IMG/VR virus record: IMGVR_UViG_3300022602_000281
Span: 1-32,461 of that record
DNA from: a virus
Length of the DNA: 32,461 bases
Strand: one strand, 5' to 3'
Shown: piece by piece, positions 1 to 32,461 of the stretch
How the letters are laid out: each line of letters begins with the position of its first letter
How positions within the stretch are numbered: the stretch's first letter is position 1
The notes under the pieces: model-generated
Told to the model about the DNA's origin: nothing
Seen by the model: only the letters and a program-made list of their open reading frames with translations
Databases searched by the model: none
Translations under genes and position numbers: made by a program

Positions 1-67
1 TTACGTATGTAAGCTCTGTAAATTGCGAACTACCTGTCTGGGGCAGAATTCCACCACCTATAGCCAT
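1..67 (-). CDS. major capsid protein, N-terminal fragment (cut by window edge)
   Basis: An ATG at 67 (minus strand) opens a frame that stays open for 22 codons to the window edge, preceded by AAGGAG at good spacing. The peptide begins MAIGGGILPQTGSSQFTELT, which resembles, from memory, the start of a major capsid protein family found with this type of portal and scaffold. Its position directly after the scaffold gene supports this. The rest of the protein would form the icosahedral shell and lies outside the window. Seen: start, ribosome binding site and open frame. Inferred: identity, from context and the short N-terminus. Confidence 0.6.
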   Translation of the reverse strand, partial: MAIGGGILPQTGSSQFTELTYV

Positions 68-118
68 ATTAGCTCCTTAAAGATGGGCATCTCTGCCCTG
101 ACAAAATTACACCCTCTT

Positions 119-649
119 TTACAAACCAATGGGGCGCTGAGGCTTACGCAAATCTGCAAATGCCTTCACCGCCTCTTGCTGCGCTGCACCACGTGGGTCT
201 TTCCAGAATTTACCAAGGTCAAATTGGCGAACTGCGGAAGGATTGTATCCAGTAGGTGTAGGCTTTGCAGCCTCTTTCATAAACTTATGGTACTCAGCAG
301 CAGTCTCGTGGTCAGAGATTTTCTTCTCTAACATGATTTTCTCGACTGCGTCTACTTCATCTTCAGAAGAAACCAGACCTTTTTTCACGAGTGATTTTCT
401 GCGCTTGTCTAGTTCAGCCTGTGCGTCACGAGTTCTTAGTTCGTTACGGATAGCCTCATTTTCCTGACGCATTTGTTGTAATGCGTTGTTGGTATTGTCC
501 TTAAGGTCAATCTCAGGAATGTTGAGACCAGGCTTAACTCTCTTAGTCAAACGCAAAATGTCCTCCCGTGTGTCGGGGGACTCAGCCAAAGTGTGCATCA
601 AAGATGCCAACTCGTCTCGTGCTTCTAAGGAAAGATTTTCTAGTGCCAT
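119..649 (-). CDS. capsid scaffolding protein
   Basis: 176 residues, highly charged and mostly helical. The predicted coiled-coil middle (about residues 50-110, rich in E, K, R and Q) is followed by a segment with HETAAEYHKFMKEAAKPTPTGYNP and a basic C-terminus ending RPIGL. No Cys or membrane segment is seen. Scaffolds of this kind line the procapsid and leave before DNA packaging. The gene sits between the portal side and the capsid start, the usual scaffold position. The start at 649 has AAGGAAAG-like sequence upstream. Assignment rests on composition, order and resemblance to scaffolds of related environmental phages; a minor head protein is the alternative. Confidence 0.7.
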   Translation of the reverse strand: MALENLSLEARDELASLMHTLAESPDTREDILRLTKRVKPGLNIPEIDLKDNTNNALQQMRQENEAIRNELRTRDAQAELDKRRKSLVKKGLVSSEDEVDAVEKIMLEKKISDHETAAEYHKFMKEAAKPTPTGYNPSAVRQFDLGKFWKDPRGAAQQEAVKAFADLRKPQRPIGL

Positions 650-670
650 GATGTTACCCTCTTATCGTTG

Positions 671-853
671 TCATATAACTTTTTTACCGTCTGCTGGTTT
701 TTCAACTCTCATACCGCCAAAAGCAGCTTTAGCAGCGCCTGACAAACCACCCAACTGAGAATAACGGGGAGTGTTGATAACTACTCCGTTTTTCTGGTTG
801 TTGTCTGTAGGTCTACGTGGTTGAGAATTACCTCTGGGTTTATATAAATCCAT
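671..853 (-). CDS. small conserved head-region protein, function unknown
   Basis: 60 residues. The N-terminal half is basic and Pro/Asn/Gln-rich (residues 5-25). The C-terminal half has a Gly/Ala stretch (GGLSGAAKAAFGG, about 35-47) and a basic tail. The ATG at 853 has CAGGAG seven bases upstream. It lies 12 bp downstream of the Pro/Gly-rich protein and 21 bp before the scaffold gene, so it is co-transcribed with the capsid genes. No domain is recognised; disordered DNA- or capsid-associated peptide is possible but unproven. Confidence 0.6.
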   Translation of the reverse strand: MDLYKPRGNSQPRRPTDNNQKNGVVINTPRYSQLGGLSGAAKAAFGGMRVEKPADGKKVI

Positions 854-865
854 GATTACTCCTGT

Positions 866-1351
866 TTACATTGCGGGTGGGGGCATACCTGGTGGCATAC
901 CGCCAGGTGGGGGAGGCATACCACCGCCAGGTGGCATACCAGGAATTGGTGCATTAGCCATAGCCTTACCCTCAGGTGTTCCACCACCAGCTTGTGGTAG
1001 TGTTTGCAACATCTGAAGAATCTCTGACTGTTGAAGTTCGTTTGTCTTGTTTTTACGTGCACCCAAGACTTTGTTGATTGCACTTATTGCACTTAGAGCT
1101 GCTTTACCTTCTTCGGTATCTGAGCCTAGTGCGGGTAAGGATTGCTCAAGCAAGTCTTGAGCCATACCCAAGTTAATTTTTGCTGCTTCTTTAGAACCCA
1201 TTTTAGGTTCAGGAGTAGTCATAGGCGAAGCCATTGGAGGTACTTCAGCGTCAGACATATTAGCCCCAGGTGGGGGCGTATTAGGGATAGGGGCACCTGC
1301 AGACCTTTGTCCGCCCATCAACTCCATCAATTTATCCGCTGGAACACTCAT
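866..1351 (-). CDS. Pro/Gly/Met-rich structural-region protein
   Basis: 161 residues. The N-terminal part (1-60) is Pro- and Met-rich. A helical core (about 60-125) carries LGMAQDLLEQSLPALG and ISAINKVLGARK. The C-terminal tail (125-161) is almost purely Gly, Pro and Met repeats (PGGGMPPPPGGMPPG). The ATG at 1351 follows AAGGAG at good spacing and is the first gene after the candidate promoter at 1370-1398. Similar helical-core proteins with low-complexity tails sit between portal and scaffold in related phages; the role is unknown. Function not assigned. Confidence 0.65.
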   Translation of the reverse strand: MSVPADKLMELMGGQRSAGAPIPNTPPPGANMSDAEVPPMASPMTTPEPKMGSKEAAKINLGMAQDLLEQSLPALGSDTEEGKAALSAISAINKVLGARKNKTNELQQSEILQMLQTLPQAGGGTPEGKAMANAPIPGMPPGGGMPPPPGGMPPGMPPPAM

Positions 1352-1366
1352 ATTTTCTCCTTGCCC

Positions 1367-1390
1367 TAGTTTGTAACCACTTACAAACTA
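1367..1390. repeat. perfect inverted repeat, 10-bp arms, candidate operator or 5' hairpin
   Basis: TAGTTTGTAA (1367-1376) and its exact reverse complement TTACAAACTA (1381-1390) flank CCAC. The dyad covers the candidate -10 element and the downstream half of the spacer of the promoter read toward the capsid genes. It could be an operator for a dimeric regulator. If instead transcription starts further upstream, it would be an RNA hairpin just before the ribosome binding site of the 866-1351 gene. Confidence 0.6.
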
Positions 1391-1398
1391 TTTGTCAA
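1370..1398 (-). promoter_or_regulatory. candidate sigma70-type promoter for capsid genes
   Basis: On the minus strand a perfect -35 TTGACA (1398-1393) is followed after 17 bases by TACAAA (1375-1370), four of six matches to TATAAT. The expected start is near 1363, just upstream of the AAGGAG of the 866-1351 gene. This is one of the few non-coding gaps in the late operon, and it separates portal and terminase genes from scaffold and capsid, where extra transcript is needed. Elements are seen; activity is inferred. Confidence 0.5.
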
Positions 1399-1404
1399 TA
1401 GGGT

Positions 1405-1430
1405 GAGGGGTATTTTACGACATACCCCTC
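1405..1430. terminator. stem-loop between portal-side and capsid-side genes
   Basis: GAGGGGTAT (1405-1413) pairs perfectly with ATACCCCTC (1422-1430) across an 8-base loop. No U-tract follows on the minus strand, so it is not a classic intrinsic terminator. It may be a transcription pause or an mRNA 3'-end protector just upstream of the candidate promoter at 1370-1398. Confidence 0.45.
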
Positions 1431-1466
1431 AATGTCGGTTCATTTCAAGGGTTTGACCCCAAGAAA

Positions 1467-1502
1467 TTACTTACGCTTGTGTTTACGAGCTTTACGTGCC
1501 AT
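1467..1502 (-). CDS. tiny basic peptide, 11 residues
   Basis: ATG at 1502 is preceded by AAAGGAG at optimal distance and encodes MARKARKHKRK followed by TAA. Eight of 11 residues are Lys, Arg or His. The ten bases starting at its stop codon, TAATTTCTTG, are identical to those at the stop of the 14-residue peptide at 1575-1619, so the two look like a tandem pair. A nucleic-acid-binding or DNA-condensing micropeptide is conceivable. It may instead be a decayed remnant of a longer gene. The strong ribosome binding site argues for translation. Confidence 0.5.
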   Translation of the reverse strand: MARKARKHKRK

Positions 1503-1574
1503 GGTATTTCTCCTTTAGCAGCGGTCACCTACTTATAAGGGGAGGCAGCCACACCCTCTTTCTTTCTCAAGAAA

Positions 1575-1619
1575 TTATCTACGAGTCTTGCGACCTTTTT
1601 TACCGTATCTGTGCATCAT
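1575..1619 (-). CDS. tiny basic peptide, 14 residues
   Basis: ATG at 1619, with a second in-frame ATG directly after it, is preceded by AAGGAAAC. The frame encodes MMHRYGKKGRKTRR and TAA. Half the residues are Lys or Arg. It starts 19 bp downstream of the 56-residue gene and shares the TAATTTCTTG stop-codon context with the peptide at 1467-1502. Translation is plausible from the ribosome binding site; function is unknown. Confidence 0.45.
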   Translation of the reverse strand: MMHRYGKKGRKTRR

Positions 1620-1637
1620 GATTGTTTCCTTGGTTAA

Positions 1638-1808
1638 TTAACTTCTGGCGTAGTTACGCTGTGTTCTACCGCCAGACGAAACTTTAATCCCAGTAGTTCT
1701 TGATGTCAAGCCTGGTCCTGAAGTTTGTTTGCGTAAAGTTTCTGTAGTCACCCGTGGCTGGTCTGCCTTGGGAGCTGTTTGTGGTCCACCTACACTTTTT
1801 GTAGCCAT
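1638..1808 (-). CDS. small Thr/Arg-rich protein, 56 residues
   Basis: ATG at 1808 overlaps the portal stop codon (TAATG), a translational-coupling arrangement. The frame runs 56 codons to TAA at 1638. The product is Thr-, Gly-, Arg- and Gln-rich (begins MATKSVGGPQTAPKADQPRV, ends GGRTQRNYARS), has no hydrophobic core and is likely disordered. It is conserved in position next to the portal only by inference. Function unknown; a minor head component is possible. Confidence 0.6.
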   Translation of the reverse strand: MATKSVGGPQTAPKADQPRVTTETLRKQTSGPGLTSRTTGIKVSSGGRTQRNYARS

Positions 1809-3439
1809 TATCCCTCCTTCTTAGCGCCAGGGGCTTTATGTTGTTTGTGTTCACCAGGAGGCTGCTGTGGCTGTGCAGCTTGCTTGGCCTCCATCTGTTT
1901 CAACCGTTCCAAGAGTTCTTCTTTCATCGGTGGCTCTATTAAATCAAGTAAAGATTTTTTGTCAATAGCCCCTGCCTTGAGTAAGTTGAACGCCAGTGTG
2001 CGGGTGTCTTCCGTAAATATCGGGCTGTTTGAATGTCCGTCCACTTTAACCGTAAATTCTTTGGTGAATTGCTCGGCAATGAAAGGTACACCGTGCGTAT
2101 CTTTGAGGTGCGTATCGTCATAGAGTTGCATACACTTCAAGTAAAGGGTTGCCAGTTTTTCTAATGAATCTTCAATAATTAGCGCTCGTTTTTTGACTCT
2201 CGATGACCCCAGTCGAGCTAACTGGCTTGCGTGTCCTGCTGACCTAACCCCTGCTTCTCCCTTACCTTGGAGAACGTTACCTACGCCAGACGCTTCTTCA
2301 AACATAGCGTCTATCTCACGCATTTCTGTAAAGAGGTCTGGTGGCATAGTGGGTGCTAACTTCTCTACCTTAGCGTTAGGCATATCTGTGGATAGTAATC
2401 CCCCCGCACGGTTGAGTGCAAAGTTCTTTTCATCAAGGATGCCTGTGAACCCAATCAGGGCCGTAGGAGGGGAAACTTGTTTTGACAACAGGTCAAGAAT
2501 CTCTGTCATTCGCCTGTTGCGGAGCTGCTGAAGGTATATCAAACGCTGTACTTCAGAAGCGCCCCAGTAGTAGTCGTACAGTGGGTTAGGACAAATCTGA
2601 ATAAAGGGCAACTCACCCTTCATAAACATTTCTTCACCTGAACGCTCATAGATGATGATGTCTGGGTCTGCCTTTGTGACAACTCTGTAGTCTGCTGCTT
2701 CGTCATCCCAAATCCACAGCTCGGTCATCTCTACTGTGTCTTCTGATACTTCTGCTTTATACCTGTTGCCACCAGCCAAATCCAGGTTAACGTTACCGTA
2801 GATAGTGGGGTTAGACTGAGAAATAATAATGCGTTCAAGTCCGTTAGCAATCTCAGTCCTCTCGTGGGGCATGGAGTTCATGCGGTGGATAATCTTGTCC
2901 CTGTTGGGATGGCTGTACAGTCTGGTGTATAGCTCAGACTTAGTGATGTAGTATTTTTGAATGAGAGCTTCTTGCCTGTCAGTGTACGTGATGTCCTCAC
3001 GCAGTACGCCTACACATCCAGGCTCAACCATGTACGGATGAATCCCGTTGTTCATGATGAGCTTGACGTAAGTCGTACCGTAGACAAGCGCCCAGGTAGT
3101 AGCTGTAGAAAAAACTTGGTCAGCGTTGCTATTTAACCACTCATTGTTGAGTGATTTTGTCAATGTAGGAATCTTTCTGTGCTCGTTATCAGGGACGGAT
3201 GCGCCCAAGTTGATAGAGAAACGAGTAGTCTCAGCCGAGTACAGGAAAGAAGTTACCTGGTCAAGATGAGGAAATATTTTGTTGTAGAGAGCAGGAGCTT
3301 CGTCAGGTCCGTTACCAAAGAGATACCAGTTTCGCAGAGAGGCGTAATCAACCTTTCTGGAGTTTAAGGAGACTTCACATTTGTAGATGATGTCCCTAAA
3401 GAACTCATCTCTGTCTAGCATCCCCTTTGGTATTTTCAT
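1808..3439 (-). CDS. portal protein
   Basis: 543 residues, a normal length for podovirus-type portals. The portal dodecamer sits at the capsid vertex, docks terminase and passes DNA. Visible hallmarks are an N-terminal region with ADQVFSTATTWALVYGTTYVK (about 80-105), the wing/stem area, and a long helical part with LQQLRNRRMTEILDLLSKQV (about 305-325), SGVGNVLQGKGEAGVRSAG (about 390-410) and LARLGSSRVKKRALIIEDSL. The C-terminus is Gln/Pro/Lys-rich. The start at 3439 has GGAG at good spacing. It lies downstream of terminase and two small genes and upstream of scaffold, the canonical order. Confidence 0.88.
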   Translation of the reverse strand: MKIPKGMLDRDEFFRDIIYKCEVSLNSRKVDYASLRNWYLFGNGPDEAPALYNKIFPHLDQVTSFLYSAETTRFSINLGASVPDNEHRKIPTLTKSLNNEWLNSNADQVFSTATTWALVYGTTYVKLIMNNGIHPYMVEPGCVGVLREDITYTDRQEALIQKYYITKSELYTRLYSHPNRDKIIHRMNSMPHERTEIANGLERIIISQSNPTIYGNVNLDLAGGNRYKAEVSEDTVEMTELWIWDDEAADYRVVTKADPDIIIYERSGEEMFMKGELPFIQICPNPLYDYYWGASEVQRLIYLQQLRNRRMTEILDLLSKQVSPPTALIGFTGILDEKNFALNRAGGLLSTDMPNAKVEKLAPTMPPDLFTEMREIDAMFEEASGVGNVLQGKGEAGVRSAGHASQLARLGSSRVKKRALIIEDSLEKLATLYLKCMQLYDDTHLKDTHGVPFIAEQFTKEFTVKVDGHSNSPIFTEDTRTLAFNLLKAGAIDKKSLLDLIEPPMKEELLERLKQMEAKQAAQPQQPPGEHKQHKAPGAKKEG

Positions 3440-3441
3440 TT

Positions 3442-3966
3442 CTACTCCGAACTGGTGTTAATCTTTAAACCCTCATGGTCAACCTGAGTCCCTGCACCTG
3501 GTCTTGGTGGTACGAATTGTCCTACACTTTTCGGTAAAACGCTAACAGACTCGTCTGCTACGGGCTTAAATTGCCCTCCCATGACGGATTTGAGGTTGAT
3601 ATTACCACCATTACCCCACATTGCGCCAGATAATCGTTGTTGAACGATTTGTTCCTCTTGCATCTTCTGATTATGGGCCATAGCCTCACCAGCCTGGGCA
3701 AATTCCTTGTCAGATAGCTTATTTTTGCGTTTTAGATAGCCTTCTTGGTGTTCACCAGCCTTTGTAGACTTAATATCGGTCATATCGAACTCTAAAGCCA
3801 GTTGTTTGAGGTTTCTGTCGTTAGATTTGGTCTTTTCGGACTTCATACCCACTGGTTTTAAGAAAATTACGGATAATTCGCCTTTACAGAACTTCATGGG
3901 GCATTTTGCCTCCCAAGATTCAAACACACCGTGCTCTGTGCACATATAGTCTTTTAAAACACTCAT
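3442..3966 (-). CDS. conserved head-region protein with N-terminal zinc-finger-like Cys/His motif
   Basis: 174 residues. The N-terminus carries C9, H12, C22 and C27 (CTEHGVF, then CPMKFC), spacing consistent with a small metal site. The middle is basic and charged (LALEFDMTDIKSTKAGEHQEGYLKRK, shortened here to its idea). A Gln-rich helix follows at about 95-115 and the C-terminus is Pro/Gly-rich. The ATG at 3966 has a GGGG-type ribosome binding site. Similar proteins sit between terminase and portal in related phages. Role unknown; possibly DNA-packaging accessory. Confidence 0.65.
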   Translation of the reverse strand: MSVLKDYMCTEHGVFESWEAKCPMKFCKGELSVIFLKPVGMKSEKTKSNDRNLKQLALEFDMTDIKSTKAGEHQEGYLKRKNKLSDKEFAQAGEAMAHNQKMQEEQIVQQRLSGAMWGNGGNINLKSVMGGQFKPVADESVSVLPKSVGQFVPPRPGAGTQVDHEGLKINTSSE

Positions 3967-3968
3967 AT

Positions 3969-4355
3969 TTACCCCCTTGTTATCAAAATATTGCCAAAAT
4001 TTGCGTAATCATGCCTATTTACGGGCTTGTTTTGAACTTTAAACCCCTCGTTAGTAAAGACTAACTTACTCATTGGGATGATAGGGGGCGCTGGTTCTTT
4101 TCTGTAATCAGGATATGTCTCGTTAGTATGCTTCTTCATGACCCGTATCTTGCCTTCCTTCCAGTGCTCATAGGCACGGTTGAGGCCACGTTGAGAAGAT
4201 TCAGTCATAGGTACTTTGTCTTCTTTAATCATGTAGAGGAACAGACGTTCGGATATTCCCGCAATCTCACAAAAGTTCTTGATAGAGATGCCCCTATCTT
4301 TGTCTGCCAGGAATAACTTGAGTTCTTTTTTGAGTTGTGCTTTAGTGAGACGCAT
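3969..4355 (-). CDS. helix-turn-helix protein next to terminase (possible small terminase analogue)
   Basis: 128 residues from the ATG at 4355, which has GGGGG five bases upstream. An upstream TTG would add seven residues but has no ribosome binding site. Residues about 22-48 (ISIKNFCEIAGISERLFLYM) read as a helix-turn-helix; a basic linker and a beta-like C-terminal half follow. It overlaps the terminase stop by 14 bp. Small terminases often have N-terminal helix-turn-helix DNA-binding domains and sit beside the large subunit, although usually upstream, so this is only a candidate. A transcription regulator is the alternative. Confidence 0.65.
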   Translation of the reverse strand: MRLTKAQLKKELKLFLADKDRGISIKNFCEIAGISERLFLYMIKEDKVPMTESSQRGLNRAYEHWKEGKIRVMKKHTNETYPDYRKEPAPPIIPMSKLVFTNEGFKVQNKPVNRHDYANFGNILITRG

Positions 4356-6111
4356 CTCTGCCCCCGTATACGCCAATCATTTTTAAGTAGTTACTCACAT
4401 TTTTACCCACAGCAATTTGCTCAGGGGTGTACTGGTCTTGTTTCAAAGACATATCTTTGGACAGACGCATACCAATGAGTCTAGGCTGAACTTGCTCTGC
4501 CCATGCAATGGTTGCCAGGGCTGCTGCAATCACACGGTCATCCTTACCACGACCAGGTGCGCCTATGAATCCGTCTTCACGGACTATGCCTTTCATTTCT
4601 TCTAGGGTGTCCATGCTGAAGATACCCATCATGCCCCGCTCAAAATAATCTTTCATGTAAGATAGCATACGCTCCTTAGATGAGGAGGTAGTCAGGAAAC
4701 CTATGGAGTTAGACAGACCGCCCATAGTGTCGTTTCTACGCCAGATGTAGTTTTGCATACTACCTAGTACGTCCATCATGTCCTTAGCCATAGGACCTTG
4801 AATAGCTGCTGCTAGTCTCTTGAGGTTACGGAGTTCGTTGATAACGGCTTGTCCTGGTCCGTTGACTTCGAGGTTAAGAGTCGAGTTTTTGTATGCTCCA
4901 GCAAGGTGAGCAATGACCCAAGCGAACTGGTAAGTGTTAAGCTCCGATGTGGCGAATTCAGCAACTTGGTCAAGTCCGTCTGCATAGACTCTAAAGACCT
5001 GTATGCAAAATCTGTCAGCCCAGTCTGAGCTGCCGTAAGCTGGGTCTGCCCCGATAACGTAGTAGGCGGTATCAACGGGTTGTTGCCAGACCCGAAGCGT
5101 TGCCAGACGGTCTGTGGACGGTAGGCACTCTGTGTCTTGAAAGAGTTGTCCAAAAGCGTATCTGTAACATTCGTAGTCGAGGGATTTTGCGTATTTGGCT
5201 GCATCTGTACACCTACTGTTAGAGAAGAAACTTGTTCCTGTCATCACAAAAGCATAGTCTTCTGTGGGCGGGAATTCTTGGTACATGAGAGTTTCGTCTT
5301 TGATACCCTCTGCCATCTTCCACCGCCACCATGCCATCTGACGGGAGTTTATCTCAACCCCGTACAGTTTTTTAATTTCTTTTACCCATTCTTTCTCGTC
5401 AGGTTTTAGTTTGCCATCCCAGTAGACTTTGTACTCTTTGGAGTCTTGGTGAACAGAGTAATATTCGTTACGCCACCATCCGCAGAAGATTGCACGTTGT
5501 GTACGAGCACGTTTGGCAATCTTGTACATATCGTGGAACATATTGAACCCTTGTGCAGTAGATTCAAAGATGTACAAACGTTGAGGATTCTTTTCTGCAA
5601 GAGATGCTATAAGGGATGCCAATCCTTCATCGTTCCCCCAAGAGGCTGTCTCAGTAGCGTGCAAGTAAGTGATAGCTTTACCTTGCCCCAATCGACTTTT
5701 GTTTCCCGCAATTTGATAAAAGATTCGGCTTCTATTCTTAAGAACCATCTGGTTTCTATTGTGGGCAACCAATGGAATTTTGTACTCTTTGGGTAATCCG
5801 TCAATGTACATTCCCAGGGTAGACCTAAACATATCCCTGTTTTCTTCTGTGTCTGAAACCAACGTACCTTGCCAACCAGGATGAGTAAATTGCCAATAAA
5901 GGTCAAGAGCAAGGCTAACAGTAGTAATACCAAGCTGACGGCCCTTGAGAATAACAAAGAAGTGAACGTCATCTTTCAGTCCCTTATCTATTTCTTCCAT
6001 GACATAAGTTTGTGTCCCCAAGAGCTTACCCATCTTCTTGAGACCTTCTTCCTTGGTCTCAATCTTTAGCTCTGCACAGAACTTGTAAAACTTGGCTAGG
6101 TCAAAATCCAT
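4342..6111 (-). CDS. terL: terminase large subunit
   Basis: 589 residues from ATG 6111. A GTG three bases upstream is possible, but the ATG overlaps the preceding stop (TGATG) and follows GGGAGG. This is the DNA-packaging motor with ATPase and nuclease domains. Numbering includes that GTG: a Walker-A-like KGRQLGITT (57-65); a Walker-B region around YLHATETA (150-157) with catalytic Glu155; a coupling motif FESTAQG (183-189); and RNase-H-fold nuclease acids Asp357 (IGADPAYG), Glu416 (NLEVNGPG) and Asp525/526 (GRGKDDRV). The Walker A deviates from the textbook GxxxxGK[TS], as is usual in terminases. It converts procapsids to full heads together with the portal. Confidence 0.92.
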   Translation of the reverse strand: MDFDLAKFYKFCAELKIETKEEGLKKMGKLLGTQTYVMEEIDKGLKDDVHFFVILKGRQLGITTVSLALDLYWQFTHPGWQGTLVSDTEENRDMFRSTLGMYIDGLPKEYKIPLVAHNRNQMVLKNRSRIFYQIAGNKSRLGQGKAITYLHATETASWGNDEGLASLIASLAEKNPQRLYIFESTAQGFNMFHDMYKIAKRARTQRAIFCGWWRNEYYSVHQDSKEYKVYWDGKLKPDEKEWVKEIKKLYGVEINSRQMAWWRWKMAEGIKDETLMYQEFPPTEDYAFVMTGTSFFSNSRCTDAAKYAKSLDYECYRYAFGQLFQDTECLPSTDRLATLRVWQQPVDTAYYVIGADPAYGSSDWADRFCIQVFRVYADGLDQVAEFATSELNTYQFAWVIAHLAGAYKNSTLNLEVNGPGQAVINELRNLKRLAAAIQGPMAKDMMDVLGSMQNYIWRRNDTMGGLSNSIGFLTTSSSKERMLSYMKDYFERGMMGIFSMDTLEEMKGIVREDGFIGAPGRGKDDRVIAAALATIAWAEQVQPRLIGMRLSKDMSLKQDQYTPEQIAVGKNVSNYLKMIGVYGGRDASH

Positions 6112-6818
6112 CACGCCTCCCAGGGCATCGTCTCACCATACTTCTCTGTCATGTGTTTGTGACCAGCAATGAAGAACTCTTTTGTTACAGAGCCAGGGTT
6201 ACCACCCAGTCTGAAGTTAAAACTGTGCTTCTTTGTTGTACCGTACTTAGGGAACATTTGTTTTGCTACTCTGTAGAACTCACGGTCAGAACCAAAGCCA
6301 GGCATACCGAGAATGGCAGATATACCCTTTAGCTTTTCTGTACGCATCCCCCACATACACCAATCTACAAAGTTACATCCTTTGTTGTTCCAGTCTTCAT
6401 GTAGGTCTCCCAAGGCTTCACACCTGTCGTTGAACAAGAAGTTACCGTCCTTGTCGTGTATCTTACGAAGGCTGTACGCCCAGTCGTTACCCCGTTGAAT
6501 GATTTGCATGAGTGACTCTACATGGTCAGAGTCAAACCAGTCATCATCGTTGCAGAAGAAGATTACGTCTTCGTTTATCAAGTGAGGTACTGCTGCCAAC
6601 CATCTACGTCCATCTTTGTCTGGCATGGCTATAGGAGTAGGGAATACACAGACTTGTTGGTTCTTCTGCAGAAGAAGCCTGGGGAGCATACCGTTGTCGT
6701 ACAGTAGGTAGTGCTGGACAGGGTACGTTTGGGCCTGTACAGAGGCTATACACTTGTCTAGTTCGGGTCTACCTTTGGTGACGGTGACTACTGCTGCGGT
6801 TAGTTTTCTACTTATCAT
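6111..6818 (-). CDS. GT-A-fold glycosyltransferase
   Basis: 235 residues. The N-terminus AAVVTVTKGRPELDKCIASV (about 8-27) is the nucleotide-sugar-binding beginning of family-2-like glycosyltransferases. The metal-binding DXD equivalent is FFCNDDDW (87-94). A later GSDREFYRVAKQ resembles the acceptor-side region with an acidic catalytic residue. The ATG at 6818 overlaps the preceding stop. Encoded inside the packaging operon, it may glycosylate virion or host surface components, or phage DNA. Target is unknown. Two further glycosyltransferase-like genes lie at 8045 and 16365. Confidence 0.75.
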   Translation of the reverse strand: MISRKLTAAVVTVTKGRPELDKCIASVQAQTYPVQHYLLYDNGMLPRLLLQKNQQVCVFPTPIAMPDKDGRRWLAAVPHLINEDVIFFCNDDDWFDSDHVESLMQIIQRGNDWAYSLRKIHDKDGNFLFNDRCEALGDLHEDWNNKGCNFVDWCMWGMRTEKLKGISAILGMPGFGSDREFYRVAKQMFPKYGTTKKHSFNFRLGGNPGSVTKEFFIAGHKHMTEKYGETMPWEA

Positions 6819-7249
6819 TGTCTTGCCTTTGTTTCGTATACCACTTCACCAGTTGGTGACACAAGTTTCTCGCCTTCCCATGTTGGCGCACCAGGAGCAG
6901 CCCACTGTGACTCCGCACTAAAAGACTCGTGATAAGGAGTTTTGTAAGTATCTGGATAATGCAACTGTTGGTCTACCGCATTTACGGCTGGTTGTTCTGC
7001 CGTACCTTGTTGCAAAGATTGATAGTAACCCCTCATGTCGTAATCAGGGTATTTGTCATTAGGATTAAAGGGAACACTATTTGCCTGTACCCATTGCTGA
7101 AATGCAATTTCTTGTTCAGGAGTTAGCTGAGTCATTTTGGATTGCCAGTCAGGTTGAGCATACGCCATGTTTCTAGCTAACAACTGCTGTCTCATTTGCT
7201 CGTATTGTTGTTGTTGTAACAGAGCCATTATTTCTTCCTGAGTTGCCAT
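6815..7249 (-). CDS. conserved phage protein, Gln-rich N-terminus
   Basis: 144 residues. The N-terminal 35 residues form a Gln/Met-rich helix. Then come FQQWVQANSVPFNP and PDYDMRGYYQSLQQG (about 65-80), followed by HYPDTYKTPYHESFSAES and a terminal KLVSPTGEVVYE. This set of short motifs (PDYDMRGY, HYPDTYKTP) recurs in tailed phages near packaging genes. Its function is not known to me. ATG 7249 overlaps the previous stop (TAATG), and the stop overlaps the glycosyltransferase start, so it is tightly coupled. Confidence 0.75.
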   Translation of the reverse strand: MATQEEIMALLQQQQYEQMRQQLLARNMAYAQPDWQSKMTQLTPEQEIAFQQWVQANSVPFNPNDKYPDYDMRGYYQSLQQGTAEQPAVNAVDQQLHYPDTYKTPYHESFSAESQWAAPGAPTWEGEKLVSPTGEVVYETKARQ

Positions 7250-7452
7250 TATTTCATTTCCTCTATGTTCCAGTTTGATATAACTTCTGCTGCTTTTCTA
7301 TTTTTGGCACATCTGATAAGTTCGTTATAAACAACGTCAGAATATTTGTCTTTCCACTCTTTTGCCAGAAATCTCTTAGACCCAGGACTAATGCAAGACA
7401 GTGCTCTTTGCATTTCCTTCTTGAGTCTCAATCTTGAGTTGTACAGACGCAT
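7249..7452 (-). CDS. small basic helical protein
   Basis: 67 residues if started at the ATG at 7452 (MRLYNSRLRLKKEMQRALS), which has GAGG eight bases upstream. ATGs at 7458 and 7476 are alternatives that only lengthen the overlap with the preceding gene. The overlap is 65 bp even with the chosen start. The protein is basic, predicted helical, with PGSKRFLAKEWKDKYSDVVYNELIR in the middle; no domain is recognised. The stop overlaps the next start as TAATG. Confidence 0.6.
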   Translation of the reverse strand: MRLYNSRLRLKKEMQRALSCISPGSKRFLAKEWKDKYSDVVYNELIRCAKNRKAAEVISNWNIEEMK

Positions 7453-7603
7453 CTGCATATCCTCTGTTGTATCCATACGCTAACGCTTTCCCCATGTTGT
7501 TAACCAGTTCTACCCTGTGGTGCTCAGAGACAAGCAGAGCCTCTACCAACAAATGGCAGTGCTCTCTAAGCTCATCCTCGTTCATCCACAGTAACTCTAT
7601 CAT
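7388..7603 (-). CDS. small conserved protein, function unknown
   Basis: 71 residues. It is mostly helical and acidic at the N-terminus (MNEDELREHCHLLVEALLVS), then GYNRGYADASVQLKI. The pattern GY-x-RG-Y-ADA recurs in small phage proteins. The ATG at 7603 follows GAGGAG and starts one base past the preceding gene's stop. Function unknown. Confidence 0.6.
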   Translation of the reverse strand: MIELLWMNEDELREHCHLLVEALLVSEHHRVELVNNMGKALAYGYNRGYADASVQLKIETQEGNAKSTVLH

Positions 7604-7604
7604 C

Positions 7605-7778
7605 TCACTCCTCGTATCCGTAATGCTTAAACAGATAAAAATACATCAACTTCTCCCACCTCATGCTTGGTCCATTTTTATTCCAGCAGTGACAAAGCTC
7701 ATCTTGATGCCAGTAATAACAACGCTCTGCCATTTTTATCCAGTAACTAGACCCAAACCTGTTTTTCATTTTGTTCAC
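7605..7778 (-). CDS. small aromatic-rich protein, function unknown
   Basis: 57 residues if started at the GTG at 7778, which has GGAG six bases upstream. ATG 7769 and GTG 7790 are alternatives. It is rich in Trp, Tyr, Cys and His (ERCYYWHQDELCHCWNKNG), suggesting a compact, possibly metal-binding fold. It overlaps the preceding gene by a few bases and ends one base before the next start. Unrecognised. Confidence 0.5.
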   Translation of the reverse strand: MNKMKNRFGSSYWIKMAERCYYWHQDELCHCWNKNGPSMRWEKLMYFYLFKHYGYEE

Positions 7779-7993
7779 GCTACTCTCCACACACGCAAGT
7801 TGTCACCCTCGGACTTGCTAGAAAACTTAAACCCTAACCTTTTAGATGCCCTGTAGTTAGCGTTGAGCACCTTAGCCCTTGCACTCACAGGCACAGTAAA
7901 ACTATCCCCCACTTCCATACTCTCATAAGGGTATGCGTATACCACCCGTGGGTTAGGCAGAACACTACCCTTTTCTATCTCTAATATCTCCAT
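7775..7993 (-). CDS. small conserved phage protein (MEVGDS-type)
   Basis: 72 residues from ATG 7993, which follows AGAGGTG; an in-frame start at 8017 would run into the divergent regulatory gap. The sequence YESMEVGDSFTVPV, then ASKRLGFKFSSKSEGDNLRVWRV, matches a widespread family of small phage and bacterial proteins of unknown function. It is the first gene of the leftward block, so transcription of the late operon probably begins just upstream, in 7994-8044. Confidence 0.65.
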   Translation of the reverse strand: MEILEIEKGSVLPNPRVVYAYPYESMEVGDSFTVPVSARAKVLNANYRASKRLGFKFSSKSEGDNLRVWRVA

Positions 7994-8044
7994 ATAATCA
8001 CCTCTACCTATAACCATATAATATCATAACTTTAAGGAGTGTCA
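7994..8044. promoter_or_regulatory. divergent intergenic region between leftward and rightward genes
   Basis: Only 51 bp separate the two divergent starts. The plus strand holds TATAAT at 8017-8022 without a convincing -35. The minus strand has TATTAT, also without a good -35. AAGGAG for the rightward gene lies at 8034-8039. Divergent promoters are expected here but not resolved. Confidence 0.35.
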
Positions 8045-8764
8045 ATGTTAATCAGAACCTACAACGAATACCACCTGGGCGACCAGCTCCATCACCTGAA
8101 CTTCCTACGCAGGGTTTGTCAGGAGGATACAAGTATTGAATGTATCCACTACTGTAAGCAGGAGTATCACCCGCAGCTCCTACCGCTGTGTGAGGGCGTA
8201 CCCATCACCTTACAGGACCTACCCCACAGAGGAGATGCTATTAACGCTTGGATAGGGGCAGACGGCTACTTTTACAGAAGTCCGCTCAACAAGAACTGGG
8301 TAGCTTTCCACCTAGACTGGTTCTCCTACCTTGCCAACAAACTAGGTGTGATGAACCCTATGCAAACCCCAGACTCCTTCCTCTTTGACTACCCAGAGTT
8401 AGCCAAGAAGAAGTACCCATCTTATGACGTATTGATAGTAAACAGTGTTCCCATGTCAGGACAGCTACCAGACTACAACCCTTGGTTCTTCGAGAAGCTC
8501 ACTAAGAAGTATATTGACGAAGGCTCTACCGTCATCACCACCTACCCTACAGGCCTATGCCAATCCACCCTAGAGCTAGGCATGACCGTCACAGACATAG
8601 GTTGTCTAGCAAAAGGAGTCAACCGTATACAGGGCGTAGATACAGGCCCTATGTGGCCCACCTATAACGTACACGCCCGTATACCCACCCGTATAGTCTA
8701 CTCAGCAGCACACGCCATAAATCTACTCGACACAATAACTTTAGACAAGCTAGGCAATATATAA
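8045..8764 (+). CDS. glycosyltransferase-like protein (GT-B / heptosyltransferase-like)
   Basis: 239 residues from ATG 8045, preceded by AAGGAG at five bases; an in-frame GTG at 8039 overlaps that site. The N-terminus EYHLGDQLHHLNFLRRV resembles the GD-x-L-x(5)-LR opening of ADP-heptose-type GT-B enzymes. A second half with VDTGPMW resembles their G-x-D-[ST]-G nucleotide-sugar site. If right, it transfers a sugar to a host or virion acceptor. It is short for the two-domain family (usually 300-350 residues), so it may be a reduced or divergent member. Moderate confidence; the frame itself is clear. Confidence 0.6.
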   Translation: MLIRTYNEYHLGDQLHHLNFLRRVCQEDTSIECIHYCKQEYHPQLLPLCEGVPITLQDLPHRGDAINAWIGADGYFYRSPLNKNWVAFHLDWFSYLANKLGVMNPMQTPDSFLFDYPELAKKKYPSYDVLIVNSVPMSGQLPDYNPWFFEKLTKKYIDEGSTVITTYPTGLCQSTLELGMTVTDIGCLAKGVNRIQGVDTGPMWPTYNVHARIPTRIVYSAAHAINLLDTITLDKLGNI

Positions 8765-9028
8765 AATTTTTTATGGGGGGGCAGTGTGGGGGGCACGCAC
8801 ACTACACCTCCTCGTCCCCAACACTTGCCACGCACGCATGTCATGACTACGCAGTTATGACTACGTGACCATTCCCTTTGTAGAGAGGCATAGGAGAGAG
8901 CTAAATATATATTCTTAAGAGAGAGGAGAGTGCAAGTCACCCTCTACTTTGCAATACGTCCCTTATGGTTTAACTACCCTATAGATATATAGATACACTC
9001 ACATATATATTATCTCTATATGATATTG

Positions 9029-9061
9029 TATATGTATTCTCTACATATATGAATACATATA
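9029..9061. repeat. perfect inverted repeat, 11-bp arms
   Basis: TATATGTATTC (9029-9039) and GAATACATATA (9051-9061) are exact reverse complements around an 11-base centre. This is the largest dyad of the AT-rich region and could be an operator, an origin element or a cruciform. Confidence 0.65.
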
Positions 9062-9069
9062 GCGACAAT

Positions 9070-9108
9070 CATATGTTGGTATACTTTATTACTACACACC
9101 AGCATATG
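9070..9108. repeat. imperfect inverted repeat, 10-bp arms
   Basis: CATATGTTGG (9070-9079) and CCAGCATATG (9099-9108) pair at nine Watson-Crick positions plus one G-T wobble, around 19 bases. A further pair, TATGTAA (9122-9128) and TTACATA (9138-9144), follows. Together with 9029-9061 they make a cluster of three dyads in 116 bp. Confidence 0.5.
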
Positions 9109-9201
9109 GTTTGCAGCATATTATGTAAGTAAATATATTACATAGGGTTTTGGAGGGGGTATATAAATCAACAACTTACAGGGGTTGGCACGATTCTATT
9201 A

Positions 9202-9210
9202 TGCTATATA
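9202..9210 (+). promoter_or_regulatory. candidate extended -10 promoter for early genes
   Basis: TGC followed by TATATA (9205-9210) matches an extended -10 element. TTGGCA at 9185-9190, 14 bases upstream, is a poorly spaced -35. The expected start, about 9216, falls inside the hairpin at 9214-9234. It resembles the elements at 10793-10801 and 12921-12929. Confidence 0.4.
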
Positions 9211-9213
9211 TGT

Positions 9214-9246
9214 GTATACCTTGAAAAAGTATACGTCCTAACTTAA
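9214..9246 (+). promoter_or_regulatory. leader module copy 1: hairpin plus TCCTAACTTAA
   Basis: GTATAC (9214-9219) and GTATAC (9229-9234) form a 6-bp stem. One base later comes TCCTAACTTAA (9236-9246). The 9271 gene starts 24 bp further. Same layout as at 9541, 9921, 10131, 12936 and 16309. Confidence 0.6.
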
Positions 9247-9270
9247 TCAACTTTCCCTAAGGGTTAAAAC

Positions 9271-9507
9271 ATGAATAAATCAACTGTAAACCGTGATGAG
9301 TATTTAAACTTTTTCACAAATTGGATTTTCTATCAATTCGATAGACCTTCAAATCGTATGCGTAACATCTTAATCATTCGCCAGGTATCAAAGATTGTTA
9401 TTGATGATGATGAAGCAGCATATTGGGGTGGTAGGGATTGCTGGTCTATGCACGATATAGCAAGCGAAGCATTGAAAAATACAGCTATTGAGGCGGTAAC
9501 AGCTTAA
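9271..9507 (+). CDS. small early protein, function unknown
   Basis: 78 residues. The N-terminus is aromatic-rich (EYLNFFTNWIFYQFDRP), then RNILIIRQVSKIVIDDDE, then AYWGGRDCWSMHDIASEAL. No membrane segment or known domain is recognised. The ATG at 9271 follows TAAGGG and the first copy of the recurring leader module. It is the first of a row of very small early genes, each with its own leader, a layout typical of host-takeover genes, though no such role is shown here. Confidence 0.65.
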   Translation: MNKSTVNRDEYLNFFTNWIFYQFDRPSNRMRNILIIRQVSKIVIDDDEAAYWGGRDCWSMHDIASEALKNTAIEAVTA

Positions 9508-9513
9508 AACCTA

Positions 9514-9576
9514 GCGTATAGCCTCTTATGGGGGCTATGCGATACGTTTTAGCGTATCTTTTTAATCCTAACTTAA
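9514..9576 (+). terminator. attenuator-like hairpins plus leader module copy 2
   Basis: The first hairpin pairs 9515-9523 with 9533-9541. The second, GATACG (9541-9546) with CGTATC (9553-9558), is followed by five T residues, forming a short intrinsic terminator. AGCGTAT occurs in the 5' arms of both, so the two could be alternative folds. TCCTAACTTAA follows at 9566-9576, then AGAGG and the gene at 9589. Confidence 0.6.
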
Positions 9577-9588
9577 AGAGGCTTCACA

Positions 9589-9882
9589 ATGCAAAGAATC
9601 ACAAACAAACAATTAGAAAATCTGGCTACATGGATAAATGAGCTAACTGGGTCACCTCTTACACCGTACCGTAGAGATGAAAACGATAGATTAGTGGCTA
9701 ATGTAGGTAACTACCATATTTATCACGCTTATGGCGGTGTAGAGCTTCACCGCATGGCTAACGAGGCTGGCGGTATTAGGGTCGTTATCAATAGCGGATG
9801 TACTACTAAGAGAGACCTATATAACCTTATGCACGCCTACATTAAGGGCTTGATGACCGAAAAAGAATCAATAGCTGCCTAA
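9589..9882 (+). CDS. conserved small phage protein
   Basis: 97 residues with the run TNKQLENLATWINELTGSPL, then ANVGNYHIYHAYGGVELHRM (about 42-61), then KRDLYNLMHAYIKG. The combination of a helical N-terminus and the GNYH..AYGGV.LH core recurs in small early proteins of many proteobacterial phages; function is not known to me. ATG 9589 follows AGAGG at suitable spacing and leader copy 2. Confidence 0.75.
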   Translation: MQRITNKQLENLATWINELTGSPLTPYRRDENDRLVANVGNYHIYHAYGGVELHRMANEAGGIRVVINSGCTTKRDLYNLMHAYIKGLMTEKESIAA

Positions 9883-9889
9883 AATAACA

Positions 9890-9920
9890 GCTTCTAGAGG
9901 CTTCTATGAGGCTTCTAGGG
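9890..9920 (+). repeat. three tandem ~10-bp repeats
   Basis: GCTTCTAGAG (9890-9899), GCTTCTATGAG (9900-9910) and GCTTCTAGGG (9911-9920) follow one another directly after the 9589-9882 gene and before leader copy 3. TCTAGA and CTAG steps make weak local pairing possible. Confidence 0.5.
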
Positions 9921-9947
9921 GATGCTATTTTGCATCATCCTAACTTA
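9921..9947 (+). promoter_or_regulatory. leader module copy 3: hairpin plus TCCTAACTTA
   Basis: GATGC (9921-9925) pairs with GCATC (9932-9936) around TATTTT. TCCTAACTTA is at 9938-9947, followed by GAGG and the ATG at 9958. The bases GAGGTAATTATGA before and at the start are identical to those before the 10181 gene. Confidence 0.55.
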
Positions 9948-9957
9948 CGAGGTAATT

Positions 9958-10092
9958 ATGAATACATTAAAGCCTACACAATGCCATGAGACTCTACGCT
10001 GGTATGTAACGGGTTACTTAACTGGTCGTAAATACTGGGGACACTCCGCACGTGCAGCCGAGTTACTTGCTCAGTCTTATTTCTATAAATGA
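9958..10092 (+). CDS. small early protein, 44 residues
   Basis: ATG 9958 follows GAGG at five bases. The frame gives 44 residues beginning MNTLKPTQCHETLRWYVTGY and ending SYFYK, with GRKYWGHSARAAELLAQ in the middle. The Trp/Tyr content and regular coding frame suggest a folded small protein. Its TGA lies eight bases before the next ATG. Function unknown. Confidence 0.6.
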   Translation: MNTLKPTQCHETLRWYVTGYLTGRKYWGHSARAAELLAQSYFYK

Positions 10093-10100
10093 GGCTTTGC

Positions 10101-10178
10101 ATGATATATCAAGACCTTTTTACTATATTGGGGCTAACCCTAGCCCTCCTTATCCTAACTTTTAACTTAATGAGGTAA
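10101..10178 (+). CDS. 25-residue single-pass membrane micropeptide (candidate)
   Basis: ATG 10101 follows GAGG at six bases. The peptide MIYQDLFTILGLTLALLILT continues with FNLMR and a stop. Residues about 7-21 are a hydrophobic membrane span and the ends are polar, with a C-terminal Arg. Its 3' half overlaps leader copy 4, so the same DNA serves as codons and as the hairpin plus TCCTAACTT. Its TAA is two bases before the next ATG. Translation is plausible from spacing but unproven. Confidence 0.4.
   Translation: MIYQDLFTILGLTLALLILTFNLMR
10131..10170 (+). promoter_or_regulatory. leader module copy 4: hairpin plus TCCTAACTT
   Basis: GGGCTA (10131-10136) pairs with TAGCCC (10141-10146) around ACCC. 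TCCTAACTT is at 10153-10161, followed directly by TTAACTTAA (10162-10170), as if the motif tail were doubled. GAGGTAATT and the ATG at 10181 follow. Confidence 0.5.
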
Positions 10179-10180
10179 TT

Positions 10181-10363
10181 ATGACCAGCTTAACTAAAAC
10201 CGCATCTTGGGTAATCGTAAGCAAGCAATCAGGCAAAGCCATACTAGAAACCTTTGATTCATCATTGGTCAACTGTATCAACCAAAAGCTATATAAAGCC
10301 GTACCGATTTTAGAATATCTCCAAAACCTTAACAAAAGCATTAAGGAGACGCACAATGCCTAA
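10181..10363 (+). CDS. conserved small phage protein (WVIV..SGKA type)
   Basis: 60 residues: TASWVIVSKQSGKAILETFD (about 7-26), then VNCINQKLYKAVPILEYLQNLN. The beta-hairpin start and the YKAVPILEYL ending resemble a recurrent family of small proteins in proteobacterial phages, function unknown. ATG 10181 follows GAGG at five bases. It overlaps the following gene by eight bases. Confidence 0.7.
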   Translation: MTSLTKTASWVIVSKQSGKAILETFDSSLVNCINQKLYKAVPILEYLQNLNKSIKETHNA

Positions 10364-10502
10364 ACTATCAGAGATTGAATTAGAACTACTTTCCCTGGTC
10401 CTGGCGGACTATATCGACAATGTAGACCCTAGTTTAGACGGTAAACTGTTACAGATATTTAAGAAAATTAAACAATTAAACAAGGAGAATGAGAATGTAT
10501 AA
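10356..10502 (+). CDS. small acidic helical protein, 48 residues
   Basis: ATG 10356 follows AAGGAG. The product begins MPKLSEIELELLSLVLADYI and ends with a basic helix (FKKIKQLNKENENV). The amphipathic Leu/Glu-rich N-terminal helix and second helix suggest a helical hairpin that could dimerise. It overlaps both neighbours by eight bases, indicating translational coupling. Function unknown. Confidence 0.55.
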   Translation: MPKLSEIELELLSLVLADYIDNVDPSLDGKLLQIFKKIKQLNKENENV

Positions 10503-10629
10503 ACCAGACTTTGGTATTGAAAAGCCCCAGAGGTCTCAAGTGACCTTAGATACGCAAGACCTAGTTTTGTACCTACTGGGTGCATTTTTAGCAGGCATGG
10601 GTGTAGTGGTGCTGTATCTTGGACTATAA
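10495..10629 (+). CDS. small single-pass membrane protein, 44 residues
   Basis: ATG 10495 follows AAGGAG. Residues 1-24 are polar and charged. Residues about 25-44 (LVLYLLGAFLAGMGVVVLYL) form one membrane span reaching the C-terminus. It is a tail-anchored-like protein with a cytoplasmic N-terminus by the positive-inside trend. It is the last gene before the structured non-coding region. An inner-membrane early protein acting on the host is possible but unproven. Confidence 0.55.
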   Translation: MYKPDFGIEKPQRSQVTLDTQDLVLYLLGAFLAGMGVVVLYLGL

Positions 10630-10680
10630 GCCCCGTACGGTATGGCAGCCCATAGGTGCTATACCCATACTGAAACGGGG
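10630..10680 (+). other. long two-part hairpin directly after a coding gene
   Basis: CCCCGT (10631-10636) pairs with ACGGGG (10675-10680). CGGTATGG (10638-10645) pairs with CCATACTG (10665-10672) with one wobble, leaving a small 1x2 internal loop and a 19-base apical loop. GCCCCGTACG (10630-10639) recurs at 10687-10696 and could compete for the same ACGGGG arm. No T-run follows, so this is a stable RNA structure or protein site rather than a classic terminator. Confidence 0.55.
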
Positions 10681-10792
10681 TAGAAAGCCCCGTACGCCTT
10701 CCCGCTGTGAGGTCTTAGGGGTTTGTAAAGGTGTCCCTGCGGAGTGCCCCAGATGCCCAAATAAGAAAATAATTAAAATTAAATTAAAGTTG

Positions 10793-10801
10793 TGATATAG
10801 T
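10793..10801 (+). promoter_or_regulatory. candidate extended -10 promoter of the small RNA
   Basis: TGA followed by TATAGT (10796-10801) is an extended -10 match. TTAAAA at 10773-10778, 17 bases upstream, is a weak -35. The A/T-rich stretch 10762-10790 could act as an UP-like element. The expected start, about 10808, falls exactly at the first small-RNA hairpin. Confidence 0.45.
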
Positions 10802-10807
10802 TAGCCC

Positions 10808-10909
10808 CATTGCAGTCGCGTGCAATAGAAAGTAAGGCTATTTTGATAACTCTCCTACCCCAACATAACGGGGACGCGATTAGGAGGGTTTTTAAAGTAG
10901 CCTTTTTTT
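10808..10909 (+). ncRNA. candidate small non-coding RNA with its own terminator
   Basis: Hairpin one is ATTGCA (10809-10814) with TGCAAT (10821-10826). A nested structure follows: outer stem AAGGCTA (10834-10840) with TAGCCTT (10898-10904); middle stem 10850-10857 with 10881-10888 (eight pairs, one wobble); inner stem CCCC (10858-10861) with GGGG (10870-10873). Seven T residues at 10903-10909 end it like an intrinsic terminator. No gene overlaps. A 9-14 base gap separates it from the TCCTAAC at 10914-10920. Expression is inferred from promoter-like and terminator-like ends. Confidence 0.5.
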
Positions 10910-10913
10910 ATTG

Positions 10914-11148
10914 TCCTAACGATTGCAATACCTACGGGGTTAGACAACCAGACCCTTGAGAATGTGGATGCGACAGACTCAGATAAACGTGCCGAACTGG
11001 GCGTGTGTCTCCTAGCGTGAGGAGCTTCGGGGCAGAGAAAAACCAGGCAGACTATAAGTTTGTAGGCTAGATAAACGAGAGCATCTCACGATTGTGGATA
11101 ACTTTATTTACAGTTGTGGAGTACTAGAGTGTTTTTTCTCTGGTTGCC
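10914..11148 (+). other. non-coding region with hairpins and DnaA-box-like sites
   Basis: No gene seen. TCCTAAC at 10914-10920 follows the small-RNA terminator. Nested pairing links CCGAA (10992-10996) with TTCGG (11026-11030) around CTCC/GGAG. AGAGAAAAA near 11035 can pair with TTTTTCTCT near 11133. TGTGGATAA (11093-11101) is the exact reverse complement of the DnaA box TTATCCACA. Near matches TGTGGATGC (about 10962) and TGTGGAGTA (about 11115) have the same orientation. An origin or regulatory RNA is possible. Confidence 0.45.
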
Positions 11149-11200
11149 TTCCCTATGGGAATGTTAAAAGAGTAAAAAAATTATTGAAATTCCTAACTAT
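11149..11200 (+). promoter_or_regulatory. leader module copy 5 (degenerate)
   Basis: TTCCC (11149-11153) pairs with GGGAA (11157-11161). After about 30 A/T-rich bases comes TCCTAACTAT (11191-11200), then GAGG and the ATG at 11215. Hairpin and motif are further apart than in the other copies. Confidence 0.4.
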
Positions 11201-11214
11201 TGAGGTATTTAAAA

Positions 11215-11445
11215 ATGAAAATAGATTTCGGGGAGACCCATTTAGAAAAAATAGACAGGCTATCTAAGCCCCATAAGTGGTTTGCATGGTATCCAGTAGA
11301 GATAAGTGCCCATGATTACAGATGGTTAGAGTATGTTGAGCGTACGGGTAAGCCGTCTGCTTACTGTGATGGTCTTTGGTTTTGGAGATATAAAGCAATA
11401 CCCAAAACAGTTGGGGATGTACTTAAGGAGATAGAGAATGACTAA
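11215..11445 (+). CDS. small early protein, function unknown
   Basis: 76 residues from ATG 11215, which follows GAGG; an in-frame TTG at 11200 lies on the ribosome binding site itself. It is Trp/Tyr-rich: HKWFAWYPVEISAHDYRWLE (about 21-40), then GLWFWRYKAIPKT. It reads like a small beta-rich fold. The end overlaps the next gene by eight bases. No recognised domain. Confidence 0.65.
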   Translation: MKIDFGETHLEKIDRLSKPHKWFAWYPVEISAHDYRWLEYVERTGKPSAYCDGLWFWRYKAIPKTVGDVLKEIEND

Positions 11446-11749
11446 AGAAGAAATAATTGAATTAGCTATACAGGCTGGAATTAAGCATAGGACAGATGAA
11501 TTTTATTCAGAATTTTGTGATGGCGTTTATTTCGATGACCTTATAACCTTTGCCAAACTGGTTAGGGCTGACTATGGCAAATTACACGCTTCTCTTTGGT
11601 TAAAAAGAATTGATGATGCCGTAAAAAAAGAACGTGAGGAATGTGCAAAGATTTGTGAAAAATTAGTTTTAGAAGATGATTCTTTTTATGGTGAATTTTC
11701 TGGCGGTAAAGATTGTGCTAAAGCTATTCGTGCAAGGGGACAAGAATGA
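11438..11749 (+). CDS. conserved phage protein with REECAKICE helix
   Basis: 103 residues. The N-terminal helix MTKEEIIELAIQAGI is followed by a YFDDLITFAKLVRADYG segment. A charged helix VKKEREECAKICEKLVL (about 64-80) and a terminal CAKAIRARGQE complete it. The EREECAK..CE plus C..AIR-ARG signature is common in small accessory proteins of proteobacterial phages; function unknown. ATG 11438 follows AAGGAG. Confidence 0.75.
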   Translation: MTKEEIIELAIQAGIKHRTDEFYSEFCDGVYFDDLITFAKLVRADYGKLHASLWLKRIDDAVKKEREECAKICEKLVLEDDSFYGEFSGGKDCAKAIRARGQE

Positions 11750-11904
11750 ATGAGAGGCAACTTTACAAAATATTAAATGATTCTATTTATCTTATAGATT
11801 ACTACGATAAAAAAGAACAGTTTGATGAACGAATGTTGTTTGTTTTATTCGTTAGAGACTGGGCTTGTCATTGCATTATCAATCTTCCTAGGAGAAAAAA
11901 ATGA
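11746..11904 (+). CDS. small protein, 52 residues
   Basis: ATG 11746 overlaps the previous stop (ATGA), and its own TGA overlaps the next ATG in the same way, so it is coupled on both sides. The product begins MNERQLYKILNDSIYLIDYY, has FDERMLFVLFVRDWACHCII and ends in PRRKK. It is helical and aromatic-rich with a basic tail. Function unknown. Confidence 0.6.
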   Translation: MNERQLYKILNDSIYLIDYYDKKEQFDERMLFVLFVRDWACHCIINLPRRKK

Positions 11905-12443
11905 TAGAACTACTAGAACAAAGAAAAGCAGAGCTAAAAGCTAAATATAAGAAGACCCCAGATATAGAGATATATGTACGCATATCTGAGGTCAATATCT
12001 TAATCAAAAGATATAAGAAACTTATAGAAGCAGAGGTGGACGCAGCAGGGTTTAGGGAGGAACTGGGTAACCTGGTAGCCCTTATGAGTGGACTGGAGGC
12101 CGACAAAGATAGGCCAGGTGTTATTTGTGACAAAAATGGGCAAGTTGTGTTAAGCCTTTGCAAGAGTTGTGGTAGAGGCGAGGCTGAGTTGGAAACTTCA
12201 TGCGATAAAGCCAAGCAAGAGCAGAATGAGCCTGAAACCTTGAACTACACGGTTAGCGTTGAATGCAAACGATGCGGTTCGCACGAAAAGTATGACTTAG
12301 AAGTTGATTATCCCCCGCCACAACAACGCAAGCCTCTGACAAGAAAAGATATTGATAGATTGCATGAGGAAGACTGTTTTTCTGGGAATATTTATGAGAT
12401 TACAGCCGAAATCGAAGCCGCCCACGGCATTAATAAGGAGTAA
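11901..12443 (+). CDS. zinc-ribbon-type accessory protein with N-terminal coiled coil
   Basis: 180 residues. Residues 1-45 form a charged helix (LLEQRKAELKAKYKK). Residues about 87-95 carry CKSCGRGEAELE, a motif seen in many small phage proteins. Further Cys pairs (CKRCGSHEKYDLE, about 122-134) could make a second zinc site resembling Com/Lar-type knuckles. The C-terminal helix carries RKDIDRLHEEDCF. ATG 11901 follows AGGAG. It may bind nucleic acid; the composite looks like several short phage modules joined. Role unknown. Confidence 0.65.
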   Translation: MIELLEQRKAELKAKYKKTPDIEIYVRISEVNILIKRYKKLIEAEVDAAGFREELGNLVALMSGLEADKDRPGVICDKNGQVVLSLCKSCGRGEAELETSCDKAKQEQNEPETLNYTVSVECKRCGSHEKYDLEVDYPPPQQRKPLTRKDIDRLHEEDCFSGNIYEITAEIEAAHGINKE

Positions 12444-12446
12444 GAC

Positions 12447-12863
12447 ATGAAATACGAATACTGCTGTAAGTGTGACTGCGCCACAGGCAAGGCTGGGGTT
12501 GGTGAAGATTCTTTATATACAGAGACGGATGGCCCATTTTGTGAAAATTGTTTTCCTGAATTTAAGTCAAAGCAAGAGCAAGATGAGCCAGTTGCTATGC
12601 GTTATGACTTTGATGGATACGGATATAAATACATAGACTCAGGCAGTGGAAGTGACTGGCAGACCAGAGAGAGGGGAGCAGAACCCCTTTACACCAAACC
12701 ACAAACTAAAGAATGGGCTGACCTAAGCGTTGATGATATAGAGGACATTGCCGAGCAGTTCCATGATATTGACTATGACATAAATGAGAACCCCTACGAT
12801 ATCTTTGACCACATGGGTTATGCACTAGCACTGCAAGCCAAGCTAAAAGAAAAGAATTCTTAA
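12447..12863 (+). CDS. zinc-ribbon protein with acidic C-terminal half
   Basis: 138 residues. The N-terminus has YCCKCDCATGKAG (Cys 6, 7, 9 and 11 by eye) and FCENCF (about 31-36), a plausible treble-clef or ribbon. The middle has AEPLYTKPQTKEW, a segment shared by many phage accessory proteins. The C-terminal half is strongly acidic (LSVDDIEDIAEQFHDIDYDI). It starts three bases after the previous stop. An acidic, DNA-mimic-like tail is an inference only. Function unknown. Confidence 0.65.
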   Translation: MKYEYCCKCDCATGKAGVGEDSLYTETDGPFCENCFPEFKSKQEQDEPVAMRYDFDGYGYKYIDSGSGSDWQTRERGAEPLYTKPQTKEWADLSVDDIEDIAEQFHDIDYDINENPYDIFDHMGYALALQAKLKEKNS

Positions 12864-12920
12864 TATTTACACAAACTTTACATAAGGAGATAATCATTCT
12901 GTTTAAGACTAATCATCTAA

Positions 12921-12970
12921 TGCTATAATCCTCTCATCACATATATGTATGTGATATTTTCCTAACTTAA
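12921..12970 (+). promoter_or_regulatory. extended -10 promoter plus leader module copy 6
   Basis: TGC plus TATAAT (12924-12929) is a perfect extended -10; the -35 side (TTTAAG, 12902-12907) is weak. The expected start, about 12936, is the first base of a perfect hairpin, ATCACATA (12936-12943) with TATGTGAT (12948-12955). TCCTAACTTAA is at 12960-12970, then AAAGGA and the ATG at 12990. This is the clearest promoter-hairpin-motif example. Confidence 0.6.
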
Positions 12971-12989
12971 ACCTGAAAGGATGTTTCAC

Positions 12990-13238
12990 ATGAAACTATG
13001 TATCAACTGTAGGTATTTTGAAGTTGCAGAAAATGCACGCAATACTTTTGCCAAATGCACCCGTGGAAGGGTTTTAAGCCCTGTAGACGGCTCTCCAACA
13101 CCTCTGGACGAACTACCCTACTGCTCAGTAGAAAGAAACAGTACGTTAGCCGAAAGATGCACGATAGAAGCTATCTATTTTCAGTCTAGCTTGGCCTTTG
13201 ATGTCCAGCCTATTCATTTTGGAGGCTCTCATGTCTGA
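12990..13238 (+). CDS. small Cys-rich (zinc-binding-like) phage protein
   Basis: 82 residues from ATG 12990, nine bases after AAAGGA; an ATG at 12981 overlaps that site. Cysteines occur in CINCRYF (near the start), KCTRG, YCSVER and RCTIE, a spacing typical of small phage proteins that probably bind zinc. VDGSPTPLDELPYCSVER is a recurrent core. It overlaps the exonuclease start by eight bases and leads the recombination module. Function unknown. Confidence 0.65.
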   Translation: MKLCINCRYFEVAENARNTFAKCTRGRVLSPVDGSPTPLDELPYCSVERNSTLAERCTIEAIYFQSSLAFDVQPIHFGGSHV

Positions 13239-14130
13239 TTTCACACCACAAACAAGGAATAGCGCTATCTGGTCAGGTGACTCCCGCAGAGTTGCCCGAG
13301 GTAAGGCTAACGAGGTCATCCTCACAAAACAAGGCAAGCTGGACATACCAGACTTGTCAGGCATAGAGGCCGTGCAGATGGGGCACGTCATGGAACCCGT
13401 AATTGGTAGGCTTGCACAAACAAAACTGGGTGTAGAGCTTAACAAGATAGAGGAAAGCCTGACTCACAAGAAGGAAGCCTGGTTTAAATCACATTTTGAC
13501 TTTGCAGGGACTAAAGATGGACAAACAATTCTGGTCGAGTGTAAAAACTATAACGCTGGTACTCGTTCTAAGTTTGATGATGTTAGCAATACCATTCCTC
13601 ACGCTGATATGGCTCAGTTAATCCACGAGACTGCCGTATTCGGGAATACCCGCATATACCTAGCAGTCTTGTTTGGAGGCCAAGAGTTCGTTATGTTCCC
13701 GTTTGACATCTCTGACCAACAAAAGGATGAACTTATCCAGCAGATGGCTAAGGTCTGGGGTCATGTACAAGCAGGAACAACACTTCCGCCAGAGGATTTA
13801 GACCAAGTAAAGCTACTGTACCCGCAGGAGACCCCAGGAACGGTCAAAACAGCCTCTCAGAGCGTGGAGGAGGCTTGCAGGGCACTACGGCAGATAAAGG
13901 ACGAAATAAAGCTCCTAGAAGGCCGTGAGGAGCAGATTCAGACCTTAATATCTGGTTATATGGAGTCGGCATCTAGTTTGCAGTCTATAAACGGCTCTGT
14001 ACTCGCTACTTGGAAGAACGCCAAGCCTAGCCAGAAATTTGACTCTAAGCTCTTTCAACAGTCTATGCCTGACATCTACAAGAAGTTTGTAGTTGAACAA
14101 CCAGGTTCACGGAGGTTCTTAATAAAATGA
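13231..14130 (+). CDS. YqaJ-type viral recombinase exonuclease
   Basis: 299 residues from ATG 13231, which follows GGAGG; an upstream in-frame ATG would lie inside the preceding gene. This is a PD-(D/E)XK nuclease that resects double-stranded DNA ends for the annealing protein. The conserved GHVMEPVIG (51-59, Glu55), FKSHFDFAG (Asp90) and LVECKNY (Glu103, Lys105) supply the catalytic set. A C-terminal helical region (EACRALRQIKDEIKLLEGRE) follows. It is paired with the RecT-type gene at 14415, forming a Red-like two-component recombination system. Confidence 0.88.
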   Translation: MSDFTPQTRNSAIWSGDSRRVARGKANEVILTKQGKLDIPDLSGIEAVQMGHVMEPVIGRLAQTKLGVELNKIEESLTHKKEAWFKSHFDFAGTKDGQTILVECKNYNAGTRSKFDDVSNTIPHADMAQLIHETAVFGNTRIYLAVLFGGQEFVMFPFDISDQQKDELIQQMAKVWGHVQAGTTLPPEDLDQVKLLYPQETPGTVKTASQSVEEACRALRQIKDEIKLLEGREEQIQTLISGYMESASSLQSINGSVLATWKNAKPSQKFDSKLFQQSMPDIYKKFVVEQPGSRRFLIK

Positions 14131-14213
14131 GTAATCCTGACTGGGCACTATACATTCTGACGGCTAGTTCCGTTATCGACACACTACTATCTATTTGGAA
14201 GAAGTTGGCATGA
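14127..14213 (+). CDS. 28-residue peptide between exonuclease and next gene
   Basis: ATG 14127 overlaps the exonuclease stop (ATGA), and its TGA overlaps the following ATG. The peptide begins MSNPDWALYILTASSVIDTL and ends LSIWKKLA. It is amphipathic, possibly membrane-associated. The double overlap and the GGAGG at 14112-14116 favour real translation, but the length is small. Confidence 0.4.
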   Translation: MSNPDWALYILTASSVIDTLLSIWKKLA

Positions 14214-14422
14214 AGGCATATCCAATAATGTTCAAACACCCCACAACAGGGGCAATCATAGAAAACCAAGGCATGGAACTCAGAGACTGGTTTGCAGGGA
14301 TGACTATGCAAGGGATGCTATCTGAACATTCAGGCATTAGATATGGTACGGATGAACTTGTACAGTTTTCTTATGAAGTAGCAGATGCAATGATGAAACA
14401 AAGAGAGGTTAAAAATGTCTAA
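14210..14422 (+). CDS. conserved small phage protein (GMELRDWFAG type)
   Basis: 70 residues with GMELRDWFAGMTMQGMLSE (about 21-39) and FSYEVADAMMKQRE. The L-RDWFAG..MQG....A..DAM pattern recurs in small early proteins of proteobacterial phages, usually near recombination or replication genes. Function unknown. The stop overlaps the next start by eight bases. Confidence 0.75.
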   Translation: MKAYPIMFKHPTTGAIIENQGMELRDWFAGMTMQGMLSEHSGIRYGTDELVQFSYEVADAMMKQREVKNV

Positions 14423-15227
14423 TTTAGTAGCAGTATCTGATATGAACGTCATGGCTGACGCTATGGTGAAATCAAACTTTTACGGATTTAAAAACAAAGA
14501 CCAAATGTTAGCCGTTATGCTTGTTGCACAGGCAGAAGGTAAACATCCTGCGACAGTCGTTCAAGAGTACGACATTATTATGGGCAGACCAGCTCTTAAA
14601 TCACAGGCCATGCTTGCTCGTTTTCAGTTAGCAGGAGGAAAGGTTGACTGGCACGAAATATCGCCTACAAAGTGCTCTGGTACGTTCTCTCACCCACAAG
14701 GAGGTTCTTTGAAGGTTGAGTGGACTATTGAAATGGCTAAATTAGCGGGTCTTTACAAAGAAAATTCTGGATGGACAAAATATCCTGAAGATATGCTCCG
14801 TTCTAGGGTTGTCAGTAGAGCTGTAAGGTCTGTTTATCCCGCTTGCATCTTAGGACACTATGCTGTTGAGGAAGTTCAAGATTTTGACCCCCCAAAAGTC
14901 AAAGATATGGGAATAGCTCAAGAAGTAGTGCAAGAAGTTGTGGAAGATGGAGCGTTCAAACTCTACGTACCAAACCTAGACGAACCACACTCTAGCTACC
15001 ACTCTGTTGAAGACTGGATTGCAGCCTACGGCAACATGGTAGGCAGAATCATGTCATCAAACAAGATTGCAGAGGCTGAAAAGGCTAAGAAGGTAGATTC
15101 CCTCAAAGTAGCAAACGAGTTTGTGGTTGACGGTTTTTCGACAGTGGATAAGCTAAAGGTTAAGGCAGCTATTGCCGAGGCTGGAGGTAATCCACTCCCA
15201 AAGACAGTGGTGTCTCAGGACGTTTAG
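14415..15227 (+). CDS. RecT-family single-strand annealing protein
   Basis: 270 residues. The N-terminal half has KNKDQMLAVMLVAQAEGKHP (about 26-45) and YDIIMGRPALKSQAMLARFQ. The signature WTKYPEDMLRSRVVSRAVRS (about 119-138) is followed by YPACILGHYAVEEVQD. These match the RecT fold, which anneals complementary strands and works with the YqaJ exonuclease encoded upstream. The C-terminal third is less conserved and may oligomerise. ATG 14415 follows GAGG. Confidence 0.85.
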   Translation: MSNLVAVSDMNVMADAMVKSNFYGFKNKDQMLAVMLVAQAEGKHPATVVQEYDIIMGRPALKSQAMLARFQLAGGKVDWHEISPTKCSGTFSHPQGGSLKVEWTIEMAKLAGLYKENSGWTKYPEDMLRSRVVSRAVRSVYPACILGHYAVEEVQDFDPPKVKDMGIAQEVVQEVVEDGAFKLYVPNLDEPHSSYHSVEDWIAAYGNMVGRIMSSNKIAEAEKAKKVDSLKVANEFVVDGFSTVDKLKVKAAIAEAGGNPLPKTVVSQDV

Positions 15228-15247
15228 GAACTCAAAAGAGCAATATC

Positions 15248-15442
15248 TTGAGACACCTACAAAATGGACTTACCATCACACCACAGGATGCCCTCCAGCA
15301 CTACGGTTCGTTTAGGCTTGCAGCCCATATCGAAGTCCTTAGAAAAGAGGGACATCCCATCATTACAAAAATGGTTAGAGAGGGCGGGAAAGAGTACGCC
15401 CAATACAAATATTTATCAGGAGAAACCACGCATGGCAACTAA
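15248..15442 (+). CDS. winged-helix-like small protein
   Basis: 64 residues from a TTG at 15248 that follows AAGAG. The text NGLTITPQDALQHYGSFRLA and AHIEVLRKEGHPI is a helix-turn-helix or winged-helix core common in small phage proteins. Upstream in-frame codons read GTQKSNIL, which fits the family N-terminus, but no ATG or GTG occurs before a stop at 15188. The start is therefore uncertain. It may bind DNA. It overlaps the next gene by 11 bases. Confidence 0.6.
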   Translation: MRHLQNGLTITPQDALQHYGSFRLAAHIEVLRKEGHPIITKMVREGGKEYAQYKYLSGETTHGN

Positions 15443-15749
15443 CAACAACTATCCCGACAAACCTGGCTACGGAACACTGTTTTACGTAGCTCCAGAGAAC
15501 AAAAAGCACCCACAAGGTCCTGATTTCACAGGCCATTTAGTCCTGGACATGGATTACAAGGCTGGTGAGCGTGTTAACTTTGGTTTGTGGCAGAAAGAGA
15601 CAAAACAGGGCACGACTATGTTCTCTGTTCGTGAAGACAACTGGCTGAAAAAGAAAAAGCTAGAGGAGCAACAACCTAAAGAGGTAACTCCTGGCTACGC
15701 TAGAAATAAAGTCAAGTATGGTGATGACGATAACTCTATACCCTTCTGA
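15432..15749 (+). CDS. candidate single-stranded-DNA-binding accessory protein with SSB-like tail
   Basis: 105 residues from ATG 15432, which has AGGAG upstream; the longer frame from 15264 is out of line with the winged-helix gene. The core GTLFYVAPENKKHPQGPD and VNFGLWQKETKQGTTMFSV reads as an all-beta, OB-like small protein. The acidic C-terminal end GDDDNSIPF closely resembles the SSB C-terminal peptide (DDDIPF) that recruits host repair proteins. Location beside RecT and YqaJ fits. Fold and DNA binding are inferred. Confidence 0.6.
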   Translation: MATNNNYPDKPGYGTLFYVAPENKKHPQGPDFTGHLVLDMDYKAGERVNFGLWQKETKQGTTMFSVREDNWLKKKKLEEQQPKEVTPGYARNKVKYGDDDNSIPF

Positions 15750-16069
15750 TGGCCAAGGAATCTCCCACTTCTCGAACATTAGCCGTATTGCGGGAGCAAG
15801 GCTATACAGTTGCTATTGTTGAAAAGTGGAATCCACACGCCAGAATACGCCAGGACTTGTTTGGCTTTATAGATATATTGGCTATCAAGCGAGATGAGAC
15901 CTTGGCGGTTCAGGCAACAGCTAGTGGCGTTAGCGACAGAATCAAGAAAATAATGGCAAGTGAACTATTACCGAAAGTGAGGGAAGCAGGATGGAAAATA
16001 CAAGTATGGGGATGGAGAAAGAGCAGCAAGACTGGGAAGTACGTTCTGCGGATAGAGGACATATCATAA
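15749..16069 (+). CDS. PD-(D/E)XK-fold-like protein, possibly nuclease-derived
   Basis: 106 residues. LFGFIDILAI (about 35-44) supplies the Asp of a restriction-endonuclease-like fold. The next strand TLAVQATASG has Gln-x-Thr where the usual Glu-x-Lys is expected. A helix with RIKKIM and a strand WKIQVWGWRK complete the fold. The family is common in phages near recombination genes. The missing E-x-K suggests a structural, DNA-binding or altered catalytic role. ATG overlaps the previous stop (TGATG). Confidence 0.65.
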   Translation: MAKESPTSRTLAVLREQGYTVAIVEKWNPHARIRQDLFGFIDILAIKRDETLAVQATASGVSDRIKKIMASELLPKVREAGWKIQVWGWRKSSKTGKYVLRIEDIS

Positions 16070-16173
16070 AGCTGAAGAACATGAGTATTCAGGAAATATA
16101 CGATATGGCTTACCAACAAGGGTTTGAAGACGGAATGAGCTTTGTAACAACGCCTAAAATAGCTCACGGTTGA
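16012..16173 (+). CDS. small acidic helical protein, start uncertain
   Basis: 53 residues from ATG 16012; starts at 15991 and 16081 are alternatives. The best-conserved-looking part is MSIQEIYDMAYQQGFEDGMS from 16081, a helical motif (IYDMAYQQG-F-EDG) found in many very short phage proteins. The 5' part overlaps the nuclease-fold gene. It ends six bases before the tRNA. Low confidence in the exact start. Confidence 0.45.
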   Translation: MEKEQQDWEVRSADRGHIIKLKNMSIQEIYDMAYQQGFEDGMSFVTTPKIAHG

Positions 16174-16178
16174 ATCAC

Positions 16179-16254
16179 GGGATGTTAGCTCAGATGGTAG
16201 AGCAGCAGACTTTTAATTTGTTGGTCGTGGGTTCGAACCCCGCACATCCCACCA
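16179..16254 (+). tRNA. tRNA-Lys (anticodon UUU)
   Basis: 76 bases fold as a complete cloverleaf. The acceptor stem is 16179-16185 with 16244-16250. The D stem is GCTC/GAGC (16188-16191, 16200-16203). The anticodon stem is 16205-16209 with 16217-16221, with loop CTTTTAA and anticodon TTT at 16212-16214. The T arm is GTGGG-TTCGAAC-CCCGC (16227-16243), the discriminator A is 16251 and CCA is encoded at 16252-16254. It would decode AAA/AAG Lys codons. Confidence 0.95.
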
Positions 16255-16271
16255 TCATTCCAGTGAGAGGC

Positions 16272-16353
16272 AACTACGAGAGCAAATCTCGGAGTTAGGA
16301 CAGGTGCTGACAGACCCCCTGTAATCTCACAGTCTGTCATTTTCTTAACTTAA
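16272..16353 (+). promoter_or_regulatory. hairpins plus leader module copy 7
   Basis: The first hairpin pairs 16272-16281 with 16287-16296 (nine pairs, one mismatch) around GCAAA. The second pairs GACAGA (16309-16314) with TCTGTC (16333-16338) plus CTGT/ACAG inside. ATTT follows, then TCTTAACTTAA (16343-16353, one mismatch to the motif), AGGA and the ATG at 16365. It separates the tRNA from the glycosyltransferase and may end tRNA transcription. Confidence 0.5.
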
Positions 16354-16364
16354 CTAGGAACATC

Positions 16365-17114
16365 ATGGAAAAAAAAGGAAATATATTCGTCTGTACGCCA
16401 ATGTATGGTGGCATGTGTACAGGCTACTACACACAGAGTTTGCTGACACTTGGTCCTGTGCTCAACCAAAATGGCTATGACATGGCTTATTCCGCTATGT
16501 TTAACGAGTCTTTGATTCAGCGAGGACGTAACGCACTTGCTCACGGGTTTATGCAGCGCCCCGAGTGCACTCACTTGATGTTCATAGACGCAGATATTAA
16601 GTTCAATCCGCAGGACATCATCAAGATGATTGAGGCGGACAAGGACATCATTTGCGGTATCTATCCTAAGAAGGAAATAAACTGGGTAGAGGTTGAGAAG
16701 GCCGTCAAGGAAGGTGTGCCTACCGATAGGCTAAAAACACGCACAGCAAGCGTTGTAGTCAATTTAAAGGACTATGCTGGTAGCGTAACCGTTCCTGTTA
16801 GTGAGCCTGTAGAGATATTTAACGGTGGTACAGGGTTTATGCTCATCAAGAGGTCTACTTTTGAGACGATGAAGTCTGTTGTTAATAGCTACAACAATGA
16901 CGTACTGTTCTTAGACGGAGGCATCTCTAACGACCGCATTACCGAGTATTTTGCTTGTGCTATAGAGCCAGGCACAGAAAGACTGCTCTCAGAGGATTAT
17001 TTCTTCTGCTGGAAGGCTAGAGAAGCGGGTCTTAAAGTCTGGGCAGCACCTTGGGCGCAGTTGGGTCACTTTGGTAGCTACTTATTTGAGGGTGGCCTCA
17101 CTCCAGCGCCATGA
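16365..17114 (+). CDS. GT-A-fold glycosyltransferase
   Basis: 249 residues. The N-terminus NIFVCTPMYGGMCTGYYTQS is followed by LIQRGRNALAHGF and the metal-binding LMFIDADIKF (DAD, 75-77). Then come DIICGIYPKK, FNGGTGFMLI and, near the C-terminus, SEDYFFCWKAREAG, which carries the probable catalytic acid and acceptor-site region, ending with GHFGSYLFEGG. This is a family frequent in aquatic phages. The acceptor is unknown: host surface glycan, virion protein or modified DNA. ATG 16365 follows AGGA. The stop overlaps the FkbM gene by four bases. Confidence 0.8.
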   Translation: MEKKGNIFVCTPMYGGMCTGYYTQSLLTLGPVLNQNGYDMAYSAMFNESLIQRGRNALAHGFMQRPECTHLMFIDADIKFNPQDIIKMIEADKDIICGIYPKKEINWVEVEKAVKEGVPTDRLKTRTASVVVNLKDYAGSVTVPVSEPVEIFNGGTGFMLIKRSTFETMKSVVNSYNNDVLFLDGGISNDRITEYFACAIEPGTERLLSEDYFFCWKAREAGLKVWAAPWAQLGHFGSYLFEGGLTPAP

Positions 17115-17800
17115 TTAACCACTTTACCGTTGTAGAGTCTATTTACGGGAAAATCATAGTTAACAGAAACTGTGATTTTCAAATAGATGCTCTCGCCAAG
17201 ACGGGGCGCACTCACATAGAGTCAGAGCTACAAAACATCTTCCAATTTGTCGATAAATTGACACCTGGCGCAATAATTATTGATGCGGGTGCAAATATTG
17301 GGCTTTTCAGTATTCCTGTTGCTCAAAGGCGTAAAGATGTTTCGATTATTGCGTTTGAACCACAAAGAATTATCTATAACGCACTATGCGGTTCTATAGC
17401 GCTCAACGACCTATCTAATGTTTATGTTCACAATGCAGCAATTTCAGATTGCGCTCAATATTTGGTTTTGCCAATTATTGATTACAGCATGAAGATGGAC
17501 TACGGTACGGTTCAAGTTCAGCCTGGGGAAATCCAAGAAAACACATTTATGCGTAATTCAATGGTAAGAGGAATAACGATTGACGCTATGGATTTGCCTA
17601 GATGCGACTTTATCAAGATTGACGTAGAGGGCTTTGAAATACAGGCTATAAAAGGCTCTAAAAACACCATAAAAACGTTTAAACCCATCTTATGGGTCGA
17701 GCATCATATTGTTGGTGCGCAAGCCATTGCAGAGGCCGTAGGAGAAGGCTACCAGTTTATAGTGGCAGACCCTCTCAACATGGTTTGTGTACCGATTTAG
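17111..17800 (+). CDS. FkbM-family SAM-dependent methyltransferase
   Basis: 229 residues. Motif I IIDAGANIGLFS (56-67) binds S-adenosylmethionine; AFEPQ (81-85) supplies the acidic loop; IALNDLSNVYVHNAAISD and DFIKIDVEGFE (166-176) are typical of the family. FkbM enzymes methylate sugar hydroxyls in polyketides and polysaccharides. Coupled by overlap (ATGA) to the glycosyltransferase, it probably methylates the sugar that enzyme adds or a host glycan. It is the last gene of the rightward block. Confidence 0.85.
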   Translation: MINHFTVVESIYGKIIVNRNCDFQIDALAKTGRTHIESELQNIFQFVDKLTPGAIIIDAGANIGLFSIPVAQRRKDVSIIAFEPQRIIYNALCGSIALNDLSNVYVHNAAISDCAQYLVLPIIDYSMKMDYGTVQVQPGEIQENTFMRNSMVRGITIDAMDLPRCDFIKIDVEGFEIQAIKGSKNTIKTFKPILWVEHHIVGAQAIAEAVGEGYQFIVADPLNMVCVPI

Positions 17801-17853
17801 GAAAATCGATTTTTCTTGGTGGCGGGGAGGCCAAATCCGTTTTAGGATTTTTT
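17801..17853. terminator. convergent terminator region
   Basis: AAATCC (17833-17838) pairs with GGATTT (17845-17850) around GTTTTA and is followed by three more T, a fair rightward terminator. A 12-bp palindrome AAAATCGATTTT (17802-17813) could serve leftward transcripts. It lies exactly between the ends of the rightward FkbM gene and the leftward endolysin gene. Confidence 0.6.
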
Positions 17854-18274
17854 AGGCTATGGCAACGCCTTCTTTTAATTGAGCAATAGTTAACCCGCCC
17901 GTGTATTGGAAATGCGCAAGCTCTTTAAAATGCCCTGTCCATTTCCCCGCCCAATCTAAACCAGACTGTTCACCAAGAGCACCAACAGTTGCCCACACTG
18001 GGTGACTTCCATCCCAATCAGGCTTGCCATTAACCAAAGGCACAACGTCCACAGCACAACGATAGTTGTGATAAGACTCACCAGGTCCAGCGTTCGTAAC
18101 AATATTTCCTGGAGAAGTTCTGCCCTGAGCATAGAGTGCAGCTTGGCTTTCATTGTCTCTATAAGTGGATGTAATGAGGAGTTCAATTCCAGCATCCTTG
18201 CATAAGGAGATGAAGTGTTCGACCTTGGCTTTGACTTCTGGGAGTAGGTCATCTAAGTTACGAGAGTTAATCAT
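17852..18274 (-). CDS. M15-family peptidase endolysin
   Basis: 140 residues. This is an L-Ala-D-Glu / D-Ala-D-Ala-type zinc peptidase that cuts peptidoglycan peptides for lysis. The conserved STYRDNESQAALYAQGR (36-52), ESYHNYRCAVDVVP (66-79, zinc ligands His69 and Asp76) and ELAHFQ (118-123, third ligand His121) are all present. Length matches single-domain M15 endolysins. No signal peptide or membrane anchor is seen, so export depends on the holin. ATG overlaps the holin stop (ATGA). Confidence 0.88.
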   Translation of the reverse strand: MINSRNLDDLLPEVKAKVEHFISLCKDAGIELLITSTYRDNESQAALYAQGRTSPGNIVTNAGPGESYHNYRCAVDVVPLVNGKPDWDGSHPVWATVGALGEQSGLDWAGKWTGHFKELAHFQYTGGLTIAQLKEGVAIA

Positions 18275-18765
18275 GGCGTAGGCGTAGATTGATGTAGCAA
18301 CTCGTCTTTCTTTTGACTACCAGCCGAACTACCGAAATAAAATGCTATTACACCCGTCCAGGCAGTAGACAAACTACCCAACATAATCATTAACTCATCT
18401 GATTTTGTGACTTTATCGGTCATTAAAGCATATAAGATGCCAAAAAATCCAATAGTGATGCCAATAGCAAGCATGGGAGGAATAAAAGAATGAGTGCTAG
18501 ATTGCATATTTCTAGCACTTGTTCTGTCGGCAACAGCTAGTTGCTCAAAATCTAATCCAAGTTCCTGAGCCTTAGCTTTTAGCGCTATTTCCGCTTGCTG
18601 AACGCTTGCAATCTGGTCAGAACTGAGCTTTCCATCGTCAAGCATTTTCTTAGCATCATCCTGAGATATGCCTAGAACCTTAGATACTGCCTCATAAGCT
18701 AAACCGCCTAAAGGACCTCCTAATGCAGTAGCTATTGTGGGAGCTATTTGCATTAACCAGTTCAC
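18271..18765 (-). CDS. holin (3TM-like)
   Basis: 164 residues from GTG 18765, which overlaps the preceding stop and follows AGGAGAAGG; ATG 18753 is the alternative. The N-terminal Gly/Ala-rich helix IATALGGPLGGLAYEAVSKV is followed by a charged helical section. Two membrane spans follow, about 94-115 (FIPPMLAIGITIGFFGILYA) and 126-146, and the C-terminus is hydrophilic. This matches the three-helix holin type often encoded just before endolysins. It would make the inner-membrane hole that releases the M15 enzyme. Confidence 0.75.
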   Translation of the reverse strand: MNWLMQIAPTIATALGGPLGGLAYEAVSKVLGISQDDAKKMLDDGKLSSDQIASVQQAEIALKAKAQELGLDFEQLAVADRTSARNMQSSTHSFIPPMLAIGITIGFFGILYALMTDKVTKSDELMIMLGSLSTAWTGVIAFYFGSSAGSQKKDELLHQSTPTP

Positions 18766-19106
18766 AGACCTTCTCCTGGCGTGATGTATAACGTAGAAGT
18801 ACCGCTAGATATGATTCTGGCGTAGGTGTTTGACGTAGCACTTACCTGAATTGCCGTAACAACCTTTTCGTTAAAAGGAGAAACAGGAATAACGAAAGAA
18901 CTGCTTGTTGCATTAGGTGCAGCAATGTTGAACGAACTAGACGAGCTAATCTGAACAAAAGCAATGTTTGACAAGTCCTGGTTGGTCAACAAATATTGTT
19001 GGCAAGGAGTCAATGCTGTAATTGTCGCAACGTTTGACTGCACCCCCGAAGTAGATGTCAACGCCACAGTATTTCCCATGGCTTGGAAGGCAATGTTATT
19101 AGCCAT
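18762..19106 (-). CDS. beta-rich structural protein, paralogue of the 29034-29369 gene
   Basis: 114 residues, Ser/Thr/Ala/Ile-rich with no charged clusters, likely an all-beta jelly-roll-like fold. It starts MANNIAFQAMGNTVALTSTS and ends TLYITPGEGL. The gene at 29034-29369 shares GNTV, a QY segment and the YITPG-(E/D)-G ending, so the two are probable paralogues. Such proteins may be decoration or fibre-associated proteins; not proven. It is coupled to neighbours by overlaps. Confidence 0.65.
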   Translation of the reverse strand: MANNIAFQAMGNTVALTSTSGVQSNVATITALTPCQQYLLTNQDLSNIAFVQISSSSSFNIAAPNATSSSFVIPVSPFNEKVVTAIQVSATSNTYARIISSGTSTLYITPGEGL

Positions 19107-19387
19107 TAGTACACCTTTTTACCAGCGCCCTTAGTAGGACTTTGTTTAGTGTTGTAGCTAGGTGTACCAGAGAAGTCAAAGACCGCACGGAAGCCTCCTT
19201 TAGGCAACTGACCAGGAGTCCAGCGTTCCATATCAGCAGTGCCATCTCTAGGCAACTGTGGGCGGGTAGACTTGGCTATCTGCTGGTTAACCTCATGAGG
19301 TCTCTGGTGCTTAGAGTTAGCCATGTGGCTATTCTCATAAGCGTCACTCGGACTCATCGGGTTGATATTTCGGTTGTTGCTTGGCAT
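19106..19387 (-). CDS. small polar protein, function unknown
   Basis: 93 residues, rich in Asn, Pro, Ser, His and Gln, with little hydrophobic content until GGFRAVFDFSGTPSYNTKQSP near the end. Likely disordered N-terminus and short beta C-terminus. ATG 19387 follows AAGGAG. Lies between the membrane protein and the beta-rich protein. Unrecognised. Confidence 0.6.
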   Translation of the reverse strand: MPSNNRNINPMSPSDAYENSHMANSKHQRPHEVNQQIAKSTRPQLPRDGTADMERWTPGQLPKGGFRAVFDFSGTPSYNTKQSPTKGAGKKVY

Positions 19388-19577
19388 TACTTCTCTCCTT
19401 GTTGGTTACCACCAGGTACGAAAACATTACGAATATACTCAAAGTTGCGACTCTTGTCCAATCCCCCGCCCACATTGTGTAGCAAGCCAGTCCGCAACTC
19501 ATCGACAACGCCAATATCGTTATCAATCGGTCTGAGATGACTTCTAAAGCTAGACGAATTAAAGTTACTGAATCCAT
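19344..19577 (-). CDS. two-span membrane protein, second holin candidate
   Basis: 77 residues. A basic/polar start is followed by a first span (about 19-36, LITILALSMSCGLACYTM), a short loop (AGDWTR), and a second span (about 42-58). The tail is hydrophilic and Lys/Gln-rich (NKERSNAKQQPKYQ). This is typical of class II holins or small lysis membrane proteins. ATG 19577 follows AGGGGG. The competing frame at 19387-19674 has no such features. It overlaps the next gene by 44 bp. Confidence 0.65.
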   Translation of the reverse strand: MDSVTLIRLALEVISDRLITILALSMSCGLACYTMWAGDWTRVATLSIFVMFSYLVVTNKERSNAKQQPKYQPDESE

Positions 19578-19606
19578 GATTACCCCCTGAATGTTTAAAG
19601 GTAATC
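19578..19606. repeat. inverted repeat over the ribosome binding site of the two-span membrane gene
   Basis: GATTACC (19578-19584) and GGTAATC (19600-19606) are exact reverse complements. On the minus strand the downstream arm abuts the ATG at 19577 and includes part of the AGGGGG ribosome binding site, so folding of the mRNA would hide the start. Confidence 0.55.
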
Positions 19607-19612
19607 ATATTA

Positions 19613-19834
19613 TCATATATCCTTATCGTCTTCTTCGTCTGCGTGGTCAAAGAACCCTGAACCGTATTCATCATCCGACACTTTTGCTTTCAAAGCCTCC
19701 AGTTTCAGAGCACGGTCAATTATTTTGGTTTTGTCAGTTAGTGAAGCAGTTGGGTCAAGCATGGTAGAGGTTAGCAAGTCCGCAATGGCCTTCTCTAGTG
19801 CTGGGCTTATACCCTTGTCTTTCTTCTTGCTCAT
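19613..19834 (-). CDS. small acidic/helical protein after the HNH gene
   Basis: 73 residues from ATG 19834, which overlaps the HNH stop (ATGA); an ATG 12 bases upstream is inside the HNH gene. Basic N-terminus (MSKKKDKGISPALEKAIADL), central helices (LTDKTKIIDRALKLEALKAK) and a very acidic end (FFDHADEEDDKDI). Before the HNH insertion it probably overlapped the end of the basic gene at 20274-20501 in the same way. Function unknown. Confidence 0.6.
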   Translation of the reverse strand: MSKKKDKGISPALEKAIADLLTSTMLDPTASLTDKTKIIDRALKLEALKAKVSDDEYGSGFFDHADEEDDKDI

Positions 19835-20283
19835 CTGCAACCCCATCTACGTCTAGCTGCCTCTTCCCTGACCTGACGTGCTTGCTCAATGTCAGAAAAA
19901 ACTCCAAGATAAATTTCTTTGTTGTTGATTTTTATCCTGGCTCTCCATTTGTTTGATGCTTTATGAAAACTGACACCATTACAAGCTCTTTCAGTATTCC
20001 ATTGATTTTCTGATTGCGTTGCAGCCCTAAGATTCTCAATCTTGTTGTTTAAAGGATTCCTGTCAATGTGGTCTATTTGCTCTGGCAATTCTTTGCCATG
20101 CCATAACCAAATTAACCTATGCAAACGGTAAACTTTCTGGTTAAGTTTAAGTTGCATATAGCCTTTTGTGTCTCTGCTACCCGCAATAGTTCCTTTTTTT
20201 GAACGTCCTTTATTGACTTTCCAAATCAAGTTTCCATTGGAATAATCAAATAAACTTTGCAATGTTTCAGTGTTTACCGACAT
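19831..20283 (-). CDS. free-standing HNH homing endonuclease with AP2-type domain
   Basis: 150 residues from ATG 20283, which follows AGGAG; an ATG six bases upstream is in the same frame. HNH core: YRLHRLIWLWHGKE (52-65), IDHIDRNPLNN (70-80, catalytic His/Asp/Asn set) and IENLRAATQSEN. A C-terminal AP2-like DNA-binding domain begins CNGVSFHKASNKWRARI and ends YLGVFSDIEQA. The last nine residues AARRRWGCR repeat the C-terminus of the preceding gene. Typical selfish mobile gene that cuts endonuclease-free phage relatives and copies itself in. Confidence 0.88.
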   Translation of the reverse strand: MSVNTETLQSLFDYSNGNLIWKVNKGRSKKGTIAGSRDTKGYMQLKLNQKVYRLHRLIWLWHGKELPEQIDHIDRNPLNNKIENLRAATQSENQWNTERACNGVSFHKASNKWRARIKINNKEIYLGVFSDIEQARQVREEAARRRWGCR

Positions 20284-20501
20284 CCCCATCTCCTACGAGC
20301 TGCTTTTCCACGTTCTCCAGACCAGCTCTTAGACCTGGCGCAAAAGGATTTGTGGCGTGGGCCAGATTTCTGGGGCGCTTTCAAATTGCTTCCTGTGGCA
20401 CGGTTGTACTTAGCTCTGCCTTTAGCGGTGAGTCCACCACCAGCAGCAACAGATTGTTTCTCACCCCTGCCAACAGATAAATTAGGTTTTTTGTCGCTCA
20501 T
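20274..20501 (-). CDS. conserved basic small phage protein (GLTAKGRAKYNR type)
   Basis: 75 residues: LSVGRGEKQSVAAGGGLTAK, then GRAKYNRATGSNLKAPQ, then RHKSFCARSKSW and the C-terminus RGKAARRRWGCR. The GLTAKGRAKYNR-TGSNLKAP and SFCAR-motif combination marks a small family common in phage structural operons (I recall DUF6321), with the usual C-terminal basic-Trp-x-Cys ending. Function unknown. Its last ten codons overlap the HNH start and hold that gene's ribosome binding site. ATG 20501 overlaps the previous stop. Confidence 0.75.
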   Translation of the reverse strand: MSDKKPNLSVGRGEKQSVAAGGGLTAKGRAKYNRATGSNLKAPQKSGPRHKSFCARSKSWSGERGKAARRRWGCR

Positions 20502-20653
20502 CTTTTAGCCTTTCTTTTGGCTGATTTTTTGGGCTTACGAGCCGTTGACAAAGCGATAGCAATAATTTGCTTCCTGGGGCGACCGCCCTCTTTTGTGAGT
20601 TTGCTAATGTTTTCTGAAATGACTTCACGGCTTTTACCTTTCTTAAGGGGCAT
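20498..20653 (-). CDS. small Lys/Arg-rich protein
   Basis: 51 residues from ATG 20653, which follows GGAG; the longer frame from 20710 lies inside the preceding gene. MPLKKGKSREVISENISKLT is followed by EGGRPRKQIIAIALSTARKP and a KKSAKRKAKR tail. This pattern (KGKS..VIS.NI..L, GRP..QA.AIAL, basic tail) is widespread in phage late operons. Probably nucleic-acid-binding; role unknown. Confidence 0.7.
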   Translation of the reverse strand: MPLKKGKSREVISENISKLTKEGGRPRKQIIAIALSTARKPKKSAKRKAKR

Positions 20654-23210
20654 AATCTTTCTCCAGTTGCTTGACTTCAGATTGAATAAATCTAGGAGGT
20701 ATTTCTCCAAAATAACCTACTAAAGCGTTTCTCATTAGCTTTTGAGCCATTGTTGCTTTTAACTTTTGGTCAACAGGAGTCACTAAAACTTCTTGTAACT
20801 TGGCAGCCAACTTTGCAGAATCTTCTGCTTTTAATAAACCGTTTTCAACAAGTCTGTCACCGATGTATTTGAAATCGTTAATGACTGCATTGAGGTTTGC
20901 CCCTGTTGTGCCAATCTTGTCAGCAATAACCTGACTTAGAGCATTTGCAAACTTCTCTTGACCTTCAGGAGTTGATTGAATAATCTTAGCAACCTCTCCC
21001 AATTCTTTAGTGTTCTTAGAATTAACCAAGTCTTTAATACGGTCTGGACCAGATGTGTCACCAGCTGTAATGAGTTGTGCAGTCTTTTGAGATTCTGAGC
21101 GAATACCTTTTGCCTGTTCTAACAATGGCTTTTCTGCTTCTTTAGCTTGTTGTTCAGCCGTTTTGATTTGTTCACCCGCCAACTTTTTCTGACCTTTCAA
21201 ACCTTTGGCTTGAGCTTTAATTCTTTCAGAAGAAACCTTTTCAGCCTCTTTCGCAGCTTGGTCTTTAAGTCTTTTCGCTAATGTTTCAGCAGTGGTTGTT
21301 ACGCCACTAATCTCAGATATAGCTTTACCCGCAGCCTTTTCTCTAGCGCCCCCAAAACCTTCTGCACGAGACATGGTTCTAGCAGCTTGCTCAAGTTGTT
21401 GTTTTAACTGAGGGAATTGTGTTAACCAGTCTCTGTTAGTCTCACTCTTTAAAAAGTTTTCCACATCTTTTGCAGAAGCATTTTCTAACTTACTTGCTAT
21501 GTAACCACGAGCAATGTTTTCTGCCTTTGTTGCGTCACCACCTAAAAGAGTTACAAGGTCTTTAACACCTGTCTCTGATTTAAAGAACTTGCTACCCAGT
21601 GTTGCAGGGTCGTGAGCAAATCTTCCCATGTCAAATTCTTCTTTACCAACAATAGCTTCACCGAGCTTAGTCTTAAACAAGTTAAGCGGTTGTGAGTCTT
21701 GTCTGTATTGTTCTAAGAATTTAGAAAACTTAGGCGAAAATTCTTTCTGAATGTTCTCAACAGCATCCGCTAACTTACCAGCTTGTTGTTGACTAATAGC
21801 ATCAAAACCTTCTGCGGGTAAACCATAAGCTCTATCCCGCAAGAATCTACGCAACTTTTCTAAACCTTCAAAACTAATATCAGGCTCGTTAGCATTATCT
21901 AATTTAGGGTTTAGAGCTTGTCTAACCTTCATTAGTTGATTGCGAATGGTATCTACAGGGGCATTAGACAAACCTGTTTGAGGGTTGTTTAAAGCCTCAA
22001 TTATTTGAGTTTCTGCTTGTTGAAATGCTTTTGTATTCTTAACTCGCTTGCCTTCTGCCTCAGCTTTTAAAGCATCACCAAAAGCCTCACCCTTATTCTT
22101 TTCTGCATTTGTCGCTCTTGTTTCTTTTAACTTTTCAAAAGCAGGAGCAACAGATTCACGAATAGAAGTTCCTGTTTGTGTGGGCGTTTGAGCAGCTCCA
22201 ACCGCAGTTAATTCTTTACGGGCTTCATCTTTGGCTTGTTGACTTCTTGTTGTCAACTTACCAGCCTTTTGCCTTAAATCTAATGCTTTTTGTTTAGACT
22301 CAGCTAACACTCTATTAGCTTCATCTTGACCTCTTTGCAACGCTGATTGAGCATCTGCTTCAGCAATCTGACGAATGGCAGGGCTTTGAGATAAAGCGCT
22401 TTGACGAATACGTTGAGCTTTCTCTTGAGCTTGTTTAATAAGATTTTCAGATTGTAACCTTGCCTGGTCTTCTAATTGTTTAGCTTGTTGCTCACCAGTC
22501 AATTCAACTTTTGCTGCTCCAGTTTTAAGCATATCTGCTATTTCTTTTTGAGCATCTAAACTAGATTTGCCACCACGAATGTCATTTACTTTTTGAGCAA
22601 TAAAATCTTTTTGAGCTTGAGTTAAATTTTCTGGTTTTACATTTTGTTCTGCTAATAGTTCTCCAACAGTCTTTGCTGTTCCCATTCCAGGAACGCCAAT
22701 ACGACCCAATAAAGAACCAACAACTCTACCCGTTTTTGTTCCTAAATATTCAATAGGAACAGGACCTAAAGTAGCTCCTAAAAGTCTAGCTGTTTCAGCA
22801 GTAACACCTGGTCCGTATTTAGCTTCTACAGCTTGTCCTGCTCCTTCTCCTGCTGCTCCGCTAATTAAACCTCCTACAGCTCCAGGAAGCCTAGCTCCTT
22901 CCATTGCTTCTCCACCAGCCATTAAAGCGCCACCAATCAATGACGCCCCCCTGCCTACAGGCCCTGGGAAACCGCCTCCAACAGACTCCAAAGCGCCTCC
23001 CGTAGCCATCATCATTTCAGGAGCAAATATACCGTATATTCCTCCTGTCAAAGATTCTTTTCCTACAGAGCCAAGACGTTCTCCAACAGTGGGTTTTTTT
23101 TCAAATGTGTCGGTTTTTTGAAAATCAAAAGGTTTAGCCGTTGATGGGTCAAAACCTCCTTTTAAAGAAGTTTCTTCTATTGGCTTGGCTGTTGTAGGGT
23201 CAAAAGGCAT
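20643..23210 (-). CDS. large internal virion / DNA-ejection protein candidate
   Basis: 855 residues. The N-terminal 45 residues contain two copies of a DPxTAKP element. A Gly/Ala-rich hydrophobic zone (about 55-170, IFAPEMMMATGGALESVGGG) could insert into membranes. About 190-330 is a long Gln/Lys/Ala-rich coiled coil, and a second charged coiled coil lies at about 625-720. No enzyme motif is visible. Its size, composition and position after the fibres and before lysis genes match podoviral ejection proteins that form the trans-envelope conduit. ATG overlaps the previous stop (TAATG). Confidence 0.6.
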   Translation of the reverse strand: MPFDPTTAKPIEETSLKGGFDPSTAKPFDFQKTDTFEKKPTVGERLGSVGKESLTGGIYGIFAPEMMMATGGALESVGGGFPGPVGRGASLIGGALMAGGEAMEGARLPGAVGGLISGAAGEGAGQAVEAKYGPGVTAETARLLGATLGPVPIEYLGTKTGRVVGSLLGRIGVPGMGTAKTVGELLAEQNVKPENLTQAQKDFIAQKVNDIRGGKSSLDAQKEIADMLKTGAAKVELTGEQQAKQLEDQARLQSENLIKQAQEKAQRIRQSALSQSPAIRQIAEADAQSALQRGQDEANRVLAESKQKALDLRQKAGKLTTRSQQAKDEARKELTAVGAAQTPTQTGTSIRESVAPAFEKLKETRATNAEKNKGEAFGDALKAEAEGKRVKNTKAFQQAETQIIEALNNPQTGLSNAPVDTIRNQLMKVRQALNPKLDNANEPDISFEGLEKLRRFLRDRAYGLPAEGFDAISQQQAGKLADAVENIQKEFSPKFSKFLEQYRQDSQPLNLFKTKLGEAIVGKEEFDMGRFAHDPATLGSKFFKSETGVKDLVTLLGGDATKAENIARGYIASKLENASAKDVENFLKSETNRDWLTQFPQLKQQLEQAARTMSRAEGFGGAREKAAGKAISEISGVTTTAETLAKRLKDQAAKEAEKVSSERIKAQAKGLKGQKKLAGEQIKTAEQQAKEAEKPLLEQAKGIRSESQKTAQLITAGDTSGPDRIKDLVNSKNTKELGEVAKIIQSTPEGQEKFANALSQVIADKIGTTGANLNAVINDFKYIGDRLVENGLLKAEDSAKLAAKLQEVLVTPVDQKLKATMAQKLMRNALVGYFGEIPPRFIQSEVKQLEKDYAP

Positions 23211-24835
23211 TATTTAACCTCCTCATATTCTTTTGGATTTTTAGGGTTTACATAAGCCTTGTTTCCATTAGCATCTGTGTGCAAAACCCATCCTTTTGAA
23301 TTTGTTTTTTCAACAGAATCTTTAGTCCCACTAATTGCTTTTTGAACATCATCAACAGTAAATGGAACAACTTTGCGAACACTTTCCATTGCTTTATTTG
23401 CTTTTTCTCTCATTTCTGGAGTAGCTCCTGGATAAGTTTGTAAGTTGTCCGTAAGAATTTCAAACTCTTGTCTAACCCTAGCTAAAAATATTGTTGCATT
23501 TTTAGGGTCATCACCAGATTGCGGAACTTGTTCTTTATATCTATCAATAGCTGCTTTTGCAGAACTATTTGCATAACCACCGCCCAAAGCTCTAGCCATA
23601 TTAAAATCAAGACCACTAATAAGCTGTTGATAAGCCCTTGCATCAACGTCTGTAACATTTCTTGCAAAAGTATTTGTCAATGAAGAATACAAAGAATCAC
23701 CAGACTTACCAGTCATTCCCGCAAACGTTCCTAACATTGTATTTGGATTGTTGTTTGCCACATTAACAATATCTGCTGCAGCCTGAGTCATGCCTTCAAT
23801 TTGATTTGCTGCATATCTAGCGTTAATACTTCCTGCACTGGCAGCTTTAGGCTGAACTCCTGGCGTTAAAAGTTTTGACATATCAATACCTTCAGGAGCA
23901 GCAACAACTTGAATGTCATTTGGATTGTGCGGGTTAATAAATACAACGTGCTTACCATCTGGGGTAACAGTTGCTTTATAGTTTGTCTTCAACATTCGGT
24001 CTAAAACCGCCTGTCTTTCCCTAGAATCTAAAACTTCACCTTGGTGTGTTTCTACGGCTTTATTGTGTCTTTCCGCTTCAGCAGCTTTTGTTTTCTCAAT
24101 TTCTAATTTTTGTTTTTCAATAGCAAATTGATTAAGTTTTATTTGTAACTCTGCGTTTTTAGATTGCATATTTTCTAATGATTTTGCATACTCAACGCTT
24201 TTCGGTATTCCAAATTTATGAATGTATTCTTTAAATGCTTGACCGCCATATTTCAATGCAGCTTCTTCTGCTTGATTAATAGCTAATTCTTTGTTAACAG
24301 AAGCAGTTTTTTCCGCTTGAGTTAATTCATATTTAAGACCTTCTACAGCTTTTGCCAAGGCTTTTTGGTTTTCTTCAAAAATGTCTTTTTGCTGTTTATA
24401 AACATCCATATTGCCTTTTTGATAGCCTTCTAGCATACCATTTTGGGCAGATAAAGCAGCCTGAGCAGAACCTTTAGCGCCACCACCAATAGCAAATCCA
24501 ATAATATTTGTTAAAGCAAAAATAGTTCCTAAATCACCAGCCGTTTGTTGAGTGGGAATAAATGGTTTTGCTTCTTCTTTGACGTATTCATCAAATTTAT
24601 TTTTTAATTCAGTAGGCTCTCTTTCTTGAGCGTATTGTTGAATTGCTTTTGTTTTTCCTTCAGAAAGCATTGATTCTTGGTCACGCTTAACACTTTCTTG
24701 ATATTGTTTAAATGCTTCTTGCTCTTGTTCTGCTTGCAATACGCCTTTTTGAGGGCTAGTAAGTCCTTTGACTTCAGGAGTTAAAACATCTGTTGGTTTT
24801 TCAATAAGTGGATTTGAAGCTAATACGTCAGCCAT
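23210..24835 (-). CDS. internal virion / ejection protein candidate, coiled coil
   Basis: 541 residues. A charged Gln/Glu/Lys-rich N-terminus (about 30-90) is followed by a hydrophobic Gly/Ala stretch (about 100-130, LGTIFALTNIIGFAIGGGAK) and a long coiled coil (about 130-270, with KQKLEIEKTKAAEAERHNKA). A beta-containing C-terminal half carries HVVFINPHNPNDIQVV, and the end has the parallel NKAYVNPKNPKEYEEVK. ATG 24835 follows AAGGAG. Part of a block of three long candidate ejection proteins. No catalytic motif seen. Confidence 0.6.
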   Translation of the reverse strand: MADVLASNPLIEKPTDVLTPEVKGLTSPQKGVLQAEQEQEAFKQYQESVKRDQESMLSEGKTKAIQQYAQEREPTELKNKFDEYVKEEAKPFIPTQQTAGDLGTIFALTNIIGFAIGGGAKGSAQAALSAQNGMLEGYQKGNMDVYKQQKDIFEENQKALAKAVEGLKYELTQAEKTASVNKELAINQAEEAALKYGGQAFKEYIHKFGIPKSVEYAKSLENMQSKNAELQIKLNQFAIEKQKLEIEKTKAAEAERHNKAVETHQGEVLDSRERQAVLDRMLKTNYKATVTPDGKHVVFINPHNPNDIQVVAAPEGIDMSKLLTPGVQPKAASAGSINARYAANQIEGMTQAAADIVNVANNNPNTMLGTFAGMTGKSGDSLYSSLTNTFARNVTDVDARAYQQLISGLDFNMARALGGGYANSSAKAAIDRYKEQVPQSGDDPKNATIFLARVRQEFEILTDNLQTYPGATPEMREKANKAMESVRKVVPFTVDDVQKAISGTKDSVEKTNSKGWVLHTDANGNKAYVNPKNPKEYEEVK

Positions 24836-24837
24836 GT

Positions 24838-25896
24838 CTACTCCTTCGGTGTTGTTACAGTAACTGTAGGCTGTTGCTGAGGCAATCCAGCAGCTCCTGC
24901 AACCGTTCTAGCGATGTTCTGAGCATAGCTAGAAGTAAGTTGATTGATATATTGGTCAGCTTGGATGCCAGTTTGAATAGCGCCTTGAGCAATCTTGTCG
25001 CCAACGCCTTGCAACTGAATACCCATGTTCATCTGGTTAGCCAACAAACTGTTAGTTAATGTAGCAATCTGGTTCGCTGCCTGAGCTGCGCCTACACCAC
25101 CTCTAGCCTCAGCACCTTGTGCTAACTGTGCACGTGCAGCCTGTAGAGTCTGCTGGTTAGCAGGAGTGAGCTGACCTTGGTTAGCCAACTGTTGTAATTG
25201 TTGACCTTGTTGTTGATAAGGTGCAGCCATAGCTTGCAACTGTTGTTTAGCTTGAGCTGCATCATTTTGAGCTTTTCTAACTGCGTTAGCGCCTAGCAAA
25301 GATTGAACACCACCAATACCTAATGCAGCAGAAGTCTTTGGGTCTAATCCTGTTACAGCCGATTTAGCCTTTTCAAACAAAGACTGTTCAGGCGCTTGAG
25401 GCTGAGGAGCGGGAGTTTCTGTAGCAGGACCTTGGAAGATGTTGGGGACACCAGCCGATTGAGCTGCTAGGTTTTCTTGAGCAATTTCAGATTTTCTGAA
25501 GTCTGCTTGAGGAGTTTTAGACGCATCAATAGATGGAGTAATTCCTTGTTGCTGAACAGGAGCATTTAAATAAACATCTCCAGCCGTTGTAGCAGGAGGC
25601 AGTTCTGTTGGCGTTCCAGACGAAGGTGTAGAAACAGGAGAAGAAACTGCCTCAGAAGTGATAGGAGCTGGTTCGGTAGCAGGAGATGCCCCAGATATTT
25701 GTAAACTATCTTCTAGCTCGTAAGACGGAATACCCTCTGGAGTAATACGCCCAGAACCACCTTTGCGTTTAAGTAACGCAGCTTCTTCTTCATTGATGAA
25801 GGCAAGTTTGTGCCCAGGAGGAGCTTTTGCTTGAAGCAATTTAGCAATCTGGCGAACATCTCCGCCCATGCCTGTCATTTTTCTAATTGCACTCAT
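24838..25896 (-). CDS. Ala/Gln-rich virion protein candidate
   Basis: 352 residues. N-terminal 50 residues include KLLQAKAPPGHKLAFINEEE, followed by a long Pro/Thr/Ala-rich linker (about 60-180). A helical Ala/Gln-rich region (about 190-330) has repeated QQ, AQ and QL runs (QLQAMAAPYQQQGQQLQQLA). Low complexity with helical propensity suits an internal virion protein. ATG overlaps the previous stop (ATGA). Function inferred only from composition and location. Confidence 0.55.
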   Translation of the reverse strand: MSAIRKMTGMGGDVRQIAKLLQAKAPPGHKLAFINEEEAALLKRKGGSGRITPEGIPSYELEDSLQISGASPATEPAPITSEAVSSPVSTPSSGTPTELPPATTAGDVYLNAPVQQQGITPSIDASKTPQADFRKSEIAQENLAAQSAGVPNIFQGPATETPAPQPQAPEQSLFEKAKSAVTGLDPKTSAALGIGGVQSLLGANAVRKAQNDAAQAKQQLQAMAAPYQQQGQQLQQLANQGQLTPANQQTLQAARAQLAQGAEARGGVGAAQAANQIATLTNSLLANQMNMGIQLQGVGDKIAQGAIQTGIQADQYINQLTSSYAQNIARTVAGAAGLPQQQPTVTVTTPKE

Positions 25897-26969
25897 ACGT
25901 TTAAGCCTTCCTTCAATGATGTATATTTATCGCCCCATGCCAACTCTGGTGCTTTACCCGTGCTAGGGTCTAGCTCAGTACCGCCAGGTGAACCTCCTGT
26001 TGTAGAAGACGTTGTACCTGTCGTACCTCCAGATGCGCCTACTCCAGTTGTGCTTGCGCTTATAGAACCTAAGCCTGTTGACTTAGGAGATAATGCTGTT
26101 CCTAATCCAAATCCAAAAACAGATTGCAAAGCAGATTGAGTTTCCTTGGACAGTCCTGGAGTTGTTTGTGGCTCAGACAAGAGTGTATCTGTTGGCTTGG
26201 CTTGAGTAAACCCGTAATCAATGCCCCCAGGCGTAAACACTTCGGGTGACAAAGTGTACTGTATACCTGTGTTTAAAGGGACAAACTCTCCCGTTGTTGG
26301 GTTTGTGTAGCCTCCGCTGTATTCTTGACCGCCATATCCTGCCAACTGGTCTAGGGTTGTAATACCTCCAGGCAATTTTAAAGACTGATTACCCGCAATA
26401 GGCTGTGAAGGAGTATCTAAAGAGTTGACAGCAGGAAGATTTGATGTGGGTTCTGTTAAGCTCGTGTTTGCCATTGGACCAGGAGACAACGCAGAAGATA
26501 TGCCTTGTGCTCCAGCAGTAGCTCCTCCCGATATCACTCCCCCTGTTAAAGCAGCTTTACCAACATCTTGTCCTGTTAAAGCAGCTTGCGTAGCTCCTCC
26601 CGCAGCTCCTCCTGCAGCAGCAGCAATAGGATTTACGCTTCCAGGGGCAGCTCCAGATATTGGTGTTGGTCCAACTTCAGGAGCAACTAAACTTGTAACT
26701 TCAGCCCCAACCCCTGCACTGGCAGCAGCCGTTGCTATCTGGTTTACATTTCCACCGTTAGCGGCTTCTACCGCAGCAGAAGATATAGCAGCAGTTGCAG
26801 GAGCGCCAATAGTTGTTGATAAAGCAGCCCCTTCTGGTCCAAGTGCGTAGGTTAGCGCTACTGTTTCTATGACTGGCAAAGGGTTGTTGATAATAGCTTG
26901 ACCAATGTCGCCCACAGCATTGACTGCTTTTGTTACGTCATTAGCAGCACTTTGAACAGCGTTACTCAT
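25893..26969 (-). CDS. Gly/Ala-rich virion protein candidate
   Basis: 358 residues. The first half is almost entirely Ala, Gly, Val, Pro and Ser (for example AAAGGAAGGATQAALTGQDV, about 115-134) with membrane-compatible stretches. The second half is Thr/Gly/Ser/Pro-rich with YSGGYTNPTTGEFVPLNTGI in the centre. No charged catalytic cluster. It may be an ejected membrane-active protein or a structural linker. ATG overlaps the previous stop (TAATG). Confidence 0.55.
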   Translation of the reverse strand: MSNAVQSAANDVTKAVNAVGDIGQAIINNPLPVIETVALTYALGPEGAALSTTIGAPATAAISSAAVEAANGGNVNQIATAAASAGVGAEVTSLVAPEVGPTPISGAAPGSVNPIAAAAGGAAGGATQAALTGQDVGKAALTGGVISGGATAGAQGISSALSPGPMANTSLTEPTSNLPAVNSLDTPSQPIAGNQSLKLPGGITTLDQLAGYGGQEYSGGYTNPTTGEFVPLNTGIQYTLSPEVFTPGGIDYGFTQAKPTDTLLSEPQTTPGLSKETQSALQSVFGFGLGTALSPKSTGLGSISASTTGVGASGGTTGTTSSTTGGSPGGTELDPSTGKAPELAWGDKYTSLKEGLNV

Positions 26970-27349
26970 TAGACCTCCACCACAACAGACATTTGACCAC
27001 CAGGCATAGGTTGTAATTTGTATTGCAATCCCGCCATCTTGAGAACCCTCTCTATTTGCGGGTTAGCCATGTGAAATCTTCCTTGATGAAACTTAGAAAT
27101 TTTCATGGCTTTTGCAAAATCTTTTACATCTTTTACTAGCTCTTGTGGAGTAGCAGCCGTATCCATAGCAACGTCAGCAACACCGTTACCTTTGTTGTAA
27201 TAAGAAAACAAAGTATTTCCAGACCTCATAACTCTAAATTTAGGGTCTGTTTGGACAAGATGAGCCATTGCTCCATGAACTTTTTTAGGGTCTTGACCGC
27301 TTCGAGCCAGGCTCTTTGCCAAAATATCTTGTGTGCTCATCTTAGCCAT
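26969..27349 (-). CDS. conserved small virion-operon protein
   Basis: 126 residues from ATG 27349, which overlaps the previous stop; the longer upstream frame lies inside that gene. MAKMSTQDILAKSLARSGQD, then MRSGNTLFSYYNKGNGVADV, then ELVKDVKDFAKAMKISKF and NPQIERVLKMAGLQYKLQP. An alternating alpha/beta pattern suggests a compact fold, faintly like acetyltransferase-type folds, but no catalytic residues can be named. It recurs next to ejection-protein genes in related phages. Confidence 0.65.
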   Translation of the reverse strand: MAKMSTQDILAKSLARSGQDPKKVHGAMAHLVQTDPKFRVMRSGNTLFSYYNKGNGVADVAMDTAATPQELVKDVKDFAKAMKISKFHQGRFHMANPQIERVLKMAGLQYKLQPMPGGQMSVVVEV

Positions 27350-27690
27350 TACACAACTCCTAATGCTTGCGCTATCTGTTGATGAATGTCTTGGTGTACA
27401 CCTAGCCAATCATAAAAATCATCTTCAACGTTAAAGTCAGCATCTAACAACTGAAACGGGTTATCCAGGCTAAGAATAGTCGCTAAAGACTCGTGCATTT
27501 GATTGTGTAGAAGTAGCCAGTCATCAATGTTAGACGGGTCTATGTCTCCAATAGGGTAGAAAGGTGTAGCAACTCCTCTGCTATTGAGTGTTTCAAAAAA
27601 TAACTGGTGTTGCAAATAGTTTTCAAACGAGAACCTACCGAGACCTTGGACATCCCCAAATTCTACGTAGGCTAAGTCGTCTTGATTGAT
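27349..27690 (-). CDS. conserved small virion-operon protein; probable non-canonical start
   Basis: 113 residues if started at the ATC at 27690, which has AGGG seven bases upstream and lies just past the preceding stop. The canonical alternative is TTG 27615, giving 88 residues without a good ribosome binding site. The upstream part INQDDLAYVEFGDVQGLGRF reads as conserved coding sequence, continuing into LQHQLFFETL. Downstream are PIGDIDPSNIDDWLLLHNQM and DFNVEDDFYDWLGVHQDIHQ. An acidic, His/Trp-rich helical protein; function unknown. Confidence 0.6.
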   Translation of the reverse strand: MNQDDLAYVEFGDVQGLGRFSFENYLQHQLFFETLNSRGVATPFYPIGDIDPSNIDDWLLLHNQMHESLATILSLDNPFQLLDADFNVEDDFYDWLGVHQDIHQQIAQALGVV

Positions 27691-27694
27691 AGAT

Positions 27695-27922
27695 TTACCC
27701 TGCCTTATCTGCTTTGTTATCTAATTTGTTAAAAATCTGTTTACAAATATCTTTAATCTCGTCAATATCTCTGTGATAGTCTTCTTTTGTAACATAATCT
27801 TTTGGCATATCACGAACATCTGCGTCCAAACGTTCTATAGCTTTGGTTATGTTGTTTAGTACCCATCCAGAAAGAAATCCTGCAATCGTTACGACAATAT
27901 CAAATAGTTGTTGTAATTCCAT
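27695..27922 (-). CDS. small membrane-anchored helical protein
   Basis: 75 residues: MELQQLFDIVVTIAGFLSGW (one hydrophobic span, about 6-22), then VLNNITKAIERLDADVRDMP and a charged helix KEDYHRDIDEIKDICKQIFNKLDNKADK. This is a recurrent small protein of phage tail/lysis regions, reminiscent of spanin- or tail-associated membrane proteins, but its role is not established. ATG 27922 is one base downstream of the fibre gene stop. Confidence 0.7.
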   Translation of the reverse strand: MELQQLFDIVVTIAGFLSGWVLNNITKAIERLDADVRDMPKDYVTKEDYHRDIDEIKDICKQIFNKLDNKADKAG

Positions 27923-27923
27923 G

Positions 27924-29018
27924 TTAGACAGCGTAGTAAGGTATTTTGACGTTTGTACCGTTGTTGTTAATGATGAGATAACCTAACGGCACAAGAGGAA
28001 TACTTGCGGTTGACATGGTTGCATTTGCATTTGTAGACTGGTTTAACGCATTTATGGTCACTGTGTTATTAGCGTTAATGGTCATGGCATCTGATGTAGA
28101 TGAACTTCCATTTGCTATAAAGTGAACTGCGTTGTTTGTGTACGAACCAAATACTGCATCTCCACCATGCGAATACCAGTAAGCGTTCTTAGCTGCGTTA
28201 AAAGCATTGTTAGGAGAGCCAACAAAATTGTTGTTGTTTATACCAAAGTTGGCATAAGCAGAGTAATCGTTAGTAGCAATCGTATATGTTGAATATGCTC
28301 CAGTACCTGTATTGGTATTTTGCTGAAACATATAAGTGTAGCTATTAGCGCTACCTATAAATGTTCCTACAAGACCTGTATCTGGACCACCAGACATATT
28401 GCCACCTACGGCAATAGGACCTGTGCTAGAACTAGCCCCGTTGTAGGGCAAAGCAATAGTTGTAAATGTAGCCGTACCACTGTTAATAGTTACGTTGCTA
28501 TACGTTACCGCATTTTCTGTGCCACCATTGATAATGACGTTAGCAAGTGTCAAATTACCGACACTAGATGATGTACTGCCTAAAGTAAGAGTTGTATTAC
28601 CTAGTGTAGTTGTTGAATTTGCTAAGTAACTATTAGGAAACGTAGACGCAACAGACGTTATGTTTGCGTTACCAAGTGTCAGATTACCTACGCTAGACGT
28701 AGAACTACCTAGTGTTAAGGTAGAGTTGCCAAGCGTTGTAGAGCTGTTAGATAAGAAACTATTAGGGAAAGTTGCAGATACAGACGTAATATTAGCGTTG
28801 ACTACAGTAGCGTTACTGATAGTTACGTTAGCAATATTACCGCTGAGTACGTTAACGTTACTGAAAGATACGTTGTTCTCAGTAGTACCGTTAATAATAA
28901 CGTTGTTAAGAGTCAGGTTAGATAAAGTCGTAGTAGTGCTACTAGCGGTAATAACAGTATTACCTAGTGTGATTGGAAACCCACTACTGCCAGATGAACT
29001 ACTTACGGTCTTTAACAT
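27924..29018 (-). CDS. tail-fibre-like beta-repeat protein
   Basis: 364 residues. The first 190 residues are Asn/Thr/Ser/Leu/Val-rich short beta repeats (NVNVLSGNIANVTISNATVV). They include two ~44-residue copies beginning ITSV and containing TTLGN-[ST]-TLTLGS and SVGNLTL. A mixed C-terminal half has SYTYMFQQNTNTGTGAYSTY and ends LGYLIINNNGTNVKIPYYAV. The layout fits a trimeric beta-helical fibre with a terminal receptor or tip domain. Receptor unknown. ATG 29018 follows AAAGGA. Confidence 0.65.
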   Translation of the reverse strand: MLKTVSSSSGSSGFPITLGNTVITASSTTTTLSNLTLNNVIINGTTENNVSFSNVNVLSGNIANVTISNATVVNANITSVSATFPNSFLSNSSTTLGNSTLTLGSSTSSVGNLTLGNANITSVASTFPNSYLANSTTTLGNTTLTLGSTSSSVGNLTLANVIINGGTENAVTYSNVTINSGTATFTTIALPYNGASSSTGPIAVGGNMSGGPDTGLVGTFIGSANSYTYMFQQNTNTGTGAYSTYTIATNDYSAYANFGINNNNFVGSPNNAFNAAKNAYWYSHGGDAVFGSYTNNAVHFIANGSSSTSDAMTINANNTVTINALNQSTNANATMSTASIPLVPLGYLIINNNGTNVKIPYYAV

Positions 29019-29033
29019 TGTAATCCTTTAGTA

Positions 29034-29369
29034 TCAATCCCCGTCGCCAGGCGTTATGTATATCGTTGCATTTGCAGTTGTTGCATTTGCAGTAAAGTAA
29101 GCATTAGGCACAAACGTAATAATCTCGTCTGTACCTGGCAATAGTGGCAAGCAATTAGACTGCGTACTTGTCGGTACAACAGCACCAGAAGACGCTAACG
29201 CAGAAGTCTGACCATATCCCAAAATAACGGTTACAGAACCGCTATTGATAATACGGTACTGGTTACCGCCTAGTGTTGCAGACGGTACTTGTACAGGAGC
29301 AGGAGCAGTTGTAGTAGCCGTGATGACTACCGTGTTACCGCAAGGGGAGAATGGCGCAGATACTGACAT
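29034..29369 (-). CDS. beta-rich fibre-associated protein, paralogue of 18762-19106
   Basis: 111 residues, Thr/Ala/Val/Pro-rich. It begins MSVSAPFSPCGNTVVITATT, has QYRIINSGSVTVILGYG (about 38-54) and ends TIYITPGDGD. Shares the GNTV, QY and YITPG elements with the protein at 18762-19106. The fold is probably a small beta sandwich. It sits between two fibre-like genes and overlaps the stop of the upstream one (TAATG). A fibre decoration or assembly role is inferred. Confidence 0.65.
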   Translation of the reverse strand: MSVSAPFSPCGNTVVITATTTAPAPVQVPSATLGGNQYRIINSGSVTVILGYGQTSALASSGAVVPTSTQSNCLPLLPGTDEIITFVPNAYFTANATTANATIYITPGDGD

Positions 29370-30376
29370 TATGCTACCTTCACAATAATGGTTGTTACGT
29401 TGCCAACAACAGATATGACTTTACCAACTGATTGCATATATTGTTGTAGTGTCATTGCAGATTCTGATATTGCCTGACCACCAATAGAACCGTCTTGATT
29501 TGCAATTGGAATAATGTATTGTCCTGCTGTTGCTCCTGTTACATTGACTGGAACTTGACCAGCAAAAGCAATTCGATCAACCATTTGTCTTGCCGACTCT
29601 AAAGCGGTTGCAAGTTCAGTTTTGTATGCAGACAAAGCTGTTTGATAATTTGCTTGAGCAGTTTCCCAATCTGCATCTGATTCTCCGCTAGACCTTGTTG
29701 GTTCTTTAGGAGCAGTTAAACCTAGAGCTTCTTCACTTCCCCATGCGTCTCCACCCACAAGCCCGGGATTTGTTGACTTAACAACAAAACTTATAGCATT
29801 TGCAAATACATTTGTTAACTTACCGTTTGCATCAATACCGCAAATATCACCTTTGTTAATGGTGAAATTACCTGACTTAGTCATGTATTCAGCATAGTCA
29901 GCACCGTTTTGATTTACAGTACCCGCACAATTTATTGATCTACCATTTGAAACTTTTTGAACAACAAGAACAGTTTGAGTAGCACTTGCACCGCCATTTG
30001 ACGCTGCGTATGCAATAATATCGCCATCGAAATTTATATATTGACTTGATGATCCACCAGTAGTTAAAATATTAAACCTAGCACTAGCTGCCGTTGTACC
30101 ACCCATCACCAAATTACCACTATTATCTAGTGCTAATACAGATGCGTTTGCTGTAGCTGTATTGCTACTGTTGATGTACACAACGCCGTTAGCGCCACCT
30201 CCAGACAATCCGTTAATAGTGACGTTAGAAACAGTCAAGTTACCAACAGTAGTCGTTGTATTGCCAAGACCTACAGACGCATTACCAAGCGTTGCATTTG
30301 TTGCAAAGTTAACATCTAACTGCGACAAAGGAATAGATGTTGTTGCGTTACCGAAAGTATAGGGTACACCAGACAT
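29369..30376 (-). CDS. tail-fibre-like protein with NGADYAEY domain
   Basis: 335 residues. The N-terminal 60 residues hold the same TLGN / GLGNTTTTVGNLTVSNVTI beta repeat as the gene at 27924-29018. Residues about 90-180 contain SINCAGTVNQNGADYAEYMT and INKGDICGIDANGKLTNVF, a module common at fibre ends, often next to S74-type chaperone domains. An insert with a helical linker (DADWETAQANYQTALSAYKT) and a C-terminal beta part follow. Acts in host attachment by inference. Confidence 0.7.
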   Translation of the reverse strand: MSGVPYTFGNATTSIPLSQLDVNFATNATLGNASVGLGNTTTTVGNLTVSNVTINGLSGGGANGVVYINSSNTATANASVLALDNSGNLVMGGTTAASARFNILTTGGSSSQYINFDGDIIAYAASNGGASATQTVLVVQKVSNGRSINCAGTVNQNGADYAEYMTKSGNFTINKGDICGIDANGKLTNVFANAISFVVKSTNPGLVGGDAWGSEEALGLTAPKEPTRSSGESDADWETAQANYQTALSAYKTELATALESARQMVDRIAFAGQVPVNVTGATAGQYIIPIANQDGSIGGQAISESAMTLQQYMQSVGKVISVVGNVTTIIVKVA

Positions 30377-30377
30377 A

Positions 30378-32384
30378 TTAGAACCTCACTCTTAATTCGT
30401 GTTCAAACTCAAACGTATTTACTACAAAACCCGCATTATTGGAAGTCATGGTGAGTCCCAAATACTTACCGTACTGCGAGGCATCCGATTTATACAAGTA
30501 ATACCCTGTGGATAACAGCCACTGTATAACAGCGCTACTGTTATTTACCCATGATATTACCTGAGAACTGTTATTTAGCCAAGATACTCCAGTGTCAGAC
30601 AATGTGTACGCTGGACTAGCTCCTTGCTCAGAATCCACTGTTACATTAAATTGTCCACCGTTTGTTAACGTGGCTTCTACTGCAAATTTTAACGCTTGCT
30701 TGGTCCTTATAGGGTCGCCCATATCTTGCAAAGCCGTCTGAATGTAACTTGCAATATTATTCGTTGAATTGTTGTAAAACTGATATAGCGCATTAGACGT
30801 ATTTGTACCGTAAAGGTTTACTTTTCCGCCTATAGGAGCAGAAGTCACGTAAGGAATTTGTCCCTGATACGTAATAAACCATTTTTTCTCAAAAAACACG
30901 GCCTGAATGTACCTAGAACCACCAAATCCAAAAGGACACCCGCTGGTAACGTAAAAATTAAACACGGCACACAAAATATTGTTCAGAAGTGCCTGTCCAG
31001 CCGTTACTGGCTTTGTAAAGTCTATATAAGGGAAAATACCGTCTAGTGGGTCGCTAATCTTGGTAGTCGTAGAACCCACAAGGGCGTACACACCATAGTC
31101 GTTCAGGAACAATACAGACCTGAAGTACGGGAATATGGCATAAATACGCTTAGAACCGATAGAAGCAGAAACGTTGGTATTGGTAAATACGGTACTTCCT
31201 GTAGAAGTGACCTGTAAGTTACTGAATACGTTGATACTATCATCACCAAAGATGTACAAGAAGTTATTAGCGGATAGTAAAGCCTGGATATTGCCGTGCA
31301 GGGTCGAATCCGTCAGATTAAACGCCACGGCAGATACAGAACTAAAGTCAGTTGGGCTAACCGCACTAGACGCATAGACTGTACGCCCTGCTGCTACCCA
31401 GACACGCCCTGAGAATGTGGCTACATCCACAATTCCGTTGGTATTGACAATAGCAGTAGCGGTTGCGTTGGCAGTGACGTTGGCTGTATATCCGTTAGCA
31501 AAGCTCACGGTAGGCGCTGAAGTGTATCCAGAGCCAGGATTGTTCATAATAACCTGAGTTACAGCGTTTCCAGAAACGATTGCAGTGCCGTTAGCGCCTG
31601 AACCCCCTCCACCAGTGAAGGTAACGTAGAAAGACCCGTTAGCACCGTATCCAAAGCCCCCAGAATTGATTAAAACCGAGACTGTGCCAGTAGCAAAAGT
31701 TGTCAGTTGGGCGATAGCTGTGGCGTTTGTTGTCGCTCCACCGCCCTTAATCGTAATTGACGGGGGTGACGTGTACCCAGAACCCGCATTTGTAAGCACA
31801 ACCGTGTTTACGGTGTTAGCAGTAGTAATCGTAGCCACTGCAGTAGCCTGTACTCCTCCCGACTGGTTAGGTGCACCAATAATCACGTCAGGAGCAGCCG
31901 TATAACCAGCTCCAGGATTGGTAATACCGATAACACCTATAGAACCTATGGCTACAAGGTTGCCACCATCCCACTCGTAAAGACCTTTTACGGGGTCTCC
32001 AATGTACAGATTGGTGTTCTGATACTGTGCAGAGCTAATTCCAGTGCCTGTAAACGTCCCTGCAGAAGCAATATTGCCTTTGGTAGAGGTAGTCAGGTCA
32101 AAATACTGCATTGACCCGTCTGTCTGGGCTGCAACAATGTAATCGTCATTGATATTGGCACTTGTCAAATAACTGACAACGTTAGAAAAAACTACAGCGT
32201 TACCTGACGAGTTATTGACAGTCGTAGATTGAGGAGTAATACGCAAATTACCCGAACCAACGGGCATGGCGTTTTCTAGCCAATAAAACTCATCTTTTTC
32301 AATTGCCGTGCGGTTGGCTTTAGTGTCAATTCCTCTGAATTGTTTAATAACCGCATAGCTTTTCTTTTGCTCTGCTGCTGCCAT
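30378..32384 (-). CDS. tail-hub / tail-tubular-B-like structural protein
   Basis: 668 residues. The N-terminus YAVIKQFRGIDTKANRTAIE and FYWLENAMPVGSGNLRITPQ (about 10-51) is a signature of large tail-stem proteins in podovirus-like phages. Residues about 150-315 hold four [NS]-x-G-[SAG]-GY-type beta repeats. Then a propeller-like region has VDVATFSGRVWVAAGRTVYA and FLYIFGDDSINVFSNLQVTS. The C-terminus is beta-rich and ends FEHELRVRF. It would sit below the portal and hold fibres. ATG 32384 is separated by two bases from the preceding stop. Confidence 0.7.
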   Translation of the reverse strand: MAAAEQKKSYAVIKQFRGIDTKANRTAIEKDEFYWLENAMPVGSGNLRITPQSTTVNNSSGNAVVFSNVVSYLTSANINDDYIVAAQTDGSMQYFDLTTSTKGNIASAGTFTGTGISSAQYQNTNLYIGDPVKGLYEWDGGNLVAIGSIGVIGITNPGAGYTAAPDVIIGAPNQSGGVQATAVATITTANTVNTVVLTNAGSGYTSPPSITIKGGGATTNATAIAQLTTFATGTVSVLINSGGFGYGANGSFYVTFTGGGGSGANGTAIVSGNAVTQVIMNNPGSGYTSAPTVSFANGYTANVTANATATAIVNTNGIVDVATFSGRVWVAAGRTVYASSAVSPTDFSSVSAVAFNLTDSTLHGNIQALLSANNFLYIFGDDSINVFSNLQVTSTGSTVFTNTNVSASIGSKRIYAIFPYFRSVLFLNDYGVYALVGSTTTKISDPLDGIFPYIDFTKPVTAGQALLNNILCAVFNFYVTSGCPFGFGGSRYIQAVFFEKKWFITYQGQIPYVTSAPIGGKVNLYGTNTSNALYQFYNNSTNNIASYIQTALQDMGDPIRTKQALKFAVEATLTNGGQFNVTVDSEQGASPAYTLSDTGVSWLNNSSQVISWVNNSSAVIQWLLSTGYYLYKSDASQYGKYLGLTMTSNNAGFVVNTFEFEHELRVRF

Positions 32385-32386
32385 TC

Positions 32387-32461
32387 CTAACCTCCACTAC
32401 TATAGGGGTTCGGAATCCTTCTTGTATAGGTACTGTTGAGTACGTTCAAGACGTGTTTGTT
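32387..32461 (-). CDS. C-terminal fragment of an upstream tail-region gene
   Basis: From the window edge, 24 codons run in frame to a TAG at 32387. They encode HVLNVLNSTYTRRIPNPYSS preceded by NK and followed by GG. The short gap to the next ATG and the Gly-rich basic ending suit the end of a real late gene. Given the order it is probably a tail-tube or head-tail connector protein, but too little is visible to name it. Confidence 0.5.
   Translation of the reverse strand, partial: NKHVLNVLNSTYTRRIPNPYSSGG

Follow-up and report, generated by a model that had tools for sequence, protein, structure and literature searches.

A predicted double-pseudoknot RNA as the probable base-pairing partner of a recurrent early-leader motif in RecE-encoding phages

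We analyzed a linear 32.5-kb viral record over its full 32,461 nucleotides (the window), together with related phage contigs, and found that a short motif repeated in the leaders of early genes (core CCTAAC; here TCCTAACT) is very probably the target site of a phage-encoded double-pseudoknot RNA that would base-pair with these leaders. The comparative sequence analysis reveals enrichment of the motif, a conserved predicted fold, complementarity between the RNA and the leaders, and covariation of the two. The minus strand of the window carries the portal and terminase genes and the plus strand an early region with a RecE-like exonuclease and RecT; the single tRNA is tRNA-Lys. Nearly all early genes of these phages are without an assigned function.

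A preliminary description of the window had noted an exact 11-mer, TCCTAACTTAA, at 9236, 9566, and 12960. The window search recovered it on the plus strand only and far above chance: the expectation is 0.02 copies, 0 of 100 dinucleotide shuffles contained at least three, and the reversed control gave 0. The near copies at 9938, 10153, 11191, and 16343 were also present as placed. The motif is found in the leaders of 7 of the 18 listed early plus-strand genes versus 0 of the 26 minus-strand genes, the apparent gap before 14415 reflecting small ORFs omitted from the list of 18. These seven genes are the ones that possess a free-standing leader; the motif is missing where a gene overlaps or abuts its upstream neighbor. 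The hairpin described beside the motif was found at most copies: a stem search placed a stem end within 10 nt 5' of the motif at 9236, 9566, 9938, 10153, and 12960, and direct reading of the sequence gave a stem at the same distance from the 16343 copy, but no good stem was found within 10 nt of the copy at 11191. The TCCTAAC at 10914 does follow a terminator-like stem but opens into a conserved noncoding region and not, as the other copies do, into an ORF (Table 1).

The relatives comprised 80 IMG/VR contigs collected through RecE; a few lake systems are overrepresented among them, and sites were made nonredundant by context. Exact copies of the 11-mer numbered 25 in the forward and 0 in the reverse direction, all on the early strand, and all 17 distinct exact 11-mers lay inside leaders. 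Without presupposing the motif, we found TCCTAAC to be the most enriched 7-mer in the plus-strand leaders of the 80 contigs (65 occurrences versus 2.7 expected), and the same count in leaders showed no enrichment of TCCTAAC on the minus strand. A ribosome binding site nearly always followed it downstream. A solid stem ended at most 10 nt upstream of the motif at 69% of the 49 nonredundant sites, in comparison with 16% of other leaders and 17% of shuffles. The enrichment behind hairpins thus extends to relatives, and these counts support the earlier view that the module is selected, with the hairpins varying while the motif stays. Its suggestion that the TCCT pairs with a downstream AGGA fared less well, as AGGA is present in only 9 of the 49 nonredundant leaders.

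The conserved part of the motif is shorter than first described: the core is CCTAAC, the flanks vary between phages, and the CTTAA portion is mostly filler. The tolerated single substitutions are mainly C-to-T at positions 2 and 3 and T-to-C at position 8. In several phages, a conserved TATAAT precedes the hairpin of the recE-operon leader by about 7 nt, which places the start of the hairpin at the predicted 5' terminus of the mRNA. In some relatives, the motif lies near the 5' end and no hairpin accompanies it, and in others a hairpin is present but the motif is missing; because each occurs without the other, we consider them separate features. In leaders bearing the complement, the site lies about 17–40 nt upstream of the start codon, and in some (L058, L074) it abuts the Shine–Dalgarno sequence. 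Together, the enrichment, the stems, and the recE-operon leaders make action at the RNA level on early genes, as originally proposed, the most plausible reading.

The copy at 16343 had been taken for one more leader module. It does lead an ORF, but it is actually the 3' tail of a conserved, unannotated RNA that is predicted to fold into a double pseudoknot, with P4 forming one pseudoknot with P3 and another with P1. This partner RNA was absent from the earlier account. Helices P1–P4 are supported by 27 aligned homologs, with two-sided pair changes in P1, P2, and P3 that were rarely reached by column shuffles. A structure parser, in which only GTTAGG was fixed, recovered an identical four-helix topology in 15 of 16 divergent representatives; shuffled representatives were almost never parsed and, where parsed, scored far lower. 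A covariance model picked up the RNA in distant relatives, on the recE strand and downstream of recE, and an RNA with the same fold was found at 155 loci, representing 78 distinct sequences. Of all its elements, the linker joining P2 to P3 varies least. No Rfam or other curated RNA family matched the pseudoknot RNA, and neither a promoter nor a terminator dedicated to the RNA is clearly recognizable.

Table 1. Features of the window related to the early leaders and the predicted pseudoknot RNA
Feature	Position	Strand	Basis or remark
Hairpin of the first early leader (TGTATAC..GTATACG)	9213-9235	+	Stem search
Predicted target site TCCTAACTTAA, leader of ORF 9271-9507	9236-9246	+	Motif and stem searches, chance test
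Terminator-like hairpin GATACGTTTTAGCGTATC plus T5	9541-9558	+	Stem search
Predicted target site TCCTAACTTAA, leader of ORF 9589-9882	9566-9576	+	Motif search
Hairpin GATGCTATTTTGCATC	9921-9936	+	Stem search
Predicted target site TCCTAACTTAC, leader of ORF 9958-10092	9938-9948	+	Motif search
Hairpin GGGGCTAACCCTAGCCCT	10130-10147	+	Stem search
Predicted target site TCCTAACTTTT, leader of ORF 10181-10363	10153-10163	+	Motif search
Predicted target site TCCTAACTA, leader of ORF starting at 11215; without strong adjoining hairpin	11191-11199	+	
-10 box TATAAT (TGCTATAAT), recE-operon promoter	12924-12929	+	Conserved in relatives
5'-terminal hairpin ATCACATATATGTATGTGAT, beginning 7 nt past the -10 box at the predicted transcription start	12936-12955	+	
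Predicted target site TCCTAACTTAA, leader of ORF 12981-13238 (recE operon)	12960-12970	+	
RecE-like exonuclease gene	13198-14130	+	Anchor for collecting relatives
tRNA-Lys(TTT)	16179-16254	+	Directly 5' of the pseudoknot RNA
Predicted double-pseudoknot RNA	~16263-16339	+	Alignment and covariation, structure parser, covariance model
Helix P1	16263-16268/16325-16330	+	Helix of the pseudoknot RNA
Helix P2	16277-16281/16287-16291	+	Helix of the pseudoknot RNA
Linker (seed) AGTTAGGA, between P2 and P3	16293-16300	+	Exact complement of TCCTAACT
Helix P3	16300-16304/16318-16322	+	Helix of the pseudoknot RNA
Helix P4	16308-16315/16332-16339	+	Helix of the pseudoknot RNA
Weaker predicted target copy TCTTAACTTAA in the 3' tail of the pseudoknot RNA, leader of ORF 16365-17114	16343-16353	+	

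The linker, or seed, and the leader motif vary together among phages. The seed AGTTAGGA goes with the leader motif TCCTAACT in the window phage, the seed GGTTAGGA is matched by leaders TCCTAACC in L080–L083, L441–L444, and L509–L524, and the seed GGTTAGGC is matched by CCTAACC leaders in L035–L048. Linkers reading GGTTAGG have CCTAACC as their leader counterpart. Two further scans yielded RNAs with the linker AGTTAGGT, which ends in GGT; ACCTAAC leaders were predicted from it beforehand and then found, with ACCTAAC the top 7-mer of that group. Because the core sequences served to locate both motif and linker, it is the flanking positions that the covariation test measures. Over all loci, and in totals that ignore phylogeny, a seed T at position 1 was accompanied by a leader A in 39 of 39 cases and a seed A by a leader T in 137 of 165. 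At position 8, where the search restricted the linker to A or G while leaders were unrestricted (as at positions 1 and 9), a seed A was accompanied by a leader T in 120 of 155 cases and a seed G by a leader C in 85 of 109. Position 9 was likewise matched above independence. On the RecE tree, seed base 8 changed four times, supported branches requiring at least three of these changes, and the leaders changed accordingly; the sole apparent exception, L523, was a false site, and its recE leader reads TCCTAACCC. The match at position 8 is looser in the L610–L669 group, and in the L035 and L559 groups seed and leader often fail to pair at position 1.

Scanning all 7-mers along the RNA against the early leaders of 12 phages, we found that the linker alone stood out as complementary (45 sites versus a mean of 0.8 elsewhere), and the same scan gave 0 sites for the linker on the minus strand. 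Among 55 RecE clusters, 19 had both the RNA and the motif, 30 had neither, and 6 were discordant (Fisher p 6.6e-9, phylogeny not corrected for); in L026 and L030, the motif is present and the RNA is not detectable. A ranking of the window by duplex energy placed five of the six trans leaders in the top nine, mixed with four nonmotif sites, and the sixth (12981) was not among the top 16 listed; by plain duplex energy, not every true leader can be told apart from false ones. A conserved genome-encoded RNA whose seed is complementary to separate targets, with compensatory changes between them, shows two of the properties expected of a phage-encoded trans-acting base-pairing RNA. The binding site for a protein or RNase considered in the preliminary description leaves unexplained why the flanks of the motif covary in Watson–Crick fashion with the linker of an RNA kilobases away.

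The covariation also bears on the other explanations of the motif. The linker might pair only within its own RNA, with the motif in the 3' tail, as local leader structure, the motif in the other leaders being unrelated, such as a protein site. In the window clade, the tail TYYTAAC can indeed pair with GTTAGGA, often via G·U wobbles, and 50 of 56 tails in one set agree with the seed at position 8. However, CCTAAC is absent from the tail of 106 of the 155 RNAs, yet the seed persists in them and covaries with distant leaders, and in L054, L080, L082, L083, L441, and L444 the tail offers no Watson–Crick pair to seed position 8 while the distant leaders do. Because most RNAs carry no motif in their tail, we rejected a helix between linker and tail as the sole function, and intrachain pairing alone, being insufficient, is very unlikely. 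The leader of T7 gene 10 combines a hairpin, the TTAACTT-like enhancer epsilon, and then the Shine–Dalgarno sequence, and the motif could similarly pair with host 16S rRNA or bind ribosomal protein S1, with the hairpin serving as a 5' shield. The order of hairpin, pyrimidine/AAC element, and Shine–Dalgarno sequence agrees with this, as do the resemblance of TTAACTT to epsilon and the hairpins beginning at the predicted 5' end of the transcript. Against it, GTTAGGA is absent from E. coli rRNAs, and the fit of the motif to four betaproteobacterial 16S rRNAs, which may not be those of the host, was no better than that of permuted motifs; unlike the T7 element, the motif here thus has no above-chance 16S complementarity in these species, and its predicted partner is a phage RNA. 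The motif was also not enriched in two betaproteobacterial bins holding related phages (1 and 2 copies versus 5 and 2 in the reversed control), and an enhancer of this type leaves the covariation with the phage RNA unexplained. We consider it highly improbable as the whole explanation, although such an enhancer could be the very element that the RNA blocks.

A further explanation sees in the motif only a junction for gene swapping. In the promoter early stem-loop (PeSL) cassettes of T4-type phages, stem-loop leader modules persist while the genes behind them change, and the leaders studied here behave similarly: in different phages, unrelated proteins are encoded behind leaders that are identical up to TCCTAAC, and we found 109 pairs of leaders at least 80% identical with no similarity between the proteins behind them. 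The leaders are kept while the genes behind are exchanged, and the pattern of conserved stem-loop leaders with swapped genes is that of PeSL-like cassettes, with promoters at some copies only. Unlike in PeSL, the constant tag here is a predicted RNA target site, with or without a promoter. A recombination tag by itself is nevertheless the least likely of the explanations, as the motif is retained in the recE-operon leader even though most of the surrounding leader has changed and as it varies in step with the linker of an RNA encoded far away; the shuffling is probably a consequence, any tagged gene joining the regulon. More weight is due to the idea that linker and leaders pair within one long polycistronic early mRNA, or that the pairing activates or stabilizes early mRNAs instead of repressing them. 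The RNA is encoded in the same plus-strand early region without a clear promoter, and its targets lie close to the 5' ends of mRNAs or right at them, so that a duplex there could hinder decay. A single shared transcript is unlikely, given leaders with promoter-like sites of their own and terminator-like stems in between, and the site abutting the Shine–Dalgarno sequence in L058 and L074 favors occlusion. We regard this pair of explanations as possible but rather unlikely.

Under the preferred reading, that of an RNA targeting the early leaders in trans, the pseudoknot RNA would present AGTTAGGA single-stranded between P2 and P3, and the linker would form 8–9 bp with the motif in free-standing early leaders, just 5' of the ribosome binding site. 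The adjoining hairpin, or the 5' end of the transcript, would keep the target open and probably shield the mRNA. We predict that the RNA is released from the early transcript, probably by processing, and exists as a molecule of its own; in the window, processing of the tRNA would free the 5' end of the adjoining pseudoknot RNA. It may also act as part of an mRNA leader. Because its locus lies at the distal end of the early region, the RNA would build up late, and pairing beside the Shine–Dalgarno sequence would be expected to lower the translation of early genes in the cell. In some phages, the next gene, behind the target copy in the RNA's own tail, would come under the same control. We judge repression to be the likelier outcome of the pairing and activation or stabilization somewhat the less likely, a sign of regulation that follows from position and gene order only.

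We lean toward the view that this large group of RecE phages, most of them uncultivated, has a whole early regulon under one dedicated double-pseudoknot RNA, with coevolving seed and leaders and a tag that captures swapped-in genes, an RNA-only counterpart of a master repressor. Control of the early genes by this RNA switch seems to occur in many of the bacteria-infecting viruses of the group. The reading accounts both for the purpose of the motif and for the constancy of leaders despite gene swapping. It provides a candidate RNA family spread over well over a hundred environmental contigs, a tag by which early genes can be found (NCCTAACN ahead of a ribosome binding site), and a seed:target pair open to rematching in tests. 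Phage base-pairing RNAs are known singly; if the reading is true, a family with covarying seeds and a multigene early regulon would represent a new way of timing infection.

Among bacterial sRNAs, those of the GcvB type use a short exposed seed to target many mRNAs, including at enhancer elements upstream of the Shine–Dalgarno sequence. The pseudoknot RNA resembles them in having one seed for many targets 5' of ribosome binding sites and differs in being phage encoded, in targeting viral early genes, and in its fold. Our literature searches on the motif and on a phage pseudoknot regulator, covering mainly abstracts, returned no matching description. A closer precedent is the CI RNA of satellite phage P4, which is processed from an untranslated transcript and switches genes off by pairing with at least two complementary sites of the phage's own transcript (PMC4825925). 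Like it, the RNA described here is phage encoded and predicted to pair with multiple sites of the same phage. The CI RNA uses two linked sites (seqA and seqC), acts through transcription termination, and serves the lysogenic state, unlike the several separate leaders with one 8-nt site and the double pseudoknot in our case, where the search of sequenced genomes found no prophage. Other phage base-pairing RNAs with phage or host targets include sar of P22, OOP and PreS of lambda, VpdS of VP882, and 24B_1 (PMC12197685); in the sections of that review consulted, no RNA is credited with a target tag shared by most early leaders of its own phage, and a pseudoknot is not mentioned.

Several other classes of element were considered and rejected. 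A cis-acting riboswitch or leader element would be expected to precede the same gene or pathway, and we found identical pseudoknot leaders before unrelated proteins in L011/L014, L062/L064, and L080/L083. A nut- or put-type antitermination site would be expected once per operon, close to the promoter and acting on terminators downstream, and was dismissed because the motif is found singly in the free-standing gene leaders and frequently follows a terminator-like stem. An element common to all phages was rejected after a collection-wide scan for the motif followed by AGG and ATG, in which the matches listed were mostly scattered chance occurrences and a dinucleotide-matched control gave at least as many matches as were listed. 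A leader element used throughout the host was discarded given the lack of enrichment in the two betaproteobacterial bins. A search for RecE relatives as prophages in sequenced genomes found none. The leader at 9566 recurs identically in L014, there before an unrelated gene, and five TerL relatives were found in MAG bins of mixed taxa, two of the five bins being betaproteobacterial.

The pseudoknot RNA, whose linker is complementary to the leader motif, also occurs in a related genome deposited in GenBank as a "complete genome" (MW202753.1; L322), where it lies near record position 27720 on the minus strand and is accompanied by two TCCTAACT leaders; the record annotates neither the RNA nor the leaders. 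Among the related viral loci L610-L675, many contain several TCCTAACN leaders, up to eight, and the regulon may therefore be larger in this group. Position 8, one of the leader bases matched against the linker, is looser in these leaders. The pseudoknot RNA begins 8 nt past the end of a tRNA-Lys gene, and a tRNA-like 3' end (CCCACCA) is found at the equivalent place in many relatives, though not all.

Features accompanying the pseudoknot RNA and leaders in the window
Feature	Position	Elements
Unit resembling a small RNA	10808-10911	Upstream extended -10 promoter-like site; long stem; terminal T7 run (TAGCCTTTTTTT)
Isolated TCCTAAC	10914	Directly 3' of the preceding unit
Conserved non-coding stretch	10930-11090	Near-invariant blocks GCGAC..GATAAACGTnnnGAAC, CTCCT, TCGGGG, TAGATAAACGAGA
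DnaA-box-like site	11092-11101	TTGTGGATAA
recE-operon promoter	12902-12929	Spacer GACTAATCATCTA 5' of TATAAT
tRNA-Lys gene region	16179-16262	

The non-coding stretch at 10930-11090, a second one under conservation, lies ~1–2 kb upstream of the exonuclease gene recE and is retained even in the related locus L323, whose RecE is 46% identical. It had no match in Rfam and is possibly a structured RNA or a portion of a replication origin. Given the DnaA-box-like site and the presence of TTATCCACA near the corresponding place in relatives, an origin may be located at or near that site. Across many phages the recE-operon promoter has kept its spacer to a striking degree, which suggests a site for an activator or a modified polymerase.
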